Assembly: GCF_008801835.1 (NCBI RefSeq)
Contig: NZ_VZOW01000004.1
Location: 248,001 to 312,000, forward strand
Length of the DNA stretch: 64,000 nt
Direction of reading: 5' to 3'
From: Cupriavidus pauculus
GTDB lineage: Bacteria; Pseudomonadota; Gammaproteobacteria; Burkholderiales; Burkholderiaceae
The position numbers were made by a program, and so were the translations under genes. A model generated the notes under the pieces. That model made no database searches. It saw only the letters and a list, made by a program, of their open reading frames with translations, and was not told the origin of the DNA. This document shows, in pieces, positions 1 to 64,000 of this stretch. Each line of letters begins with the position of its first letter. Within the stretch, counting starts at the first letter, position 1.

Positions 1-1467
1 GTCCTCGATGCCCTCGGCCACCACCTGCAGCCCGAGCGATCGCGCCATGGCGATGATATGCGGCGCCACCGTGCTGGATGCCGCCTCCTGGCCGATCGTG
101 TCGACGAACGACTTGTCGATCTTGAGCGCGTCCACCTTGAAGCTCTGCAGATACGACAGGCTGGAATAACCGGTGCCGAAGTCGTCGATATACACCGGGT
201 GTCCGGCGTCGCGGAAGGCCTGGATCGTGTCGCGCGCCACATCGGGCTCCAGGAAGCCGCGCTCGGTGGCCTCGATGCGGATCTGGTGCGGCGCGATGCC
301 GGTGCCGCGCAGCCGCGCCGTCAGCACGCCGAGAAAGCGCAGGCTTTTCAAATCTTCCACGCCGACGTTGATCGACACATAGAACGATGGATGGCGGCGC
401 AGCAGCGTGCCCAGTTCGGCCAGCACGATATCGAGCACCTGATCGGTGATCTGCTGGATCAGCCCCGCGTTCTCGGCCATCGGAATGAACAGGTTCGGCC
501 GCACCAGCCGCCCGTGGCGGCGCCAGCGCACCAGCGCCTCGACGCCCACGCAATGGTCGTCGACGAGCGAGACGATCGGCTGATAGTGCACGGCCATTTC
601 GTGGCGCCGCACTGCGCCGCGCAATTCGCCCTCCAGGCTGAAGCGCCGCGTGGCGCGCCGCCAGACCAGGATGCCGAGCGGCACGCCCACGCCCAGTCCC
701 ACGATCAGGCCGCCCGCCAGCAGCGCGCGCCAGTTGGCCAGCAGCGCCGCGCGCGGGGCCAGCACCACCACGGCCAGCGGCATGGTGCGCGACTTGCGCA
801 GCACGATGGCCGCGTCGTCGTCGTCCTCGTGCGATGAGCTATTGCCGGTGCCATAGGCGTGGTCGGCATAGGCGCGCTGCAGGCGCGCGAGATTGGCGCC
901 CTGCGTGGCAGCGAAAATACGGCCGGCGTCGGTCTGCGCCACGCCCAGCTGGCGCGACGCGCGATCGACCACATCGACGAAGATCTGCGGATCCAGGCCC
1001 ACGTAGTTGCCATTGCGGCCCAGCAGCAGCGAACGACGCGGCGCGGAGAACGGATTGGGCTGGTCGAACCAGTAATCGAGCCCGTCGGGCGTGCGCCAGT
1101 CTGGCGGCGGCAGCAATAGCTGATTGGCCTGGATGGGGCCCAGCAGTGCCGAACACAGGCGTTTTCCGGCGCGATAGACGCCGGCGTCCTGGATATGGCC
1201 ATAGGTGTAGGTGATGCGGCGCATTTCCACCAGGTGCGCCGGCGAGCACGATTCGTCGCGCAATGATTCCAGGTCTTGCTGCGCTTGCAGCGCTTGGGAC
1301 ATGACCAATTCGGCGCGCGCGACCGCTGCATCGGCAAATACGTTCAGTTGCTCGGATTCGCGCCGGCTGGCTTCGAGCTGGGCCATGAACACGCCGATTC
1401 CCACCGGAACCAGCGTGGCCAGCATGGTCAGCACCATCGTCACAAGCACAAGCCAACTGCGCTGCAT
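1..1467 (-). CDS. CSS-motif EAL-domain cyclic-di-GMP phosphodiesterase, C-terminus cut by window edge
   Basis: Reading down the minus strand from ATG at 1467 gives 489 open codons to the window edge. Residues about 5-28 form a membrane segment, followed by a periplasmic region with two cysteine motifs (DESCSPAHL and RLCSALLG) typical of CSS sensor domains, then a second membrane segment near residue 250. The cytoplasmic part is an EAL domain with VEALVRW, the catalytic loop DDFGTGYSSL, KIDKSFV and VVAEGIE, so the visible catalytic signature is intact. The expected role is hydrolysis of c-di-GMP at the inner membrane in response to a periplasmic, possibly redox, cue. Only the last part of the EAL domain is missing. 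The flagellar genes nearby make a motility role plausible but unproven. Confidence 0.9.
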   Translation of the reverse strand, partial: MQRSWLVLVTMVLTMLATLVPVGIGVFMAQLEASRRESEQLNVFADAAVARAELVMSQALQAQQDLESLRDESCSPAHLVEMRRITYTYGHIQDAGVYRAGKRLCSALLGPIQANQLLLPPPDWRTPDGLDYWFDQPNPFSAPRRSLLLGRNGNYVGLDPQIFVDVVDRASRQLGVAQTDAGRIFAATQGANLARLQRAYADHAYGTGNSSSHEDDDDAAIVLRKSRTMPLAVVVLAPRAALLANWRALLAGGLIVGLGVGVPLGILVWRRATRRFSLEGELRGAVRRHEMAVHYQPIVSLVDDHCVGVEALVRWRRHGRLVRPNLFIPMAENAGLIQQITDQVLDIVLAELGTLLRRHPSFYVSINVGVEDLKSLRFLGVLTARLRGTGIAPHQIRIEATERGFLEPDVARDTIQAFRDAGHPVYIDDFGTGYSSLSYLQSFKVDALKIDKSFVDTIGQEAASSTVAPHIIAMARSLGLQVVAEGIED

Positions 1468-2041
1468 CGAAAGCCCTCATAAGACTGCGCCGCACCAGGC
1501 GCCCGCGGCGCCCTGCCATTTACGTATCGGATCCGAAACTGTCATCCGCGAGGCCGTCGTGCGCCCGCCGATGGCCGTATGGCGCGCCCGTCAGCCCGCC
1601 GGGTGGGCTCCGCAAACGCCGCGCGTTCAGGGGAGCATAGCTAACAATCGTCGATCACGTCTGACACTTCCAGTCCGTTTTTACATTTCCGCGCGTCGTG
1701 CCGAACTGCGGCGGCTGCGCCGCGGGCCGCGCGGTCACGCCACGGCGAGGCTGCCGTCCACGCGGATTTCGCGGCAGGATTCGTCACAGGGTAATGGAGT
1801 TTTGTCTACGCCCGGAGTCATGCCGATGAAGGAGAGCTGTCGGGGCAGGGGCCGTGGGGAGGGTGCGGAACGGGGCGGGAGCGGGGCGGGGATGGGGCCC
1901 GGGCGGTGGCGGCCGTCGGGAAAAATGGTGCATGCCGGGGCGCCTTGGGCCGTCAGTTGGGGCGGCAACTACGGCGCGCCGCCACTCTGGTGGGCGGCGA
2001 CGCGCGCATCGTCTTCGCGCGAAGTACGTGGTAACCGAGTC
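1468..2041. other. Long intergenic region without a convincing gene
   Basis: These 574 bases separate the EAL gene from the dehydrogenase gene, both on the minus strand, and so hold the EAL promoter. I see no recognisable protein; the short open frames are proline/arginine-rich and lack a ribosome site. The only clear structure is a very G-rich tract at 1842-1897 (listed separately). Confidence 0.6.
1842..1897 (+). other. G-tract cluster with G-quadruplex potential
   Basis: Nine runs of three or four G lie on the plus strand within 56 bases, at 1842-1845, 1848-1851, 1856-1859, 1861-1863, 1872-1875, 1877-1879, 1883-1886, 1888-1891 and 1894-1897. Spacers are one to eight bases. This meets the usual sequence rule for an intramolecular G-quadruplex. 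It lies about 400 bases upstream of the EAL gene, with the C-rich strand as that gene's sense strand. Confidence 0.5.
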
Positions 2042-2980
2042 CTAGATGGCCGACTTAAGCACCGCGCCGGTGGCGAAGAAGCTCTGCAGGTTGTCGAACA
2101 CCAGCCCCGCCATGGCGGCGCGCGTTTCATGCGTGCCGCTGGCCACGTGCGGCAGCAGCACGACGTTGTCGAGCGCAAACAGCGCCGGGGGCACGTTTGG
2201 CTCGTGCTCGAACACGTCCAGTCCCGCGCCGGCGATGCGCTTGTGCGTGAGCGCGTCGACCAGCGCCGCCTCGTCGACCACGGTGCCGCGCGCGATGTTG
2301 ATCAGGTAGCCATCCGGGCCCAAGGCCTCCAGCACGCTGGCCGAAATCAGGTGCCGCGTGGCCGGGCCGCCCGAGGTGGCGACGACCAGGAAGTCGGCCC
2401 ACTTCGCCAGCGCCTCCAGCGACGGCTCGAAGCCGTACGGCAGATCGGCCTGCGCCTTGCGCCCGAAATAGCGCACGTCCATGTCGAAGCCGCTCGAACG
2501 CTTGGCGATGACGCGGCCGATGCGGCCCATGCCGACGATGCCCAGACGCTTGCCGCTGACGCGGGTGGTCAGCGGGTACGGGCCTTTGGTCCATTCGCCG
2601 CGCCGCACGTAGCGATCGGCCGCGCTGACCTGGCGTGCGGCATCCATCAGCAATGCAAACGCGGTGTCGGCCACGCAATCGTTGAGCACGTCGGGCGTGT
2701 AGCCCACCGCGATGCCGCGGGCGCGCGCGGTGTCGAGGTCGAGCTTGTCCAGGCCGACGCCGAAGCTTGAAATCACGCGCAGGTTCGGCAGCGCGGCCAG
2801 CATGGCGGCATCGACACCCGTGGCCGCGCGCGTGGTCATCGCCACGAATTCGCCGCCATGTTGCGCGAGGTATGCGGCCGGATCGCTTTCGGCCCAGAGC
2901 GGATGCACGTCGAAATGCTCGGCCAGGCGGGCTTCAGTCTGTTCGGGAAGCCGGCCGTGCTGCAGGAGGCGGGGTTTCAT
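2042..2980 (-). CDS. D-isomer-specific 2-hydroxyacid dehydrogenase (glyoxylate/hydroxypyruvate reductase type)
   Basis: A 312-residue NAD(P)-dependent dehydrogenase of the D-2-hydroxyacid family. The Rossmann fingerprint GMGRIGRVIAKR lies near residue 155. The substrate-binding arginine is in NIARGTVVDEAALVDAL, and the catalytic Glu and His are in DVFEHEPNVP and LLPHVASGTHETR. Length is normal. It would interconvert a 2-oxoacid and a D-2-hydroxyacid, for example glyoxylate or hydroxypyruvate. It ends a same-strand run with the Bug receptor, RraA-like protein and dehydratase, so it probably handles a product of that sugar-acid route. The exact substrate cannot be read from sequence. Confidence 0.9.
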   Translation of the reverse strand: MKPRLLQHGRLPEQTEARLAEHFDVHPLWAESDPAAYLAQHGGEFVAMTTRAATGVDAAMLAALPNLRVISSFGVGLDKLDLDTARARGIAVGYTPDVLNDCVADTAFALLMDAARQVSAADRYVRRGEWTKGPYPLTTRVSGKRLGIVGMGRIGRVIAKRSSGFDMDVRYFGRKAQADLPYGFEPSLEALAKWADFLVVATSGGPATRHLISASVLEALGPDGYLINIARGTVVDEAALVDALTHKRIAGAGLDVFEHEPNVPPALFALDNVVLLPHVASGTHETRAAMAGLVFDNLQSFFATGAVLKSAI

Positions 2981-3046
2981 GCGAGGAGAGTCCTTGTTTT
3001 GCGTGGTTGGCTTGCTTGGCTGTGCCTGAATTGGCGAGGGCGCGGC

Positions 3047-4018
3047 TCAGTCTGCGCTCAGGTGATTATCGGCGATGATCCTTGCGTAACGCTTGCGGTC
3101 GTTGGCGATGGTCTGCGCAAACTGCTGAGGCGAGCTGCCCACCGGAATGGCACCCTGGTCCACCAACTGCTTTTTCACTTCCGGTATCGCCACCACCTTG
3201 TGCACGTCCGCGGCGATCTTGTCGACGATTTCCTTGGGCGTGCCGGCCGGCGCGAGCAGCCCCACCCACGAGCCCGATTCGGCGTTCTGGATGCCGGCCT
3301 CGGCCAGCGTCGGCACATCGTGCATCGACGGCGAGCGCACCGTGCCGGTCACGGCCAGCGCGCGCAGCTTGCCGGCCTTCACATGGCCAGCGGTTTCCAG
3401 GATCGATGCGAACAGCATGTCGACGTTGCCGGCCATCAGGTCGGTCATCGCCGCGCCGCCGCCCTTGTAGGGCACGTGCAGCATGTCGGTGCCGGTCGCC
3501 AGCTTGAAGATTTCGCCCGACAGATGCGGCGATCCACCTGTGCCGGAGCTGGCAAACGTGAGCTTGCCGGGCTTTGCCTTGGCCAGCGCCACCAACTCCT
3601 TCGGCGTGCGGGCCGGCAGGCTTGGCGTGACCACCAGCGCGAACGGCAGCTCCGCCATCATCGTCACGGGCACGAAGCCGTCCGGGTTGTAGTTCAGCTT
3701 CTTGTAGAGAAACGGGTTGATCGATTGCGTGCCGACGTTACCGGCAACCAACGTGTAGCCGTCGGGCTTGGCGCGCGCGGTCAACTCCAGGCCCACGTTG
3801 CCCGCGGCGCCGGGACGATTGTCGACCACCACCGGCTGGCCCCACAGCTGTGCCAGACGCTGCGCAACCAGCCGCGTGCCGATGTCGGTGCCGCCGCCGG
3901 GCGTGAACGGCACGATGATGGTGACCGCGCGCGTCGGCCACGCCGGGGTTTGCGCGTGTGCGGCAAAGGCAAGGGTCGCCGCAGCGACGGTCGCTGCGAT
4001 CCGGGCAATCTTCAACAT
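3047..4018 (-). CDS. Bug-family (TctC-like) periplasmic solute-binding receptor
   Basis: The 323-residue product starts at ATG 4018 behind AGGAGACACCC. It has a Sec signal peptide ending AAHAQ, then the family pattern WPTRAVTIIVPFTPGGGTDI, later PYKGGGAAMTDLMAGNVDM and LPARTPKELVALAK. The open frame continues upstream without a stop, but that extension overlaps the RraA-like gene out of frame and is not real. Bug proteins bind carboxylates or related small molecules for tripartite tricarboxylate transporters. No TctA or TctB gene is nearby, as is usual for the expanded Bug families of Cupriavidus and Bordetella. Context suggests an aldonic acid or a breakdown product as ligand. Confidence 0.93.
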   Translation of the reverse strand: MLKIARIAATVAAATLAFAAHAQTPAWPTRAVTIIVPFTPGGGTDIGTRLVAQRLAQLWGQPVVVDNRPGAAGNVGLELTARAKPDGYTLVAGNVGTQSINPFLYKKLNYNPDGFVPVTMMAELPFALVVTPSLPARTPKELVALAKAKPGKLTFASSGTGGSPHLSGEIFKLATGTDMLHVPYKGGGAAMTDLMAGNVDMLFASILETAGHVKAGKLRALAVTGTVRSPSMHDVPTLAEAGIQNAESGSWVGLLAPAGTPKEIVDKIAADVHKVVAIPEVKKQLVDQGAIPVGSSPQQFAQTIANDRKRYARIIADNHLSAD

Positions 4019-4095
4019 GGGTGTCTCCTGATATTTTCTTGTGTGGTTCCTGCGGTGCGCGCGCACGGGAAGCGCGCGTCCGCATGGCGGCAATC

Positions 4096-4827
4096 TCAGC
4101 GGCGCTGCGCTTGTCGCCACGCGGCAAAGTCCTGCCGCGCCTCTTCGGTGGTGGGCGGATAGAGCCCGATGATCGAGCGTCCACCGCGCACCTGTTCGGT
4201 GACGAAGTCTTCGAACGCGGTCATCTCCACGGCCTCGGCGGCAATCTCCTGCGCCATCTCGCGCGGGATGACCACCACGCCCTCGGCATCGCCGACGATC
4301 ACGTCGCCGGGAAACACCGCGACGTCGCCGCAGCCGATCGGCACATTGAATTCCAGCGCCTGATGCAGCGTCAGGTTGGTGGGCGCGGACGGGCGCTGGT
4401 GATAGGCCGGCATGGGCATCTGCGCGATCTCGGGCGAATCGCGAAAGCCGCCGTCGGTGACGATGCCGGCGCCGCCGCGCTGCATCAGGCGCGTCACCAG
4501 GATCGACCCGGCCGACGCGGCGCGCGCATCCTTGCGGCTGTCGATCACCAGTACCGCGCCGGGCGGACATTGTTCGATGGCCTGGCGTTGCGGATGGTTG
4601 GGGTTCTGGAACACCGTGATCGGATTGAGGTCCTCGCGCGCGGGGATGTAGCGCAGCGTGAAGGCTTCGCCAACCATCGTGCCGGCGGCCGGATTCAACG
4701 GGCGCACATCCTGGATGAACTGGTTGCGCAAGCCGCGTTTGAATAGCGCGGTGCACAGCGTAGCGGTGCTGACGGTCTTCAGTGCATCGCGCAGGGAGGG
4801 ATCGAGCTGGGTCATCGGCAATCTCAT
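4096..4827 (-). CDS. RraA-family protein, likely 2-oxoacid aldolase or decarboxylase
   Basis: A 243-residue member of the RraA/4-hydroxy-4-methyl-2-oxoglutarate aldolase family. Recognisable blocks are AGTMVGEAFTLRY, PPGAVLVIDSRKD with the family's acidic/basic active-site pattern, GIVTDGGFRDSPEI and VFPGDVIVGDAEGVVVIP. The start chosen (ATG 4827) overlaps the stop of the upstream dehydratase by one base (TGATG), which implies translational coupling; an internal ATG at 4815 is the alternative. In this setting it most likely cleaves a hydroxylated 2-oxoacid made by the dehydratase rather than inhibiting RNase E, but this is inferred from context. Confidence 0.85.
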   Translation of the reverse strand: MRLPMTQLDPSLRDALKTVSTATLCTALFKRGLRNQFIQDVRPLNPAAGTMVGEAFTLRYIPAREDLNPITVFQNPNHPQRQAIEQCPPGAVLVIDSRKDARAASAGSILVTRLMQRGGAGIVTDGGFRDSPEIAQMPMPAYHQRPSAPTNLTLHQALEFNVPIGCGDVAVFPGDVIVGDAEGVVVIPREMAQEIAAEAVEMTAFEDFVTEQVRGGRSIIGLYPPTTEEARQDFAAWRQAQRR

Positions 4828-6566
4828 CAGTAGATGCTCGGTTCGCCCACGGGGTCGCCGAAGTCGGTTTGCAGGTAGTCGAAATCGCAGCCGTCGTTGG
4901 CCTGCCGCACATGGCGCGAGAACATGTAGCCGTAGCCGCGCATATAGCGCGGCGGCAGCGGCGTCCATTTGGCGCGGCGCGCGGCCAGCTCTTCGTCGGA
5001 CACTTCCAGATGGATGCGGCGCTGTTCGATATCGACCGTGATCAGGTCGCCGGTGCGCACCAGCGCAAACGGGCCGCCGATGTACGCCTCGGGCGCCACG
5101 TGCAGGATGCACGCGCCGTAGCTGGTGCCGCTCATGCGCGCATCGGACATGCGCAGCATGTCGCGCACGCCTTGCTTTACCAGCTTCTTCGGAATCGGCA
5201 GCATGCCCCACTCGGGCATGCCGGGGCCGCCCTGCGGGCCCGCGTTGCGCAGGATCAGCACGTGGTCGGCGGTGACGTCGAGGTCCTCGTTCTCGACCGC
5301 GGCCTTCAGCGACGGATAGTCGTCGAATACCAGCGCGGGACCGGTATGTTTGAAGAAGCGTTTCTCGCACGCGCTGGGCTTGATCACGCAGCCGTCCGGC
5401 GCGATATTGCCGCGCAGCACCGCCAGTGCGCCTTCCTGATACAGCGCGTTGTCGGTGGTGCGGATCACATCGTCGTTGTAGACCTGTGCGCCGACGATAT
5501 TCTCGCCGAGCGTGCGGCCCGTGACGGTCGGCGCATCGAGCTGCAGCTTGTCGCGGATGCGGCTCATCAGCGCGGGCAGACCGCCGGCGTAGAAGAAGTC
5601 CTCCATCAGGTAGGTGTCGCCGCTCGGCCGGATATTTGCGATCACCGGCACATGGCGGCTCATGCGGTCGAAATCGTCCAGGCCGATGTCGTGTCCCGCG
5701 CGCCGCGCCATCGCAATCACGTGGATGATCGCGTTGGTCGAGCAGCCCATCGCCATGGCCACGGCAATCGCATTTTCAAACGACGCGCGCGTCTGGATGC
5801 GCGCCGGGGTCAGGTCTTCCCACACCATGTCGACGATGCGCCGGCCTGCCTCGGAGCACATGCGGATGTGGTTGGCGTCGGCCGCCGGAATCGACGATGC
5901 GCCAGGCAGCGACATGCCGATGGCCTCGGCGATGGCGGTCATCGTGCTGGCCGTTCCCATCGTCATGCAGGTGCCGTGGCTGCGCGCGATGCCGGCTTCG
6001 ATGCCGATCCATTCGGTCTTGCTGATGTTGCCGGCGCGCCGTTCGTCCCAGAACTTCCAGGCGTCGGAACCGGAGCCGAGCACCTGGCCCTTGTAGTTGC
6101 CCCGCAGCATCGGCCCGGCCGGCACGTAGATGGCCGGCACGCCCGCGCTGGTGGCGCCCATCAGCAGGCCGGGCGTGGTCTTGTCGCAGCCGCCCATCAG
6201 CACCGCGCCGTCGATCGGATGCGAGCGGATCAGTTCCTCGGTCTCGATGGCCAGCAGGTTGCGATAGAGCATCGTGGTCGGCTTGACCGAGCTTTCGGAC
6301 AAGGAAATGGCCGGCAGTTCCACCGGGAAACCGCCGGCCTGCAGGATGCCGCGCTTGACGTCTTCCACGCGCTGCTTGAAGTGCGAATGGCAGGGATTGA
6401 TGTCCGACCACGTGTTGATGATGGCGATGAGCGGCTTGCCCATCCATTCGTCGGGCGCGTAGCCCATCTGCATGATGCGGGAGCGGTGCCCGGAGGACCG
6501 CAGGTCGTCCGGGGCGAACCAGCGCGCACTGCGCAACTGGTCCGGCGTCTTTCGGGGAGCCGTCAT
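4827..6566 (-). CDS. IlvD/Edd-family sugar-acid dehydratase, L-arabonate dehydratase-like
   Basis: A 579-residue dehydratase. Counting from ATG 6566, three cysteines fall at 59 (INPCHSH), 127 (MGGCDKTTPG) and 200 (HGTCMTMGTASTM) with a lysine at 129. These match the iron-sulphur and metal-site positions I know for characterised L-arabonate dehydratase. A serine in DARMSGTSYG near 479 fits the catalytic nucleophile. This register supports 6566 over an in-frame ATG at 6581; GGAAGAGA also precedes 6566. The reaction is removal of water from an aldonic acid to give a 2-keto-3-deoxy acid, using a [2Fe-2S] cluster and Mg. It heads the operon with the RraA-like protein, Bug receptor and hydroxyacid dehydrogenase, divergent from a GntR regulator. 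Which sugar acid is used is not certain. Confidence 0.9.
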   Translation of the reverse strand: MTAPRKTPDQLRSARWFAPDDLRSSGHRSRIMQMGYAPDEWMGKPLIAIINTWSDINPCHSHFKQRVEDVKRGILQAGGFPVELPAISLSESSVKPTTMLYRNLLAIETEELIRSHPIDGAVLMGGCDKTTPGLLMGATSAGVPAIYVPAGPMLRGNYKGQVLGSGSDAWKFWDERRAGNISKTEWIGIEAGIARSHGTCMTMGTASTMTAIAEAIGMSLPGASSIPAADANHIRMCSEAGRRIVDMVWEDLTPARIQTRASFENAIAVAMAMGCSTNAIIHVIAMARRAGHDIGLDDFDRMSRHVPVIANIRPSGDTYLMEDFFYAGGLPALMSRIRDKLQLDAPTVTGRTLGENIVGAQVYNDDVIRTTDNALYQEGALAVLRGNIAPDGCVIKPSACEKRFFKHTGPALVFDDYPSLKAAVENEDLDVTADHVLILRNAGPQGGPGMPEWGMLPIPKKLVKQGVRDMLRMSDARMSGTSYGACILHVAPEAYIGGPFALVRTGDLITVDIEQRRIHLEVSDEELAARRAKWTPLPPRYMRGYGYMFSRHVRQANDGCDFDYLQTDFGDPVGEPSIY

Positions 6567-6653
6567 GGTTGTCTCTTCCATTGGTGGAATGGGTCGGTCA
6601 TTCTTTTGTGCGCAACCGAGGTTGTACGATGACCTTGTTTTGGCGATTAGAGC

Positions 6654-6667
6654 ACTAATATATTAGT
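6654..6667. promoter_or_regulatory. Perfect 14-bp palindrome, candidate GntR operator
   Basis: ACTAATATATTAGT is a perfect palindrome, unusually AT-rich for this DNA. It lies midway in the 166-base divergent region between the dehydratase operon and the GntR gene. Position and symmetry fit the operator of the adjacent regulator, controlling both directions. Confidence 0.6.
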
Positions 6668-6732
6668 ACGTCAACGCGCGGTGCCGTGGGCACGTTCGGC
6701 TAGAATCGCGCCCACGACACATTCCCGATCCA

Positions 6733-7434
6733 ATGGCCGTTTCCGTTCCCAATCCTCCGCAGCCGTTCCACTACGACCGCACGCGCCAGGCGGCGCCGCA
6801 GGTGTTCGAGCACCTGCGCGACCTGATCATCTCGCTGGTGCTGCCGCCGAACACGGTACTGTCGCGTCCCGAACTGGCGCTCCAGTACGGCATCAGCCAG
6901 ACCCCGGTGCGCGATGCGTTGATGCGGCTGGCCGAGGAAGGATTGGTCGATGTGTTTCCCCAGCACGCCACGCGCGTGAGCCGCATCGATGTGGCGCTGG
7001 CGTGGCAGGCGCACTTTCTGCGGCGCTCGGTGGAACTGGAAATCGTGCGCACGCTGGCTGCAGCGCCTGACGCCGCGCTGATGGAGCGGTTGCGCGCCAC
7101 TGTGGCGCGCCAGCAGCGCATGCTGGACGCCGGGGACCTCGCTGAATTCAACGCCAACGATCAGCAATTCCACCGGCAAATGTACGAGGCCGCCGCGGTG
7201 CCCGATCTGTTCGGACTGGTGCGACGCCAGAGCGGCCATCTAGACCGTCTGCGCCGCTTGCATCTGCCGATTCCAGGCAAGGCGCTGGCGGTATTGCGCG
7301 ACCACACGGCCATCGTCGAGGCGATTGCAGCCGGCGACGCGGCGCGCGCGGAAGCGGCGCTGCGTGAACATCTGTCAGGAACGCTCGCCAACGTGGCGGA
7401 AATCCGCGCGCGATTTGGTGCCTATCTGCACTGA
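6733..7434 (+). CDS. GntR-family transcriptional regulator, FadR/FCD subgroup
   Basis: A 233-residue regulator. The N-terminal winged helix spans about residues 20-85, with PELALQYGISQTPVRDALMR as the recognition region. The C-terminal all-helical FCD domain has NDQQFHRQMYEAA, RDHTAIVEAIAAGD and REHLSGTL, giving the Asp/His set that usually holds a metal and carboxylate ligand. It is divergent from the dehydratase operon, with the palindrome at 6654-6667 between them. The obvious inference is local repression relieved by a sugar acid or keto acid. No strong ribosome site precedes the start, so it may be poorly translated or lightly leadered. Confidence 0.9.
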   Translation: MAVSVPNPPQPFHYDRTRQAAPQVFEHLRDLIISLVLPPNTVLSRPELALQYGISQTPVRDALMRLAEEGLVDVFPQHATRVSRIDVALAWQAHFLRRSVELEIVRTLAAAPDAALMERLRATVARQQRMLDAGDLAEFNANDQQFHRQMYEAAAVPDLFGLVRRQSGHLDRLRRLHLPIPGKALAVLRDHTAIVEAIAAGDAARAEAALREHLSGTLANVAEIRARFGAYLH

Positions 7435-7616
7435 GCGTTTCCAGGCCGATCGGCGCCGGGCACAAGCAGGCGTTTGTTTTTGGCAACGCCACAAGTGACG
7501 ATTTACCCGCCACATGGGTATTGCCACAGTGATTGGATCTATCGCTTGCAGGGAATTTGTCGATACGCTCGCGGGATTGTTAGATTTCAGATATTTCCTT
7601 CCCGGGCAGGCTTGCG

Positions 7617-7874
7617 ATGTCGGTCAGAGTCACGATTACCACCAGCGACCAACTGGGGCAGGTGCTCCAGGGCGCGCGCAAGATCGCGGGGCTCACGCAG
7701 GCGGACGCCGCCGCGCGGCTGGCCATCAGCCAGAGCCGTATTTCCCATATGGAACTGAATCCCGAGACGATCAGCGTTTCTCAACTGCTGGCGCTGCTGG
7801 GTGCCTACGAACTGGATCTGGTCATCGAGCCGCGCACCGTCAGCGATGCCGTCATCGAGCGACTCGACTGGTAG
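7617..7874 (+). CDS. HipB-like XRE-family helix-turn-helix protein, no HipA partner
   Basis: An 85-residue single-domain protein. Residues about 12-65 form an XRE helix-turn-helix (LGQVLQGARKIAGLTQADAAARLAISQSRISHMEL), followed by the short beta-strand tail LDLVIEPRT typical of HipB antitoxins. In HipBA modules a HipA kinase gene follows directly; here the next gene is a permease on the opposite strand, so the antitoxin-like gene stands alone. An AGG ribosome site lies eight bases before the ATG. It may be a free-standing repressor or the remnant of a toxin-antitoxin pair. The upstream gap (7435-7616) is AT-rich and shows no second gene. Confidence 0.82.
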   Translation: MSVRVTITTSDQLGQVLQGARKIAGLTQADAAARLAISQSRISHMELNPETISVSQLLALLGAYELDLVIEPRTVSDAVIERLDW

Positions 7875-7952
7875 GTAGGCGTTGCCGGTCGCGCCCGGGA
7901 GCCGTCGGCCATCGCGAGGGCGCGGTAGCCGGGCGCCGCGGGGCGACCGCGC

Positions 7953-9404
7953 TCAGGGCAAATAGCCCAGCAGGCGCCACCACAGATAGTCCAGCGGCAA
8001 CAGCGCCACCACGGTGATGGCCGCCATCGTCAGGCACAGGCGCGTGCCGTGCCGCAGGCCCACGCCGCCCAACTGCATTGCAATCACGATTGGCGGCGAT
8101 TGATACGGGAAAAACACCGTCGAAAACACCGGCACCTGCAACATCAGCACCGATTCCAGCGGCAATCCGGTGGCGCTGGCCAGGTCGCGCGCCAGCGGCG
8201 TCAGCACGGCGGGCAGCGCCGGCAGTGTCGACATCATGCCCAGTACCGCCCCCATTGCGCCGATGGTGCCAACGTTGGCGGCCGTGTGCCCCGGCGTGAG
8301 CGGCAACACGTGCAGCAGGCCCGCACTGATGGCGCTGCCCAGGCCGGTCGATTCCACCACCGCGCCCAGCCCAAGAAAACCGGCCACGTAGATCAGCGGC
8401 ACCAGATGCACCTGTTCGCTGAGCGCCTTGGGCGAAACCAGTCCGATGCCCGGCAACAGGCAGACGATGCAGGCCGCCAGCGAAATCCACGCCGGCGAGA
8501 TGCCGTGCCATGCATCGGTGGCGAACCCTGCCACCGCCAGCGCCAGGATGATCGCCAGCACGCGCTCCTGCGCGCCCATTGCGCCGCGCGCGGCCACCGG
8601 TTGCGGCGTCATCGGACCGTTTTCCGGAAACAGCCTGCAGATCACCCAGATCAGCACAACGGTCTTCAGCGCGCCGAGCACCGGAAAATGCAGCAGCAGA
8701 TAACTGCCATAGCTGAGGTTGATGTTGTAGAGCGAACTGGCGGCGCCCAGCAGCACGCTGTTGGGAATATTGGCGGGCAGGATAGCCGTGGGCGGCATGT
8801 AGCTGGCCGCCGCGACGGTCATCACCATGCCGATGCGGCCGTTCGACCCCGCCGCAAAGCCAAGGCGGTCGGCCAGCGCCAGGACGATCGGCATCAGCAG
8901 CAGCACGCGACCCGTGGTGGACGGCATCAGAAAGGCCAGCCCGACCGCGCTGAGCGCCACCGTCGTGATCACTTGCGGATAGGTGCCCACGCGCTTGTGG
9001 AAGATGATGTCGGCCAGCCGCAGCGCCAGGCCGGTGCTGCGCAGCGCCACGCCGGTGACCGCGCCGCCGAACATCAGCCACCACGCGGTGGACGTAAAGC
9101 CCGAGAACACCACGGTAGGCGGGGCGATGTGGAACACCACCGCGCTCAGGAAAAACAGCAGCGTGGCGGTGGGTTCCGGCAGCACGCCGACGGCCCAGCA
9201 GCACACCGTCGAGGCCACCAGCGCGCCGGCCCAGATCAGCGCGGGCGGGGCGTGCAGCGCGCTGCCGGCAATCCATACCGCGGCGATGCAGGCGCCGATC
9301 ATCAAGGCGGCGCGGATCGAATCGGCAGGGCGGCCAGCCAGCGGACCGGGGTTGGGGGGCGGCAGATCGGGACGCGCCTGGGCGCGACCGGGAAGGGCTG
9401 ACAT
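7953..9404 (-). CDS. SLC13/DASS-family anion permease
   Basis: A 483-residue inner-membrane protein with about a dozen hydrophobic helices and a proline-rich cytosolic start. Motifs such as FLMPSTTGRVLLLMPIVLALADRLG, the SYMPPTAILPANIPNSVLLG hairpin region and the repeated loop near ESTGLGSAISAGLL fit the two-fold repeat of the SLC13 divalent anion:sodium symporters. Likely substrates are dicarboxylates, sulphate or similar anions; the sequence does not decide. No regulator or enzyme gene is coupled to it. The region 9405-9595 upstream shows no other gene. Confidence 0.85.
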   Translation of the reverse strand: MSALPGRAQARPDLPPPNPGPLAGRPADSIRAALMIGACIAAVWIAGSALHAPPALIWAGALVASTVCCWAVGVLPEPTATLLFFLSAVVFHIAPPTVVFSGFTSTAWWLMFGGAVTGVALRSTGLALRLADIIFHKRVGTYPQVITTVALSAVGLAFLMPSTTGRVLLLMPIVLALADRLGFAAGSNGRIGMVMTVAAASYMPPTAILPANIPNSVLLGAASSLYNINLSYGSYLLLHFPVLGALKTVVLIWVICRLFPENGPMTPQPVAARGAMGAQERVLAIILALAVAGFATDAWHGISPAWISLAACIVCLLPGIGLVSPKALSEQVHLVPLIYVAGFLGLGAVVESTGLGSAISAGLLHVLPLTPGHTAANVGTIGAMGAVLGMMSTLPALPAVLTPLARDLASATGLPLESVLMLQVPVFSTVFFPYQSPPIVIAMQLGGVGLRHGTRLCLTMAAITVVALLPLDYLWWRLLGYLP

Positions 9405-9595
9405 GGCAGGCGTCTCGCTTGAGGCCCGGGCACGCTGGCGGCCCGGTGTTCTTATGGGCGGAGCGTCCGATGGACGGCTTCCGCTGGTCCGCTATCGTAG
9501 GGTTGTATGACTTTGCAGGCAACTGCCGCGGCGGCGTCGGGACGCCCCGGGCGGGCCGCAGCCACACAGCCCGGACAGCGGCCGGCCGTCCAGCG

Positions 9596-10258
9596 TCAGC
9601 GGGTCTTGCGGAACGTGAGGTTGATGCGTTCGCGCCCGGTTAGTGCGTGGTCACCTTCGGCCAGCGGGGCAATTCCATGGAACACCAGACGCGACGGTCC
9701 GCCCCACACCACCACATCGCCATGCGCCAGCCGCACCCGCGTGGGCCGATCCGCGCGCCGCAGGCCGCCCCACAGGAACACCGCCGGCAAGCCCAGCGAT
9801 ACCGAGACGATCGGCGCGCGCAGGTCGAGTTCGTCGCGGTCCTGATGCAGCGACAGCCGCGTCCCGGGCAAATAGCGATTGATCAGGCACGCATCGGGCG
9901 CGAATCCCGCATAGCCGGCCGCCGCCGCGGCGTCTTGCGCCAGGGTGCGGAACAGTTGCGGCATCGCCGGCCAGGGCCGCTCCGTTTCGGGATCGACAGC
10001 GTCGTAGCGATAGCCGGTGCGGTCCGACACCCACCCGCGCTCGCCGCAATTGGTCATCGCCACCGACATGCGCAGCCCGCCCGGCGTAATCAGATGCCGG
10101 AACGGTGAGCCTGCGCTGACTTCGCTCACAGCCGCCAACAGTCCGGCGCCTGCCTCGCGCGCAAAGCCTCGCAACACCATCGCGCCCGGCGCCAGCGCCT
10201 CGCTGCGCGGCGGGTCGTCAGGATCGGGCGGCAGGGCGTCGAACAGGTCGAAGGTCAT
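9596..10258 (-). CDS. alkB: AlkB-type 2-oxoglutarate/Fe(II)-dependent DNA dealkylase
   Basis: A 220-residue protein that aligns end to end with E. coli AlkB. Iron ligands are His138, Asp140 (LSLHQDRDELD) and His194 (LVFHGIAPL). The 2-oxoglutarate-binding arginines are 211 and 217 (TGRERINLTFR). All five sit exactly seven residues later than in the E. coli enzyme, with identical spacing. It reverses 1-methyladenine and 3-methylcytosine damage by oxidative demethylation. It lies 12 bases downstream of the alpha/beta hydrolase gene on the same strand and may share its transcript. No Ada protein is adjacent. Confidence 0.95.
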   Translation of the reverse strand: MTFDLFDALPPDPDDPPRSEALAPGAMVLRGFAREAGAGLLAAVSEVSAGSPFRHLITPGGLRMSVAMTNCGERGWVSDRTGYRYDAVDPETERPWPAMPQLFRTLAQDAAAAAGYAGFAPDACLINRYLPGTRLSLHQDRDELDLRAPIVSVSLGLPAVFLWGGLRRADRPTRVRLAHGDVVVWGGPSRLVFHGIAPLAEGDHALTGRERINLTFRKTR

Positions 10259-10270
10259 GGCGGCTTTGAC

Positions 10271-11287
10271 TCACCTGCCGCAGCAGCGCGCCATGCCTTC
10301 CAGCAGCGCCTTGTGGAACGTTTGCGGCTCCTGCATTTGCGGCGCGTGGCCCAGCTCGGGGAATTCCACCAGCGTGGTGTTGGGTATCGCGCGGGCGGTG
10401 AGCTTGGCCAGTTCCGGATAGCGGCCCAGCTTGGGCTGGATATCGGGCGGTGCGGCGTCCTTGCCGATGGCGGTGGTGTCCTTGTCGCCGATCATCAGCA
10501 GCGTTGGCGCCTGGATCGCGCCCATTTCATAGACCACGGGCTGCGTGTAGATCATGTCGTACAGCAGCGCCGAATTCCACGCCACGATCTGCTTGCCCGG
10601 GCCGCGATACATGCCGGCCAGCATCTGCACCCACGGCTCGTATTCGGGCTTCCACTGGTTCACGTAGTAGGTCGATTTTTCGTAGTTGCGGATGCGGTCG
10701 GCGGTCGTGTTCAGTTCCCGCGCATACCACTGGTCCACCGACAGCGACGGCACGCCTTTGGCCTTCCAGTCCTCCAGGCCGATCGGGTTGACCAGCACCA
10801 GTTGCCGGGTTTCCTGCGGGTACATCAGCGCATAGCGCATGGCCAGCATGCCGCCGGTGGAATGGCCGATCACGGTGACATCGCCGATGCCGATCGACGC
10901 CAGCAGCGCATGGGTGTTACGCGCCAGTTGCTGGAACGTGTACTGGTACTGCGCGGGTTTGGTCGACTTGCAGAAGCCGACCTGATCGGGCGCGACGACA
11001 CGATAGCCCGCGCCGCTGAGTTGGCGGATCGTTTCCTGCCAGGTGGCGCCGCAGAAGTTCTTGCCGTGCAGCAACACCACGGCGCGGCCGTTCGGCTTTT
11101 CCGGCTGGATGTCCATGAATGCCATGTCCAGCGCCTGGCCTTGCGACGTGAACTTGTAGTGCTGCACTGGATAGGGATAGTCGAATCCCTCCAGTTGGGC
11201 GCCGTAGGCCGGGCCGTCGTCGGCGGCATGCGCAAGCGATGTGGTCAGCGCAAACGCTGCAACCAGCACGGAGAAAAATCTGGACAT
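10271..11287 (-). CDS. Exported alpha/beta-fold hydrolase
   Basis: The start at ATG 11287 gives 338 residues with a signal peptide (cleavage near AHAADDG). A longer frame from 11335 would add a non-signal extension and is rejected; GAGG lies at normal distance before 11287. The fold signature includes the oxyanion segment VVLLHGKNFCGATW, the nucleophile elbow VIGHSTGGML (Ser143), an acid in LMIGDKDTTAIG and the catalytic His in PELGHAPQMQEP. It is a serine hydrolase of the periplasm or cell surface; substrate class (ester, lactone, epoxide) is unknown. Confidence 0.85.
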   Translation of the reverse strand: MSRFFSVLVAAFALTTSLAHAADDGPAYGAQLEGFDYPYPVQHYKFTSQGQALDMAFMDIQPEKPNGRAVVLLHGKNFCGATWQETIRQLSGAGYRVVAPDQVGFCKSTKPAQYQYTFQQLARNTHALLASIGIGDVTVIGHSTGGMLAMRYALMYPQETRQLVLVNPIGLEDWKAKGVPSLSVDQWYARELNTTADRIRNYEKSTYYVNQWKPEYEPWVQMLAGMYRGPGKQIVAWNSALLYDMIYTQPVVYEMGAIQAPTLLMIGDKDTTAIGKDAAPPDIQPKLGRYPELAKLTARAIPNTTLVEFPELGHAPQMQEPQTFHKALLEGMARCCGR

Positions 11288-11476
11288 GGTCGGGGGCCTC
11301 TGGACGGGAATCGGAATCGTCGCACAGATGACCATGCCGCGCCGGATGAAGTTCCGGCCGGTTGCCCGCGCATTGGCCGCGTGGCGGTCGCGGTTCCTGG
11401 CGCACGGCGGGGGCCGCGCGGGAGAAATGTGGCGGTGAGGGAGGGGCGCGCGGGCCTGGGCCGGCGCGCCGTGTGA

Positions 11477-12985
11477 TCAGGCGAAGGTGTCGACCTCGCC
11501 GCGCGCCAGTGCGCGGGCCGGGCGCTGCGCGGCGGGTGCCGGGGTCGGCGCGCTGTCGCTGCCGAAGCCCATGGCCTGGCCGAAGCTGCCGCCGTTGCCG
11601 GCCTGGCGTTGCGACTGTTGCTGTTGCTGCTGGCCGCCGTTGCCGGCCTGCGCAAAGCTGTCTGCGCCCACCGATGCCTGGCCAAGCTGAATACCGGCTT
11701 CGGCCATCGACGTGCGCAGATGCGGCAGTGCGGCTTCCACCGCGGCGCGTACGGCCTGATGCGGCGAAACGAACTGCGCCTGGGCCTGATCGTTGACCAC
11801 GTTCAGCACCACTTTCAGCGGACCCAGGTTGGGCGGATTGAGGTCGAGTTCGGCGGTCTGGTTGCCTTGCGTCGACATGCGCACCATCTGCTGGCCCAGT
11901 GCCTGCGACCACTGGCTATCCCCCACGTTCGGGGCGATCACCGGACGCGCGGCAGCGGCGGTGGCAGCGGCCTGAGCGCTGTGCGTCGGCGCCTGTGCGG
12001 CGATGGCCGATGCCAGCGTGGCGGCGCTGCTCGTGTTGGTGGCGCCGGTATCCACCGCCTCGCCGGTGCGCGCCGCGGCTTGTGCCGCGGCATACGGCGA
12101 CACCGTCTGCGTGGCCTGCGGGGCCGCGCCGGTGTCGGCTGGGGGCAGTGCGGGCGCGTTCGCGTGGCCCAGGTTGGCATGCTGCTGGCCCGCGTTCTGG
12201 CCGCGCGCGTCCTGCGCGTTGGCCTGGACCGGCGTGGTGACGGCGGCGGCGATCTTGTCGGCCGTGGTCGGCGCGTTGTTTTGCAGCGCAGCGCGTTGCT
12301 GGGCGATCAGCGCCAGCGTGTCGGTGGGGCTGGCGGTGGTGCCGCGCGCAGCGGTGTCGACCGTGGCGGCCGGCAACTGCGCGTCGGCCTGCGCCTGCAA
12401 CGCGGCGGCATCGGCAGCGGGGGTGGCGGGCGCAGCGTTCGGGGCGGCGCTGGCCGCGGCGGCACTGGCTGCGGCCGAAGCGGCGGTTTGTGCCGGCAGC
12501 GTCGGCAGTCCGGCGATGGTTGCGGCGCCGGCATCGGCGCCAGCGGCCTGAGCGCCGGCCGGCGTGGGGTTGGCCGGTTGCGTCAGCAACGCGGCAGCGG
12601 CCAGTGCCGCGGCGGCTGCGGCGGCATCGGCCGAAGCGGCGCTGTCCGTATCGTCATCGCTGTGTGCAGCGTCGCCGGCCTTGGCGTCCTTCGCATCCGA
12701 CTTCGCGACCTTGCTGGCATCCTTCTGCGGCAGCGCATTGTTCGGCGCGGGCTGCGGCTTCTGCGCGGCGGCGTCCTTCGATGCATCGGCCTGCTTGCCG
12801 GTGTCCTTGGCGGGCGCCTTGGACGGTGATGCGGCGGCCGGCGCGCCCTGCTGGTTGTCCTGTCGCGCGCGCGACAGCACGTCCTGGAACATCTTGCCGT
12901 CGGCGCCCTTGGCGGCAACGTCGGGCGTCTTCAGGTTGGTCAGGGCTGCGGCGGCGTTGCCGACGATCTGGCTGATATCGATCAT
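11477..12985 (-). CDS. fliK: Flagellar hook-length control protein FliK
   Basis: A 502-residue ruler protein at the end of the fliFGHIJK operon. Residues about 25-380 are a low-complexity stretch rich in Ala, Gln, Thr and Pro, as expected for the extended ruler. The conserved C-terminal domain is clear: TAELDLNPPNLGPLKVVLNV, VSPHQAVRAAVEAALPHLR and ELG-like AEAGIQLGQASV, followed by a Gln/Gly-rich tail. It measures hook length and triggers the FlhB substrate switch in the flagellar export gate. It starts 16 bases after fliJ. Confidence 0.95.
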   Translation of the reverse strand: MIDISQIVGNAAAALTNLKTPDVAAKGADGKMFQDVLSRARQDNQQGAPAAASPSKAPAKDTGKQADASKDAAAQKPQPAPNNALPQKDASKVAKSDAKDAKAGDAAHSDDDTDSAASADAAAAAAALAAAALLTQPANPTPAGAQAAGADAGAATIAGLPTLPAQTAASAAASAAAASAAPNAAPATPAADAAALQAQADAQLPAATVDTAARGTTASPTDTLALIAQQRAALQNNAPTTADKIAAAVTTPVQANAQDARGQNAGQQHANLGHANAPALPPADTGAAPQATQTVSPYAAAQAAARTGEAVDTGATNTSSAATLASAIAAQAPTHSAQAAATAAAARPVIAPNVGDSQWSQALGQQMVRMSTQGNQTAELDLNPPNLGPLKVVLNVVNDQAQAQFVSPHQAVRAAVEAALPHLRTSMAEAGIQLGQASVGADSFAQAGNGGQQQQQQSQRQAGNGGSFGQAMGFGSDSAPTPAPAAQRPARALARGEVDTFA

Positions 12986-13001
12986 GGTCTGTTCTGGCAG
13001 G

Positions 13002-13454
13002 TCAGTTCTGGCCGCTCGCCGGCTGGCGGGCGATACGGGCGGCGTATTCGTCGTTGGCGCGCTGTTCGCGGCGCGTGGCTACCTGCTGCTCACGCACTTC
13101 GGCGCGCGTGATCAGGGTGTCGAAGGAATTCTGGCGACGCTTCTGCTGCTGCCAGTTGGCGCGCCCGGCCAGCAGGTCGGCCTCGGCCTTGGCCAGCGCG
13201 CCGGTCTGCTGGCGGATCGCGTGGTCCAGCGAATCGAGGAAGCGCGAAAAATCCTGCCAGCGGCTCGAAGACATGCCTTCTGCGGCAATCGCCTGCATGC
13301 GCGCGCGATATTCGTGGCGGTATTCGGTCAGCGCCTGCAACTGCTGCTCGGCCTGCGTGCGCAGCCCCTGCAGCCGGCCCAGCTCGCGCGCGGCTTGGTC
13401 GGTGCTGTCCTGGGCGATGTCGGCCAGTGTGGTCAACGGAGAGTTCTTAGCCAT
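13002..13454 (-). CDS. fliJ: Flagellar export chaperone FliJ
   Basis: A 150-residue, almost wholly helical coiled-coil protein starting [15 protein letters not shown]. The reading frame is open further upstream, but ATG 13454 overlaps the end of fliI by eight bases and gives the normal FliJ length. Charged heptads run through [19 protein letters not shown] and [19 protein letters not shown]. FliJ couples the FliI ATPase ring to the FlhA gate and escorts export chaperones. It belongs to the tight fliFGHIJK unit. Confidence 0.93.
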
Positions 13455-14892
13455 GGTTCGGTACTCCGATCGTCGCGTGCAGCTGGGCAATCGACGCGTC
13501 GTAATCGGCGCGCTCGTGGATGTCCTGCTGCAGGAACGCCTCCATGTGCGGATGCAGGCGGATCGCGAGGTCCAGTTCCGGATCGTTGCCGGGCACATAG
13601 GCGCCGACGCTGATCAGGTCGCGATTGCGCTGGTAGCGCGACATCAACTGCTTGAACCGCCGCACGGAGGCAAATTGCGACGGCTCGATCAACGCGGTCA
13701 TCGCGCGGCTGATCGATGCTTCGACATCGATGGCCGGGTAGTGGCCCGCTTCGGCCAGGCTGCGCGACAACACGATGTGTCCATCGAGAATGGCGCGCGC
13801 CGAATCGGCGATCGGATCCTGCTGGTCGTCGCCTTCGGTCAGCACCGTATAGAACGCGGTGATCGAACCGCCGCCCTCGGGGCCGTTGCCGGTGCGCTCC
13901 ACCAGCGTGGGCAGCTTGGCGAAGACCGACGGCGGATAGCCCTTGGTGGCGGGCGGCTCGCCGATGGCCAGCGCGATTTCGCGCTGAGCCATCGCATAAC
14001 GCGTCAGCGAATCCATGATCAGCAGCACGTGCTGACCCTTGTCCCGGAAATATTCGGCCAGGCGCGTCGCATAGGCGGCGCCCTGCATGCGCAGCAGCGG
14101 CGAGCAATCGGCCGGCGCGGCAACCACCACCGAGCGCTTGCGGCCTTCCTCGCCGAGGATGTTCTCGATGAATTCCTTCACTTCGCGGCCACGCTCGCCG
14201 ATCAGACCCACCACGATCACGTCGGCGTTGGTGTAGCGCGCCATCATGCCCAGCAGCACCGACTTGCCGACACCCGAACCCGCGAACAGGCCCATGCGCT
14301 GGCCACGGCCGACGGTCAGCATGCCGTTGATCGCGCGCACGCCGGTGTCGAGCACGGTTTCGATCGGCGCGCGCATCAGCGGATTGATCTGCGTGCCGGC
14401 CAGCGGCACTTCGCTGGCGGCGGAGATCGGACCAAGCCCGTCGAGCGGGCGGCCCGCGGCGTCGAGCACGCGACCGAGCAGGCCGTCGCCCACCGGCAGG
14501 CGTTTCGAACCGGGCTCGCGCGGGGCGCTGACGCCCTTGGGCAGCGGCGACGGTTCGAGCGGATACACGCGCGCGCCCGGCACCAGGCCGGCCACGTCCG
14601 ATTGCGGCATCAGGTACAGGCGGTCGGCGCCGAAGCCGACCACTTCGGCCTCGGCGGTGCGCGGGCCGCCATGCGAATGCTGGCCGGCCGGCAGCTCGAT
14701 CAGGCAATCGCTGCCCACCGGCATGCGCAGGCCCACGGCTTCCAGCACCAGGCCGGCGGCGCGCGTCAGGCGCCCGCAGGCGCGCTTGCTGTCGACGTCG
14801 GCGAGGTTCGACGATGCGGCGGCCAGCGCTTCGCGCCAGCGGCCGGTATGCGCCGTGACGGCTTCGCTGGCCGGGGCCTGGGGATCATGCAT
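13447..14892 (-). CDS. fliI: Flagellum-specific ATPase FliI
   Basis: A 481-residue F1-beta-like ATPase. The Walker A loop GSGVGKS is at residues 205-211, the Walker B aspartate is in [13 protein letters not shown], and the family-specific [12 protein letters not shown] lies between them. An N-terminal extension of about 30 residues fits FliH binding. It energises unfolding and export of flagellar subunits at the cytoplasmic base. Its start overlaps the end of fliH by eight bases and its end overlaps fliJ, so the three are translationally coupled. Confidence 0.97.
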
Positions 14893-15724
14893 GCGGGGGC
14901 TCCCATGGATCGTTGCGGCCCAGCGCCTTGATCACGCGCTCCCAGCGTGTACCCAGCGTGGCGTCGAGTTCGCCGCTGGCGGCGCTGGCAATGCAGCCGC
15001 CGCGCGCCACGGAAGGATCGGCGCGCAAGGTCCAGCCGGCCGCCTCGAGTTCGCCGCGCATGTGGGTTTCCACCAGCGCGACGTCGTCGGGATTGAGCAG
15101 CAGGCACGGCGCGCCGGACAGCGCCGGCTCGGCGTTGAGCAACTCGCGCGCGGCGGGCACCAGCGCGGCCGGATCGATTTCCATGGTCTTGCGCACCAGT
15201 TGGCGCGCCACGTCCAGCGCCAGCGAGATCAGCGCGTCGGAGATATCGGCATCGACGCGCCCGAGCGCTGCGCGGAAGTTGCCGGCCAGTTCCTGCAGGC
15301 GGGCCGCTTCGTTGCGCGCCGCTTCGAGACCGCGCGCATAGCCTTCGCGGTGGCCGTCGCCATAACCCTGCGTCTGTCCCTGGCTATAGCCCTGCGCATA
15401 GCCTTCCTTGCGCGCGCCTTCGCGCATCGCGTCGAGTGCGGCAAAGTCGATCGGAGGCGGGGGCGGCGGCTCGACCGGCAACTGCGCCTCGAGCACCTTG
15501 CGCAGCGCGTCGCGCGGGTCCAGCGAATCCATCTGCCAGCGCTTCCATGCGTCGCCGCCGGTGTGGGTGCGCGTCGGCGGCTCGAATCCCTGGAAGCCGT
15601 CGTCGCTCTTGTGGATGTTGGTGAGCCCACCGGCACCCTGCGGCGCGGCGCTCGCGCCGAAGAATCCCGGATCGCCGCGGCCCGGGCCACGGCCTGCGGC
15701 GGGGCCGCGGTCAAACGTAGGCAT
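14885..15724 (-). CDS. fliH: Flagellar assembly protein FliH
   Basis: A 279-residue regulator of FliI. ATG 15724 is preferred to the in-frame ATG 15739 because GGAGG lies five bases before it. The centre shows the glycine repeat typical of FliH ([24 protein letters not shown], a GxxxG helix), followed by the C-terminal domain with [14 protein letters not shown] and [12 protein letters not shown]. FliH dimers dock FliI to the C-ring and restrain its ATPase. It overlaps fliG by 14 bases. Confidence 0.95.
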
Positions 15725-16724
15725 CGTCGCCTCCGCCAATCTGGATTTCGCCGGCCTCGGCCAGGCGTCTCACCACCTGCAGGATGGCCTTCTGCTCGGC
15801 CTCGACCTGCGACACGCGCACCGGACCCAGTGCATCGAGGTCCTCGCGCAGCATTTCGCCGGCCCGTGTCGACATGTTGCGGATGAACTTGTCGCGCAGT
15901 TCCTGCTGCGCGCCCTTGAGCGCAACGATGAGCGATTCGGTGGCGATTTCCTTGAGCACGCGCTGGATGCCGCGGTCGTCCACTTCCAGCAGGTTCTCGA
16001 ACAGGAACATTTCGTCGATGATCTTCTGGGCCAGGTCGGCGTCGTGCGTGCGCACGCCGTCGATGACCGCTTCCTCGTGGGCCGTGCTCATCAGGTTGAT
16101 GATCTCGGCCGCCGTGCGCACGCCGCCCATGCGGCTGCGCTTCAGGCTCTGGCCCGCCAGCAGCTTGGTCAGCACGTCGGTCAGCTCCTGCAGCGCGCCC
16201 GGCTGTACGCCGCCGAACGTGGCGATGCGCAGGATCACGTCGTTGCGCAGGCGTTCGGTGAAGAAGCCCAGCACTTCCGAGGATTTCTGGCGGTCCAGGT
16301 GGATCAGGATCGTGGCGATGATCTGCGGATGCTCGTCCTTGATCAGCTCGGCCACGGACGTGGCGTCCATCCAGTTCAGCGAATCGATGCCGCCGCCCGG
16401 ATCGCGCGACTCCAGGATGTCCTCGATCACCGACAGCGCGCGTTCCTCGCCCAGCGCCTTGTTCAGCACGCTCTTGATGAACGAGCTCGAATCGACGTTC
16501 AGCGCCAGGTACTGTTCGGTCTCGCCGCGGAATTCGGCCAGCACTTCCGCCATTTCCTCGCGGGTCACCGCCGACAGGCCAGCCATGGCCGAGCCCAGCT
16601 GCTGCACTTCGCGCGGCGACAGGTGCTTGAAGACTTCGGCGGCAGCGTCCTCGCCGACGGCCATCATCAGGATGGCGCTCTTCTGCACGCCCTTCTCGGG
16701 CGTTCCCTTGTTAGCCTTCGTCAT
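15711..16724 (-). CDS. fliG: Flagellar motor switch protein FliG
   Basis: A 337-residue C-ring protein with all three FliG domains. The N-terminal part binds FliF (KSAILMMAVGEDAAAEVFKHLSP). The middle part carries the EHPQ motif (DEHPQIIATILIHL). The C-terminal torque domain has FLFENLLEVDDRGIQRVLKEI with the expected charged residues. It transmits stator torque and directional switching. The start overlaps the end of fliF by 14 bases, consistent with the need for matched amounts of the two proteins. Confidence 0.97.
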   Translation of the reverse strand: MTKANKGTPEKGVQKSAILMMAVGEDAAAEVFKHLSPREVQQLGSAMAGLSAVTREEMAEVLAEFRGETEQYLALNVDSSSFIKSVLNKALGEERALSVIEDILESRDPGGGIDSLNWMDATSVAELIKDEHPQIIATILIHLDRQKSSEVLGFFTERLRNDVILRIATFGGVQPGALQELTDVLTKLLAGQSLKRSRMGGVRTAAEIINLMSTAHEEAVIDGVRTHDADLAQKIIDEMFLFENLLEVDDRGIQRVLKEIATESLIVALKGAQQELRDKFIRNMSTRAGEMLREDLDALGPVRVSQVEAEQKAILQVVRRLAEAGEIQIGGGDDAYV

Positions 16725-18390
16725 TTGCCATCCAAGTCTTGATTACGCTGGCAACCAGGCGCGGGTCGCGTTGCGCGGCGTCGCGCACCAGGGCGAGATC
16801 GCTTTCGTATTTCGCGGCCAGGCGCAGCACTTCCGGATTGGTTTCCTCTTCCGGCGGCAGCAGCACGGCTTCGGCGGTGGCGTCGGCCTCGGTCGGCGCG
16901 GGCAGCGGCGGCGCGGTGTACTTGCGCAGCACCGGACGCGCCACCTTGAACCACAGGAACATCGCCAGCAGGGCCAGCAGCAGGTAGCCGACGCCGGTCT
17001 TGGCCAGGTCGATCATCTGCGGCTGCTTCCACAGCGGCGGTTCCGGTTCCTTGGCGTTTTCGGCCGTGAACGGGCTGTTGACCACGTTCAGCGAATCGCC
17101 GCGCTCGGCCGAGAAGCCCATCGCTTCCTTGGTCAGGTTTTCGATCTGGGCCAGTTCCTTGGCCGACAGCGCTTCGGTTACCGGCTTGCCCTTGGCGTCG
17201 GCCTTCGTGCGGTAGTTCACCACCACCGCCACCGACAGGCGCTTCACGCCGCCCGGGGCCTGCTGCACATGGCGCACCGTACGATCGAGTTCGTAGTTGG
17301 TGGTGGCGTCGCGGCGGCTGCTGCTCGGGCCGGTCTTCTCGGCGGTCTGGGTGTTCTGCGCGGGCTGGTTGGCCTGCGCCGGATTGGGCTGGCCCGGCGT
17401 GCGCGGCGGCTGCGGCGTGGTCACCGGCGCCACGGCGGCGGCCGGCGGCTGGTTGGACAGCGCGCCCGGCACGCCACCCACCGGCGATGCGCCTTGCTGG
17501 TTCGATTCGCTGGTCTGCTGGCTGCGGATCGCGGCCTTGGTCGGGTCCTGGTTCGGCTTGAACGATTCGTCGGTGTGTTCGACCGAAGAGAAGTCCACGT
17601 CGGCGGTGACCTGCGCGTGGACGTTGTCCTTGCCGAGGATCGGCGTGAGGATCGATTCCACCCGCTTGACGTAATTCTGTTCGACCTGCTGGACGTACTT
17701 GAGCTGCGTGGCGTCCATCGAGCGGTCGCTGGTGCCCGACAGCAGGTTGCCGTGCTGATCGACGATCGAGATCGACTTGGGCGTCAGCTCCGGCACGCTG
17801 GACGACACCAGGTGCGTGATGGCGGCCACCTGGCCCTCGTCGATGGCGCGGCCCGGGTAGAGCTGCAGCACCACCGATGCGGTCGGCTTCTGGCGCTCGC
17901 GCACGAACAGCGTGGGCTTGGGAATGGCCAGATGCACGCGCGCCGACTGCACCGCGCCGATCGATTCGATCGAACGGGCGAGTTCGCCTTCCAGGCCGCG
18001 CTGGTAGTTGACCTGTTCGGCAAACTGGCTGATGCCGAACTTCTGGTTGTCCATCAGTTCCATGCCCGTGGTGCCGCTCTTGGGCAGGCCCTGGCTGGCC
18101 AGGCGCAGGCGCGTCTCGTGGACCTTTTCGGCCGGCACCATGACCGCACCGCCGCCTTCGGCGAACTTGTACGGCACGTTCATCTGCTGCAGCGACTGGA
18201 TCACCGCGCCGCCGTCGCGCTCGGACAGGTTGGTGTACAGCACCTTGTAGTCCGGTTGGCGCGACCACATCACGCCCACGGCAATCGCGGCCACCAGCGC
18301 CGCGCCGCCCAGCATCAGCGGCAGGCGCGGATTGGCCTTGAGTTTTTCGACCAGCGCCGCGCCGTTCGGCAGGGTGGCGGCCGCGTTCAT
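16711..18390 (-). CDS. fliF: Flagellar MS-ring protein FliF
   Basis: A 559-residue membrane ring protein. ATG 18390 has GGAG eight bases upstream and is preferred to an in-frame start at 18417. Membrane helices lie at about residues 25-45 and 445-470. Between them are the ring-building motifs (YKVLYTNLSERDGGAVIQSL, SARVHLAIPKPTLF) and a disordered Pro/Gln-rich insert. The cytoplasmic tail that binds FliG is at the C-terminus. It is the first gene of the fliFGHIJK operon and is divergent from fliE. Confidence 0.97.
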   Translation of the reverse strand: MNAAATLPNGAALVEKLKANPRLPLMLGGAALVAAIAVGVMWSRQPDYKVLYTNLSERDGGAVIQSLQQMNVPYKFAEGGGAVMVPAEKVHETRLRLASQGLPKSGTTGMELMDNQKFGISQFAEQVNYQRGLEGELARSIESIGAVQSARVHLAIPKPTLFVRERQKPTASVVLQLYPGRAIDEGQVAAITHLVSSSVPELTPKSISIVDQHGNLLSGTSDRSMDATQLKYVQQVEQNYVKRVESILTPILGKDNVHAQVTADVDFSSVEHTDESFKPNQDPTKAAIRSQQTSESNQQGASPVGGVPGALSNQPPAAAVAPVTTPQPPRTPGQPNPAQANQPAQNTQTAEKTGPSSSRRDATTNYELDRTVRHVQQAPGGVKRLSVAVVVNYRTKADAKGKPVTEALSAKELAQIENLTKEAMGFSAERGDSLNVVNSPFTAENAKEPEPPLWKQPQMIDLAKTGVGYLLLALLAMFLWFKVARPVLRKYTAPPLPAPTEADATAEAVLLPPEEETNPEVLRLAAKYESDLALVRDAAQRDPRLVASVIKTWMANDEG

Positions 18391-18751
18391 GCGCGCATCT
18401 CCGGCTTGGCCGGGCAAATCTGGCCCTTGCCATTCTGGCCTTCGCTGCCGTTAATCATTTCGGCACGGCTCACATTACGCTGCAGACAAAACACGCGCAC
18501 TCTCCGCGATAGTTGATATTCCTGGCCGTGGGCGGTGAGGGCAATGCGCAACGAACCGCCAGATTCGGCACGGTAGCGATGATCGGCCACATGGCGGAAG
18601 AACAATCGAGCGAATAGGCCAGGTTTTCCCGCCGATTTCGTCCTTTGGCGCGCGCTCGCCAATGCGTACAGTGCGAGGGCTGAAACCGGATTGCAGGTGG
18701 CGCAGGCTGCACGCGGATCCGATGTCTCCCACTCACTAACCTGTACGTGCC
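18391..18751. other. Divergent fliF-fliE control region
   Basis: These 361 bases separate the first genes of two flagellar operons and must hold both promoters. I found no convincing sigma-28 site and no clear FlhDC box. A purine-rich AT stretch around 18590-18620 is the least GC-rich part. No gene is recognisable. Confidence 0.5.
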
Positions 18752-19072
18752 ATGACCATTTCTTCCATCGAGGGCATGCTCCACCAACTGCGCGGCCTGG
18801 CGCAGGTGGCCGGCGGCGGCACTGCCTCGCAGACGCCTTCGGTTGCCACCGAAGGATTTGCCGGCGAGCTGCAACGCTCGCTGCAGCGCCTGAACGCCAC
18901 GCAGGACCGCGCCTACGGCAAGGCCGAGGCGTTCGAACTGGGCAAGCCCGGCGTGGCGCTGAACGACGTGATGATCGACATGCAGAAAGCCAATATCTCG
19001 TTCCAGACCGCCGTGCAGGTGCGCAACCGCCTGGCCGCCGCGTATCAGGAAATGATGAACATGCCGGTGTAA
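18752..19072 (+). CDS. fliE: Flagellar hook-basal body protein FliE
   Basis: A 106-residue rod-base protein with the conserved C-terminal half ALNDVMIDMQKANISFQTAVQ, RNRLAAAYQEMMNMPV. FliE joins the MS ring to the proximal rod and is an early export substrate. It is transcribed alone, divergently from fliF, and is followed by a bidirectional terminator at 19171-19207. Confidence 0.96.
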   Translation: MTISSIEGMLHQLRGLAQVAGGGTASQTPSVATEGFAGELQRSLQRLNATQDRAYGKAEAFELGKPGVALNDVMIDMQKANISFQTAVQVRNRLAAAYQEMMNMPV

Positions 19073-19170
19073 GCGGCGCGGACGGGCTTGCGGGGCGGTG
19101 CGCCAGTCGCCCGCCGCGATGCTGGCGATGCCGGCGACCCCGTTTCGGATGTTTCCGCTGCCATGAAGAC

Positions 19171-19207
19171 AAAAGCCATGTCGCCGCCCGGGCGCCATGG
19201 CTTTTTT
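19171..19207. terminator. Bidirectional rho-independent terminator after fliE and the flhB-like gene
   Basis: AAAAGCCATG (19171-19180) pairs with CATGGCTTTT (19196-19205) around a GC-rich loop, with a T run on the plus strand to 19207 and a T run on the minus strand. It sits between the convergent ends of fliE and the flhB-like gene and can serve both. Confidence 0.88.
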
Positions 19208-19269
19208 GTTGTGTTTGCATCGCGCATTTTTTTCGGTCCCGCGCACGGACCGGCATGGAAGCGCCGGGC

Positions 19270-19581
19270 TCAGGCCACTGGCGGCGCAAGCGCGGGCACG
19301 GGTGCCGCGCCATCGGCGCTTTCCAACGCATGCAGCCACGCCAGCAGTTCGGCCACGGCCACATACAGTTGCGGCGGGATCTGGCTGTCCATGTCGACCT
19401 GCATCAGCAGGTTCACCAGAGCCGGCGATCCGTGGACATATACGCCGGCTTCGCGGGCGCGCGCGACGATGGCATCGGCCGACATGCCGTAGCCCTTGGC
19501 CACCACACGCGGCGCCTTGTCCTGCGCCTGGTAGGACAATGCGACGGCGGCGTCGCGGTCGTTCGTGCCGTTTCCGCTCAT
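19270..19581 (-). CDS. FlhB C-terminal-domain-like protein (EscU/YscU switch family)
   Basis: A 103-residue protein resembling only the cytoplasmic autocleavage domain of FlhB, beginning AAVALSYQAQDKAPRVVAKGYG and continuing IVARAREAGVYVHGSPALVNLLMQVDMDSQIPPQLYVAVAELLAW. The NPTH cleavage motif and the membrane part of FlhB are absent. Similar short FlhB2/YlqH-type proteins occur beside FliK-like proteins in many flagellated bacteria and can partly replace the released FlhB fragment. Here it overlaps the upstream fliK-like gene by four bases, so the two are co-translated. Confidence 0.88.
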   Translation of the reverse strand: MSGNGTNDRDAAVALSYQAQDKAPRVVAKGYGMSADAIVARAREAGVYVHGSPALVNLLMQVDMDSQIPPQLYVAVAELLAWLHALESADGAAPVPALAPPVA

Positions 19582-20957
19582 GCCGGTGCTCCTTGGGCGA
19601 TGCGTTCGCGGTCATCGAGCTCGCGGTCGCTGCGCGTCTGTACGGCCACGTTCAGCAATGCGATGCCGCGTGCATCGAGCTGTTCGCGGAAGCCGGCGCG
19701 CCCCTGCATCAGTTGCGCCGCCGCGTCGGCGTCGGCCGCCACCATGCGCACGTCGAGCCCCTGCGCGCCGAGCGTCAGCACCGCATCGATATTGCCAAGG
19801 CGCGGCAATTCCAGCCGCACGCGCGTGCTCCATTGCGTGGTGGCTTCGGGCGCATCGGCATGGCCGTCACGCGACACTTCCCATTCGAACGGCATGCCGG
19901 GCCATGCTTCGAGCGTGGCGCGAAACTGCTGCGTGGCCAGCAGTTCCAGCTGCTGGCGCACCACGCCTTCGCTGGCTGGATGCACCGCCTGGCCGACGTC
20001 GGGCTGCATCTGCGGCGTGGTCGTGTCGGGCGCGTTCCAGCTGGCGATGATGGCGTTGCGCTGCGCCTGCGCGACGTAATGGCCTTCGTGCGATACCTCG
20101 GCGGTGACCTGGTAGGCGTGCGCCGCGGCGTTGGCATGCGCGGCGCGGCGTTGTTCGGCTGCGCTGGTGGGCGCGCCGTTGCCGTGCGCGCCGGGCGGCT
20201 GGCCGGCCTGTTGCGCGCCCGCCGCGGCGCCGTGCGGATGAGCCGGCTGCGTTGGCGTTGCCGCATGCGCGGGCACGCCGGTGGTCACCGGATACATGAC
20301 CGGGCGTGTCAGTTCGGCCAGCAATGCGGCGCTCGGCGGCGGCGTCGATGCCTGCGCGGCGGGGCCGCCGTACGGCAGCAGCGCGACGGGCGCGCCGGCG
20401 CTCTGCTGCGCAGCCGGATTGCCGGTCGGAGTACTGGCCGGACTGCCCGGCGCTTGCGGCGTGGCCGGCGCGGGCATGCGCAGCGTGGCTTGCGGCTCCT
20501 GCAGCAGCGCGGCCAGCGGACGCTGGCCCATCACCCATTGCGCCACGTGCGATTCATAGAACATGCCGCTTTGATCGACCAGCGTCGCGAGGGCGTTCGA
20601 TAACGCCGTAGTGCCGGCGCCCGCAGTGGGCGCGGACGGCAGCAGCGGTGCATTGCCGCGCAGCGGTTGCGCGTCGCCGCCTTCGAACAGGTCGAGAATC
20701 GCAAGCGCGGCAAAACTCAGCGTTTCGCGCGTGGAGCCGTTCAGGCCCGCCGCGCGCGCATCGTCGCTACCGGGCAGGATCGCGCCGGGCTGGCGCGCCT
20801 GGACGGTCTCGCCGGTGGACGACTGCACGTCGCCCTGGCTGACCGCCGGCACGGGCATCAGCGCGGCCAGCTTGTCGATGGCCAGCGCCGGGCGGGAAAG
20901 TTGCGGGTCCGGCGTCTGGTGCGGAATCAGCGCGGACGGAATCTGGATGCCAGTCAT
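19578..20957 (-). CDS. Second FliK-like hook-length control domain protein
   Basis: A 459-residue protein distinct from FliK at 11477-12985. The middle is Ala/Pro/Thr-rich and unstructured. The last 170 residues resemble the FliK C-terminal domain (FEWEVSRDG, RVRLELPRLGNIDAVLTLGAQGLDVRMVAA, REQLDARGIALLNVAVQ). An N-terminal region with LSFAALAILDLFEG and VDQSGMFYESHVAQWVMGQRPLAALL is characteristic of this fliK2 group. It overlaps the FlhB-domain gene, an arrangement like ylqG-ylqH. The role is probably in switching export specificity, but it is not experimentally defined in this lineage as far as I know. Confidence 0.85.
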   Translation of the reverse strand: MTGIQIPSALIPHQTPDPQLSRPALAIDKLAALMPVPAVSQGDVQSSTGETVQARQPGAILPGSDDARAAGLNGSTRETLSFAALAILDLFEGGDAQPLRGNAPLLPSAPTAGAGTTALSNALATLVDQSGMFYESHVAQWVMGQRPLAALLQEPQATLRMPAPATPQAPGSPASTPTGNPAAQQSAGAPVALLPYGGPAAQASTPPPSAALLAELTRPVMYPVTTGVPAHAATPTQPAHPHGAAAGAQQAGQPPGAHGNGAPTSAAEQRRAAHANAAAHAYQVTAEVSHEGHYVAQAQRNAIIASWNAPDTTTPQMQPDVGQAVHPASEGVVRQQLELLATQQFRATLEAWPGMPFEWEVSRDGHADAPEATTQWSTRVRLELPRLGNIDAVLTLGAQGLDVRMVAADADAAAQLMQGRAGFREQLDARGIALLNVAVQTRSDRELDDRERIAQGAPA

Positions 20958-21029
20958 GGGCGCGTGTCAGCGAAAAGGGTCGAGCGCGATACGCGTCTGA
21001 TCCCTCCATGACCGGAGGGTGTGTGGATT

Positions 21030-21359
21030 TCAGTGGGCGCCGTAGGCGACGGACAGGTCCTGCTTGCGGCGCGAATTGTTGAGCATCGCGCCCAGATGCG
21101 CCAGGCGCGGCATGGTCAGGTCGCGGATGCGCGCATCGAAAGCCAGGATGCGTTCGAGCAGTTGGAAGCGGCGCAGCCGTTCGGCATCGGAGAACGGCGC
21201 GTGGTGATCGAGATGACGCAGGCGTTCCACTTCAGCCATATAAACCGTTTGCAGCTCCGCCAGGGCATCCCAGTTCGATGCACCTGCGGCCTCAAGCATT
21301 TGCTCCGAAAGAACCAGCAGTTCCTCGTAGCTTCTGACGATGGGGGACATGTTGAACAT
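21030..21359 (-). CDS. fliT: Flagellar export chaperone FliT
   Basis: A 109-residue helical protein (SYEELLVLSEQMLEAAG, WDALAELQTVYMAEVERLR, RLRRFQLLERILAFDARIRDL) matching FliT in size, composition and place directly after fliS. ATG 21359 with AGGA eight bases upstream is chosen; ATG 21350 is possible. The open frame extends upstream into fliS territory and is not used. FliT guards the FliD cap protein before export. Confidence 0.82.
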   Translation of the reverse strand: MFNMSPIVRSYEELLVLSEQMLEAAGASNWDALAELQTVYMAEVERLRHLDHHAPFSDAERLRRFQLLERILAFDARIRDLTMPRLAHLGAMLNNSRRKQDLSVAYGAH

Positions 21360-21378
21360 CTCGAAAATCCTGCGCAAA

Positions 21379-21807
21379 TCAGACGGGTTGTGCGACGGCG
21401 GCTTCGCCCAGGGCGGCGGGCGCATCGGGATCGATGGCGGCCCACGCCGAAGACAGGTTTTCCAGCAGCGCGTCCACTTCGCCGAGCAGTTCCGCGCTGT
21501 TGCGCAGATTTGCCAGCATCAGCTGACGCGTCATGTATTCGTACAGGCGCTCGAGATCGGCGGCAATGTCTCCGCCCGCGCTGTGGTCCAGCACGGCGCG
21601 CAGCCCGTTGTCGACGATATCGATTGCTTTCGAGATGGCCGAGCCCTTGCCGGCGATATCGCCGGCTTCCATGCAGAACTTCGCGCGTGCGATGGCGCCG
21701 CGCGCGCCGTCGTAGAGCATGACGATCAGCTTGTGCGGGCTCGCGCTCATGGCACCGGTGTGAACACCGACCTGAGCATAAGCGTTGATGGCCTGGCGCG
21801 CGAACAT
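21379..21807 (-). CDS. fliS: Flagellin export chaperone FliS
   Basis: A 142-residue four-helix chaperone. Family hallmarks are AINAYAQVGVHTG, SPHKLIVMLYDGARGAIARAK and YEYMTRQLMLANLRNS. It binds the flagellin C-terminus to prevent early polymerisation. It lies 25 bases after fliD and 19 before fliT; flaG-fliD-fliS-fliT probably form one transcript. Confidence 0.96.
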   Translation of the reverse strand: MFARQAINAYAQVGVHTGAMSASPHKLIVMLYDGARGAIARAKFCMEAGDIAGKGSAISKAIDIVDNGLRAVLDHSAGGDIAADLERLYEYMTRQLMLANLRNSAELLGEVDALLENLSSAWAAIDPDAPAALGEAAVAQPV

Positions 21808-21832
21808 GGTGAAGCTCCTTGTCGATGTCTGA

Positions 21833-23299
21833 CTACTTGCTGCTGGACGTGTTATTGAGCGCGGAGAATTGCTGCGTCAGATAGGCGCTGGTGGAATTCA
21901 TCTGCGACACCATCAGGTCCAGGTTGGTGAACTGGGTGCGGTAGCGGGCAATCGTATCGTTGATACGGCTTTGCTCTTCCGTGTACTGCGTGGACAGATC
22001 CTTCAGCGATTGCGAGAGGCCGTCCTGCGCCGATTTCAGCGATCCGTTGGTCGTATTGAAGCTGGTGATCGCGTCGTTGATCGCGCGGCCGACGCCGCCC
22101 GTCGTGCCGTCGCCGCCGAACAGTTGCGCCACGGCGGTCGGGTTGTCGTTGAGCGCCTTGGTCAGCTTGGTGTCGTCCACCGACAGCGTGCCGTCCTTCT
22201 GGAACGACACGCCGATCTGCGACAAGGTGCTCAGCGACGATCCGCTGACCGGCGTGTTCATGATGCTGCGCAGGCGGGTCTGGATGTTGCGCAGCACGGC
22301 GTCGCCGGTCAGCGCGGAACTGGTGCCGGCCGAGGCGTCGAACGCGGTCAGCGTCGAGGCGGTCGACTGGATGTTGTTGTACGCCGTGACAAACGCGCTG
22401 ACCGCAGTCTTCATCGAATCGGTGTCGCGCGTCACGCTCACGTTGGTGGCGCCGGTTTGCGACAGCGTCATCGTCACGCCCTGCAGCGCGTCCTTGACCG
22501 TGTTGCTGGCGCTGGTGATGGCGATGCCATTGACCGTCATGTTGGCGTTGGTGCCGCGCACTGCTTCGCGCACGCCGTTGGCAGTGCTGCCGCTGGCGTT
22601 CATGGCGGCCGGGTCGAAGCCGATCAGCGCCTGCAGATCCGAGTCGGTGCTCGAGACCTTCATGCTGTTGGTCTCGCCCGTGGCGTTGGACGTGAGGACC
22701 AGGCGATACGGCTTGGCGCTGCCATCGTTGACGATGCTGGCGGTTACGCCGATGTTGGCCTTGTTGATCGCGTCACGCATGCCTTGGAGCGTGTTGTTGC
22801 TGCTGTCGATCGTGACGGTCTTGGTGGATCCGGCGGTGGCCTGGAAGCTCGGGCTGCCGTATTGGCCGGTGCTGCTGTCGTAGCCGCTCACCGTGCCGAA
22901 ATCGAAGCTCAGCGTTGCGGGCAGCGTGCCGTGCACCACCGCGCTGTCCTGCGCGGCCTGGCCGCCGGAAACCAGCGACTGCGCCTGCGCCAGGCTGGTC
23001 ACGTTGACCGAATAGGAACCTGCCGCGGCGCTCGTGCTGGTGGCCACGCTCATCACCGCGGTGTTGCTGACGCTGGCCTTGACCGACGAGAACGTGGTGG
23101 CGTCGGCCAGCTTGCTGGCGGTGCTCTGGAACGCCGACAGCACGCTCTGCACGGTGCCGTACGCGGACAGCTTGGCCTGGTAGGCGGTCTGCTGGTTCTG
23201 CAGCAGCGTGAGCGGCGCGTTCTCGGCCGTGGTCAACTGGTCCAGCAGCGTGTTCAGGTCCAGGCCGGAACCGATGCCGAGGGAGGATACGGATGCCAT
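21833..23299 (-). CDS. fliD: Flagellar filament cap protein FliD
   Basis: A 488-residue hook-associated protein. The N-terminal FliD domain starts SVSSLGIGSGLDLNTLLDQL, and the C-terminal coiled coil includes LSTQYTEEQSRINDTIARYRTQF and LDLMVSQMNSTSAYLTQQFSAL. The middle is Ser/Thr-rich and probably exposed. It caps the filament tip and guides flagellin insertion. GAGGTAACAGC gives a good ribosome site. Confidence 0.97.
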   Translation of the reverse strand: MASVSSLGIGSGLDLNTLLDQLTTAENAPLTLLQNQQTAYQAKLSAYGTVQSVLSAFQSTASKLADATTFSSVKASVSNTAVMSVATSTSAAAGSYSVNVTSLAQAQSLVSGGQAAQDSAVVHGTLPATLSFDFGTVSGYDSSTGQYGSPSFQATAGSTKTVTIDSSNNTLQGMRDAINKANIGVTASIVNDGSAKPYRLVLTSNATGETNSMKVSSTDSDLQALIGFDPAAMNASGSTANGVREAVRGTNANMTVNGIAITSASNTVKDALQGVTMTLSQTGATNVSVTRDTDSMKTAVSAFVTAYNNIQSTASTLTAFDASAGTSSALTGDAVLRNIQTRLRSIMNTPVSGSSLSTLSQIGVSFQKDGTLSVDDTKLTKALNDNPTAVAQLFGGDGTTGGVGRAINDAITSFNTTNGSLKSAQDGLSQSLKDLSTQYTEEQSRINDTIARYRTQFTNLDLMVSQMNSTSAYLTQQFSALNNTSSSK

Positions 23300-23375
23300 G
23301 CTGTTACCTCGATTCTTGTGATTGGCGTTCTTGCGGGAGAGATCGTTGTGGCCTTGCCTGTGGAGGCCCGTGGGC

Positions 23376-23765
23376 TTACGCCGACTGTCGGACCAGCAGG
23401 CCCTGCAGCTTGTTCATGGCATGCGCGATGCGCACCATTTCCTCGGACGGCAACTGGCGGATCACCTCGCCGGTATCGCGGTCCACCACCTTGGTGATGA
23501 CCTTGTGCGTGACGTCGTCGATCTCGAACTGCAAACCGAACGGCGTGGTGCGCAGCACGTCGCGCAGTTCCTGCACCGCGGTGGTCATTTCCTGCGGCAG
23601 CGCGTCGCGGCCGCCTTCGGCGCCGGACTCGCCCGTGCCGTAGGCCGCGGACACGGCGGACACCGCCCGCGCTGTGGCGGGCGACGGTGCGGCGGCGTCT
23701 GACGCGCCCGGTACGACGACGGCGGCCAGGGCGGCGGTGGAGGCGGCGGCAGCGGAGATGCTCAT
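23376..23765 (-). CDS. flaG: FlaG-family protein
   Basis: A 129-residue protein. The Ala-rich first half is disordered; the second half has the FlaG core LQFEIDDVTHKVITKVVDRDTGEVIRQLPSEEMVRIA. FlaG proteins influence filament length in other species. It lies between fliC and fliD, as usual. Its leader contains the inverted repeat at 23840-23859. Confidence 0.93.
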   Translation of the reverse strand: MSISAAAASTAALAAVVVPGASDAAAPSPATARAVSAVSAAYGTGESGAEGGRDALPQEMTTAVQELRDVLRTTPFGLQFEIDDVTHKVITKVVDRDTGEVIRQLPSEEMVRIAHAMNKLQGLLVRQSA

Positions 23766-23839
23766 GGTGCGGTCTCTCTATGCGGACGAGGCCCTGCGCG
23801 GGCCGGAACTTCGGCGGAACCTTCAGGATGAAGCGCTAT

Positions 23840-23859
23840 GCAAGCGGCGGTCCGCTTGC
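23840..23859. repeat. Eight-bp hairpin in the flaG leader
   Basis: GCAAGCGG (23840-23847) pairs with CCGCTTGC (23852-23859) over a four-base loop. It lies just downstream of the fliC terminator and about 75 bases before flaG. There is no T run, so it is not a terminator by itself. Confidence 0.5.
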
Positions 23860-23870
23860 GTAGCACTCCG

Positions 23871-23899
23871 GCAAAAAACCGGGCCCGAGGGCCCGGTTT
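23871..23899 (-). terminator. Rho-independent terminator of fliC
   Basis: On the minus strand AAACCGGGCCC pairs with GGGCCCGGTTT (23876-23899 in plus coordinates) over a two-base gap, followed by a T run read from 23878 to 23873. It starts 22 bases past the fliC stop. Confidence 0.92.
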
Positions 23900-23920
23900 C
23901 CTGCGGAGCTTGCGGCGTGA

Positions 23921-25597
23921 TTAACGCAGCAGCGACAGCACGTTCTGCGTCGATTGGTTGGCTTGAGCCAGAACCGACGTACCAGCCTGTTGCAGAATGT
24001 TGGCGCGGGTCATGTTCGACACTTCCGTTGCGTAGTCTGCGTCCTGGATGCGCGAACGCGACGAGGACAGGTTGGTGATCGTGGTGCCCAGGTTCGAGAT
24101 CGTCGAATCCAGACGGTTCTGCACAGCACCCAGCGACGAGCGCAGCTTGTCGACGGTCGACAGGGCCTTGTCCAGCACGGCCAGCGGGTCGGACGTCGAG
24201 GTGCCGGCGCTGATCGTGGCGGTCGTCAGCTTGCCGTTGGCGTCCATGTAGGCAGCCTTGCCAACGTTGTCGGCGTTGTTCGGAGCCGTACCGCCAGCAG
24301 CCACGGTCACCTTGCCGGTGGTCGTGTCGACAGCGTAGTTCGTGGTGAAGCTGGCGGTCTTGGTCAGCGCGCCGGTCGAATCCGTGTACACGTCCCATGC
24401 GCCCGTACCGCTGTTCAGCGTGGCGGTGCCGGACATCAGCGAACCCGGAGCAAACGTCACGGTGCTGTTGGCACCAGCGGCCGTCAGGGCAGCTTCAACT
24501 TGGTCAGACGTAGCCGTCGTGTTGTAGTCCAGGCCACGTGCGCCGTCCGACTTGTACGTCGTGCCACCCACTGCAACGCTGCCAACACCAGCAGCAGCGG
24601 CAGCAGCGGCGGTCAGCACCGAGCCGATGTCCGTCTGCGTCAGGCCGCCGGCGTTGTTGGTCGTCAGGTTGCCATCTGCGTCCAGGTAAGCAGCGGCGCC
24701 ACCGATGGTGATCTTGCCTGCCGTGTCGATTTCGAAGCTGGTCGAAGCACCGGCGGTGTTCGTGTACACGGCCGAGTTCGTGCCCGTAGCCGGGGTCAGC
24801 TTGGTGGCTTCGGCAGCCAGGCCAGCAGCGGCCACGTTGGCGGTGTACTTGAAGTTGCCAGCCTTGGCGTCGTACGTGTAGGTGCTGCCGCCGCCGACTG
24901 CAACGGTGTCACCGTCGCTCAGCTTCGACAGAACGTTCTTGCTCGTGGCGGCCGTGTTGGCCGTCGTCACTTGGTACGTGTTGGCCGGCAGACCAGCGGC
25001 AGCCTTGTCGGCGGCCGTTTGCGAGTTCTGCACGTCGGTCAGCGTGGCGGCGGTGTTCACCTTGCCAGCAACGCTGAAGCCGTTCAGGCCGAGGGTCTTC
25101 GACGAGATTTCCGACAGGTTGATCGAGATCGTTTCGCCGTCGTTGGCGCCAACCTGGATCGTCAGCGGCTTGGCAGCGCCCGACAGAACCTTCACGCCGT
25201 TGAAGTCGGTTTGTGCCGACGTACGGTCGATTTCAGCCAGACGTTGTGCGATTTCGTCCTGGATCGATTGCAGGTCCGACGAAGAGTTCGAACCGTTAGC
25301 AGCCTGCACCGACAGTTCACGGATACGTTGCAGGTTGTTGTTGACTTCGGTCAGCGCGCCTTCAGTCGTTTGCGCCAGCGAGATGCCGTCGTTGGCGTTA
25401 CGTTGAGCCTGGGTCAGGCCGCGGATGTTGGCGGTGAAACGGTTGGCGATGGCCTGGCCGGCTGCATCGTCCTTTGCGCTGTTGATGCGCAGACCCGACG
25501 ACAGACGCTGGATCGCCGTGTTCAACGACGATTGCGACGCGTTCAGGTTGTTCTGCGTCATCAGGGACAACGAGTTGGTATTAATGACTTGCGCCAT
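23921..25597 (-). CDS. fliC: Flagellin FliC
   Basis: A 558-residue filament subunit. The N-terminal D0/D1 part (AQVINTNSLSLMTQNNL, LSSGLRINSAKDDAAGQAIA, NANDGISLAQTTEGALTEVN) and the C-terminal D1/D0 part (STISNLGTTITNLSSSRSRI, ILQQAGTSVLAQANQSTQNV) are canonical. Between about residues 180 and 440 is a long Ala/Thr/Gly-rich exposed region without cysteine, longer than in short flagellins. AGGAG lies seven bases before the ATG. A sigma-28 promoter at 25693-25719 and a terminator at 23871-23899 frame it as a single-gene unit. Confidence 0.98.
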   Translation of the reverse strand: MAQVINTNSLSLMTQNNLNASQSSLNTAIQRLSSGLRINSAKDDAAGQAIANRFTANIRGLTQAQRNANDGISLAQTTEGALTEVNNNLQRIRELSVQAANGSNSSSDLQSIQDEIAQRLAEIDRTSAQTDFNGVKVLSGAAKPLTIQVGANDGETISINLSEISSKTLGLNGFSVAGKVNTAATLTDVQNSQTAADKAAAGLPANTYQVTTANTAATSKNVLSKLSDGDTVAVGGGSTYTYDAKAGNFKYTANVAAAGLAAEATKLTPATGTNSAVYTNTAGASTSFEIDTAGKITIGGAAAYLDADGNLTTNNAGGLTQTDIGSVLTAAAAAAAGVGSVAVGGTTYKSDGARGLDYNTTATSDQVEAALTAAGANSTVTFAPGSLMSGTATLNSGTGAWDVYTDSTGALTKTASFTTNYAVDTTTGKVTVAAGGTAPNNADNVGKAAYMDANGKLTTATISAGTSTSDPLAVLDKALSTVDKLRSSLGAVQNRLDSTISNLGTTITNLSSSRSRIQDADYATEVSNMTRANILQQAGTSVLAQANQSTQNVLSLLR

Positions 25598-25692
25598 GGT
25601 ACGACTCCTATTTGCAATGTTTTAGGCATTCCGGCGGGTGCCGTAACGTTGGCTGCCTGCTTTGCAGGGCGAGAGTGCCTCCGTTGCAAGGG

Positions 25693-25719
25693 TTATCGAC
25701 CGAGGGTGGAAAGACTTTA
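25693..25719 (-). promoter_or_regulatory. Sigma-28 (FliA) promoter of fliC
   Basis: On the minus strand TAAA (25719-25716) is followed after exactly 15 bases by GTCGATAA (25700-25693), one base from the consensus GCCGATAA. It lies about 95 bases upstream of fliC. Confidence 0.93.
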
Positions 25720-25849
25720 GAGTGATCTTTGGGCGAGTTGCGGGCGCAGTCCGATCTGGTGTATGCGCACGGCGCGCGCCTATATAGATAGGTGGCCAGG
25801 TGTCGCGGGCCGGGCTGGCGCAGGCCCTGCGCACGGCCGGCGGGGCGCT

Positions 25850-26170
25850 TCAGCGGCGCTTGCGGGTGCGCGGAATGAAGATGCGCACAAAGCCCGGCGA
25901 CGCTTGCGCATCGACCATCGCCACGGTTTCCTCCGGTGCATGCGCGGGTGTCACCACCGTGATGGCGCGCTTGTAGATCAGCGTGGGCGTGGGATCTTCC
26001 GCGTTGCGGCCCAGCAGGATCATGTAGTTGTCCGACGCCAGCACGATGCCATTGAGCTTCGTGCCGTTCGACAAATGCACGATGACGGCCACACGGCTGG
26101 CGCTGTGCGCCGCGAACTGCAGTTGCTGCAACTTTCGGCTGGGTCTGGGAGCCTTGATTTCCTTCTTCAC
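25850..26170 (-). CDS. Hfq-like Sm-fold RNA-binding protein, divergent
   Basis: A 106-residue protein from GTG 26170, chosen because GGAG lies five bases upstream; the frame is open to 26314 without another good start. Residues 27-75 align with the Hfq Sm core: VHLSNGTKLNGIVLASDNYMILL for Sm1 and YKRAITVVTP for Sm2. Against E. coli Hfq, Lys31, Gly29, Gly34, Asp40, Tyr55, Lys56 and Ala58-Ile59 are kept. Tyr25 (distal face) is His, His57 (proximal face) is Arg, and the rim RRER is replaced by SASR. The beta3-beta4 loop is four residues longer, and the tail is basic (RTRKRR). It is probably an accessory Hfq rather than the housekeeping one. It lies upstream of fliC on the same strand and is divergent from the candidate RNA at 26630. 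Confidence 0.82.
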   Translation of the reverse strand: MKKEIKAPRPSRKLQQLQFAAHSASRVAVIVHLSNGTKLNGIVLASDNYMILLGRNAEDPTPTLIYKRAITVVTPAHAPEETVAMVDAQASPGFVRIFIPRTRKRR

Positions 26171-26240
26171 AACTTCTCCGGAAGAGCCCGCAAGGGTTCT
26201 GGCGGCTGACAACGGTCCGATGATGGGGTAATCCGAACGC

Positions 26241-26259
26241 CGTCGCACTAAAAGTGACG
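26241..26259 (-). promoter_or_regulatory. Imperfect palindrome upstream of the Hfq-like gene
   Basis: On the minus strand CGTCACT and AGTGCGACG can pair around TTT with one bulged C. The ten bases CGTCACTTTT of this element recur on the plus strand at 26645-26654, inside a hairpin of the candidate RNA. It starts about 70 bases before the GTG and may be in the leader or promoter. Confidence 0.45.
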
Positions 26260-26629
26260 TACGAGGCGGCCTGACAGGGGCGAGTTTTGAAACATTCGCT
26301 CTCGGAACCGGCACAGGGACGGGCCGACATGATTGCAGCAGACGGGCGTTTCACGAAAGTGCTTGACGCTGCGCAGCTGCTGGCGGGCGTCGGCGCTGCC
26401 AGGAGAGAAGGGGAATACTTCAGGCGGGAGAGTAACAAAGTTTTACAAGCATTGACGAATCGATGGCTTGCCAGCGTCTAGAGGCTTTGCTCTATAAATT
26501 CAGTTGATGAATATTTGTGCTTGATGTAGCACTTCGCTGCAATTTGGTCGGTGACGCGCCTGTGAAGATCGCTGCAACCCGCGCCAGCTAAAGGTTTGCG
26601 GCGATCGTCCGTTATTTGATGACAGCGAT

Positions 26630-26827
26630 AAAAGTAACGTCAGGCGTCACTTTTGGTACTAACCCGCTGATGTTTTTACGCCCACCATCAGGGCAATCCC
26701 TGATAGAAACGAGATTTACACCTCATGTAAGCGGGTTTATATTCGGCATTCGGGTCGGGTACAGCCGGCCCTTTTACAGCAGTCCTGAAAGCCTACGAGC
26801 ATCCCGCGCGTGGGCTTCTTTTTTTTT
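26630..26827 (+). ncRNA. Candidate structured small RNA ending in a strong terminator
   Basis: About 200 bases with dense, non-overlapping pairing. A 10-bp hairpin with one mismatch pairs 26630-26639 with 26645-26654. A three-way junction is closed by AACCCGC/GCGGGTT (26661-26667 with 26731-26737) and encloses ATCAGGG/CCCTGAT (26687-26693 with 26698-26704) and TTACA/TGTAA (26716-26720 with 26726-26730). A 7-bp hairpin follows (26752-26758 with 26765-26771), then the terminator. The DNA is AT-richer than its surroundings and has no credible protein. A sigma-28-like promoter for the downstream chemoreceptor lies after the terminator, so this is better read as its own transcript. I do not recognise the family; the 5' end is not defined. 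Confidence 0.55.
26789..26827 (+). terminator. Rho-independent terminator of the candidate RNA
   Basis: AAGCCTACG (26789-26797) pairs with CGTGGGCTT (26809-26817), nine pairs with one G-T, followed by C and nine T. No protein gene ends upstream on this strand, so it marks a non-coding transcript. Confidence 0.9.
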
Positions 26828-26984
26828 GAGCCCGCGTCCTTCGCTGCAAGCCGGGCCTCAAATCTGCCTGGTGCTTTCCGCCGTTTGCGGCGGGATCGAA
26901 GTGCACGAGACAGATTAGAAGCGATTCGTTGCCTGGGCAATTTGTGGAAGAACAGCGAATTTCCCCCTCAATTCATTATTTCCC

Positions 26985-27012
26985 TCAAGGCTTGCCCGCC
27001 GCGCGCCGATAG
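26985..27012 (+). promoter_or_regulatory. Sigma-28-like promoter of the chemoreceptor gene
   Basis: TCAA (26985-26988) is followed after 16 bases by GCCGATAG (27005-27012), seven of eight matches to the sigma-28 -10 consensus. It lies 79 bases before the chemoreceptor ATG and downstream of the RNA terminator. The spacer is one base longer than ideal. Confidence 0.68.
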
Positions 27013-27090
27013 CGGATCGGTGCGACGCCCGGGTTCGGCTCGAATGCCGCTCGCACGCACACAACCGAACCGAATGAAAGGTACGAAGTG

Positions 27091-29193
27091 ATGGGCTTGC
27101 GAAAGATGGGGATTGGCGCGCGAATGTCGCTGGCATTCTGCGTCGTGGTGGTGCTGCTGGCCAGCGTGGCCGCATTGGGAGTGTCGGCGCTCGGCAGCAT
27201 GAACGACGCGATGCACCACGCGGTGGAACAACGCCTGATGCGCGTGCTGGACCTGAAGCTGGCCAAGGAGCGCGTGCTGGCGATCGGCATCATGGTGCGC
27301 GACGCCACGCTGACCGAGGATCCGGCGCTGGCCGCGCAGAACGCCGAAAAGATCGGCAAGATCCGCGAACAGGTTGGCGCGACGCTCAACGACCTGGGCA
27401 AGTTCATGCAGGCATCGGGCAGCGCGGAGTCCAAGGCCAGGTTCGATGAACTGATCGAGGCGCGCAAGGCCTACAACGGCCAGCTCGACCTCGTCATGCA
27501 GCAAATGCGCGCGGGCGAATTCGACGGCGCGCGCGCGGGCCTGATCGTGACGCTGCCGGCTGCGCAGGCCGGGTATTTCGAAAAGCTCGACGCAATCGCC
27601 GAACTGGGCCGCAAGATGGCCACCGAAGCGGTGGAAGCGGCGTCCGCCCAATATCTGTTCACGCGCAATCTGTTGATCGGGCTGTCGGTGGCGGCGGCGA
27701 TAATCGCCACGCTGCTCGGCATCGGCCTGACACGTTCGGTCACGCGCCCCGCCAACCAGGCGCTCGATGCGGCCGAGGCGCTCGCGCACGGCCAGCTTGG
27801 CCATGCCATCCGCGTGCGCAGCCAGGACGAGATGGGCCGCATGCTCGGCGCGCTGGAACGTGCCTTCGGTCAGCTTGGCATGCTGGTGCGCGGCATCCAG
27901 CAGGCGGCCGGTTCGATCGATACGGCCGCGCGCGAGATCGCCTCGGGCAATTCGGACCTTTCGCAACGCACCGAAGAACAGGCTGCGTCGCTGGAACAGA
28001 CCGCCGCTTCGATGGAGCAATTGACCTCGACGGTGCGCCAGAATGCCGAGAACGCGCGCCAGGCCAATCAACTGGCCGTCAATGCATCGGATGTGGCAAC
28101 CGAAGGCGGGCGCGTGGTGCGCAGCGTGGTGGACACCATGGAAGGCATTTCGAAGTCGTCGGCGCGCGTGGCGGAAATCATCGGCGTGATCGAAGGCATT
28201 GCCTTCCAGACCAATATCCTGGCGCTGAATGCCGCGGTGGAGGCGGCGCGCGCTGGCGAACAGGGGCGCGGATTCAGCGTGGTTGCCGCCGAAGTGCGCA
28301 GTCTCGCCCAGCGCTCGTCGTCGGCGGCCAAGGAAATCGGCGAACTGATCAACGGATCGGTGCGTCAGGTGCAGGACGGCGCCAAACAGGTGGAAGTGGC
28401 CGGCAAGACCATGGACGATATCGTCGGCGCGGTACGGCGCGTGACGGACATCATGGGAGAGATCTCCGCAGCCAGCGAAGAGCAGACCGCCGGCATCGAA
28501 CAGGTGAGCCATGCCATCACGCAAATGGAAAGCGTGACCCAGCAGAACGCCGCGCTGGTGGAGCAGGCCAGCGCCGCAGCGGAAAGCCTGATGCAGCAGG
28601 CCAGCGGCCTGGTGGCCGAAGTGGCGCGATTCGATCTGGGCAATGGTGGCCGTGTCGCAGCGCCGTCCGAGCACGTCGCGCAAGTGGCGCCTGCCCGGTT
28701 GCACGCACCGGACCCGGTGGCACGGATCGCCGCGCGCCCCGCGGTGAAAGCCTTGGCAAAGCCGGTTGCCGCACCGGCCGCCAGGAGCGTCGCCGCTTTG
28801 CCAGCCGCCGCGACCAGGGCGCCGAACGCAGCAAATGGCACGCACGCTAAAAACGCAGCGAACGCAGCGAGCGGCGCTAAGGTGGCAAACGGCACGAAAG
28901 CAGCAAACGGCACGAAAGCGACGCAAGCCGCAAGCGCCGCCGCCAAGCCTGGCACCGCCCGCGTGGCCGCCGTGCCCGCCGCGGCGCGCCCGCCCGTGCA
29001 ACGCAAGCCGGCGGCAGAGCCGCTGCTGTCGCGTCATGCCGCCGCGCCGGCCAAGCCGCGCGCGCCGGTCGGTCATCAGCGCAAGGAACCGGTGCTGTCG
29101 ACGCAGGCCCGTCGTCGTCCTTCGGCCGCACCGAGTCCCGCCAGGACCGCGCGTACGGCGATGGCCGACGCCGGCGACTGGGAAACGTTCTGA
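27091..29193 (+). CDS. Methyl-accepting chemotaxis protein
   Basis: A 700-residue chemoreceptor (GTG 27088 is an alternative start). Membrane helices lie near residues 10-32 and 190-212, enclosing a four-helix-bundle sensor domain. A HAMP linker follows (RSVTRPANQALDAAEALAHGQLGHAIRVRSQDEMG). The signalling domain has the hairpin tip EGIAFQTNILALNAAVEAARAGEQGRGFSVVAAEVR. After about residue 520 comes a long Ala/Lys-rich linker ending in DWETF, very like the NWETF pentapeptide that tethers CheR and CheB. It should feed the flagellar motor through CheA; the ligand is unknown. A sigma-28-like promoter supports co-regulation with flagellin. Confidence 0.95.
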   Translation: MGLRKMGIGARMSLAFCVVVVLLASVAALGVSALGSMNDAMHHAVEQRLMRVLDLKLAKERVLAIGIMVRDATLTEDPALAAQNAEKIGKIREQVGATLNDLGKFMQASGSAESKARFDELIEARKAYNGQLDLVMQQMRAGEFDGARAGLIVTLPAAQAGYFEKLDAIAELGRKMATEAVEAASAQYLFTRNLLIGLSVAAAIIATLLGIGLTRSVTRPANQALDAAEALAHGQLGHAIRVRSQDEMGRMLGALERAFGQLGMLVRGIQQAAGSIDTAAREIASGNSDLSQRTEEQAASLEQTAASMEQLTSTVRQNAENARQANQLAVNASDVATEGGRVVRSVVDTMEGISKSSARVAEIIGVIEGIAFQTNILALNAAVEAARAGEQGRGFSVVAAEVRSLAQRSSSAAKEIGELINGSVRQVQDGAKQVEVAGKTMDDIVGAVRRVTDIMGEISAASEEQTAGIEQVSHAITQMESVTQQNAALVEQASAAAESLMQQASGLVAEVARFDLGNGGRVAAPSEHVAQVAPARLHAPDPVARIAARPAVKALAKPVAAPAARSVAALPAAATRAPNAANGTHAKNAANAASGAKVANGTKAANGTKATQAASAAAKPGTARVAAVPAAARPPVQRKPAAEPLLSRHAAAPAKPRAPVGHQRKEPVLSTQARRRPSAAPSPARTARTAMADAGDWETF

Positions 29194-29268
29194 GTCGGCG
29201 CGGCGCGTTGGGTCGGACAGTCGGGCCGGGCTCGCCGCGCGCCATTCGGTTGCGCCGGTCTCCGGCCA

Positions 29269-29790
29269 TCAGCGCGGTCCCAGCGATACCGGGGCGGCGC
29301 GACCGGCGGGTGGAGTGGGCTGCCATTGCATGACCAGCATGCCAAGCAGAATCAATCCAAGCCCGGCCGCGCGCGCCAGCGTGGCGGGCCGCGCCGGCAA
29401 ACCGACCAGTCCGAAATGGTCGATCAGCAGCGACGCCAGCATCTGGCCGGCCACCACGCCGACGATGAAATTCGCCGCGCCCACGCGCGGCGCCAGGATC
29501 AACGCGGCGGTGATGTAGATCACGCCAAACACGCCGCCGATCCATTGCCACCACGGCCCGTGCAAGGCCGCTGCCACACTGGGCCACGGTGCACGCATCG
29601 CCCACAACACGGGCGCGACCACGGCCAGGCTCACCGCCAGCGACACCACCGTTGCCCATAGCGGATGCCCGAGCCCGCGTCCGAGCATCGCATTGGTGCC
29701 GGCCTGGAACGGAATCATCGCGCCCGACAAGACGGCAATGCCCAGCGCGATCCATGTGGATGCCAGCGGCGTGGCAAGCGATGCGCTCAT
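29269..29790 (-). CDS. Small DMT-superfamily transporter (DUF606/YdcZ type)
   Basis: A 173-residue membrane protein with five hydrophobic helices. Typical segments are IALGIAVLSGAMIPFQAGTNAMLGR, VFGVIYITAALILAPRVGAANFIVGVVAGQMLASLLIDHFG and GLGLILLGMLVMQW. GAGGAG precedes ATG 29790; the much longer frame upstream runs through the opposite-strand LysR gene and is not used. The family is poorly characterised; some members may export small metabolites. It is divergent from a LysR gene with a palindrome between. Confidence 0.85.
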   Translation of the reverse strand: MSASLATPLASTWIALGIAVLSGAMIPFQAGTNAMLGRGLGHPLWATVVSLAVSLAVVAPVLWAMRAPWPSVAAALHGPWWQWIGGVFGVIYITAALILAPRVGAANFIVGVVAGQMLASLLIDHFGLVGLPARPATLARAAGLGLILLGMLVMQWQPTPPAGRAAPVSLGPR

Positions 29791-29818
29791 GTAAAGTCTC
29801 CTCTCTGGATGCCAATGC

Positions 29819-29833
29819 CGGTCATGGTGACCG
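29819..29833. promoter_or_regulatory. Palindrome between the DMT transporter and LysR genes
   Basis: CGGTCA and TGACCG (29819-29824 and 29828-29833) are perfect arms around TGG. Placed in a 93-base divergent spacer, this is the best candidate operator for the adjacent LysR protein. Confidence 0.45.
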
Positions 29834-29883
29834 TGCCGTGCCCGCGTGGGAAATTCGCAATCCGTACCCGACACATTCGCCGC

Positions 29884-30792
29884 ATGGATGAGCTGCGCCG
29901 TATCGATCTGAACTTGCTGCTGACCCTTCACGCGTTGCTGACCGAACGGCATGTCACGCGCGCGGCGGTGCGCTTGCACAGAAGCCAGCCCGCGGTCAGC
30001 CACGCGCTTGCGCAGCTGCGCGAGATTTTTGACGATCCATTGCTGGTGCGGCGCGGTGGCACGCTTGAGATCACCACGCGCGCACGCGCGTTGCTGCCGG
30101 CGCTCGATGCGGCGCTGGGCCAGCTCAACGGTCTGCTGCGCCCGCCCGCCTTCGATCCCGCGCAGGCGCGCCGCAATTTTCGCGTGGCGCTTTCTGACTA
30201 TGGCGCGCGCATCGTGCTGCCGGCACTGGTGCGCACCTTGCGCGCCGATGCACCCGGCATCGACCTGTCGGTGGTGCAGACCAGCCGCGAGGCAATGCTT
30301 GCGCAACTGGCCGATGGCGAAATCGATCTGGCCATCGGCGTGTTTCCGCAACTCCCGGCCGATATCGTTGCCGACACGCTGTTCGAGGATCGCTATACCA
30401 GCGTGGCCGATCGCGCGACGCTGCCGCCGCACGGAGACCTGCCGCGCGAGCAATGGCTGGCGCGTCCGCATGTGCTGGTGGCGATGCGGCCCGACGTGCA
30501 AAACGAGATCGACCAGCAACTGGCGACGGCCGGCGTGGAGCGCCACGTGGCGCTGGTGCTGCCGCACTGGAGCGCCGCGCTCGACGTGGTGGCCGGCACC
30601 GATCTGATTCTGACCGTGGCCGCGCGCACTGTGGCCGCGATGCCCGCGCAAGCGGCGCTGCGCGCTTTTGCGCCGCCTGTGGCGTTGCTGCCGATTGCGT
30701 TCCAGCAGGCTTGGCATGCGCGCCGCGATGACGATCCGGCGCATCGATGGCTGCGCAACACGGTGCGCGCCTGTTGCCGTGCGTCGGATTGA
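29884..30792 (+). CDS. LysR-family transcriptional regulator
   Basis: A 302-residue regulator starting MDELRRIDLNLLLTLHALL. Residues 5-65 are the winged helix (RHVTRAAVRLHRSQPAVSHALAQLREIFDDPLLVRRGG). The remainder is the two-lobed effector domain, with conserved FRVALSDYGARIVLPALVRTLR and DGEIDLAIGVFP. It resembles the NodD/SyrM-like LysR branch in its first helix. It is divergent from the small DMT transporter and probably controls it. Confidence 0.9.
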   Translation: MDELRRIDLNLLLTLHALLTERHVTRAAVRLHRSQPAVSHALAQLREIFDDPLLVRRGGTLEITTRARALLPALDAALGQLNGLLRPPAFDPAQARRNFRVALSDYGARIVLPALVRTLRADAPGIDLSVVQTSREAMLAQLADGEIDLAIGVFPQLPADIVADTLFEDRYTSVADRATLPPHGDLPREQWLARPHVLVAMRPDVQNEIDQQLATAGVERHVALVLPHWSAALDVVAGTDLILTVAARTVAAMPAQAALRAFAPPVALLPIAFQQAWHARRDDDPAHRWLRNTVRACCRASD

Positions 30793-31061
30793 GTTTGGGC
30801 GTGGCATTGATGTCGGCGCTAATCGCCGGGAATTCTCGTGAAATTCCTGGTAACGCCGCGAAACATGCCAGCATTCCCCGCAAATCCCCAAAACCATGCG
30901 CGCGGGCCGCGTGATCCGTTGCGCCGCCGCCATTTCGTGCAGTGCAGCAAGTAATCGGACAAGCGCGGTTTTCAGCGCTCGCCTAAAATGTCGGCTCTCT
31001 TCGAACCGATAAAGAGCAGGGGCACCCGCAAGCGGGTCGTCATCTGCCACGCAGGCCATCC

Positions 31062-32612
31062 ATGTCCGCAGCGCACGCCTCCAAGCTTCCCCCCGATTCG
31101 CCTCCGGCCGATGTGCCGGTCATGCAGGTACTGTTCGGCCTGATGCTGGCGATCCTGCTCGGCGCACTCGAGCAGTCCATCGTCGCCGTGGTGCTGCCCG
31201 ACATCGCGCTACAGCTCAATGGCTTCGAGGACATGGCGTGGGTCATTTCCGCCTACCTGGTGGCGTCGACCGTGGTGACGCCGATCTACGGCAAGCTGTC
31301 CGACGTGCTCGGGCGCCGCTCGGTGCTGACGTTCTCGATCGTGCTGTTCCTGCTGGCGTCGATTGCCTGCGCGCTGTCCACCACGATGCCGATGCTGATC
31401 GTCGCGCGCATCCTGCAGGGGCTGGGCGGAGGCGGGCTGATCTCGGTGTCGCAGGCCACCATTGCCGACGTGGTGCCGCTGCGCGAGCGTGGCAAGTACC
31501 AGGGTTACGTCAGCGGCGTGTGGGCCGTGGCCAGCATGGCGGGTCCGGTGATCGGCGGCTATCTGGCGCACTTCCTGTCGTGGCGCTGGATTTTCTGGAT
31601 CAACATCCCGCTGTCGTTGCTGGCGCTGGTCGTGGTGCGGCGCGCGCTGCGGCATCTGCCCGTCAGCGGCCGCCGCCACCAGATCGATTACCTCGGCGCG
31701 CTGCTGTTTGGCGGCGGCCTGTCCGGCGTGCTGGTGTTTCTGACGCGGCTCGGACAGGGCCATGCGCCGCTGGAGCCGCAGACGATCGGACTGCTGGCTG
31801 CAGGGCTGATCGGCCTGGCGCTGTTTGTGTGGCAGGAGCGGCGCGCCAGCGATCCGGTGATTCCGCTGTCGATGCTGGGCGTGCCCACGGTGGCCATCTG
31901 TTGCCTCACGCTATTCCTGTGCTTCTTCCAGTTGATCGCGATGTCGGTGCTGCTGCCGCTGCGCTTCCAGGTGGTGGGCGGCGCCCAGGCCGACACGGCC
32001 GCGTTGCGTCTGGTGCCGCTGACGCTGGCGATTCCGTTCGGCGCCTATATCTCGGGACGTTTGATGTCGTGGAGCGGCCGGTACAAGCCGCTGCAAATGA
32101 CCGGCTGCGTCGTGGCGCCGGTCGCCATCGTGGCGCTGGCCTTTACGCCGCCGCACGCGGTGATTCCGGCAGCGCTGGTGATGATCGTGCTGGGCCTGTC
32201 GATCGGCCTGCAACTGCCCAGCGGACTGGTGGCCACGCAGAATTCCGTGCCGCCGCAGCAGGTTGGCATCGCCACTGCGCTGACCGCGTTCTCGCGCATG
32301 TTGGGCGGCGCGGTCGGCGTGGCCGTGCTGACCACCGTGCTGATCGCGCTGCTGCGCCATAGCGGCGTGGCGGTGAGCGGCGCTGGCGGCGGCGAGGACG
32401 TGCTGATGAGCATGTTCCGGCGCGCCATGGAAGTCAGCGATCAGGGCGATGCCGTGGCCGTGCGCAATGCGGCGGAACGCGCATTCCGGGTGCTGTTCCT
32501 GATGAGCGCGGGCGTATCGTTGATCGCGCCGTTCTTCGTGATCCGGCTGAAGGAAAAAACGTTGCGCGGCAGCCCTGCCGCGGCGGCCAAGGCTGCTGCG
32601 GCGGTCGAATAG
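31062..32612 (+). CDS. DHA2-family (14-helix) MFS drug efflux transporter
   Basis: A 516-residue permease. MFS motif A is GKLSDVLGRRSVL. Motif C-like GVWAVASMAGPVIGGYLAHFLSWRWIFWINIP marks the DHA2 antiporters of the EmrB/QacA type, and ALEQSIVAVVLPDIA is the D1 motif with an acidic residue in helix 1. Fourteen hydrophobic helices are countable. It exports toxic organic compounds by proton antiport. No membrane-fusion partner is next to it. The 269-base leader upstream holds an inverted repeat GGAATT-N7-AATTCC (30829-30847) of unknown meaning. Confidence 0.92.
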   Translation: MSAAHASKLPPDSPPADVPVMQVLFGLMLAILLGALEQSIVAVVLPDIALQLNGFEDMAWVISAYLVASTVVTPIYGKLSDVLGRRSVLTFSIVLFLLASIACALSTTMPMLIVARILQGLGGGGLISVSQATIADVVPLRERGKYQGYVSGVWAVASMAGPVIGGYLAHFLSWRWIFWINIPLSLLALVVVRRALRHLPVSGRRHQIDYLGALLFGGGLSGVLVFLTRLGQGHAPLEPQTIGLLAAGLIGLALFVWQERRASDPVIPLSMLGVPTVAICCLTLFLCFFQLIAMSVLLPLRFQVVGGAQADTAALRLVPLTLAIPFGAYISGRLMSWSGRYKPLQMTGCVVAPVAIVALAFTPPHAVIPAALVMIVLGLSIGLQLPSGLVATQNSVPPQQVGIATALTAFSRMLGGAVGVAVLTTVLIALLRHSGVAVSGAGGGEDVLMSMFRRAMEVSDQGDAVAVRNAAERAFRVLFLMSAGVSLIAPFFVIRLKEKTLRGSPAAAAKAAAAVE

Positions 32613-32688
32613 CGCTGCGCGGCGGACCGTCGTTACGGGTGCTGCGCTATGTATTTACTGCCACGGCTGAGGTGCGCCGCGGGGCATG

Positions 32689-33696
32689 TCACGCGGCGGA
32701 GCGCGCGCCGGCGCGCCGGCGTGCGCGCGCTGCGAGGCCCTGTCCGAGCGCCCAGCGCAACGCTGGCGCCAGTCCCTGCATGCCGGCCAGCGCCAGAGAG
32801 CGCCGCAGCGACGGCCGGTGCAGCCCCAGCATCTGGCGCGCCCATGGGGGCAGCAGCGCCACGCCGGCGTCGGCCATCGTGCGCACCGCCGGCACCAGGA
32901 GCGGATTGGCCACCGGCATCGCCATGATCAAGCGCACCACTTCGCGCGTGCGCTCGCTGTTGACGAGATGCGGCCGTTGCGCAGCCAGATAGCGGTCGAT
33001 GTCCGCCCGTGAACGTGGCACATCGGGCGCGCCCAGCAGCGCGGCTACTTGCGCCTCTTCCGCGAAATAGCGGTCCTGTTCCGCCTGCGAGAGCGGCCCG
33101 ACATAGCGCAGGTATCCCGCCATGAAGCTCGACACCTCCGCCACATGCACCCAGGTGAGCAAGTCCGGATCGTCGGCGGCGTAAGGCTGCCCGTCGGGCG
33201 CGGTGCCGCGCACCGATGCGTGGATGCGGCGCACGCGGTCGATCAGCTTGAGCGCGTCGTCGCGGCTGCCATAAGTGGTGCCTGCGATGAACTGCGCGGT
33301 GCGGCCCAGCCGGCCCTGCATGTCGGTACGAAAAGTGGAGTGATCCCAGACGCCCGCCAGCGCGCGCGGGTGCAGCGCCTGCAACAGCAGCGCGCTGACG
33401 CCGCCGGCCAGCATCGCCGGAAAATCCGCATGCACGCGCCAGCAGACCGCATCGGGCCCGAACAGGCCGGGGTCTCCCGGTGGATTGTCGTAGTCGAGCG
33501 TCAGACCGGAGTTGCTGCGCGTGAGGGCGCGCACTTGCGCACCGACGCTGCCGCGCAGCCGTTGCAAGAACGGCCCCGACACGCCGGCCGCAGGTTGCTG
33601 CGCAGGCTCGCGCGAGGCATCACGGGAGGCTGCGCGCGAGGATCCGGCTGGGGCCTCGGCAGGGGATTCCGGAGGAGACTTGGGAGAAGCGGACAA
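32689..33696 (-). CDS. MpaB-family (DUF2236) oxygenase-like protein
   Basis: A 335-residue protein. An Ala/Ser/Pro-rich, probably disordered first 40 residues precede the MpaB/latex-clearing-type core: LLLQALHPRALAGVWDHSTFR, GTTYGSRDDALKLIDRVRRIHASVRG, DLLTWVHVAEVSSFMAGYLRY. The histidines in these blocks are the expected haem-b ligand and active-site residues of the family. The C-terminus is arginine-rich. Substrate is unknown. The neighbours (efflux pump convergent, TPR protein upstream) give no functional clue. Confidence 0.85.
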   Translation of the reverse strand: MSASPKSPPESPAEAPAGSSRAASRDASREPAQQPAAGVSGPFLQRLRGSVGAQVRALTRSNSGLTLDYDNPPGDPGLFGPDAVCWRVHADFPAMLAGGVSALLLQALHPRALAGVWDHSTFRTDMQGRLGRTAQFIAGTTYGSRDDALKLIDRVRRIHASVRGTAPDGQPYAADDPDLLTWVHVAEVSSFMAGYLRYVGPLSQAEQDRYFAEEAQVAALLGAPDVPRSRADIDRYLAAQRPHLVNSERTREVVRLIMAMPVANPLLVPAVRTMADAGVALLPPWARQMLGLHRPSLRRSLALAGMQGLAPALRWALGQGLAARARRRAGARSAA

Positions 33697-33801
33697 GATT
33701 CTTGGGGGCGATTACTGGCTGTCGCCAGCATACACCCTGACACGCTCTGCGCACTTTCCCGATCCGCGCCGCGCAGGACCGCGCGGCGACGGGGTGAACG
33801 A

Positions 33802-34395
33802 TCAGGCTTCCAGCGCGACAGGCGCAGCCTTGCGCACGGTGCGACGCGCGCGCGGCTTGGCTGCCGGCGCGGCTGCATCGTCGGCGACGGCGGCAACGGT
33901 ATCGATCACGTCTGCGGCCGGGGCGGCTGTCTTGCGCGGAGCGCGGCGCGCGCGCGGTTTCGGCGCGGGCGCGGCGGTGAACTGCACCGGAGGTGCCAGC
34001 TTTGCCAGTTGCTGCACGAATGCCTCGCTGTCGATGCCACGCTTCTGCGCGATGCCCGCGGCGATCCAGGCTGCCGAGGAATGGCCCAACTGATCCAGTG
34101 CGTTCAGGTAGTGGACCCAGCAGTCGGCGTGATCGGGATTGGCGTCGAGCGCCGCCTCGAAATGCGGCAGCGCTTCGGCCGGCTTGCCGGTCTGCACCAT
34201 CAGCATCGCCAGGCCGAATCGGGCGTCCGCCTGCTGCGGCGCGGCGTTGAGGATGACCTCGTACAGCGCCTGTGCGTCGCCATATTCGCCGGCCTTGTGC
34301 TGCGCGACGGCGGCCTGCAGCACGAGTGCGATGTCCTGCTCGCGCTGTTGCGCGTCGGTCAGGGAGGGGGAGACGGCTCGGGTGGACTTTGGCAT
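33802..34395 (-). CDS. TPR protein with histone H1-like basic tail
   Basis: A 197-residue protein. Residues about 25-120 contain tetratricopeptide repeats (AQHKAGEYGDAQALYEVIL, ARFGLAMLMVQTGKPAEALPHFEAALDANPDHADCW). The last 60 residues are Ala/Pro/Lys/Arg-rich with a repeated block KPRARRAPRKTA and KPRARRTVRKAA, separated by an acidic AADVIDTVAAVADD. The tail resembles AT-hook or histone H1-like DNA-binding tails seen in Burkholderiales. It may tether a TPR interaction module to nucleic acid. No partner gene is adjacent and no function is assigned. Confidence 0.75.
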   Translation of the reverse strand: MPKSTRAVSPSLTDAQQREQDIALVLQAAVAQHKAGEYGDAQALYEVILNAAPQQADARFGLAMLMVQTGKPAEALPHFEAALDANPDHADCWVHYLNALDQLGHSSAAWIAAGIAQKRGIDSEAFVQQLAKLAPPVQFTAAPAPKPRARRAPRKTAAPAADVIDTVAAVADDAAAPAAKPRARRTVRKAAPVALEA

Positions 34396-34540
34396 GGTGG
34401 GTCGTCAGGTCAGGTTACCCGAGCATGTTGCAGGATGACCGGCCCGGCCAAAGCACGGAAGAGACGCCCAAAGATCCGCTATTTCCGCCCGCAGGCGCGG
34501 CCATGCCGGCCGGCGGGCGTCCGGGCGTCGTGACGTCGGC

Positions 34541-35578
34541 TTAGTCGTAGCGCAGGTCGGTGGCCTTGCCCCAGAACACGCGGTACGCGTATGCCGTGTA
34601 GCCGAGGATGGTGGGCAGCACGACGGCCGCGCCGATCAGGATCACCATCAGCGATTCCGGCGCGCTGGCGGCTTGCCAGATATCGATGCGGTCCACCACC
34701 AGATAGGGGAACAGGCTGTACGCCAGGCCGTTGAACGCCATCAGGAAGATCACCGCGGTGCCGGCGAACGGCACCCAGCACCAGCGATCGTTGCCGCTGG
34801 CGTGCAGATCGCGCATGCGGCGCAGGAATCGCTCGATCACCACGAACAGCGCCATCGTCAGCAGCGGGATCGGCGCCAGCACGATGATGTTGGGCAGCGT
34901 GAACCATTTCTCGAAGATGCGCGCGCTGACCATTGGCGTGACGACCGAGATCGCGGCCACGCCGATGGCGGTGAGCCACAGGCTGCGCCGCGCCCAGTAG
35001 ATCGCGCGCAACTGCAAATTGCCCGTGGTTTTCATGATCAGCCACGAGGCGCCCAGCAGACAGTATCCGGCGACGAGGCACAGGCCCACCGCCACGGCGA
35101 ACAGCAGGTTGGGCAGATCGTAGCGGAAGCCGGTGATATACAGGCCCAGCATCAGACCCTGCGAGAAACTGGCCAGCAGCGATCCCGCATAGAACGCGAA
35201 ATTCCACCAAGGCTTGTGCGGATCGCGCGCCTTGACGCGGAAGTCGAACGCGACGCCGCGGATGATCAGGCCCGCCAGCATCAGCGCCACCGGCAGATAC
35301 AGGTTGGTCAGGATGACGCCGTGCGCGAGCGGAAACGCCGTCAGAAGCAGCCCCACGCCAAGCACCAGCCAGGTTTCGTTGGCATCCCAGAACGGGCCGA
35401 TCGACGCGATCATGGTGTCCTTGTCGGCGTCGTCGGCGCGGCGCAGCAGTACGCCCACGCCAAGATCGTAGCCGTCGAGGATCACATAGATCAGCATCGA
35501 CAGGGCCATCAGCGCCATGAACACCAGCGGCATCCAGCCTGCGGGCTGGCTCAGGTCGTGAATCGAAGATGGGTTCAT
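34541..35578 (-). CDS. cydB: Cytochrome bd-type quinol oxidase subunit II (CioB/CydB)
   Basis: A 345-residue membrane subunit with about eight helices. Family blocks are YVILDGYDLGVGVLL, IGPFWDANETWLVLGVGLLLTAFPLAHG, LIIRGVAFDFRVKA and FLMAFNGLAYSLFPYLV. ATG 35578 overlaps the cydA stop (ATGA), so the upstream extension of the frame is not used. With subunit I it oxidises quinol and reduces oxygen to water. No CydX-sized gene is evident after it. Confidence 0.95.
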   Translation of the reverse strand: MNPSSIHDLSQPAGWMPLVFMALMALSMLIYVILDGYDLGVGVLLRRADDADKDTMIASIGPFWDANETWLVLGVGLLLTAFPLAHGVILTNLYLPVALMLAGLIIRGVAFDFRVKARDPHKPWWNFAFYAGSLLASFSQGLMLGLYITGFRYDLPNLLFAVAVGLCLVAGYCLLGASWLIMKTTGNLQLRAIYWARRSLWLTAIGVAAISVVTPMVSARIFEKWFTLPNIIVLAPIPLLTMALFVVIERFLRRMRDLHASGNDRWCWVPFAGTAVIFLMAFNGLAYSLFPYLVVDRIDIWQAASAPESLMVILIGAAVVLPTILGYTAYAYRVFWGKATDLRYD

Positions 35579-36951
35579 TGCGCGCTCCCGGTGTCCGCGG
35601 CATGCGCGGGGTGCAAACCTGCGGGTGACAAGTCGATCTGCTTGGTCATGCCCGCCTTGCGGGCCAGGTGGAACACCACCGAGACATAGGCGACGATCAG
35701 CAGCAGGTACAGCGACAGATACATCGCCAGCGTGCTGCCGATCATCGTGGCGGGCACCTTGGAGGCCGCCTGCGCGGTGGTCAGCACGCCGTAGACCAGA
35801 TAGGGCTGACGGCCGATTTCGGTGACATACCAGCCGGCCACCAGCGCGATCCAGCCGGAAAACGTCATGGCTACCAGCGCGCGCGCCAGCCATGTCGACG
35901 GCGCGCCCCGGCGGCGCAGTTGCCAGGCGCCGAGCCACGACACCGCCAGCATCAGCAGTCCCACGCCCACCATGATGCGGAAGGCGAAAAACAGCGGCGC
36001 AACGGGCGGATGGCGGTCACCGAACGCATCGATACCGCGGATTTCGCCATCGATGGCGTGCGTCAGATACAGCGAGGCGAGCTTGGGAATGGCGATTTCA
36101 AAATCGTTTGACCGCGTGGTGGCGTTGGGCAGTCCGAACAGCACCGCCGGCGCACCTTTTTCGGTTTTCCAGATGCCTTCCATCGCGGCGATCTTGGCCG
36201 GCTGATGGTGCAGCGTATTCAGGCCGTGCAGGTCGCCAGCGACGATCTGCAGCGGAATCAACATTGCCGCCAGCGTGACGCCGGTGCGCAGCGAATGGAG
36301 GACTTCGCGGCTGCGGTCGTTGCGCAGCCAGCGATACGCCGAAATACCGGCCACCAGGAACGCCACGGTCAGGCCAGAGGCCAGCAGCATGTGCACCAGC
36401 CGATACGGGAACGACGGATTGAAGATGACGGCCAGCCAACTGGTAACGTGCGCGCGGCCATCGATCATCTCGAAGCCGGCCGGGGTTTGCATCCACGAGT
36501 TCAGCGCCAGAATCCAGAACGCCGACAGCGTGGTGCCGCCCGCCACCAGCAGCGTGGCGATGGTGTGCACGCGATTGCTGACGCGGCGCATTCCGAACAG
36601 CATGATGCCGAGGAACGTGGCTTCCAGAAAGAACGCGGTCAGTACTTCATAGGCCAGCAACGGCCCGGCGATATTGCCGACGGTCTCCATATAGCCGGGC
36701 CAGTTCGTGCCGAACTGGAAGCTCATGGTGATCCCGCTTACCACGCCGAGTGCAAACGTCAGCGCGAAGATCTTCACCCAGACGCGATACGCGTCCATCC
36801 AGCTTTCATCACCGGTCTTGTTGTAGCGCAGCTTGAAGAACAACAGCACCCACGCCAGCGAAATGCTGATCGTCGGAAACAGGATGTGGAACGTGATATT
36901 CGCGGCGAACTGGATGCGCGCCAGTATCACCGGATCGACACTTTCAAACAC
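35575..36951 (-). CDS. cydA: Cytochrome bd-type quinol oxidase subunit I, cyanide-insensitive (CioA) type
   Basis: A 458-residue subunit starting at GTG 36951, with GGAG six bases upstream. His22 (ANITFHILFP) and the His in PYRLVHMLLASG match haem ligands. The quinol loop is short, with HGLNTLHHQPAKIAAMEGIW instead of the long E. coli loop, which marks the CioA branch known for relative cyanide resistance. It follows the GbsR-type regulator by only three bases, and its ribosome site overlaps that gene's end, so regulator and oxidase are one operon. Confidence 0.95.
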   Translation of the reverse strand: MFESVDPVILARIQFAANITFHILFPTISISLAWVLLFFKLRYNKTGDESWMDAYRVWVKIFALTFALGVVSGITMSFQFGTNWPGYMETVGNIAGPLLAYEVLTAFFLEATFLGIMLFGMRRVSNRVHTIATLLVAGGTTLSAFWILALNSWMQTPAGFEMIDGRAHVTSWLAVIFNPSFPYRLVHMLLASGLTVAFLVAGISAYRWLRNDRSREVLHSLRTGVTLAAMLIPLQIVAGDLHGLNTLHHQPAKIAAMEGIWKTEKGAPAVLFGLPNATTRSNDFEIAIPKLASLYLTHAIDGEIRGIDAFGDRHPPVAPLFFAFRIMVGVGLLMLAVSWLGAWQLRRRGAPSTWLARALVAMTFSGWIALVAGWYVTEIGRQPYLVYGVLTTAQAASKVPATMIGSTLAMYLSLYLLLIVAYVSVVFHLARKAGMTKQIDLSPAGLHPAHAADTGSAQ

Positions 36952-36954
36952 GGG

Positions 36955-37599
36955 TTACTCCTTGCGGGATCGGGCAGACTTTGCGGGGGATTTGCCGGCG
37001 ACGGATTTGGCGGGCGCGCGCCCACGTTCCTTGTCCTTGGCCGCGCCGCCCATGCCGATGGCAGTGGTCAGGCGGTCCTTGACGTCCAGCAGCTTGGTGA
37101 CGCGCGAGCCCAGGCGCATCAGTTTTTCCAGTGTGGCCACATCGAGCTTCTGCATGTCGCCAAACCATGTGGTGACCAACAGGATCAGACCGTACATTTC
37201 CTTCATGCGCGCCTGCGCGTGACGATCGTCCTCAGACAGGGGCGTCTCCAGCTGCACCTCGCGCAGCATCGACAGGGTGGGATCGATCTCGCGCCGGCGC
37301 CGCTCTTCGGCCAGCGTGCGGAAAATCGCCCAGACATCGTCAGGCGCGGAGAAATACTCGCGACGGTCCCCGGGCTGGTGCGAAAGCCTCACCAGATTCC
37401 ACGATTCCAGTTCCTTGAGCCCGATGCTGACGTTGGAGCGCGAAAACCCCAGCGATTCAGCAATCTCGTCGGCATTCAGCGGACGCGCCGCAGTGAAGAG
37501 CAGGGCGTAGATCTGACCAACTGTCCGGTTGATCCCCCAGCGGCTGCCCATCTCACCGAAGTGGAGGACAAAGCGCTGGATCAGGGGCGAGAGCTGCAT
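36955..37599 (-). CDS. GbsR/MarR-type transcriptional regulator of the bd-oxidase operon
   Basis: A 214-residue protein with a winged helix at about residues 10-85 (GINRTVGQIYALLFTAARPLNADEIAESLGFSRSNVSIGLKEL) followed by WNLVRLSHQPGDRREYFSAPDD, the GbsR pattern. A helical dimer part and a Lys/Ala-rich tail follow. ATG 37599 fits the family; the open frame upstream crosses the operator dyad at 37606-37641 and is rejected. The gene is first in an operon with cydAB. The nearby dyad suggests that the protein controls its own promoter, sensing oxygen limitation, cyanide or redox state; which one is not visible. Confidence 0.85.
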   Translation of the reverse strand: MQLSPLIQRFVLHFGEMGSRWGINRTVGQIYALLFTAARPLNADEIAESLGFSRSNVSIGLKELESWNLVRLSHQPGDRREYFSAPDDVWAIFRTLAEERRRREIDPTLSMLREVQLETPLSEDDRHAQARMKEMYGLILLVTTWFGDMQKLDVATLEKLMRLGSRVTKLLDVKDRLTTAIGMGGAAKDKERGRAPAKSVAGKSPAKSARSRKE

Positions 37600-37605
37600 T
37601 GTCTT

Positions 37606-37641
37606 GTTTTGAATTTTCAGAAAGTTGTGAAAGTTTAAAAC
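37606..37641. promoter_or_regulatory. 36-bp dyad before the gbsR-like/cydAB operon
   Basis: The arms GTTTTGAATTTTCA (37606-37619) and TGAAAGTTTAAAAC (37628-37641) are inverted repeats with two mismatches around an eight-base centre. It ends seven bases before the regulator ATG and is strikingly AT-rich. It is the likely autoregulatory operator. Confidence 0.68.
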
Positions 37642-37693
37642 AAAACAGAGAAAGGTGCATCCGCGTGGGCTCAAGTGTGACGGACTGCCTTAC

Positions 37694-37710
37694 GATTCCG
37701 CTGCGTTATC
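37694..37710. promoter_or_regulatory. LysR-type T-N11-A operator, site 1 (porin operon)
   Basis: GATTCCGCTGCGTTATC has the form GAT-N2-CGC-N-GCG-N2-ATC and contains T-N11-A. It lies 94 bases before the porin ATG. Sixteen of 17 bases match site 3 (43834-43850), and 15 match the reverse complement of site 2 (42876-42892). Confidence 0.78.
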
Positions 37711-37803
37711 AGACAAGCCGCTGCCGTTATCCTTCCGCCCTCGAACTTCCTCTAACTTTTGCGCTGAGGCCCGCGACAAAAATCTGAGAAGAGGGGAAGC
37801 GGA

Positions 37804-38862
37804 ATGGGAAGAGGATGGAGGAAGCGACTCGCCATTGGCGGGCTGGCGCTGGGCGCCGGCGCCGCAAATGCGGGGTCCGTAACGTTGTACGGTGTGGCCG
37901 ACCAGGCGGTGGAGTACGCGCATGGGTCTAGCAGCGTGGCCCGCATCGAAGATGGCCGCCAGGCGGCTTCGCGGTTTGGCATGCGCGGTGTGGAAGACCT
38001 GGGCGGCAACCTGAAGGCGATCTTCGTTGCTGAAGCGGGCTTTCGGATGGATACGGGGGCCGAGTTCTTCGGCAACGGATCGATATTCGGCCGACAAGCC
38101 TTTGTCGGCCTCAAAGGGAACTGGGGCGAAGTGCGCATGGGGCGGCAGTACACGCCGGCCTTCTACGTTATCGCGCGGCTCGACCCGTTTTCGCTGAACG
38201 CGGCGGTGTCGCCGTTCACGCTGGTCGCCAAGTCGAGCGCTCAGGGCACGGGCTACGTACCCTACGCGTCGCGTGTCGATAACGCCGTGACCTACAACAC
38301 GCCAGACTGGAACGGGCTGACCGCATCGGCCACCTATGCGTTCGGCGAAGTGCCAGGCGAGATGCAGCAGGCCAGCACCTACGGCGCGAACGTCCAGTAC
38401 TTTCGCGGACCGGTCTACCTGATGTATGGCTTCCAGGCCAGCACCAACAAGCCGGCGACGGCAGCCATCCCGCAGGGCCAGACACGGACCCACTATGTTG
38501 GCGGGACCTACAACATCGCGAGGAAGGTGGAACTCGGCGCTTTCTTCGGCTACAGCGCGAGCCAAATCGCGTCCACCGCGGCGGCCCGCTACTACGCGTT
38601 GACGATGGACTGGGTTGCCACGCCGGCATGGACGATCAAGCTCGCGGCGCTCAAGCGCGTGGTGGTCGGCATGACCGAGCGGCCGCTGGGCATGGCCTTC
38701 GGCGTGGATCATTCGCTGTCGCGCCGGACCATGCTGTATAGCCGCGTGGCCTACATCCGTAACTCGCCAGGTGGCAGCGTTACGATCAACGCCATTCCGA
38801 TCGACCAGGGCAGCGGTGACCAAGGGTACTCCGTCAGCCTGGGCGTCAAGCACGTTTTCTGA
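37804..38862 (+). CDS. Gram-negative general porin, Omp32/Burkholderia type
   Basis: A 352-residue outer-membrane porin. The signal peptide ends GAANA, followed by GSVTLYGVADQAVEYA, the standard first strand. Other marks are RFGMRGVEDLGGNLKAIFVAEAGF, RQAFVGLKGNWGEVRMGRQYTP and the terminal strand SVSLGVKHVF ending in Phe, as needed for BAM insertion. It forms a trimeric diffusion channel. It is first of three plus-strand genes with short gaps (Bug receptor, hydrolase) under a LysR-type box, so it probably admits the pathway substrate. Confidence 0.93.
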   Translation: MGRGWRKRLAIGGLALGAGAANAGSVTLYGVADQAVEYAHGSSSVARIEDGRQAASRFGMRGVEDLGGNLKAIFVAEAGFRMDTGAEFFGNGSIFGRQAFVGLKGNWGEVRMGRQYTPAFYVIARLDPFSLNAAVSPFTLVAKSSAQGTGYVPYASRVDNAVTYNTPDWNGLTASATYAFGEVPGEMQQASTYGANVQYFRGPVYLMYGFQASTNKPATAAIPQGQTRTHYVGGTYNIARKVELGAFFGYSASQIASTAAARYYALTMDWVATPAWTIKLAALKRVVVGMTERPLGMAFGVDHSLSRRTMLYSRVAYIRNSPGGSVTINAIPIDQGSGDQGYSVSLGVKHVF

Positions 38863-38893
38863 TCGCACCAACCATCCTCACTGAAGGCCATGC

Positions 38894-39910
38894 ATGAGTG
38901 AATCGAACTTCGCGGCGGATCGACGCCGCTTCATCGCGGGGGCCGGCGGCGGCCTGCTGGGATTGAGCGCCCTTAGCGCCCTGGGGCTGCCCCTGCGCGC
39001 CTCGGCGGCACAGTGGCCGGACCGCACGGTGCGCTTTGTCACGTACTCGGGCGCAGGAGATCCGGTGGACCTGCGGCTGCGCGACTTCCTGCAATCGCTG
39101 GCGCACGAGTACCGCAACACGCCGATGATCGTGGAAAACAAGACGGGGGCCGCCGGGCAGATTGCTGCCCAGTCCGTGCTGCTCGCGCCGCCCGAAGGCT
39201 ATGACTTCCTGCTGGCCAACGCCACGTTCACTATCACGCCGTCGTACTTCCGCAAGCTCTCGTACAAGCCGCTGTCGGACTTCGTGCCGGTGGCGCTGTC
39301 CGGCTCGGCGCCGATCGGTTTTGCGGTGCCGGCGTCCAACCCCGCGCGCACGTTCAAGGAATGGGTGGCCTGGGCAAAGCAGCAGCGGGGCACCCTGAAC
39401 TACGCGTCGCTGGGCAATGGATCGGTATCGCACCTGTACGGGTTCCAGATCCGCGACGACTTCAAGCTCGACGCCACCCACATTCCGTACAAGGCGTCCG
39501 GCGCGGCGCTGATCGACATGCTGCGTGGGCAGATCTCGTACGTCATGCTCGACACGTTCAACCTGCGGCCGCTGCTGGCAAAGAATCAGGTGCGCATTCT
39601 GGCGGTCACCGGCGCCGATCGCTCGCAGTATCTGCCCGATGTCCCGACCTTCCGCGAACTCGGCTTCAACGGTTATAAGCGCACCGGCTGGACGGCGTTC
39701 ATGGCCAAGACCGGCACGCCGACGGACATCGTCGCGTCGCTGAACCGGTCGATCAACAAGATCAATGCCACGCCAGAGTGGGCGCGCAAGCGCGACGAGG
39801 TGTGGTCCGGCTGGAAGCCGCTGACACCGGCCGAGCTGCAACAGCAGCTTCAGAGCGAAGTTGCCGCGTGGGGCGACCTAGTGCGCCGTTCGGGTGTATT
39901 TGGAGATTGA
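38894..39910 (+). CDS. Bug-family solute-binding receptor with twin-arginine signal
   Basis: A 338-residue TctC-like receptor. The N-terminus DRRRFIAGAGGGLLGLSALS is a Tat-type signal (RRxF then a mildly hydrophobic stretch), unlike the Sec signals of the other two Bug proteins here. The mature part starts AQWPDRTVRFVTYSGAGDPVDL, where the common PGG loop is replaced by GAG, and has PYKASGAALIDMLRGQISY and TGTPTDIVASLNR. It lies 31 bases after the porin and five before the hydrolase. No TctAB genes are near. It should bind the carboxylated or amide substrate hydrolysed by the next gene product. Confidence 0.9.
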   Translation: MSESNFAADRRRFIAGAGGGLLGLSALSALGLPLRASAAQWPDRTVRFVTYSGAGDPVDLRLRDFLQSLAHEYRNTPMIVENKTGAAGQIAAQSVLLAPPEGYDFLLANATFTITPSYFRKLSYKPLSDFVPVALSGSAPIGFAVPASNPARTFKEWVAWAKQQRGTLNYASLGNGSVSHLYGFQIRDDFKLDATHIPYKASGAALIDMLRGQISYVMLDTFNLRPLLAKNQVRILAVTGADRSQYLPDVPTFRELGFNGYKRTGWTAFMAKTGTPTDIVASLNRSINKINATPEWARKRDEVWSGWKPLTPAELQQQLQSEVAAWGDLVRRSGVFGD

Positions 39911-39915
39911 GAGAC

Positions 39916-41169
39916 ATGAGCGCACAAGTGAACGGACAAGTCACGACATTGCAGGCCCATACCGATGCCGTGCCCGAAGAGCAGGTAATGGCCGGATTTC
40001 CGCCAGCCCCGGAAACACGCGTCGGGCCAACAAACTGGTTCAAGCTGCCGTGGCTGCGCTGGTCGCTGATCCATCGTTCGCTGTCGGTGCCGACCGTTGA
40101 CATCTGGCGCGGCGACGCTGCGCCTTCTGCGTTGCCGCCGGGCGACGCACTCGATGGTGCGACGGTGGTTACGGGGCCTGACGGATCGGAGATGGAACTC
40201 GATCAAGTGCTCGGCGTTTTGGAGATCGACGCCTTCATGGTGCTCCATCGTGGCAAGGTGGTGTTCGAGCGCTACCTGCACGGCATGGCGCCCCATCTGC
40301 GGCACGGCAGCGCGTCGATCAGCAAGTCCTACCTGGGCATTGTCGCCGGCATCCTCGCGCATGAGGGCAAGCTGGACCTGACGGCCACGGCGGAAAGCTA
40401 CGTTCCCGAAATGTGCGGCACGGCGATGGGCGGCGCCACGCTCCAGCAGTTGCTGGACATGCAGGCGGGTATCGTGCGGCCGAATCTGGGAGACCGGCCC
40501 TCCGCGCTTGGTGCCCAGGACGGTGGCGTGTTCGAAGTGCTTGGATTGCTGCCGCGCCGGCCCGAATCCCCGACCGATTTCTACGACTTCGTGCTCAAGA
40601 AGCCGGTTGCCGGGCGGCATGGCGAGCGGCTGTACTACGACAACGGCCAGCCCGAGGCGCTGGCCTGGGTGCTGCGACGGGTCACCGGCAGATCGATCGC
40701 TGACCTGATGTCGACGTACCTGTTCCAGCCGATGTCGACCGAACGCGATGGGTTTTACTCGGTCGACAAGACGGGTGCCGAGTTTTCGTCCGGCGGCCTG
40801 AGCCTGACGCTGCGCGATCTGGCGCGCTTTGGAGAAACCATCCGCGGCAATGGCTTCTTCAACGGCCGGCGCATCATCCCTGAGGCCGTGCTGGCCGATA
40901 TCCGCGCTGGCGGCGACAAAGCGTTGTTCGCGGAAAGCCGCTTTGCTGCGGCCTACCCGGGCGGCTCCTATCGCAACTACTTCTATCTGTCGCACGACCG
41001 CTTGCAGGGTATTTCGGCGCAAGGCCGGTACGGACAGCGCCTCTATGTATCGCCAGTGGCCGATGTCGTGATCGCGCACTTCGGCGCGGCACCGGGCCAG
41101 TCACCGCATCCGTTCGAGGTGCCCTATGCGCGCCTGCATCGCGAGATCGCCGAAACGCTGATGGGCTGA
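39916..41169 (+). CDS. Beta-lactamase-fold serine hydrolase (NylB/esterase class C-like)
   Basis: A 417-residue enzyme from ATG 39916 (GAGATTGAGAGAC upstream; the frame is open earlier but overlaps the Bug gene). The catalytic tetrad SISK is at residues 134-137 (GSASISKSYLG), with the second motif YDN in LYYDNGQPEALAW. There is no signal peptide, so it acts in the cytoplasm on an imported substrate. It resembles 6-aminohexanoate-dimer hydrolase and family VIII esterases in layout. The two small genes before it (porin, Bug) supply uptake. Whether it cuts an amide or an ester is open. Confidence 0.87.
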   Translation: MSAQVNGQVTTLQAHTDAVPEEQVMAGFPPAPETRVGPTNWFKLPWLRWSLIHRSLSVPTVDIWRGDAAPSALPPGDALDGATVVTGPDGSEMELDQVLGVLEIDAFMVLHRGKVVFERYLHGMAPHLRHGSASISKSYLGIVAGILAHEGKLDLTATAESYVPEMCGTAMGGATLQQLLDMQAGIVRPNLGDRPSALGAQDGGVFEVLGLLPRRPESPTDFYDFVLKKPVAGRHGERLYYDNGQPEALAWVLRRVTGRSIADLMSTYLFQPMSTERDGFYSVDKTGAEFSSGGLSLTLRDLARFGETIRGNGFFNGRRIIPEAVLADIRAGGDKALFAESRFAAAYPGGSYRNYFYLSHDRLQGISAQGRYGQRLYVSPVADVVIAHFGAAPGQSPHPFEVPYARLHREIAETLMG

Positions 41170-41191
41170 ATACGTACGCCTGCCAACGAAG

Positions 41192-41216
41192 AGACCCCGC
41201 TCGCGCGGGGTCTTTG
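41192..41216. terminator. Bidirectional terminator between hydrolase and acyl-CoA ligase genes
   Basis: AGACCCCGC (41192-41200) pairs perfectly with GCGGGGTCT (41205-41213) over TCGC, followed by TTTG. It lies between convergent genes 23 bases after the hydrolase stop. Confidence 0.85.
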
Positions 41217-41240
41217 TCATTGCGGATTCCACAAGAGGAC

Positions 41241-42797
41241 TCAGGCTACGCGCCGGTCCTGGTCTTTCCAGAATATTTCCCGTACCGCCTTGCGCGACAG
41301 CTTGCCATTTGCGTTCTTCGGCAGCTCGGCCACCACGTCGACAGACCTCGGCTTCTTGAAGTCGGCCAGCCGTTCGGCGCAGTGCTGGATCAGGTCGTCG
41401 GCCTGCGCGCTAACGCCATCGCGCAGCACCACTACCGCCTTGACACTTTCGCCCCAGACCGGGTCGGGCACGCCCACCACGCAGGCTTCGAAGACGGCGG
41501 GGTGTTGATACAGCACGGTTTCTATCTCCGCGGGATAGACGTTGAAACCACCCGAGATGATCATGTCCTTCTTGCGGTCGACGATATACAGGTAGCCCCG
41601 GTCGTCGGCGCGCGCAAGGTCGCCGGTATGGAGCCAGCCGTTGCGCAACGCGGCGGCGGTCAGTTCGGGTTCGCGCCAGTAGCCGGCAAACACGTCGGGG
41701 CCCGCGATGACGATTTCGCCGATCTCGCCGGCCGGTACCTGCTGGCCGGCATCGTCAACCAGGCATACGCGCGCCTCGCTGAACGGACGCCCACACGAAG
41801 CCAGTCGCTCGGGATTGCCTTGCTCGATGGCCACGCGATGATCGTCGATAGTCAGTGCAACCAGTCCGCCAGTCGTCTCGCCTGCTCCATAGCCTTGCGA
41901 CAGGATCGGCCCGAATGCGCGCCAGGCCTCGACGATGCGTGCCGGGGCCATCGGAGCGGATCCGTAGGTCATCGAGCGCAGCGTGGAAAGATCGAATCGC
42001 GCGCGGTCCGGCACTGCCAGCAGCATGTTGATCATGGTGGGCACAACGAAGGTATGCGTGACACGATGCGTCGCCACCGACGCGAGGAAGGCTTCGGGAT
42101 CGAACCGTTCGTGCAGCAGGATGGTGCCGCCCTGGGACAGGAACGGCTGGATGAACATGCCGCTGGCGTGGGTAATGGGGCCCGCCAGCGCCAGCACGTC
42201 GCCGGGGTTGACGCGCATGCGTCCGGTCAGCACCTTGCGCAGCGATGCCATGCGGTTGCCCATGGTTTGCATGGCTGCTTTGAGCTTGCCGGTGGAGCCG
42301 GACGTGTAGTGAAGCACGGCCAGATCGACATCGGCCAGTTCCACGTCGGGATTGACATCAGAAGCTTGCGCGAGCATCTGTTCATAGCTCACAAAGCGCG
42401 GATCGGTGCCACCAAACAGCACTCGGCGGCGCACGGACGGCACGGCATCGGCCAAGGCATGCAGGCGCTCGGCGTGGGCCGGACCGCTGATCAGCACGGC
42501 GGGCTCCGCATTGCGCAGTGTCTCCAGCACTTCGTCATCGGAAAGCCGTGCGTTGAGCGCAACCTTGACTAGCCCGCTCTTGTACAGCGCGACCTCGAGC
42601 TCTATCAACTCCGGCCGATTCCAGGATTGGATGGCTACGCGGTCTCCTTTTTGCAGGCCCAGGCTTAGGAGCGCGTTGGCCAGTCGGCTGGAACGGGTGT
42701 CGAGTTCGGCAAAAGTGATACGGCGGTCGGCAAAGAGAATGGCCGGCCGGTCGGGCCAGTACTGTGCGCTGCGCGCGACGAATCGCCCCAGATTCAT
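41241..42797 (-). CDS. AMP-dependent acyl-CoA synthetase/ligase
   Basis: A 518-residue ANL-superfamily enzyme. The ATP loop is LHYTSGSTGKLKAAMQT, the mid motif is GYGAGETTGGLVAL, and the hinge and C-terminal domain read GDLARADDRGYLYIVDRKKDMIISGGFNVYPAEIE with the catalytic lysine in LPKNANGKLSRKAV. It activates a carboxylic acid to its CoA thioester through an acyl-AMP. A LysR-type box at 42876-42892 lies about 80 bases before its start, the same operator as before the porin operon and the dehydrogenase. It probably activates the acid released by the hydrolase. Confidence 0.93.
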   Translation of the reverse strand: MNLGRFVARSAQYWPDRPAILFADRRITFAELDTRSSRLANALLSLGLQKGDRVAIQSWNRPELIELEVALYKSGLVKVALNARLSDDEVLETLRNAEPAVLISGPAHAERLHALADAVPSVRRRVLFGGTDPRFVSYEQMLAQASDVNPDVELADVDLAVLHYTSGSTGKLKAAMQTMGNRMASLRKVLTGRMRVNPGDVLALAGPITHASGMFIQPFLSQGGTILLHERFDPEAFLASVATHRVTHTFVVPTMINMLLAVPDRARFDLSTLRSMTYGSAPMAPARIVEAWRAFGPILSQGYGAGETTGGLVALTIDDHRVAIEQGNPERLASCGRPFSEARVCLVDDAGQQVPAGEIGEIVIAGPDVFAGYWREPELTAAALRNGWLHTGDLARADDRGYLYIVDRKKDMIISGGFNVYPAEIETVLYQHPAVFEACVVGVPDPVWGESVKAVVVLRDGVSAQADDLIQHCAERLADFKKPRSVDVVAELPKNANGKLSRKAVREIFWKDQDRRVA

Positions 42798-42875
42798 GAT
42801 GTTTTCCGGTGGATGGATGGGGCGACCAGTCTAGGCAGTGGCGCAGTGCATGCCGATAGCGGTGCGCGCTTTGCC

Positions 42876-42892
42876 GATAACGCCACGGAATC
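42876..42892. promoter_or_regulatory. LysR-type T-N11-A operator, site 2 (acyl-CoA ligase)
   Basis: GATAACGCCACGGAATC is the inverted form of sites 1 and 3 with two central differences, and keeps T-N11-A. It is oriented toward the minus-strand ligase gene, 79 bases before its ATG. Confidence 0.75.
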
Positions 42893-42931
42893 GGCAGGGC
42901 GCAAGGTGAGGCGGGTTTGTCCGTGGCAACT

Positions 42932-43831
42932 TCAGGTATCGCGATAGACCTGTGAACGTTCCAGCAGGATCTGGATCAGGCGCTCGGCCAGCGGCGACTG
43001 GTAGGCGTCCTTGCGGCGTAGCACGCCGATGGACCGTTGCCAACGCGCGGAAGCGATCTCCAGGATGGCCAGCCCCTGCGTCTGCGCAACCGTGCGCCGC
43101 CCGAGCACCGTCAGCAGATCGCTGCTATGGATGACCGTCAGAAGGGCCGCCGCTGACGAGTTGGTTTCCACGGCCACGTTTGGGGCAGGCAGGCCAGCCT
43201 CGGCGAAGCGCGCCTCAACCAGTCGGCGCGCCACTACGTTGGTATTGGGCAGTAGCCACGAGTAGTCGCACAGGTCGGCAAGCCTCAGCGAGCGCCGGTC
43301 CAACAACGGATGGCGATCCCGCGCAATCACCACGAGTTCGTCGTCGAACAACGGGATCTGCTCGAATTCCGGATCGCCTTTGCGCGCCAGGGCCGCGATG
43401 CACAGATCGAGGTCGCCGAGGCGGAGCGACGAGTAGAGCGAATCGTTGAGGCCGATGGAGATCTGGATATGGGCGGCAGGCCGCTGCTTGATGAGTTCGG
43501 TGCAGGCTTCCGAGAAAAACATGCTCAGGATCGAAGCGGGTACGCCTACGCGAACCAGGCCGATCTTGCCAAGGTGCAGGTCGTTGGCTTCCTTGATGGC
43601 ATCGTCGAGCGAGGACCTCACCTGCAGCACGCGTTCAAAGAATACCGACCCGGCGGACGTCAGCGTCATGCCTTTGGCATTGCGTTCGAAGAGCTGTATT
43701 CCCAGTTCCTGCTCCAGGCGTTGCACCCCCTTGGTCAGCGCCGGTTGACTCTGGCCGAGCTTCTCCGAAGCGCGTCCCACGTGGCCTGCCTGTGCCACTT
43801 CCAGAAAATAATTCAGATCCTCAAGCCTCAT
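42932..43831 (-). CDS. LysR-family regulator, likely controller of the porin/Bug/hydrolase/ligase/dehydrogenase regulon
   Basis: A 299-residue LysR protein from ATG 43831. The winged helix is MRLEDLNYFLEVAQAGHVGRASEKLGQSQPALTKGVQRLEQ, of the CynR/CatR-like branch. The effector part has LVRVGVPASILSMFF and GDLDLCIAALARK. It is divergent from the acyl-CoA dehydrogenase gene, and operator site 3 begins three bases beyond its start. Two more copies of that operator precede the ligase and porin operons, so it is the natural regulator of all three. The inducer is unknown, probably a CoA ester or the free acid. Confidence 0.9.
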   Translation of the reverse strand: MRLEDLNYFLEVAQAGHVGRASEKLGQSQPALTKGVQRLEQELGIQLFERNAKGMTLTSAGSVFFERVLQVRSSLDDAIKEANDLHLGKIGLVRVGVPASILSMFFSEACTELIKQRPAAHIQISIGLNDSLYSSLRLGDLDLCIAALARKGDPEFEQIPLFDDELVVIARDRHPLLDRRSLRLADLCDYSWLLPNTNVVARRLVEARFAEAGLPAPNVAVETNSSAAALLTVIHSSDLLTVLGRRTVAQTQGLAILEIASARWQRSIGVLRRKDAYQSPLAERLIQILLERSQVYRDT

Positions 43832-43833
43832 CT

Positions 43834-43850
43834 GATTCCGCCGCGTTATC
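43834..43850. promoter_or_regulatory. LysR-type T-N11-A operator, site 3 (dehydrogenase/LysR divergent promoter)
   Basis: GATTCCGCCGCGTTATC differs from site 1 by one base. It lies 74 bases before the dehydrogenase ATG and against the LysR start, the standard position for activation of the target and self-repression. Confidence 0.8.
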
Positions 43851-43923
43851 GAAACTGACGTTCCGATCATGGGGGAGGAATGCTGCCCGGTCAACACTGT
43901 CAGGATCGGAAGAGGAGTCAAAA

Positions 43924-45093
43924 ATGCCAGAACTTGCTGCCAACCCTGGCGAGCTGCGTGCCGTGCTGCATCGCTACCTGGAGGACGAATTGCTTCCATG
44001 GGAGCGGGAGCAGAACATCGGTTACGAAGACCGGATCTCGCGCGAACTGATCCGTTCCATCTGGCGGCGCAGCCGGGAGCTGGGGCTTTACGGAGCCCAG
44101 TTGCCCGTCGAATTAGGCGGGCAGGGCCTTTCTGTGGAGGCAATGTGCCAGCTCAAGGATGATGTGGCCGCATCGGGGGCCATCCTGTTTCCTCATGTGC
44201 TGGGAGACTGGGGCGGACCTTCGCGCGTGGGCAATCTCGTCCGGTTTGCCACGCCTTACCAGCGGAAGCTTTTTATCGACCCCGTGATCGCCGGCGAGCG
44301 TGGCGCCTGCTTTGCCATGACTGAACCGAATTCGGGGTCGGACGCCGCGAGCATCCAGACCCGCGCAGTCGTCGACGGCGACGATTACATCGTCACGGGC
44401 CGAAAGCACTTCATCACTGCCTCGGTATTCGCGGACTACGCCCTCACCATGTGCGTGACGGATCCCGACAAAGGCAATGAAGGCATTTCCGCCATCTTCA
44501 TCGATCTCGATAGTCCGGGCGTTACGCTCGATACCGCCTGCGTGCCCATCACGGGACAGTACGTGGATGCCGACATCATCCTGGATCACGTCCGCGTACC
44601 GCGCCGCAACTGCATCGGCGGAGAAGGCAACGGCTTCCGGCTGGCGATGAACCGCATCAGCCTGAATCGACTGCTCCACTGCCCGACCATGATTGGATTG
44701 GCCCGCCAGGCGCTGCGCCTGTCCATTGCCTACGCCAACACGCGTCGCCAGTTTGGCGGGGCGATCATCCGCTTTCAGGCGATTCAGCACATGCTTGCCG
44801 ACATGGCCTCCAGCCTGTTCGCTTGCGAAAGCATGGTGTTGGCCGCCGCACGCAAGGCCGACGCAGGCATCGATGTCCGCATGGAAGCGTCGATGTGCAA
44901 GCTATTCGTCTCCGAAGCCTGTTTCCAGATTGCCGACAAGGCTGTGCAGATTCACGGCAACGTGGGGGTCACGAAGAACCATCCGGTCGAGTTCATTTTC
45001 CGACGCCTCCGGCTTTATCGGATCGTGACCGGCACCAGCGAAATCCAGCGCAACACGATCGCCAAGGAAATCATGCAAGGTCGTGGCGCATGA
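43924..45093 (+). CDS. Acyl-CoA dehydrogenase family flavoprotein, canonical catalytic Glu absent
   Basis: A 389-residue FAD enzyme from ATG 43924 (GAGGAG six bases upstream). The FAD/CoA signature is CFAMTEPNSGSDAASIQTRA; helix G has NRRFG-type SIAYANTRRQFGGAIIRFQAIQHMLADM; the C-terminal motif is IVTGTSEIQRNTIAKEI. In medium-chain type enzymes the base is Glu in YEGT; here the same position is Thr (VTGT). The alternative isovaleryl-type Glu in helix G is Asn (SLNRLL). It may therefore use another residue or carry out a different flavin reaction. The gene is under the LysR box and pairs functionally with the ligase. Confidence 0.88.
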   Translation: MPELAANPGELRAVLHRYLEDELLPWEREQNIGYEDRISRELIRSIWRRSRELGLYGAQLPVELGGQGLSVEAMCQLKDDVAASGAILFPHVLGDWGGPSRVGNLVRFATPYQRKLFIDPVIAGERGACFAMTEPNSGSDAASIQTRAVVDGDDYIVTGRKHFITASVFADYALTMCVTDPDKGNEGISAIFIDLDSPGVTLDTACVPITGQYVDADIILDHVRVPRRNCIGGEGNGFRLAMNRISLNRLLHCPTMIGLARQALRLSIAYANTRRQFGGAIIRFQAIQHMLADMASSLFACESMVLAAARKADAGIDVRMEASMCKLFVSEACFQIADKAVQIHGNVGVTKNHPVEFIFRRLRLYRIVTGTSEIQRNTIAKEIMQGRGA

Positions 45094-45284
45094 GCGGGGG
45101 CTAAGCATCACGATTCCAGACCTCATTCGCGGCGCTGAACGGAAATGACCGTATCTGGCCGAGAAAAGTGCGGCACATATTGGCGCGAACGGATGGCAAG
45201 TGGCCATCGCTTAGAATTCCGCATCCGAGACCGATAGTCGACACCATGCCTGGAGCCAACCTGACGCAATGCGTCGTGAAGCCA

Positions 45285-45932
45285 ATGCGAACAGCCGCGC
45301 TGGTCATCGTGTTGTTTGCGCTGGGCGCGTGCACCGCGCGGCCTTTTCAACCGAACCCGCCGGCGTACACGATGTGGGAAAAGACGGGGGTGACTGAGGA
45401 TGGCGTGCGCGCCGCCATGCACGATTGCGGCTTTGCCAGCGCTACGAGCAATGATGGCGTCAACATGACCGGCAATGACTATGCCGGCGCCGAACTGTGC
45501 ATGATCGACAACGGCTTCTTGTACAAAGGGCGGCGCATTGCCTGCGCCGACTTTCCGGAGCGGATGGCCTGCGCCCGGGTGCCGCGCGGCAAGACCTTTG
45601 GAACCGATCCCGATTTCGATCCGGCGCGGCTGGCGAGCCGGCTAGTGCGGCCGCCCGCCTATGCGTACTGGACTCGCCCAGGGACCGATGTCGAAGGTGT
45701 CAAGCACGCGATGATGGCGTGCGGCTACAACACCGTCATCGAGCCGACCGATTCGATGCTGCTCAACGACATCGCTGGCGCGCAGCTGTGCATGATCGAG
45801 CAGCGGTTCACGTATGCGTGGCCCGTCAACAGCCTGCTATGCAAGAGCACGCCAGGGTTGGCTGCCTGCCGCAACCGTCCCATCGATGCCAAGCGCTGCT
45901 GCGCTCGTCCGAAAGCCGCGGGCCAGCACTGA
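45285..45932 (+). CDS. Lipoprotein with duplicated four-cysteine module, unknown function
   Basis: From ATG 45285 the product has 215 residues and a lipoprotein signal with lipobox LGAC (Cys16). After it come two copies of a module of about 75 residues. Copy 1 starts PPAYTMWEKTGVTEDGVRAAM, with Cys at 48, 72, 87 and 96. Copy 2 starts PPAYAYWTRPGTDVEGVKHAM, with Cys at 146, 169, 186 and 195. Both contain AGAxLCMI. The even cysteine spacing suggests two disulphides per module in the periplasm. The protein ends in a Lys/Arg/Cys-rich tail. I do not recognise a characterised family. The open frame upstream from 45168 lacks a signal at its start and is not used. Confidence 0.75.
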   Translation: MRTAALVIVLFALGACTARPFQPNPPAYTMWEKTGVTEDGVRAAMHDCGFASATSNDGVNMTGNDYAGAELCMIDNGFLYKGRRIACADFPERMACARVPRGKTFGTDPDFDPARLASRLVRPPAYAYWTRPGTDVEGVKHAMMACGYNTVIEPTDSMLLNDIAGAQLCMIEQRFTYAWPVNSLLCKSTPGLAACRNRPIDAKRCCARPKAAGQH

Positions 45933-45999
45933 TTCATTTCCTGGCTGACATGGCGGATGACGTCACGCCATGGCGGTATCCACTACTTGCCCGCGTATT

Positions 46000-46461
46000 T
46001 TAATCGCCGGCCGCGTGTTCCTTTACATCGCCTACGACCATTGCTTTTAGCCCTTCACGCAGTGCGGTCGCATTTTCTACGCCGTTTAGTTCCTCGAACT
46101 CGCGTTGTGCGGCTCGCCAGAGCGGGGCTGCTCGTTCGTGCAGCCGTCGCCCGTCTTTGGTGAGTTCGATCAGTCGGATTCGGCCGTCAGTTGGCGACGG
46201 CTTGATTTTCACGAAGCCATCGCGTTCGAGAAAGCCAACCATCTTTCCCATCGCCGTCCGCTCAATATCGAGCCTCTCGGCCAGCGCGTTGACTGGGGCA
46301 CTTCCCACCTCGTCCAATGCTGCAAGCGTCAGGAATTGTGTAATGCGCAGACCCACCGGTTCGAGATGGCTATCGTAGAGTCGCGAGATCTGCCTGCTTG
46401 CCTTCCTAGCGGCGAAGCAATTGCACTGATCGATTCCAAGCGGCTGGTCAAACACCGACAT
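46000..46461 (-). CDS. MarR-family transcriptional regulator
   Basis: A 153-residue winged-helix regulator. FLTLAALDEVGSAPVNALAERLDIERTAMGKMVGFLERDGFVKIKPSPTDGRIRLIELTKDG covers the recognition helix and wing with the DGR motif. Two cysteines near the start (CNCFAARK) could sense thiol-reactive compounds. AAGGAG lies ten bases upstream. It precedes, with opposite-side neighbours, a group of SDR, NTF2-like and NmrA genes, which are typical MarR targets. Confidence 0.92.
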   Translation of the reverse strand: MSVFDQPLGIDQCNCFAARKASRQISRLYDSHLEPVGLRITQFLTLAALDEVGSAPVNALAERLDIERTAMGKMVGFLERDGFVKIKPSPTDGRIRLIELTKDGRRLHERAAPLWRAAQREFEELNGVENATALREGLKAMVVGDVKEHAAGD

Positions 46462-46495
46462 CGCGGTTCCACTCCTTATCTATTTGGGCTAGTCA

Positions 46496-46514
46496 TGCAT
46501 TAAGTTTAGATGCA
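46496..46514. promoter_or_regulatory. Inverted repeat before the MarR gene
   Basis: TGCAT (46496-46500) and ATGCA (46510-46514) flank a nine-base AT-rich centre, 35 bases before the MarR ATG. It is a candidate autoregulatory site. Confidence 0.45.
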
Positions 46515-46603
46515 GCTTGCACCGAGCCGGGCTCCGGGGCACTCGGATACTCGGCTCGGCCGACGGACGATACGCGTGCACACGGCAATCGTCATGGGAC
46601 GGT

Positions 46604-47317
46604 CTACACGCCGTCCGGCGGTACGATATACCCAGGCACTTCGGCCGCAAGGGTGCTCTTCAGGACTGCAGTGCCTTTGTCAGCCATGACTTCGCTCTTG
46701 CCGGCGGCTAGAGCGTCGTAGGTCTTTCGAACAACATCATTCGGACTCGCCTTGGGTACATCAATGCCCTTGGTCAAGTCTGTATCGACGAAGCCGACGT
46801 GAAGGCCGAGCACGTGGATGTTACGCTCTTTCAGGTGAAAGCGAAGCTGGTTCGTGAAGCTCCACGCCGCTGCCTTTGACGCGGCATACGGGGTCAGATA
46901 GGGGCGCGGCAGCCACACAATGTCGGAAAGGACGTTGATGATGGCCGCATGTGATTTGGTTGTTAATACCCCTTCGAAGGCCTGGGAGACACGCACGACG
47001 CCATAGTAGTTGGTGTCGAACATCTGCTGGGACTGGGTCTCTGTGTCGACCGCGAGAGGCCCTTCTATCAGTGCGGCAATGCCGGCGTTGTTGATCAGAA
47101 GCGTGGTGTCGGCGGCGACTTTCGCGGCTGCGGCGATCGATGCTCTATCTGTGACGTCAATCTGGATCGGCGAGATACCTGGTTCATTGAATCCGGTGAT
47201 GTTGCGCATGCCAGCGTAAACTTTCTTCGCCCCGCGACGAACCGCCTCGCGAGCGAACTCCAAGCCAAGGCCACGGCTGGCGCCGGTGATGAAGACAGTT
47301 GCGTTTTTCACTTCCAT
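46604..47317 (-). CDS. Short-chain dehydrogenase/reductase (SDR)
   Basis: A 237-residue NAD(P)-dependent SDR from ATG 47317 (AAGGAG five bases upstream). The cofactor motif is TGASRGLG at residues 10-17, the structural motif is NNAG, and the catalytic pair is YAASK in YLTPYAASKAA. It is of the classical type without membrane parts. Substrate is unknown; in such MarR-linked groups these enzymes often reduce reactive carbonyls or quinones. Confidence 0.9.
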   Translation of the reverse strand: MEVKNATVFITGASRGLGLEFAREAVRRGAKKVYAGMRNITGFNEPGISPIQIDVTDRASIAAAAKVAADTTLLINNAGIAALIEGPLAVDTETQSQQMFDTNYYGVVRVSQAFEGVLTTKSHAAIINVLSDIVWLPRPYLTPYAASKAAAWSFTNQLRFHLKERNIHVLGLHVGFVDTDLTKGIDVPKASPNDVVRKTYDALAAGKSEVMADKGTAVLKSTLAAEVPGYIVPPDGV

Positions 47318-47384
47318 GACAACTCCTTTTGATTGGTGCGAGCCATCGGAGGCGAATATCTTGGCCCCCAACGCGCCCGTGGTA

Positions 47385-47795
47385 TCAAAGAAAAATCTCT
47401 TCTGGAAATTGCTCCGAGAACATTTCCCGCAGATGGGTAGCGATGCTTAGGACAGCACCGAGCGGGGACATTCGTACGCTGACTCGTGGCACCGATCCAT
47501 CGGCATTTCGGACTGCGATGACGGTTGCGCTCAGCTTCTCGCCGCTTTTCAGAACAGCCTCGTATTCGAGCACCAGCCGCACGTCGCTGGTTTCAAGGAA
47601 CGTTGGCGTCTGGGAGCCGCCGTAGAGAGCTCCAACAGCATTGATCAGGAGCCTGATGTCATCGCGTCCTACAACGCGATCACGCAACACGGAACTTGCT
47701 AGCTCCGCGTCTGCCGTCAAATCATCCAGAAATGGGTGACGTTCATTCCGTGAATCGGACACGTTCATCTCCAATCGTTGCAGGACAACGTTCAT
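47385..47795 (-). CDS. NTF2-like/SnoaL-fold small protein
   Basis: A 136-residue protein with the alpha+beta cone pattern of NTF2-like proteins (FLDDLTADAELASSVLRDRVVGRDDIRLLINAVGALY, then strands VRLVLEYEAVLKSGEKLSATVIAVRNADG). ATG 47795 overlaps the NmrA stop (ATGA); a GTG at 47762 with GGAG six bases upstream is a good alternative giving a 125-residue product. Such proteins are often isomerases, cyclases or ligand carriers. It is coupled to the NmrA gene. Confidence 0.75.
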   Translation of the reverse strand: MNVVLQRLEMNVSDSRNERHPFLDDLTADAELASSVLRDRVVGRDDIRLLINAVGALYGGSQTPTFLETSDVRLVLEYEAVLKSGEKLSATVIAVRNADGSVPRVSVRMSPLGAVLSIATHLREMFSEQFPEEIFL

Positions 47796-48673
47796 GCAAA
47801 AACAGCGCGATTCTTTGCGACGTACTGTTGGACCGAGAGCGGTGGCTTACCGGTGATCCTCGCAACAACGTCGTTGGTGCCGGAGAAAATTCCTTCTTGG
47901 TAGTTTTGCGCCACTTCCACCAAATGCTGGGTGAGGAACGGCGGGAATTTGTAGAGGTTCTCCATCTTGTACTGAAACTCTTCGATCGAAGTCGGTGTGT
48001 ATTCGATGCGAGCGCCAAGTACTTCGCTCATCGCTGCTGCGATTTCCGTGTGGTCCATCTCGACGGGGCCATGGAGCGTGTAGATTTTTCCTGCGTGGGC
48101 CTCAGGCGCTGCCAGCACATGGGCGATCACTCGGCCCTGATCGTCACTGGCAATCGGCGCATGACTGCCGTGGCCAAACGGGAACTCAATTCTTTTCTTG
48201 GCCCAGATCTCCTTCGCAAAATGCGGGTAGACCAGCCAATCGGCGAAAAAAGTGGGACGCAGGTGCGTAGTCGGAACGCCCGACCAATCGAAAACACGCT
48301 CGGAAATCCAGTGATCCTGAGCGGCGTGGCTTGCCGACTCCCGGCGCGCAGAAATCTGTGACATGTTGACGATCGCCGCGACGCCCGCTTCCTTCGCAGC
48401 CTGCGCGAAGTAGGCGGCAGCGCTGATGATCCCTGGCGAGATCGGATGAAGGAAATACGCCGAACGGATGCCCTCCATCGCCGCGCGGATCGCGTCAATA
48501 CTTGTGAAATCGCCAACAGCGATATCCACTCCGCGCTGCCTCAAGGCGGCAGCGCGATCGTCGTCCGTGCGGACGTAGGCCCGCACGCGTCTGCCGAGCG
48601 CGAGCAGTTCGTCGATGGCTGCGCCTCCAGTGCGTCCGGTTGCACCGCTTACAAGAATGTCAGGTGGGTTCAT
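47792..48673 (-). CDS. NmrA-like NAD(P)-binding atypical SDR
   Basis: A 293-residue Rossmann protein with the atypical glycine motif SGATGRTGGAAIDEL at the N-terminus, RAYVRTDDDRAAALRQRGVDI and VNMSQISARRES. The SDR Tyr-Lys pair is missing, as in NmrA/HSCARG redox sensors and some isoflavone-reductase-like enzymes. GGAG lies eight bases before the ATG. A perfect 16-bp palindrome lies 24 bases before the start, so the gene is tightly regulated, probably by the local MarR or LysR protein. Confidence 0.88.
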   Translation of the reverse strand: MNPPDILVSGATGRTGGAAIDELLALGRRVRAYVRTDDDRAAALRQRGVDIAVGDFTSIDAIRAAMEGIRSAYFLHPISPGIISAAAYFAQAAKEAGVAAIVNMSQISARRESASHAAQDHWISERVFDWSGVPTTHLRPTFFADWLVYPHFAKEIWAKKRIEFPFGHGSHAPIASDDQGRVIAHVLAAPEAHAGKIYTLHGPVEMDHTEIAAAMSEVLGARIEYTPTSIEEFQYKMENLYKFPPFLTQHLVEVAQNYQEGIFSGTNDVVARITGKPPLSVQQYVAKNRAVFA

Positions 48674-48696
48674 TGTTTCGCTCCGTTTTTTGAAAT

Positions 48697-48712
48697 GAGA
48701 GCATATGCTCTC
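48697..48712. promoter_or_regulatory. Perfect 16-bp palindrome before the NmrA gene
   Basis: GAGAGCATATGCTCTC is a perfect palindrome, and a second core GCATATGC lies at 48730-48737, 29 bases centre to centre. Two related operators side by side just upstream of the NmrA start fit repression by a dimeric regulator. Confidence 0.7.
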
Positions 48713-48737
48713 TTAAGGCAAGAATAGGAGCATATGC

Positions 48738-48995
48738 ACGTAATGTCAAGAATCGCCTGGTGCGGCCTGTGCGGATGGCACTCCCAAGAGGGTTTTGCCC
48801 GTCCCGGGGTGGCGAACTGTTAGCTGGGGCGCTGCACGCTGGCGCCATCGCCGGCGTTCAGTCGGGCGATGTCAACGGCGCCTACGCGACGTCTATCAGT
48901 CACTGGCGAAGAGCGGCTGACTTCGCCGGCCCCCCTTCCAAGATGGACGCATGGATGCGCGATAATGGCCGAAGAGCTCGTTACTAAGGAACTCA
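48738..48995. other. Intergenic region without a recognised gene
   Basis: Together with the operators before it, this makes a 322-base gap between the divergent NmrA and LysR genes. A 75-codon open frame from 48760 has no ribosome site and no recognisable feature. It should contain the LysR promoter. Confidence 0.5.
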
Positions 48996-49895
48996 ATGCG
49001 CATCCCGCCAATGAAGAGCATCGTTGCCTTTGAGAGCGTTTCGCGCAACCGAAGCGTCAGTAAGGCAGCCGAAGAATTGGGTTTGACTGCTTCAGCGGTC
49101 AGCCATCAACTGGCCAATCTGGAGGACGCTATTGGCCAGCCGCTGTTCTTTCGCCAAGGCCGAGGTCTGGTACTCACGCCGGTGGGCGAGCAGTATTTGC
49201 GGGACATCACCGGAGCTCTCGCAGAACTCAATAGGGCAACCGAGCGTGCTTCCACACCTGCAGCCATCGACATCCTGCGCGTTCACACCAGCCCAAGTTT
49301 CGGACTGATGTGGTTGCTTCCGCGATTGGAGTCTTTTCAGGCTGACAACGGCGATATACAGATCAACTTGTCGTGCTCCTATGAGGATGTGTCGTTCACC
49401 GCTGGTTTCTATGACGTGGATGTACGGCACGGCCACGCGCACTGGCGAGACCTCGAGGTCAAAACGCTTCGCCATGAACGGATTCTTCCGCTCGCCTCGC
49501 CCGAGTACCTGAGAAAGAATCCGGTGCAAAAGCCCGCCGACCTCGTGCAACGCCGGCTGATCAACTCCGAAACTCCCCTGATTCGGTGGGAGCAGTGGTT
49601 TGCGCGGTTCGGCGTGCCCGCGATGCATAAGAACTTCGACTTCGCCTTCGACCGTTCATATATGTCACTTGAAACGGCTGCGCTGGGTCTTGGCGTTGCG
49701 CTTGAGAGCTCACTGCTGGCGTCGGTGATGCTTCAAAAGGGGACGTTGGTTCCCGTGTTCGAAGAGCAATACGCAGTGGAAGTTGTTAGCCATCACGTGG
49801 TCTATCCAGCCCAAAATGCCGACTTGCCACGGATTCAGCGCTTCCTGACGTGGCTTGATCGGGAGGTCAACCGGCGCCAGGAGGGCGCTGACTAA
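48996..49895 (+). CDS. LysR-family regulator, GcvA-type
   Basis: A 299-residue regulator. AAGGAACTCA precedes the ATG. The winged helix is MRIPPMKSIVAFESVSRNRSVSKAAEELGLTASAVSHQLANLED, and the effector part has SPSFGLMWLLPRLESFQ and YDVDVRHGHAHW, typical of the GcvA/AmpR branch. The same-strand SDR, MFS permease and split transketolase genes follow it, with the first at 140 bases. It is the likely activator of that operon. A perfect hairpin lies directly at its stop codon. Confidence 0.9.
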   Translation: MRIPPMKSIVAFESVSRNRSVSKAAEELGLTASAVSHQLANLEDAIGQPLFFRQGRGLVLTPVGEQYLRDITGALAELNRATERASTPAAIDILRVHTSPSFGLMWLLPRLESFQADNGDIQINLSCSYEDVSFTAGFYDVDVRHGHAHWRDLEVKTLRHERILPLASPEYLRKNPVQKPADLVQRRLINSETPLIRWEQWFARFGVPAMHKNFDFAFDRSYMSLETAALGLGVALESSLLASVMLQKGTLVPVFEEQYAVEVVSHHVVYPAQNADLPRIQRFLTWLDREVNRRQEGAD

Positions 49896-49912
49896 TGAGG
49901 GTTTTCCCTCAT
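49895..49912. repeat. Seven-bp perfect hairpin at the LysR stop
   Basis: ATGAGGG and CCCTCAT pair over TTTT, starting on the last base of the LysR stop codon. No T run follows, so it may be an operator for the downstream operon or a weak terminator. Confidence 0.5.
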
Positions 49913-50035
49913 CTCGACAACCCTCGATAACTGAAAATTTCTCAGCAATAGTTGAAATCGAATGCATTGATTGGAAGCGCTTCAGAGACAAAACTCGACC
50001 CATCAACACACCACGCATAAGCAAGGAGACATGAG

Positions 50036-50785
50036 ATGCTGGTCGAGAACAAAGTAGTTATCGTCACGGGCGCAGCTTCGCCTCGTGGTATCGGCAAAGC
50101 AACTGCCCGGGCGCTGGCGAAACAAGGCGCAAAGGTCGTCATCGTTGACCTGCAGCTCGACGCCGCTCAGGCGGCGGCCGCCGAACTGGGTGAGGTTCAT
50201 TTGGGACTGCGCTGCGATGTCACGGACAAGGCTTCATGCGACGCCGCCGTGCAGGCCACCATCGCACGCTATGGCCGCATTGACGCGCTTATCAACAATG
50301 CCGGCATTACGCAGCCTATCCGCACACTTGATATCGGTGCCGCCAATTTCGATGCGGTTGTCGACGTGAACCTCCGCGGCACGCTTTACATGTCGCAGGC
50401 GGTACTGCCGCAAATGAAGGAGCAGAAGGGCGGGAGCATTGTCTGCATGTCATCTGTTTCCGCTCAACGCGGCGGTGGCATCTTTGGCGGCCCGCACTAT
50501 AGCGCCGCGAAAGCCGGCGTTCTCGGGCTGGCTAAAGCCATGGCCCGCGAATTTGGCGACGATCGCATTCGCGTGAACTCGGTCACGCCTGGTCTGATTC
50601 AAACCGACATCACCGGCGACAAGCTGACTCCCGAAATGCGCGCCGACATTATTAAGGGTATTCCGCTTGGACGGCTAGGCGATGCCGCCGACGTAGCCAA
50701 CGCTTGCCTGTTCCTGGTAAGCGATCTTTCCACATATCTCACTGGCATCACGCTGGATGTGAACGGCGGCATGCTGATTCACTGA
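50036..50785 (+). CDS. FabG-like short-chain dehydrogenase
   Basis: A 249-residue classical SDR with GAASPRGIG, NNAG, the catalytic Ser in MSSVSAQRGG and YSAAKAG, and a C-terminal YLTGITLDVNGGML. AAGGAG lies eight bases upstream. It is the first enzyme gene of a plus-strand set with an ACS-family permease and both halves of a transketolase, so a polyol, sugar or sugar acid is the expected substrate. Confidence 0.9.
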   Translation: MLVENKVVIVTGAASPRGIGKATARALAKQGAKVVIVDLQLDAAQAAAAELGEVHLGLRCDVTDKASCDAAVQATIARYGRIDALINNAGITQPIRTLDIGAANFDAVVDVNLRGTLYMSQAVLPQMKEQKGGSIVCMSSVSAQRGGGIFGGPHYSAAKAGVLGLAKAMAREFGDDRIRVNSVTPGLIQTDITGDKLTPEMRADIIKGIPLGRLGDAADVANACLFLVSDLSTYLTGITLDVNGGMLIH

Positions 50786-50859
50786 TAGCGGCCCGAGGGC
50801 CGCCTCCCCACCATGTCAAAGCACCCGGGACCACTCGGGGCACCGGCAGGAGACATTCC

Positions 50860-52191
50860 ATGAAGACCAAATATGCAGCGTCGCCCCTCGGGGCCGGCGT
50901 GGTGACAACACGCGCCGACGAAGCCACGTTCGAGTCTCGCACCTACGGTAAGGTGATGCGTCGGCTGATTCCGTTCCTGATGCTGTGCTACCTGGGAGCG
51001 TACCTCGATCGCGTCAATGTGGGCTTTGCCAAGCTACAGATGCTGAACGATCTGCAGTTCAGCGAAACCATCTACGGTCTCGGCGCCGGCATTTTCTTCC
51101 TGGGCTACTTCATCTTCGAAGTACCAAGCAACGTCATCCTGCACAAGGTTGGCGCACGCAACTGGCTGGCACGCATTATGTTGACGTGGGCCGCCATCTC
51201 GGCAGGCTTCGCTTTCGTCAGCACGCCAACGCAGTTTTATGTACTACGTTTCTTGCTCGGTGTTGCTGAGGCTGGCTTTGCGCCTGGGGTCATCCTTTAC
51301 CTTACGTACTGGTTTCCCTCGGAGCGGCGCGCCAAAGCGCTCTCGATGTTCTTCATGGCGATCCCTTTGGCCGGCATCGTTGGCGGTCCGCTGTCGGGGT
51401 GGATCATGCATGCCTTCCATGGTGCGCATGATCTGGCGGGTTGGAAGTGGCTATTCCTGATCGAGGCATTTCCATCGCTGGTTCTCGGCATTGCCATTCT
51501 GTTTTATCTCGACAATGGCATTCAGGGCGCCAAGTGGCTTACGGTCCAAGAAAAGGCGCTGCTTCAACGCAATGTCGAGGGCGACAATGCAATGAAGGTA
51601 CAGCACATTTCGATTCGTGCCTTTATGGCCGATCGACGGCTCTGGTTGATGGCAGCGATCTACTTCTGCGTGGTGCTGGGCCAGTATGGTTTGACGTTCT
51701 GGCTCCCGACCATCATCCGGAAGACTGGTGTTGCGGATCCGCTGTGGGTTGGCATCCTCACCGCCGTACCGTATCTGTGCGCCATCGTTGCGCTGCCGCT
51801 GATTGGCCTGTCGGCCGACCGTCGGCGGGAGCGCCGTCTTCACCTGGCAATCCCGATGCTGGTGGCGGCGATTGGCTTCGCCACGCTGCCAATGCTCGGC
51901 AGTGTCACCGCAGCCATCATCTGCCTCTGCATTGCTGCTGCGGGAATCATGACTTCGTCTTCGCAGTTCTGGGCGCTTCCCACCGCCGTGCTGGGCGGTA
52001 TGTCCGCAGCAGCCGGTATCGCCGCGGTGAATTGCGTGGCGAACCTCGCGGGCTTCTTCTCACCCGCCATCGTGGGCTGGCTCAACGACTTCACTGGCAA
52101 GTCAACTGCGGGCCTGATCTTTATCTCGGCGACGGTCGTATTCGGCGCGCTGCTCGTATTCCTGGTACCGGCGAAAGCTGTGAATCGCTAA
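50860..52191 (+). CDS. MFS transporter, anion:cation symporter (ACS) family
   Basis: A 443-residue, twelve-helix permease from ATG 50860 (GCAGGAG seven bases upstream). ACS marks are the first-helix YLDRVNVGFAKLQM, the motif FFLGYFIFEVPSNVILHKVGARNW, and ADRRRERRLH in the central loop. Relatives import hexuronates, galactarate, tartrate, phthalate and similar organic anions with protons. Its position between the SDR and transketolase genes points to uptake of the pathway substrate. Confidence 0.92.
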   Translation: MKTKYAASPLGAGVVTTRADEATFESRTYGKVMRRLIPFLMLCYLGAYLDRVNVGFAKLQMLNDLQFSETIYGLGAGIFFLGYFIFEVPSNVILHKVGARNWLARIMLTWAAISAGFAFVSTPTQFYVLRFLLGVAEAGFAPGVILYLTYWFPSERRAKALSMFFMAIPLAGIVGGPLSGWIMHAFHGAHDLAGWKWLFLIEAFPSLVLGIAILFYLDNGIQGAKWLTVQEKALLQRNVEGDNAMKVQHISIRAFMADRRLWLMAAIYFCVVLGQYGLTFWLPTIIRKTGVADPLWVGILTAVPYLCAIVALPLIGLSADRRRERRLHLAIPMLVAAIGFATLPMLGSVTAAIICLCIAAAGIMTSSSQFWALPTAVLGGMSAAAGIAAVNCVANLAGFFSPAIVGWLNDFTGKSTAGLIFISATVVFGALLVFLVPAKAVNR

Positions 52192-52218
52192 GCCAGCCAC
52201 CATTTAACGGAGTCAATC

Positions 52219-53064
52219 ATGAGTCGTACAAATCTCGAGGCGCCTGTCTCGCTGGCAGAGCGCGCCTATCGTATCCGGCGCAACGCCATCTTGATGGGCG
52301 AAGTCCAGGGGCAAGGCTATGTAGGCCAGGCGCTCGATATCGCGGACGTGCTTGCCGTCGCCTACTTCGGTGCCATGAAGTACCGTCCGGAAGATCCTCA
52401 ATGGGAGGGTCGGGATCGCTTCCTGCTTTCCAATGGACACTACGCGATCGCGCTATACGCCGCGCTGCTCGAGGCGGGCATCCTGCCTGCCGAAGAGCTT
52501 GAAACCTACGGGAGCGATGACAGCCGCTTGCCCATGTCGGGCATGGCTAGCTACACGCCGGGCATGGAGATGTCCGGGGGGTCGCTCGGCCAAGGCCTCA
52601 CGATTGCCGTCGGCCGTTGCCTGGGTCTGAAGCGCAAGAACTCGGACGCGTTCGTCTACACCCTGTTTTCGGATGGAGAACTGGACGAAGGATCGATCTG
52701 GGAAGGCATCCTTTCCGCCAGCCACTGGAAGCTGGACAACCTGATCGCCATGGTCGACGTGAACAACCAACAGGCTGACGGGCCGTCGACGCAGATTCTG
52801 TCGTTCGAGCCGCTGGTGCCGAAGCTGGAGGCTTTCGGGTGGTATGTGCAGCGTGTGGACGGCAACGACATCGATGCGGTAGCTACGGCCTTCGACAACG
52901 CCCGCGCGCATAAAGAAGCGCAGCCGCGAATGATCGTCTGCGACACGCGGATGGGCTGCGGTGTGCCGTTCCTTGAGCAACGCGAAAAGAATCACTTCAT
53001 TCGGGTAGACGCCCACGAATGGCAACTGGCCCTGCAGGCCCTCGAAGAGGGGAGAAAAGCATGA
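52219..53064 (+). CDS. Transketolase, N-terminal (thiamine-pyrophosphate binding) subunit
   Basis: A 281-residue protein equal to the PP half of transketolase. The TPP motif is SDGELDEGSIWEG with downstream VDVNN. RDRFLLSNGHYAIALYA carries the substrate-binding His region, and GGSLGQGL is present. The second half is encoded separately and overlaps by four bases (ATGA). Split transketolases of this sort occur in dedicated catabolic operons, transferring a two-carbon unit from a pathway ketose. Confidence 0.94.
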   Translation: MSRTNLEAPVSLAERAYRIRRNAILMGEVQGQGYVGQALDIADVLAVAYFGAMKYRPEDPQWEGRDRFLLSNGHYAIALYAALLEAGILPAEELETYGSDDSRLPMSGMASYTPGMEMSGGSLGQGLTIAVGRCLGLKRKNSDAFVYTLFSDGELDEGSIWEGILSASHWKLDNLIAMVDVNNQQADGPSTQILSFEPLVPKLEAFGWYVQRVDGNDIDAVATAFDNARAHKEAQPRMIVCDTRMGCGVPFLEQREKNHFIRVDAHEWQLALQALEEGRKA

Positions 53065-54068
53065 GCAACAACATTCAATCGGGCAAGCCCCGCCTGAAGA
53101 CCTCGGCCATGATTGCGTCGATCGCGGGAGAAGGGCAGACGACGCGGTCGGCGCCATTCGGTCACGCTTTGACAGCACTGGCGGCCGAACGGCAGGACAT
53201 CATCGGCATGACGGCTGACCTGGGCAAATACACGGACCTCCATATTTTTGCGAAGGCCTATCCTGATCGTTACTATCAAATGGGTATGGCGGAGCAATTG
53301 TTGATGGGAGCGGCTGCAGGCTTTGCGCATGAAGGCGCAGTTCCCTTCGTGACGACCTACGCAGTGTTTGCAACGCGTCGCGCCTACGACTTCATGCATC
53401 AGACGATTGCCGAGGACAACCTGAATGTCAAAATTGTCTGCGCGTTACCCGGGCTGACGACAGGATATGGCCCCAGCCACCAGGCAGCGGAGGACCTGGC
53501 GCTGATGCGAGCCATGCCCAACATGACGGTCATCGATCCGTGCGACGCCATCGACATCGAGCAGATGGTTCCAGCCATTGCCGAACACAACGGCCCGGTC
53601 TATGCCCGTCTCCTGCGCGGCAACGTGCCTGCGGTCCTGGACGAGTATGACTACAAGTTCGAACTCGGCAAGGCGAAGTTGCTTCGGGACGGTGCCGACG
53701 TATTGATCATATCGTCCGGAATCATGACGATGCGCGCTTTGGAAGTGGCCAAGGAGTTGGAAGCGGATCGTGTCGGCGTGGCCGTGCTGCATGTCCCCAC
53801 AATCAAGCCGCTCGATACGGAAACCATCGTGCGTGAAGCGCGAAAGTCGGGCCGATTGGTGATCGTGGCAGAGAACCACACCGTCATTGGGGGACTTGGA
53901 GAGGCGGTGGCCGTCACATTGCTGCGTGAGGGTGTACATGTGCCCTTCAGGCAAGTGGCTCTGCCCGACGAGTATCTGGATGCCGGCGCGCTGCCGACGC
54001 TCCATGACCGCTATGGTATTTCCACAAACGTGGTGGTCCAGTCGGTAAAGAAATGGCTTAGCGAGTAG
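53061..54068 (+). CDS. Transketolase, C-terminal subunit
   Basis: A 335-residue partner with the Pyr domain (RYYQMGMAEQLLMGAAAGFAHEG, whose Glu activates the thiazolium ring) and the C-terminal domain. The residue pattern GLTTGYGPSHQAAEDLALMRAMPNMTVIDPCD is the usual pyrimidine-domain core. It is translationally coupled to the N-terminal subunit. With the SDR and MFS genes it forms a catabolic set whose substrate I cannot name. Confidence 0.94.
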   Translation: MSNNIQSGKPRLKTSAMIASIAGEGQTTRSAPFGHALTALAAERQDIIGMTADLGKYTDLHIFAKAYPDRYYQMGMAEQLLMGAAAGFAHEGAVPFVTTYAVFATRRAYDFMHQTIAEDNLNVKIVCALPGLTTGYGPSHQAAEDLALMRAMPNMTVIDPCDAIDIEQMVPAIAEHNGPVYARLLRGNVPAVLDEYDYKFELGKAKLLRDGADVLIISSGIMTMRALEVAKELEADRVGVAVLHVPTIKPLDTETIVREARKSGRLVIVAENHTVIGGLGEAVAVTLLREGVHVPFRQVALPDEYLDAGALPTLHDRYGISTNVVVQSVKKWLSE

Positions 54069-54082
54069 AAGTGAGCTGTAAG

Positions 54083-54106
54083 CGGCACCGTCGCTTGCCG
54101 GTGCCG
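54083..54106. terminator. Hairpin after the transketolase operon
   Basis: CGGCACCG and CGGTGCCG (54083-54090 and 54099-54106) form a perfect eight-bp stem over an eight-base loop, 15 bases after the stop. There is no T run, so termination here would be weak or factor-assisted. Confidence 0.5.
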
Positions 54107-54251
54107 TAGATGCCGATATGGTTTTGGCCTGGCGCACCTCATTCGAGACCGGTGGGCACATTCTTGCGCGATTCGTCGCTAAGTCTCATTGGGCCGCGAG
54201 CTCGATATTGGGCGTGCGTGCAGTCTCCCGAATGATGGCAACCACCGTAAT

Positions 54252-54806
54252 TCAGATCGGGAACTGCGTGGTCGACAACACCTGCTTGAGCACCATGAAC
54301 GAGCGGATCTGCCGCACGCCCGGCAGATAGAGCAGTTGCTCCGCATGGAGCCGGTTGAAGCTGTCGCTGTCTTTGGTGCGCACCAGCATGAAGTAGTCGA
54401 ACTCGCCAGTCACCACGTGGCATTCCATGCAGCCCGAGACCTGCTGGGCAGCGGTCTCGAACTGCGCGAAAGACTCCGGCGTGGAGCGGTCCAGTACCAC
54501 GCCGATCATCACCAGCATTCCCGCATCGAGCGCACTGGGATTCAAAAGTGCCACGATGCCGCGGATCAGTCCCATTTCCTTCAGACGTTCCACGCGCCGC
54601 AGACACGCGGGCGGGCTCAGATTGACCTTGGCCGCCAGCGCCACATTGGATATCGATGCGTCCTGTTGCAGCGCGCGCAGGATGGCTTTGTCCGCACGAT
54701 CAAGGGCCTCGATGTGCGGCGAAGTCACCGTATTCGAGGGTGCCGAAGATGGTGCATGCGGTGGTGCATCGAGGCCGGATTTGGTGCGAAATTTTGTTTC
54801 TTTCAT
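54252..54806 (-). CDS. acdR: AcdR, Lrp/AsnC-family regulator of ACC deaminase
   Basis: A 184-residue Lrp-type protein with a longer, Ser/Pro-rich N-terminus. The helix-turn-helix is ALDRADKAILRALQQDASISNVALAAKVNLSPPACLRRVERLKEMG. The RAM effector domain contains CMECHVVTGEFDYFMLVRTKDSDSFNRL. It is divergent from acdS, the arrangement in which AcdR is known as an activator of acdS in several proteobacteria. The AT-rich spacer between them fits Lrp-type binding. Confidence 0.92.
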   Translation of the reverse strand: MKETKFRTKSGLDAPPHAPSSAPSNTVTSPHIEALDRADKAILRALQQDASISNVALAAKVNLSPPACLRRVERLKEMGLIRGIVALLNPSALDAGMLVMIGVVLDRSTPESFAQFETAAQQVSGCMECHVVTGEFDYFMLVRTKDSDSFNRLHAEQLLYLPGVRQIRSFMVLKQVLSTTQFPI

Positions 54807-54867
54807 GCGGTTTTAGAAAGAATTTTTGATTTTATAAAGCTTGTTTCTCCTTTTAATAGTGTTCAAA

Positions 54868-54895
54868 ACGAAAGTTTTTTGCAAGCACGTTTCGT
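54868..54895. promoter_or_regulatory. AT-rich acdR-acdS control region with inverted repeat
   Basis: ACGAAA (54868-54873) and TTTCGT (54890-54895) are inverted copies within a 202-base spacer that is far more AT-rich than its surroundings. These are candidate AcdR contacts. I could not fix a -35/-10 pair with confidence. Confidence 0.4.
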
Positions 54896-55008
54896 GAGTT
54901 TTTTCTTAGGATGGCACCCATCGCAACATTGATTTGCCGCTGGCGAGACAAGCGCTACTGCGCGCACATCGATGACGGGATACCGCCCCTCAACCTGGAG
55001 TTGCCACC

Positions 55009-56025
55009 ATGAATCTCAAGCGTTTCGCTCGCCATTCCCTGACGTTCGGACCTACCCCGATCCAGCCTCTGAAACGCCTGTCGGCGCACCTGGGCGACAA
55101 AGTGGAGCTGTATGCCAAGCGCGAAGACTGCAATAGCGGCCTGGCGTTTGGCGGCAACAAGACCCGCAAGCTCGAATACCTGATTCCCGACGCGCTGGCG
55201 CAGGGATGCGACACGCTGGTGTCGATCGGCGGCATCCAGTCGAACCAGACACGCCAGGTAGCAGCCGTGGCGGCGCACCTTGGACTGAAGTGCGTGCTGG
55301 TGCAGGAGAACTGGGTGAACTATGCCGATGCCGTATATGACCGCGTGGGCAATATCCAGCTGTCGCGCATGATGGGTGCCGACGTGAGACTGGTGGCCGA
55401 TGGCTTCGATATCGGTATTCGCAAGAGCTGGGAAGATGCCATGGAAAGCGTGCGCAAGGAGGGTGGCAAGCCGTATCCGATCCCGGCCGGTTGCTCGGAG
55501 CATCCGTTGGGCGGCCTGGGCTTTGTTGGCTTTGCCGAGGAAGTCCGTGCGCAGGAAGCCGAACTCGGCTTCAGGTTCGACTACATCGTGGTGTGCTCGG
55601 TAACGGGCAGTACACAGGCGGGCATGGTGGTGGGTTTTGCGGAGGACGGTCGCGCCGATCGGGTGATCGGTATCGACGCATCGGCCAAGCCCGAGCAAAC
55701 GCGCGCACAGATCCTGCGTATCGCCAAGCATACGGCCGGCCTGGTCGAACTCGACCGCGATATCGTCGATGCCGACGTGGTGCTCGATACCCGTTACGGT
55801 GGCCCCGAGTATGGGCTGCCGTCCGCCGGCACGATGGAAGCGATCCGCATGTGCGCGAAGTTCGAAGGCATGATGACCGACCCCGTCTACGAAGGTAAAT
55901 CGATGCACGGCATGATCGACATGGTGCAGCGCGGTGAATTCCCGGCCGGCTCGCGCGTCCTGTACGCCCATCTGGGCGGTGCACCTGCATTGAGCGCCTA
56001 CAGCTTCCTGTTCCGCAACGGCTGA
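55009..56025 (+). CDS. acdS: 1-Aminocyclopropane-1-carboxylate (ACC) deaminase
   Basis: A 338-residue PLP enzyme. The cofactor lysine is Lys51 ([10 protein letters not shown]) and the catalytic Ser78 is in [10 protein letters not shown]. Tyr294 with Glu295 (DPVYEGKSM) and Leu322 (AHLGGAPAL) are present. Glu295 and Leu322 are the residues that separate true ACC deaminases from the closely related D-cysteine desulphhydrases, so the call is firm. It opens the cyclopropane ring of the ethylene precursor ACC to give 2-oxobutyrate and ammonia in the cytoplasm. It is followed by a Bug receptor and a 2-oxoacid dehydrogenase E1. Confidence 0.98.
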
Positions 56026-56114
56026 GCGCGCCAGCGCTGTCGTCGTGCACTTCTCCGCGCTGGCTCTTACCGCCGGTGCGGTGGTCTCGCTTCGCTTCAC
56101 GCAGGGGAACGCAA

Positions 56115-57128
56115 ATGATTGCCTCGCTACGGAAGGAGTTTCTACGAACGATCATGGCAACGGCCAGCGTGTGCGCGCTGGCGGCCATGGCCATGCTTGC
56201 CGCCCATGCGGCCAATAGCCACGCTGCGAGCTACCCGACGCGGCCCGTGGTGCTTGTGGTGCCGTTCCCGGCGGGCGGCGCGGTAGACATTATCGGACGG
56301 CTGGTCGGCAAATCGATGGGCGATGCGCTGGGCCAGCCGGTCGTGATCGAGAACCGCGCCGGCGCCGGCACGATTGTCGGAGCGGGATACGTGGCCAAGG
56401 CTACGGCTGACGGCTACACACTGCTGATCAGTTCGGGATCGACATTCACCGTCAATCCGGCCATCAATGCCAGCCTGCCGTACGATCCGGTGAAGAGCTT
56501 CGAACCGGTGGGGCTGGTGGCCCGTGTACCGTTGATCGTGGTGGCCAATCGCTCGGTACCCGTCGACAACCTGCCGCAGATGGTCAGTGCGGTCAGTGCG
56601 GCGCCGGGCAAGTATGTCTATGGCTCGTTTGGTAGCGGCACCACCGGGCACTTTGCTGGCGAGCTGCTGCTGAGTGCCACGGGCATGAAGATGCAACACA
56701 TCCCGTACAAGGGCAGCGCACCGGCCATAGCCGACCTGATTGGTGGGCAGATTCCGTTCTCGATCGACACCGTGGCCGCGTCGCTGCCGCATATCCGCAG
56801 CGGCAAGATCAAGCCGATTGCGGTGACCGGCGCCACCCGCGCTTCGTTGTTGCCCGAGGTGCCCACGGTGGCGGAAGCCGGCTATCCCGGCTTCGATGCC
56901 GATTCATGGGTGGCCATTGCCGCGCCACGTGGCTTGCCTGCCGATGTACGGGCCAGGTTGGACAGTGCGCTGGTACAAGTGATGAAGGATCCAGACGTGC
57001 GGCAGAAGCTGCTGTCCAATGGACTGGAACCCAAATACGCGCCGGCTGAGCAGGTCAGTGCCATGATCGACAGGGAATTGCCGCGCATGCGTACGATTGC
57101 ACAGAAGTCAGGTATTCAGGCCAACTGA
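56115..57128 (+). CDS. Bug-family solute-binding receptor of the acdS locus
   Basis: A 337-residue TctC-like protein from ATG 56115 (AGGGG seven bases upstream). The signal peptide is long and positively charged at the start. The mature part begins ASYPTRPVVLVVPFPAGGAVDIIGRL, with PYKGSAPAIADLIGGQIPF and GLPADVRARLDSALVQVMKD as family marks. It lies between acdS and the E1 gene, so its ligand is likely connected with ACC or a 2-oxo/hydroxy acid derived from it. No membrane partners are encoded nearby. Confidence 0.92.
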   Translation: MIASLRKEFLRTIMATASVCALAAMAMLAAHAANSHAASYPTRPVVLVVPFPAGGAVDIIGRLVGKSMGDALGQPVVIENRAGAGTIVGAGYVAKATADGYTLLISSGSTFTVNPAINASLPYDPVKSFEPVGLVARVPLIVVANRSVPVDNLPQMVSAVSAAPGKYVYGSFGSGTTGHFAGELLLSATGMKMQHIPYKGSAPAIADLIGGQIPFSIDTVAASLPHIRSGKIKPIAVTGATRASLLPEVPTVAEAGYPGFDADSWVAIAAPRGLPADVRARLDSALVQVMKDPDVRQKLLSNGLEPKYAPAEQVSAMIDRELPRMRTIAQKSGIQAN

Positions 57129-57214
57129 CTTTGCTCGCGGACTTTGCTGCAACACCACGGCTAGCCTGAAACTGGCTGGGCTGGACCCGGCCTGAATCTC
57201 GCAGGAGACACTCG

Positions 57215-59914
57215 ATGGAACAGCATGACCGCGTCAGTGCAGCCGCCAACGCGCTACACGCCCAGGCAGATCCGCAGGAGCTTCAGGAGTGGTGCCAGGC
57301 GCTCGATGGCGTCCTGTCGGCGTGGGGTGCGGAGCGGGGCCGCGAGCGTGCCTGCGAAATCCTCGATGCACTATTGGCCCATGCGCGCGAACGGCGCTTG
57401 CCGTGGCGCCCCGCGCACGTCACACCATACCTGAACACAGTGCCGGTGGAAGACCAGCCCGCCTATCCGGGTGACCTGGAAATCGAGCAGCGTCTGTCGG
57501 CCATCCTGCGCTGGAACGCGCTGGCCATGGTGGTACGTGCCAATCGCGCGCATGGCGAACTCGGCGGTCATATCGCCAGTTATGCATCGGCTGCGGATCT
57601 GTTCGAGGTGGGCTACCAGCATTTCTTCCGCGGCAATGCCGCACCTCACGGTGCCGACCTGGTTTTCTTCCAGCCACACTCGGCGCCCGGCGTCTATGCG
57701 CGCGCGTTTCTGGAAGGACGGCTCGATGAATCGGCGCTGTGCCACTACCGACAGGAACTGGTGGCCGAAGCGCAGGGGCTGCGCGGACTGAGTTCGTATC
57801 CACATCCGTACCTGATGCCGGATTTCTGGCAATTTCCCACCGGCTCGATGGGCATTGGCCCGCTTAACGCAATCTATCAGGCGCGTTTCATGCGCTACCT
57901 GCAGAACCGGGGCCTGTGCGAAACCGGCGGACGTCGCGTGTGGGGTTTCTTTGGCGATGGCGAGATGGACGAGCCAGAATCGATCGCGGCGCTGACGCTT
58001 GCCGCGCGCGAACAGCTCGACAATTGCACCTTCGTGATCAACTGCAATCTGCAGCGGCTCGATGGTCCGGTGCGCGGCAATGGACGCATTGTCGACGAAC
58101 TGGAGGCGCTGTTCGCCGGCGCAGGCTGGCATGTGGTCAAGTGCCTTTGGGGCTCGGAATGGGACGCACTGCTGGCGCGCGACCACAACCATGCGATCAG
58201 CCGTGCGTTTGCGCAGACGCTCGATGGCGAGTTCCAGACCTTGTCCGCCAATGACGGAACGTTCAACCGTGCCCACTTCTTCAGCAAGACCCCGGAGTTG
58301 CGCGCGTTGGTGGCGCATCTTTCCGATGCGCAGATCGACCAGTTGCGCCGGGGCGGCCATGATCCCGTCAAGATTCATGCGGCATTTGCCGAGGCCGCGG
58401 GCTGCAAGGGCAGGCCCGCCGTGGTGCTGGCCATGACGATGAAGGGCTACGGAATGGGCACCATCGCGCAGGGCCGCATGACCACCCATCAGCAGAAGAA
58501 GCTGAGCCAAGCCGACCTGATGGCGTTCCGCGACCGTTTCAGTTTGCCGCTGTCTGACCAGCAGGTTATGGATGCGGCGTTCTACCGGCCTCCCGAAGAC
58601 AGCCCCGAAATGCAATACCTGCAGGCCCGCCGCGCCGAACTGGGCGGCTATCTGCCGGTACGCAGTGCCAGCGCCGCCACCTTGGCGGTGCCCGGTCTGG
58701 AAGCGACGGCCGCCTTTGCACTCCATGCCGATGGCAAGGCGATGAGCTCGACCATGGCACTGGTGCGGCAGCTTGGCGCACTGCTCAAGGATCCGGTGCT
58801 GGGGCCGCGTATTGTGCCGATCGTGGCCGACGAGGCGCGCACGTTCGGCATGGCTGGCTTGTTCCGGCAGGTGGGCATCTATGCGCCATTCGGCCAGCTC
58901 TACCAGCCGGAAGACTCGGCGTCGATGCTGTCGTACCGCGAAACGCGCGACGGCCAGATCCTGGAGGAGGGGATTACCGAGGCGGGCGCGCTGTCGTCGT
59001 GGACGGCGGCGGCCACCAGCTATGCCACGCATGGTCTGCCGATGCTGCCGTTTTATATCTACTACAGCATGTTCGGCTTCCAGCGCGTGGGCGACCTGAT
59101 CTGGGCCGCGGCCGACCAGCGCGCCCGCGGCTTCCTGGTAGGCGCCACGTCGGGACGCACCACGCTCGGTGGAGAAGGGCTCCAGCATCAGGACGGCAGC
59201 AGCCATCTTGCTGCGGCCACGATCCCGAACTGCCGCGCCTATGATCCCGCGTTTGCGGGCGAACTGGCGGTCATTGTCGACCACGGCATGCGCCGCATGC
59301 TCGAACAGCAGGCCGACGAGTTCTATTACCTGACCGTGACCAATGAGGCTGTGGAGAACCCGAGCCTGCCGCGGCAAGCGCATGAAGGCGTGGTGCGCGG
59401 CATCTATCTGCACCGCCCGGGCGGCGACTTTGCCCACCGGGTGCAGCTGTTCGGCAGCGGCGCCATCATGGGCGAAGTACTCAAGGCCGCCCGGCAGCTT
59501 GAGCAGGAGCACGGGGTTGCGGCCGATGTATGGAGTGTCACCAGCTATATCGAACTTGCGCGCGAGGGCGCCGACTGCGAACAGCTGTGGCGCCATGGCA
59601 AGGGGCCGGCTGACCAAAGCTGGCTGGGCCTGCAGTTGCAGCGCAGCGTTGGGCCGATCATTGCCGCCACCGACTATGTACGTGCACTGCCGGAATTGGT
59701 GCGTGCCTTCCTGCCGGCCGGCCGACGCTACGTGACGCTGGGTACCGACGGCTTCGGCCGCAGCGATTCGCGTGCGGCGTTGCGGCGCCATTTCGAGGTG
59801 GATGCCGCGGCGATCGTGCAGGCCAGCCTGCGTGCCGTGGAGGAAATCGTGGCCGAGGAAATGGTCTCGGAGCGGCGGCATCTGGCCGACGTGATCGCGT
59901 TGGCATCGATATGA
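57215..59914 (+). CDS. Homodimeric-type 2-oxoacid dehydrogenase E1 (AceE/MdeB-like)
   Basis: An 899-residue protein, close to AceE in length (about 887). It has the fingerprint HSAPGVYARAFLEGRL, the TPP motif GDGEMDEPES at residues 247-256, and CNLQRLDGPVRGNG. No E2 (lipoyl) or E3 gene is beside it, so it must use E2/E3 from the housekeeping complex or act with partners elsewhere. In Pseudomonas putida the AceE-like MdeB follows methionine gamma-lyase and handles 2-oxobutyrate. Here the same kind of protein follows ACC deaminase, which also makes 2-oxobutyrate. Oxidation of that acid to propionyl-CoA is therefore the best inference, ahead of a duplicate pyruvate dehydrogenase. Confidence 0.88.
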   Translation: MEQHDRVSAAANALHAQADPQELQEWCQALDGVLSAWGAERGRERACEILDALLAHARERRLPWRPAHVTPYLNTVPVEDQPAYPGDLEIEQRLSAILRWNALAMVVRANRAHGELGGHIASYASAADLFEVGYQHFFRGNAAPHGADLVFFQPHSAPGVYARAFLEGRLDESALCHYRQELVAEAQGLRGLSSYPHPYLMPDFWQFPTGSMGIGPLNAIYQARFMRYLQNRGLCETGGRRVWGFFGDGEMDEPESIAALTLAAREQLDNCTFVINCNLQRLDGPVRGNGRIVDELEALFAGAGWHVVKCLWGSEWDALLARDHNHAISRAFAQTLDGEFQTLSANDGTFNRAHFFSKTPELRALVAHLSDAQIDQLRRGGHDPVKIHAAFAEAAGCKGRPAVVLAMTMKGYGMGTIAQGRMTTHQQKKLSQADLMAFRDRFSLPLSDQQVMDAAFYRPPEDSPEMQYLQARRAELGGYLPVRSASAATLAVPGLEATAAFALHADGKAMSSTMALVRQLGALLKDPVLGPRIVPIVADEARTFGMAGLFRQVGIYAPFGQLYQPEDSASMLSYRETRDGQILEEGITEAGALSSWTAAATSYATHGLPMLPFYIYYSMFGFQRVGDLIWAAADQRARGFLVGATSGRTTLGGEGLQHQDGSSHLAAATIPNCRAYDPAFAGELAVIVDHGMRRMLEQQADEFYYLTVTNEAVENPSLPRQAHEGVVRGIYLHRPGGDFAHRVQLFGSGAIMGEVLKAARQLEQEHGVAADVWSVTSYIELAREGADCEQLWRHGKGPADQSWLGLQLQRSVGPIIAATDYVRALPELVRAFLPAGRRYVTLGTDGFGRSDSRAALRRHFEVDAAAIVQASLRAVEEIVAEEMVSERRHLADVIALASI

Positions 59915-59945
59915 CCCGCGCCTGATCCACGGTTGCTTCATATTT

Positions 59946-59980
59946 GACGCGCGGCCCGGGCGGCACCAAGGCCGCGCGTC
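59946..59980. repeat. Eleven-bp perfect hairpin after the E1 gene, with a third repeat arm nearby
   Basis: GACGCGCGGCC (59946-59956) and GGCCGCGCGTC (59970-59980) pair over 13 bases, 31 bases after the stop. TTTGACGCGC (59943-59952) also has an exact inverted copy GCGCGTCAAA at 60026-60035. There is no T run, so this may be a factor-assisted terminator or a palindromic repeat element. Confidence 0.55.
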
Positions 59981-60056
59981 GCGCACCGCGCTGGGGAGTC
60001 ATGGCGGGGTGCATGCCCGATTCTTGCGCGTCAAATGCGGCTTTTTGCCGACAACT

Positions 60057-60094
60057 CTTGCATACAAGCATGGCATACCACTTGCTCAAGTGGT
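60057..60094. promoter_or_regulatory. Two adjacent palindromes, candidate GntR operators
   Basis: CTTGCATACAAG (60057-60068) is close to the TTGTATACAA form used by many FCD-type GntR regulators. ACCACTTG-CT-CAAGTGGT (60077-60094) is a perfect repeat. Both lie directly before the GTG at 60099. Confidence 0.6.
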
Positions 60095-60098
60095 TGCC

Positions 60099-60863
60099 GT
60101 GACCGAAACCACCGACAAATCTCCCGCTGACATTGCCAATCGCATCACCGAGGCGATGCTTGGCCAGAAACTGCTTCCTGGATCGCGCCTGGGCGAGCAG
60201 GAACTTGCCGCGCTATTTGGCGTAAGCCGCACGCTGGTGCGTGAAGCGCTGATGCGCCTGGCCGCGCGTGGCATGGTGACCGTCAGCTCGCGGCGCGGCT
60301 GGTTCCTGGTGGAACCCAGCGCCGATGACATTCGCGCCGCGTTCGATGCGCGCCGCATTATCGAAACCGGGTTGCTGCGCGAAGTCAGTGCGGAACGGCC
60401 GCCAAGCGTTCAGGCGATTCATGCGCTCAAGGTGCATATCGCCCGCGAAAAAGCCGCGCTCGATGGCGACGACGCCAGCGTACGCAGCTTCCTGCTGGGC
60501 GATTTCCACGTGTGCCTGTGCGCCTCGCTTGGCTATGGCCTGCTCACCGATACATTGCGTGACCTGACCGCGCGTACCACGCTGGTGGCCAGCCGCAATC
60601 AATCGGCCCTCGATGCCGGACGCTCATGCAGCCAGCATGAAGACATCGTCAACGCACTGGCCAATGGCGATGGCGCGCTGGCCGCACGCCTGATGGCCGA
60701 ACATCTGGGCGAGGTCCACACGAGCCTCGACGCCGTGCCGCCCATCGATCCGCTCGCGCACCTGCGCCACGCACTGGCGCCAGTGGACCCGCAACGCATA
60801 TCAACCTCCGTTCTACCGTCCGGGGATTTGTCCCCGAACCCATCTACTCCCTCTCGAAGCTAA
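60099..60863 (+). CDS. GntR-family regulator, FCD subgroup, of the ABC importer operon
   Basis: A 254-residue regulator if translated from GTG 60099. An ATG at 60009 in the same frame would add 30 residues, but that stretch runs through the two palindromes at 60057-60094, so the later start is preferred. The winged helix is PGSRLGEQELAALFGVSRTLVREALMRLAARGMVTV. The FCD domain has LGDFHVCLCASLG and HEDIVNALANGD, where one usual His position is in FHV. It is followed after 11 bases by the binding protein of an amino-acid ABC importer, so it probably regulates the importer and itself. Confidence 0.88.
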   Translation: MTETTDKSPADIANRITEAMLGQKLLPGSRLGEQELAALFGVSRTLVREALMRLAARGMVTVSSRRGWFLVEPSADDIRAAFDARRIIETGLLREVSAERPPSVQAIHALKVHIAREKAALDGDDASVRSFLLGDFHVCLCASLGYGLLTDTLRDLTARTTLVASRNQSALDAGRSCSQHEDIVNALANGDGALAARLMAEHLGEVHTSLDAVPPIDPLAHLRHALAPVDPQRISTSVLPSGDLSPNPSTPSRS

Positions 60864-60874
60864 GGAAACTCGCG

Positions 60875-61687
60875 ATGTTTCATGTCAACGCCCTCAAGAA
60901 GTTTTCCCGTCGCGGCCTGATGGTCGCCATGCTGGCCGGTCTGTGCGTAACGGCCTTGCCGAAGCTGAGCCATGCCGACACGCTTGCGGACGTCACCAAG
61001 GCGGGCGTATTGCGCGTGGCCGTGCCGCAGGATTTCCCGCCATTTGGTTCGATTGGCGTGGACATGGCACCGCAAGGCCTCGATATCGACGTGGCCGCGC
61101 TGGTGGCGAAGAAGATGGGTGTCAAGCTCCAACTGGTGCCGGTGACCAGTACCAACCGCGTGCCATACCTGCAGACGCGCAAGGTCGACCTGGTGATTTC
61201 GAGCATGGGCAAGAACCCCGAGCGCGAGAAGGTGCTCGATTTCTCCGAAGCCTACGCTCCGTTCTTCAACGGCGTGTTCGGTCCGGCCGATCTGCCGGTC
61301 AAGAGCGCGGCCGACCTCGCCGGCAAGACCGTCGGTGTTACACGTGGTGCCGTGGAAGACCTGGAACTGAGCAAGATTGCGCCGGCCAGCGCCACCATCA
61401 AGCGCTACGAAGACAACAACGCCACGATCTCGGCGTTCCTGTCTGGCCAGGTGCAACTGATTGCCACTGGCAATGTCGTGGCATCGACGCTGATCGCCAA
61501 GCATCCGCCCAAGGCACCGGAAACCAAGTTCCTGATCAAGAACTCGCCGTGCTTTATCGGCATGAACAAGGGCGAGAAGGCGCTGCAGGACAAGGTCAAT
61601 GCGATCCTCGCAGAGTCGAAGAAGGACGGCTCGCTGAACTCGCTGTCGATCAAGTGGCTGCTGCGTCCGCTGCCGGCACAACTCTGA
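60875..61687 (+). CDS. ABC transporter periplasmic binding protein, polar amino-acid family
   Basis: A 270-residue family-3 binding protein with a signal peptide (cleavage near SHADTL). The lobe motifs are LRVAVPQDFPPFGSI, GLDIDVAALVAKKMG, VDLVISSMGKNPEREKVLDFS and GKTVGVTRGAVEDLEL. AAGGA precedes the ATG. It binds a polar or cyclic amino acid in the periplasm. Position downstream of acdS and the E1 gene suggests ACC or a related small amino acid. Confidence 0.92.
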   Translation: MFHVNALKKFSRRGLMVAMLAGLCVTALPKLSHADTLADVTKAGVLRVAVPQDFPPFGSIGVDMAPQGLDIDVAALVAKKMGVKLQLVPVTSTNRVPYLQTRKVDLVISSMGKNPEREKVLDFSEAYAPFFNGVFGPADLPVKSAADLAGKTVGVTRGAVEDLELSKIAPASATIKRYEDNNATISAFLSGQVQLIATGNVVASTLIAKHPPKAPETKFLIKNSPCFIGMNKGEKALQDKVNAILAESKKDGSLNSLSIKWLLRPLPAQL

Positions 61688-61711
61688 TCCGCGCCGTCAC
61701 CGGGTTGAAGC

Positions 61712-62380
61712 ATGGCTTACCAGTTCGATTTCCTGTCGGTGCTTGATTACACCGATGTGCTGCTCAAGGGCATTGCCGTCACCGCGCAACTCACGCTGAC
61801 AGGCGGCGTGCTGGGCGTGGCGGTGGCGATTGCCGGTGCCTGGGCCAAGACGCAGGGACCGGCGTGGCTGCGCGCCGTGGTCAGCGCCTATGTGGAGCTG
61901 ATCAGGAACACGCCGTTCCTGATCCAGTTGTTTTTCATCTTCTTCGGCTTGCCGAGCCTGGGCGTGCATCTGCCTGAGATGCTGGCGGCGTCGCTGGCCA
62001 TGATCATCAACCTGGGTGCATACGGCACCGAGATCGTTCGCGCCGGGCTGGCCGCCAGCCCGCGCGGGCAGTTCGAGGCTGGCGCGAGTCTGGCCATGTC
62101 GCCGTTCCAGGTATTCCGTCACGTAGTGCTGCGCCCCGCGTTGCAGAAGATCTGGCCGGCGCTGTCGAGCCAGATCGTGATCGTGATGCTGGGGTCGGCG
62201 GTCTGCTCGCAGATTGCGGCGCAAGACCTGACCTATGCGGCCAACTTTATCCAGGGGCGCAATTTCCGGGCCTTCGAGGTGTATCTGGTCAGTACCTCGA
62301 TCTACCTGCTGCTGGCGCTGGTGTTGCGGCAACTGCTGCGCGGCATCGGACGGCAGCTTTTTGCACGGAGCGTCCGATGA
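61712..62380 (+). CDS. ABC amino-acid importer, inner-membrane permease 1
   Basis: A 222-residue HisM/HisQ-type permease with about five helices. The family entry motif VELIRNTPFLIQLFFIFFGLP and the EAA loop FEAGASLAMSPFQVFRHVVLRPALQKIWPALSSQ are intact, so it can dock to the ATPase. It ends in an ATGA overlap with permease 2. The two permeases should form a heterodimer. Confidence 0.93.
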   Translation: MAYQFDFLSVLDYTDVLLKGIAVTAQLTLTGGVLGVAVAIAGAWAKTQGPAWLRAVVSAYVELIRNTPFLIQLFFIFFGLPSLGVHLPEMLAASLAMIINLGAYGTEIVRAGLAASPRGQFEAGASLAMSPFQVFRHVVLRPALQKIWPALSSQIVIVMLGSAVCSQIAAQDLTYAANFIQGRNFRAFEVYLVSTSIYLLLALVLRQLLRGIGRQLFARSVR

Positions 62381-63033
62381 TCGAGTTCTCAACGTGGGAT
62401 ATCGTCCGCAATCTGCTGCTGGCTGCACGCTGGACCGTGCTGCTGTCGCTGGTGGCCTTCGTGGGCGGTGGCATCGTGGGACTGCTGGTCCTGTTGATGC
62501 GGACCAGCAAGCGCCCGATGCTACGTCGCGCGACGTGGGCCTACATCGAGATTTTCCAGGGCACGCCACTGCTGATGCAGTTGTTCCTGGCGTTCTTCGG
62601 GCTGGCACTGTTTGGCATCGAAGTGCCTGCCTGGCTTGCCGCCGGCTTGGCGCTGACATTGTGGACCGCAGCGTTCCTGGCGGAAATCTGGCGCGGCTGC
62701 GTCGAGGCCATTCCACGTGGCCAGTGGGAAGCGTCGAGCAGCCTGGCGATGAACTATGTACAGCAGATGCGCCACGTGATTCTGCCGCAGGCGCTGCGCA
62801 TCGCAGTGGCGCCGACCGTGGGTTTTGGCGTGCAGGTCGTCAAGGGCACGGCACTGGCTTCGATCATCGGCTTCACCGAGCTTTCCAAGGCGGGGACCAT
62901 GATCGTCAACGCCACGTTCCAACCGTTCACCGTGTATGCCGCCGTGGCGCTGATGTACTTCGCGCTGTGCTGGCCGCTTTCGCAATACAGCAAAATGCTG
63001 GAGAGGAAATTCCATGCCGCTCATCGCCATTGA
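62377..63033 (+). CDS. ABC amino-acid importer, inner-membrane permease 2
   Basis: A 218-residue partner of permease 1, with WAYIEIFQGTPLLMQLFLAFFGLALFG and the EAA loop QWEASSSLAMNYVQQMRHVILPQALRIAVAP. It overlaps permease 1 by four bases and the ATPase gene by 20. Together these give a complete importer core. Confidence 0.93.
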   Translation: MIEFSTWDIVRNLLLAARWTVLLSLVAFVGGGIVGLLVLLMRTSKRPMLRRATWAYIEIFQGTPLLMQLFLAFFGLALFGIEVPAWLAAGLALTLWTAAFLAEIWRGCVEAIPRGQWEASSSLAMNYVQQMRHVILPQALRIAVAPTVGFGVQVVKGTALASIIGFTELSKAGTMIVNATFQPFTVYAAVALMYFALCWPLSQYSKMLERKFHAAHRH

Positions 63034-63745
63034 CGAGGTCCGCAAGTCGTTCGGCAGCAATCAAGTCCTGAAGGGTGTATCTCTTTCCGTGGAACCGGGC
63101 GAAGTCATTGCCATCATCGGCAAGAGCGGTTCGGGTAAAAGCACGTTGCTACGTTGCATCAACGGACTGGAAACCATCGACTCGGGTGCGATCACCGTGG
63201 CCGGTGCGCATCTGGCTGACAGCGAACTGCAACTGCGTGCGCTTCGCCTGAAAGTGGGCATGATCTTCCAGCAGTTCAACCTGTTTCCGCACCTGAGCGC
63301 AGGGCGCAACGTGATGCTGTCGCCGATGGTGGTAAAGGGCGTGCCGGAGGCGCGCGCCCGTGAACTGGCCGAGGAAAACCTGGCGCGGGTGGGTTTGTCC
63401 GCCAAGTTCGACGCGTATCCGGATCAGTTGTCCGGCGGGCAACAGCAACGTGTGGCTATCGCGCGTGCGCTGGCCATGCAACCGATCGCCTTGCTGTGCG
63501 ACGAGATTACCTCGGCGCTCGATCCCGAACTCGTGAACGAAGTGCTGCAGGTGGTGCGCGGCCTGGCTGCCGATGGCATGACCTTGCTGATGGTGACGCA
63601 CGAAATGCGCTTCGCACGCGAGGTGTGCGACCGCGTGGTCTTCATGCACCAGGGCAAGGTGCATGAGATCGGCGCACCCGATGAGGTATTCGCTCGGCCG
63701 CAGACGCCAGAGTTGCAGCAATTCCTGGGGCTGGTGGAGGCCTGA
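63014..63745 (+). CDS. ABC amino-acid importer, ATP-binding protein
   Basis: A 243-residue ATPase of the GlnQ/HisP type. Walker A is GKSGSGKST at about 36-44, the signature is LSGGQQQR, Walker B with the catalytic Glu is [11 protein letters not shown], and the switch His is in MVTHEM. It energises the two permeases at the cytoplasmic face. This is the last gene of the ACC-type locus; no terminator with a T run follows. Confidence 0.95.
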
Positions 63746-63816
63746 TCGCTCCAGATGCGCGCGGCTTGTCAGGAGGAGCGCCGATAGGGTCTTCTATGCG
63801 ACAGCGGTCTGAACAT

Positions 63817-64000
63817 TTAGCGCGCGCCGGCCTCCGCCGCGAGGTAATTCTTCAGCAGCACCGCACCGCGTTCGCCGACGCGGGTTTGCCAGGCCGCCAC
63901 GGCGTCGAGCCCCGCATGGCGTAGCGCCTGCTGCACGGCCGGCGCGGGCTGATCCTGAATGACCACGCCATTGGCGCGCATGCGCGCGGTGTTTTCGGCC
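63817..64000 (-). CDS. C-terminal fragment of a probable TRAP-type (DctP) binding protein
   Basis: The last 60 codons of a minus-strand gene whose start lies beyond the window. The end reads RMRANGVVIQDQPAPAVQQ, ALRHAGLDAVAAWQTRVGER and GAVLLKNYLAAEAGAR. This resembles the helical C-terminus of DctP-like periplasmic proteins of TRAP transporters, but the piece is too short for a firm call. It is convergent with the ABC operon. Confidence 0.5.
   Translation of the reverse strand, partial: AENTARMRANGVVIQDQPAPAVQQALRHAGLDAVAAWQTRVGERGAVLLKNYLAAEAGAR

Follow-up and report, generated by a model that had tools for sequence, protein, structure and literature searches.

A predicted LysR-type regulon with three near-identical operators in a catabolic cassette of Cupriavidus pauculus

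Introduction

The control of several catabolic operons by a single LysR-type regulator has been described for PnpR of Pseudomonas sp. WBC-3. PnpR is reported to regulate four operons, and RBS mutations to silence three promoters, the RBS lying near -65 and the ABS near -35, with a similar RBS spacing in three of the four promoters (PMC5603801). In acyl-CoA dehydrogenases the catalytic base is reported to be a glutamate, which lies between helices J and K or, as in isovaleryl-CoA dehydrogenase, on helix G (PMC5798300).

The window analysed here, a 64,000-nucleotide stretch of DNA from Cupriavidus pauculus, contains a 7.4-kb catabolic cassette (37692-45100). From its sequence, it is very probable that one local LysR-type regulator (42932-43831) switches on the three units of the cassette through three near-identical sites.

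Organization of the cassette

The cassette is common to three other Cupriavidus genomes (loci L016, L017 and L018), with 86.6-89.1% identity. When the window was compared with these loci by blastn, homology started at 37692-37693 and ended at 45089-45100, with no adjoining homology outside; the four cassettes are homologous from the porin operator to the dehydrogenase stop codon, in surroundings that differ. The left flank is homologous only up to 37641-37658 in the other loci (11 of 11), and on the right flank homology resumes at 45198 in genome G030.

The first unit, on the plus strand, begins with an outer-membrane porin of the Porin_4 type (37804-38862; PF13609, E 3.9e-44), followed by a Bug/TctC-type solute receptor (38894-39910) assigned by its TctC domain (PF03401, E 7.7e-50). 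By eye, the receptor starts with a twin-arginine sequence (DRRRFIAG); its best PDB relative is BugD, and receptors 64-67% identical to it occur in six of eight hydrolase-type loci. The third gene of the unit (39916-41169, PF00144) encodes a serine hydrolase with an SxxK motif (S134-K137) and a YxN motif (Y241-N243), whose residues are invariant in 10 aligned sequences and, by eye, in all 12 of another set. Its similarity to the 6-aminohexanoate-dimer hydrolase 4gb7 (E 4.9e-64) spans residues 34-412 of 417, which together with the SxxK and tyrosine motifs of this beta-lactamase-family protein identifies it as NylB-like. The ester or amide substrate suggested from the sequence alone is thus reasonable, the best PDB relatives being 6-aminohexanoate-dimer hydrolases. 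An AlphaFold model of the hydrolase was of unusable quality (pLDDT 45.7).

Convergent to this unit, an AMP-binding acyl-CoA ligase is encoded on the minus strand (41241-42797; PF00501, PF13193); ligase genes 62-69% identical adjoin LysR orthologues in six other loci (L019, L066, L067, L073, L074 and L075). The LysR-type regulator, also on the minus strand, is a typical member of its family, with an N-terminal HTH_1 domain (PF00126, E 3.5e-20) and a substrate-binding domain (PF03466, E 2.2e-34) in 299 residues, close to the usual length of about 300. The last gene, on the plus strand, encodes an acyl-CoA dehydrogenase homologue (43924-45093; PF00441, PF02770, PF02771). A GC-rich hairpin (41190-41215) separates the hydrolase unit from the ligase unit that converges on it, with folding energies for 41180-41225 of -24.6 and -24.7 kcal/mol on the two strands (z -4.0 and -4.6), and is probably a two-way terminator. 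It is absent from the seven terminator-like sites returned by a terminator scan, and an Rfam scan of 36500-46000 gave zero matches at the gathering score.

The three operators

Three 17-mers are predicted to serve as recognition sites: operator 1, GATTCCGCTGCGTTATC (37694-37710, plus strand), for the porin/Bug/hydrolase unit; operator 2, GATTCCGTGGCGTTATC (42876-42892, minus strand), for the ligase unit; and operator 3, GATTCCGCCGCGTTATC (43834-43850, plus strand), for the dehydrogenase unit. The sequence-only reading had placed them correctly in position and strand, and the T-N11-A pattern that it reported is present in all three. Its proximity of each site to a first gene was likewise confirmed, with 93 bases to the porin start (37804), 73 to the dehydrogenase start (43924) and 78 to the ligase start (42797, minus strand). 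Operator 3 ends only 2 bases short of the lysR start codon, and for lysR lies between the putative -10 and this codon; it would thus serve the pair formed by lysR and the dehydrogenase gene, which diverge across it.

A genome-wide scan (6,415,608 bases) with GATTCCGYNGCGTTATC at up to two mismatches returned 15 places, comprising three exact matches, which are these operators, and 12 with two mismatches; none had one mismatch, and the reversed-pattern control gave two places. According to a simple ORF caller, open reading frames contain 11 of these two-mismatch places, the twelfth (L007) being intergenic. The core GATAACNNNNNGGAAT, that is GATAAC-N5-GGAAT, has three exact matches in the 6.42-Mb genome, every one in this cassette, against zero matches for its reversed control and a background of about 0.76 per genome of such size, as derived from 50 matches in same-genus sequence totalling about 424 Mb. 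Within the window alone, 1 of 100 shuffles likewise gave three matches when up to three mismatches were allowed, so that the weight rests on the exactness of the matches and on their count over the whole genome. Frequent occurrence of the 17-mer at unrelated sites would have spoken against a regulon, and the restriction of exact copies to the cassette leaves that proposal standing. An origin by chance or from a repeat element can be ruled out, as the three core copies of the genome are each upstream of cassette genes.

Promoter architecture

Fifteen bases past operator 1 lies a second half-site, GTTATC (37726-37731, plus strand), which is invariant in all four cassettes and would function as an activation site. 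At the same distance past operator 2, the half-site GCTATC (42855-42860, minus strand) is identical in the four cassettes; its place is taken by CGCATC in L066 and L067, and ATCGGC is invariant in all six ligase promoters. A clear second half-site was not found in the dehydrogenase promoter.

Putative -10 hexamers occur 51 bp from the operator centre in the porin promoter (TAACTT, 37753-37758, plus strand, within an invariant stretch), the ligase promoter (TAGACT, 42828-42833, minus strand) and, as a weak candidate, the dehydrogenase promoter (AACACT, 43893-43898, plus strand), where an alternative, CAGGAT, scores equally at 59 bp. The L066 ligase promoter has TAACAT at the same 51-bp spacing. 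In 12 hand-picked promoters, the L058 site among them having been placed by a typed pattern, a NANNNT hexamer is found 50-51 bp from the operator centre in every case, although this motif is a permissive one (frequency 0.066 per position of the window leaders), further such hexamers occur within the 22-bp search range in six of the 12, and only four promoter kinds count, homologous promoters not being independent. This spacing fits a LysR recognition site. An RBS/ABS layout may thus be present; the observations that bear on it are T-N11-A, the half-site at a distance of 15 bases, which the porin and ligase promoters have out of the three, and the NANNNT hexamers at 51 bp, which are putative -10 elements only.

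For lysR itself, a sigma-70-like promoter, TTGACC-N17-CATGAT (43866-43894, minus strand), is found upstream of operator 3, a position of the operator that fits autorepression. It is the sole sigma-70-like match in 36900-45300, where 1.3 would be expected by chance. A TTGA-type box with a NATNAT-like box was detected in seven of eight scanned LysR upstream regions, L019 being the exception.

Conservation of the operator in related genomes

Within 60 same-genus genomes, at least 10 LysR orthologues were found in nine genomes, and 17 of 67 core matches are within about 6 kb of such orthologues, where about 0.015 would be expected. The core was fixed from the window and L019 before the remaining loci were scanned. 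It precedes lysR at 3 bases from the start in 14 of 18 LysR loci (11 exact and three with one mismatch, AATAAC), although conservation of GGAAT near lysR may reflect a ribosome-binding site. Four of the 18 loci deviate: L064, L065 and L073 lack the core before lysR, and in L061 it was not found at up to one mismatch within 19.9 kb.

Away from lysR, the operator 1 core is kept in four of four cassettes, and the core was newly met in the ligase promoters of L066 and L067 and in the hydrolase promoters of L064 and L065; beyond the genus of the window, it recurs upstream of ligases in one further genus and of hydrolases in another. The hydrolase promoters of L060 and L063 carry it with one or two mismatches. 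Before the ligase genes of L074 and L075 only two-mismatch sites occur, the L019 ligase upstream region lacks the core at up to one mismatch, and a clear recognition site was not found in the hydrolase promoters of L058, L059, L061 and L062.

In a tree of the 18 LysR orthologues, from which paralogues were removed (they gave long branches, and that of L073 is still long), the window clade (support 99/97) stands beside a hydrolase clade of eight rows (100/98), and the two are split (100/100) from a ligase/dehydrogenase clade of six rows. L020, whose LysR is 29% identical, was left out of all counts. The divergent lysR/dehydrogenase gene order recurs in L019, L066, L073, L074 and L075, of which L073 is without the shared site.

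The dehydrogenase homologue

The sequence-only reading assigned flavin chemistry to the last gene product. This assignment calls for care, as neither known base position holds a glutamate. Threonine (T369) and asparagine (N248) occupy these positions in nine of nine orthologues, the T369 place being glutamate in all five PDB relatives with alignments shown; N248, besides its place in the alignment, is the residue that we take to be equivalent to the helix-G base. The protein therefore departs from a catalytically typical member of the family, and ordinary dehydrogenation is doubtful.

There is nonetheless nearly an even chance that the acid undergoes ordinary beta-oxidation by the ligase and the dehydrogenase homologue, the base being supplied from another position. 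The family match and the best PDB relatives, which are dehydrogenases and an acyl-CoA reductase, point to this, against the invariant replacement of both bases. More speculatively, and rather improbably in our estimate, the homologue could found a clade of its own among acyl-CoA flavoproteins, devoid of the base. Its members would cleave or rearrange the acyl-CoA (by desulfinase-like elimination or similar), acting after the NylB-like hydrolase in a route not yet described, for an amide or ester that might be of synthetic origin or contain a heteroatom. LysR would then sense a common acid or acyl-CoA, and the window type would represent the full cassette, from which relatives in other lineages have each retained a single half with an unchanged operator code. 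If the base-less flavoproteins are active, they would extend the acyl-CoA dehydrogenase superfamily by one reaction. The protein is not a 3-sulfinopropionyl-CoA desulfinase as defined by NF042439 (183.7 bits against a curated cut-off of 600).

One route or two

A single route from amide or ester through acid to acyl-CoA, as originally proposed, is plausible, though less firm than the regulon, since in the fetched stretches the hydrolase and ligase/dehydrogenase modules are also met apart under the LysR clade. One module contains the NylB-like hydrolase, mostly with Bug receptor and porin, and the other the ligase and dehydrogenase; among the loci examined, both are together only in the window type. 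As the modules split among loci, hydrolase and ligase need not share one route, and it is possible, if on balance unlikely, that the same LysR regulon serves two parallel or overlapping routes, with the porin/Bug/hydrolase and ligase/dehydrogenase sets handling different compound classes and sharing only an inducer. The hydrolase is present in all eight loci L058-L065 (a Bug orthologue in six, a porin homologue in six), whose fetched stretches are without a ligase or dehydrogenase match. Conversely, L019, L066, L073, L074 and L075 have ligase and dehydrogenase, the NylB-like hydrolase being absent from their fetched stretches; L067 shows the ligase, and its stretch ends before the place of the dehydrogenase. 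Against two routes, four cassettes hold both modules within sharp homology borders and under one operator set. Furthermore, L019, from Hydrogenophaga, carries a different hydrolase (alpha/beta) immediately behind its ligase, and a CoA-transferase follows its dehydrogenase, which indicates that hydrolysis recurs together with CoA activation.

On the single route, which is the most likely reading, a compound would enter by the porin, be captured by the Bug receptor and transported, and undergo cytoplasmic hydrolysis of its amide or ester bond by the NylB-like enzyme; the acid would then be activated with CoA and the acyl-CoA processed by the flavoprotein without the usual base.

Regulation by LysR

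Ownership of the sites by another regulator, such as the divergent MarR-type gene at 36955-37599, with the closeness of lysR incidental, is very improbable: operator 1 does lie between that gene and the porin gene, but at E up to 1e-40 MarR-type relatives, some of them no more than distant paralogues, are spread over 34 of the 60 same-genus genomes, in G030 about 82 kb separate the close relative from the cassette, the L016-L018 stretches contain none, and across genera the operator tracks LysR orthologues.

The predicted regulon of one LysR, three operators and three units is upheld by genome-wide exclusivity, footprints in other genera and operator position. The regulator would bind three imperfect palindromes (GATTCC-N5-GTTATC, T-N11-A), whose centres precede the likely transcription starts of the porin-Bug-hydrolase, ligase and dehydrogenase homologue units by about 62 bp. 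With inducer, probably the freed acid or its CoA ester, it may make a further contact at a site closer to the -10 and so activate transcription. As the site before the dehydrogenase gene follows the lysR promoter and adjoins the lysR start codon, binding there would also repress lysR.

Comparison with known systems

No published description of this cluster was found in the open-access PMC literature. A LysR clade without a described function in that literature gains a precise predicted operator, GATAAC-N5-GGAAT, by which more pathway members could be found, and porin, Bug receptor, NylB-like hydrolase, CoA ligase and base-less dehydrogenase homologue would be joined as one inducible set.

The cassette hydrolase resembles the NylB (EII) family in its best PDB relatives, near full-length match and SxxK and YxN residues and, by eye, in having no export signal. 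The nylon route includes aminotransferase and semialdehyde dehydrogenase steps, and the six genes of the cassette differ in encoding neither enzyme. With the 3-sulfinopropionyl-CoA desulfinase of Advenella mimigardefordensis, the dehydrogenase homologue shares an acyl-CoA dehydrogenase fold without both bases; in L104, which is over the cut-off of the desulfinase family, G and Q stand in place of the T and N of the window protein. The Advenella enzyme itself has Gln246. The desulfinase and the homologue differ in that identity is 29%, and the cassette is without a thiol dioxygenase gene and has a ligase in place of the transferase. The Advenella cluster is reported to contain a LysR, a family III CoA-transferase and TctC receptors (PMC5373536), as in the relatives L019 and L074.

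The nearest LysR of known structure is TsaR (3fxq, E 7.8e-23), the regulator of tsaMBCD, which has other target genes and is similar at the family level only. In regulatory design, the cassette comes closest to a LysR switch of familiar kind. PnpR differs in its GTT-N11-AAC motif, its aromatic (para-nitrophenol) pathway and its experimental demonstration, the cassette regulon being predicted only; common to the two is a single LysR that acts, or in the cassette would act, both on the gene encoding it and on three catabolic operons by way of T-N11-A type sites (PMC5603801).

Operator sites in the window and in the genome

The sequence-only reading had claimed that three T-N11-A operators place these genes in one LysR regulon serving a single pathway, and all three 17-mers have been found where it placed them. 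Site 1 (37694-37710, + strand) precedes the porin start by 93 bases, site 2 (42876-42892, - strand) the ligase start by 78 bases and site 3 (43834-43850, + strand) the acyl-CoA dehydrogenase start by 73 bases. The start of lysR (42932-43831), on the opposite strand, is only 2 bases from site 3, which is upstream of this gene too. The 17-mer is not frequent elsewhere, with no additional copy at zero or one mismatch in the 6.42 Mb window genome (G000), and its refined core, GATAAC-N5-GGAAT, occurs three times there. At two mismatches, 12 copies of the 17-mer and two of the reversed pattern have been detected, 11 of the 12 being inside open reading frames as delimited by a simple ORF caller. The sole intergenic one is GATTACGTAGCGATATC (L007 site 1501, G000:C5:304258).

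Conservation of the core among relatives

Searches of 60 same-genus genomes returned 67 core matches, and 17 of these are situated about 6 kb or less from one of the 10 LysR orthologues (E up to 1e-80) detected in nine of these genomes, with 0.015 expected at the background rate. Orthologues at this threshold were present in 13 of 398 family genomes; the order search found them in 4 of 399 genomes, two of the four already known, two more genus searches (2/16 and 2/32 genomes) gave nothing new, and a plasmid collection yielded one record, from Variovorax. Eighteen loci were compared: the window, three Cupriavidus cassettes (L016-L018), Hydrogenophaga L019, hydrolase-type L058-L065 and ligase/dehydrogenase-type L066, L067 and L073-L075. 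An exact core occurs 3 bases upstream of the lysR start in 11 of the 18, AATAAC replaces GATAAC at this place in L066, L067 and L074, and L061, L064, L065 and L073 have no pre-lysR core. In L019 (identities of 59% for LysR, 71% for the dehydrogenase and 68% for the ligase), GATAAC and GGAAT are kept before lysR and the intervening bases are changed; it was this comparison that defined the core.

Upstream of the ligase, the core is exact in L066 and L067, present as two one-mismatch copies in L073, represented by two-mismatch sites only in L074 and L075, and not found at up to one mismatch in L019. Upstream of the hydrolase, it is exact in L064 and L065 and weaker in two further loci, L060 having one mismatch and L063 two; no clear recognition site was seen there in L058, L059, L061 and L062, and L061 has no core at up to one mismatch in its 19.9 kb. 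These gaps, with those before the ligase in L019, L074 and L075, count against the pattern. A second element lies just downstream of the recognition site in the hydrolase upstream regions of L058-L063, less clear in L064-L065. Its clear form (L060-L063), ATTCC-N5-GGAAT, consists of two GGAAT halves at the operator's own spacing and is positioned where an activation site is expected. One genome, G001, has both a window-type (L017) and a hydrolase-type (L063) cluster, whose LysR proteins are 95% and 62% identical to that of the window and whose operator core is the same; cross-talk between them is possible.

Promoter geometry

The operator centre lies 51 bp from the start of a NANNNT hexamer in 12 hand-picked promoters (window porin, ligase and dehydrogenase; hydrolase of L058, L060, L063, L064 and L065; ligase of L066; dehydrogenase of L066, L074 and L075), except for the L066 dehydrogenase, at 50 bp; the homologous promoters among them are not independent and the L058 site was positioned by a typed pattern. 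This spacing would set the operator centre near -62, not far from where LysR recognition sites usually lie (PMC5603801). NANNNT is a loose motif (frequency 0.066 per position in window leaders), six of the 12 promoters contain further hexamers in the 22-bp search range and the window dehydrogenase promoter has an alternative of equal score at 59 bp; the spacing thus serves as supporting evidence only. In each of the four cassettes, the porin promoter and the ligase promoter have a half-site, GTTATC or GCTATC, 15 bases past the operator, and the dehydrogenase promoter has no clear second half-site. Seven of the eight regions scanned contain a lysR promoter, TTGAC-N17/18-NATNAT, upstream of the operator; that of the window is the sole sigma-70-like match of its region, where 1.3 are expected by chance.

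Gene modules and the LysR tree

An 18-row LysR tree, with a long branch for L073, separates the ligase/dehydrogenase clade (L019, L066, L067, L073-L075) from the rest at 100/100, and the window clade (99/97) from the hydrolase clade (L058-L065, 100/98). Within the stretches fetched, both modules occur together in the window clade only. In the hydrolase clade, the hydrolase is present in 8/8 loci, a Bug orthologue in 6/8 and a porin homologue in 6/8. Neighbouring genes vary within the ligase/dehydrogenase clade: L019, L073, L074 and L075 encode a Bug-type receptor, L066 an MFS transporter and a porin, L019 and L074 a family III CoA-transferase past the dehydrogenase, and L019 also an alpha/beta hydrolase past the ligase. 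Such modularity points to a common inducer and makes it likely, though not certain, that the genes serve one pathway.

Cassette borders

The window shares with C. necator SHC 2-3 (L016), C. agavae (L017) and C. pauculus 19C6 (L018) one block of 86.6-89.1% identity, which runs from 37692-37693, adjoining operator 1, to the dehydrogenase stop at 45089-45100. Adjoining homology outside the block was not found, save for 1.4 kb common to L016 and L017 beside the dehydrogenase. In all 11 other loci examined, homology to the left flank, with its MarR-type and cyd genes, reaches up to 37641-37658, and right-flank homology resumes at 45198 in genome G030. With such borders, the cassette has the look of a separate unit that was inserted, and since the borders recur in different genomic surroundings it seems to move as one; no insertion mechanism was found. 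A strong hairpin between two convergent units (41190-41215) is a probable two-way terminator. Beyond the cassette, 45246-45932 encodes a small protein with two halves alike in appearance, without a Pfam or NCBIfam match and with relatives in 8 of 60 same-genus genomes (E up to 1e-30).

Enzymes

The hydrolase matches 6-aminohexanoate-dimer hydrolases across nearly its full length, and its SxxK and YxN motifs do not vary among the 10 homologues aligned. By eye, the Bug receptor begins with a twin-arginine motif. In the dehydrogenase homologue (43924-45093), T369 takes the position of a Glu in the five best PDB relatives, and N248 falls at the helix-G place, presumably in exact match with the isovaleryl-CoA dehydrogenase helix-G residue, as judged from alignment. 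Both residues are invariant in 9/9 orthologues. The helix-G place is the position used by isovaleryl-CoA dehydrogenase (PMC5798300). Thr and Asn instead of both known catalytic glutamates have been observed in the window, L019, L066 and L073-L075. As both known base positions are without Glu, base-less chemistry is a possible lead.

Comparison with known systems

The 3-sulfinopropionyl-CoA desulfinase L104, which is over its family cut-off, has Gly and Gln where the window protein has Thr and Asn, and the latter falls outside that family (29% identity; 184 bits versus a cut-off of 600). No description of the cluster or of the LysR clade was found in the open-access PMC literature searched for the cluster; the new elements are this clade's operator code, the modular gene sets that go with it and the odd flavoprotein. 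Judged from sequence, the predicted LysR regulon has good support and belongs to a known type, closely resembling that of PnpR.
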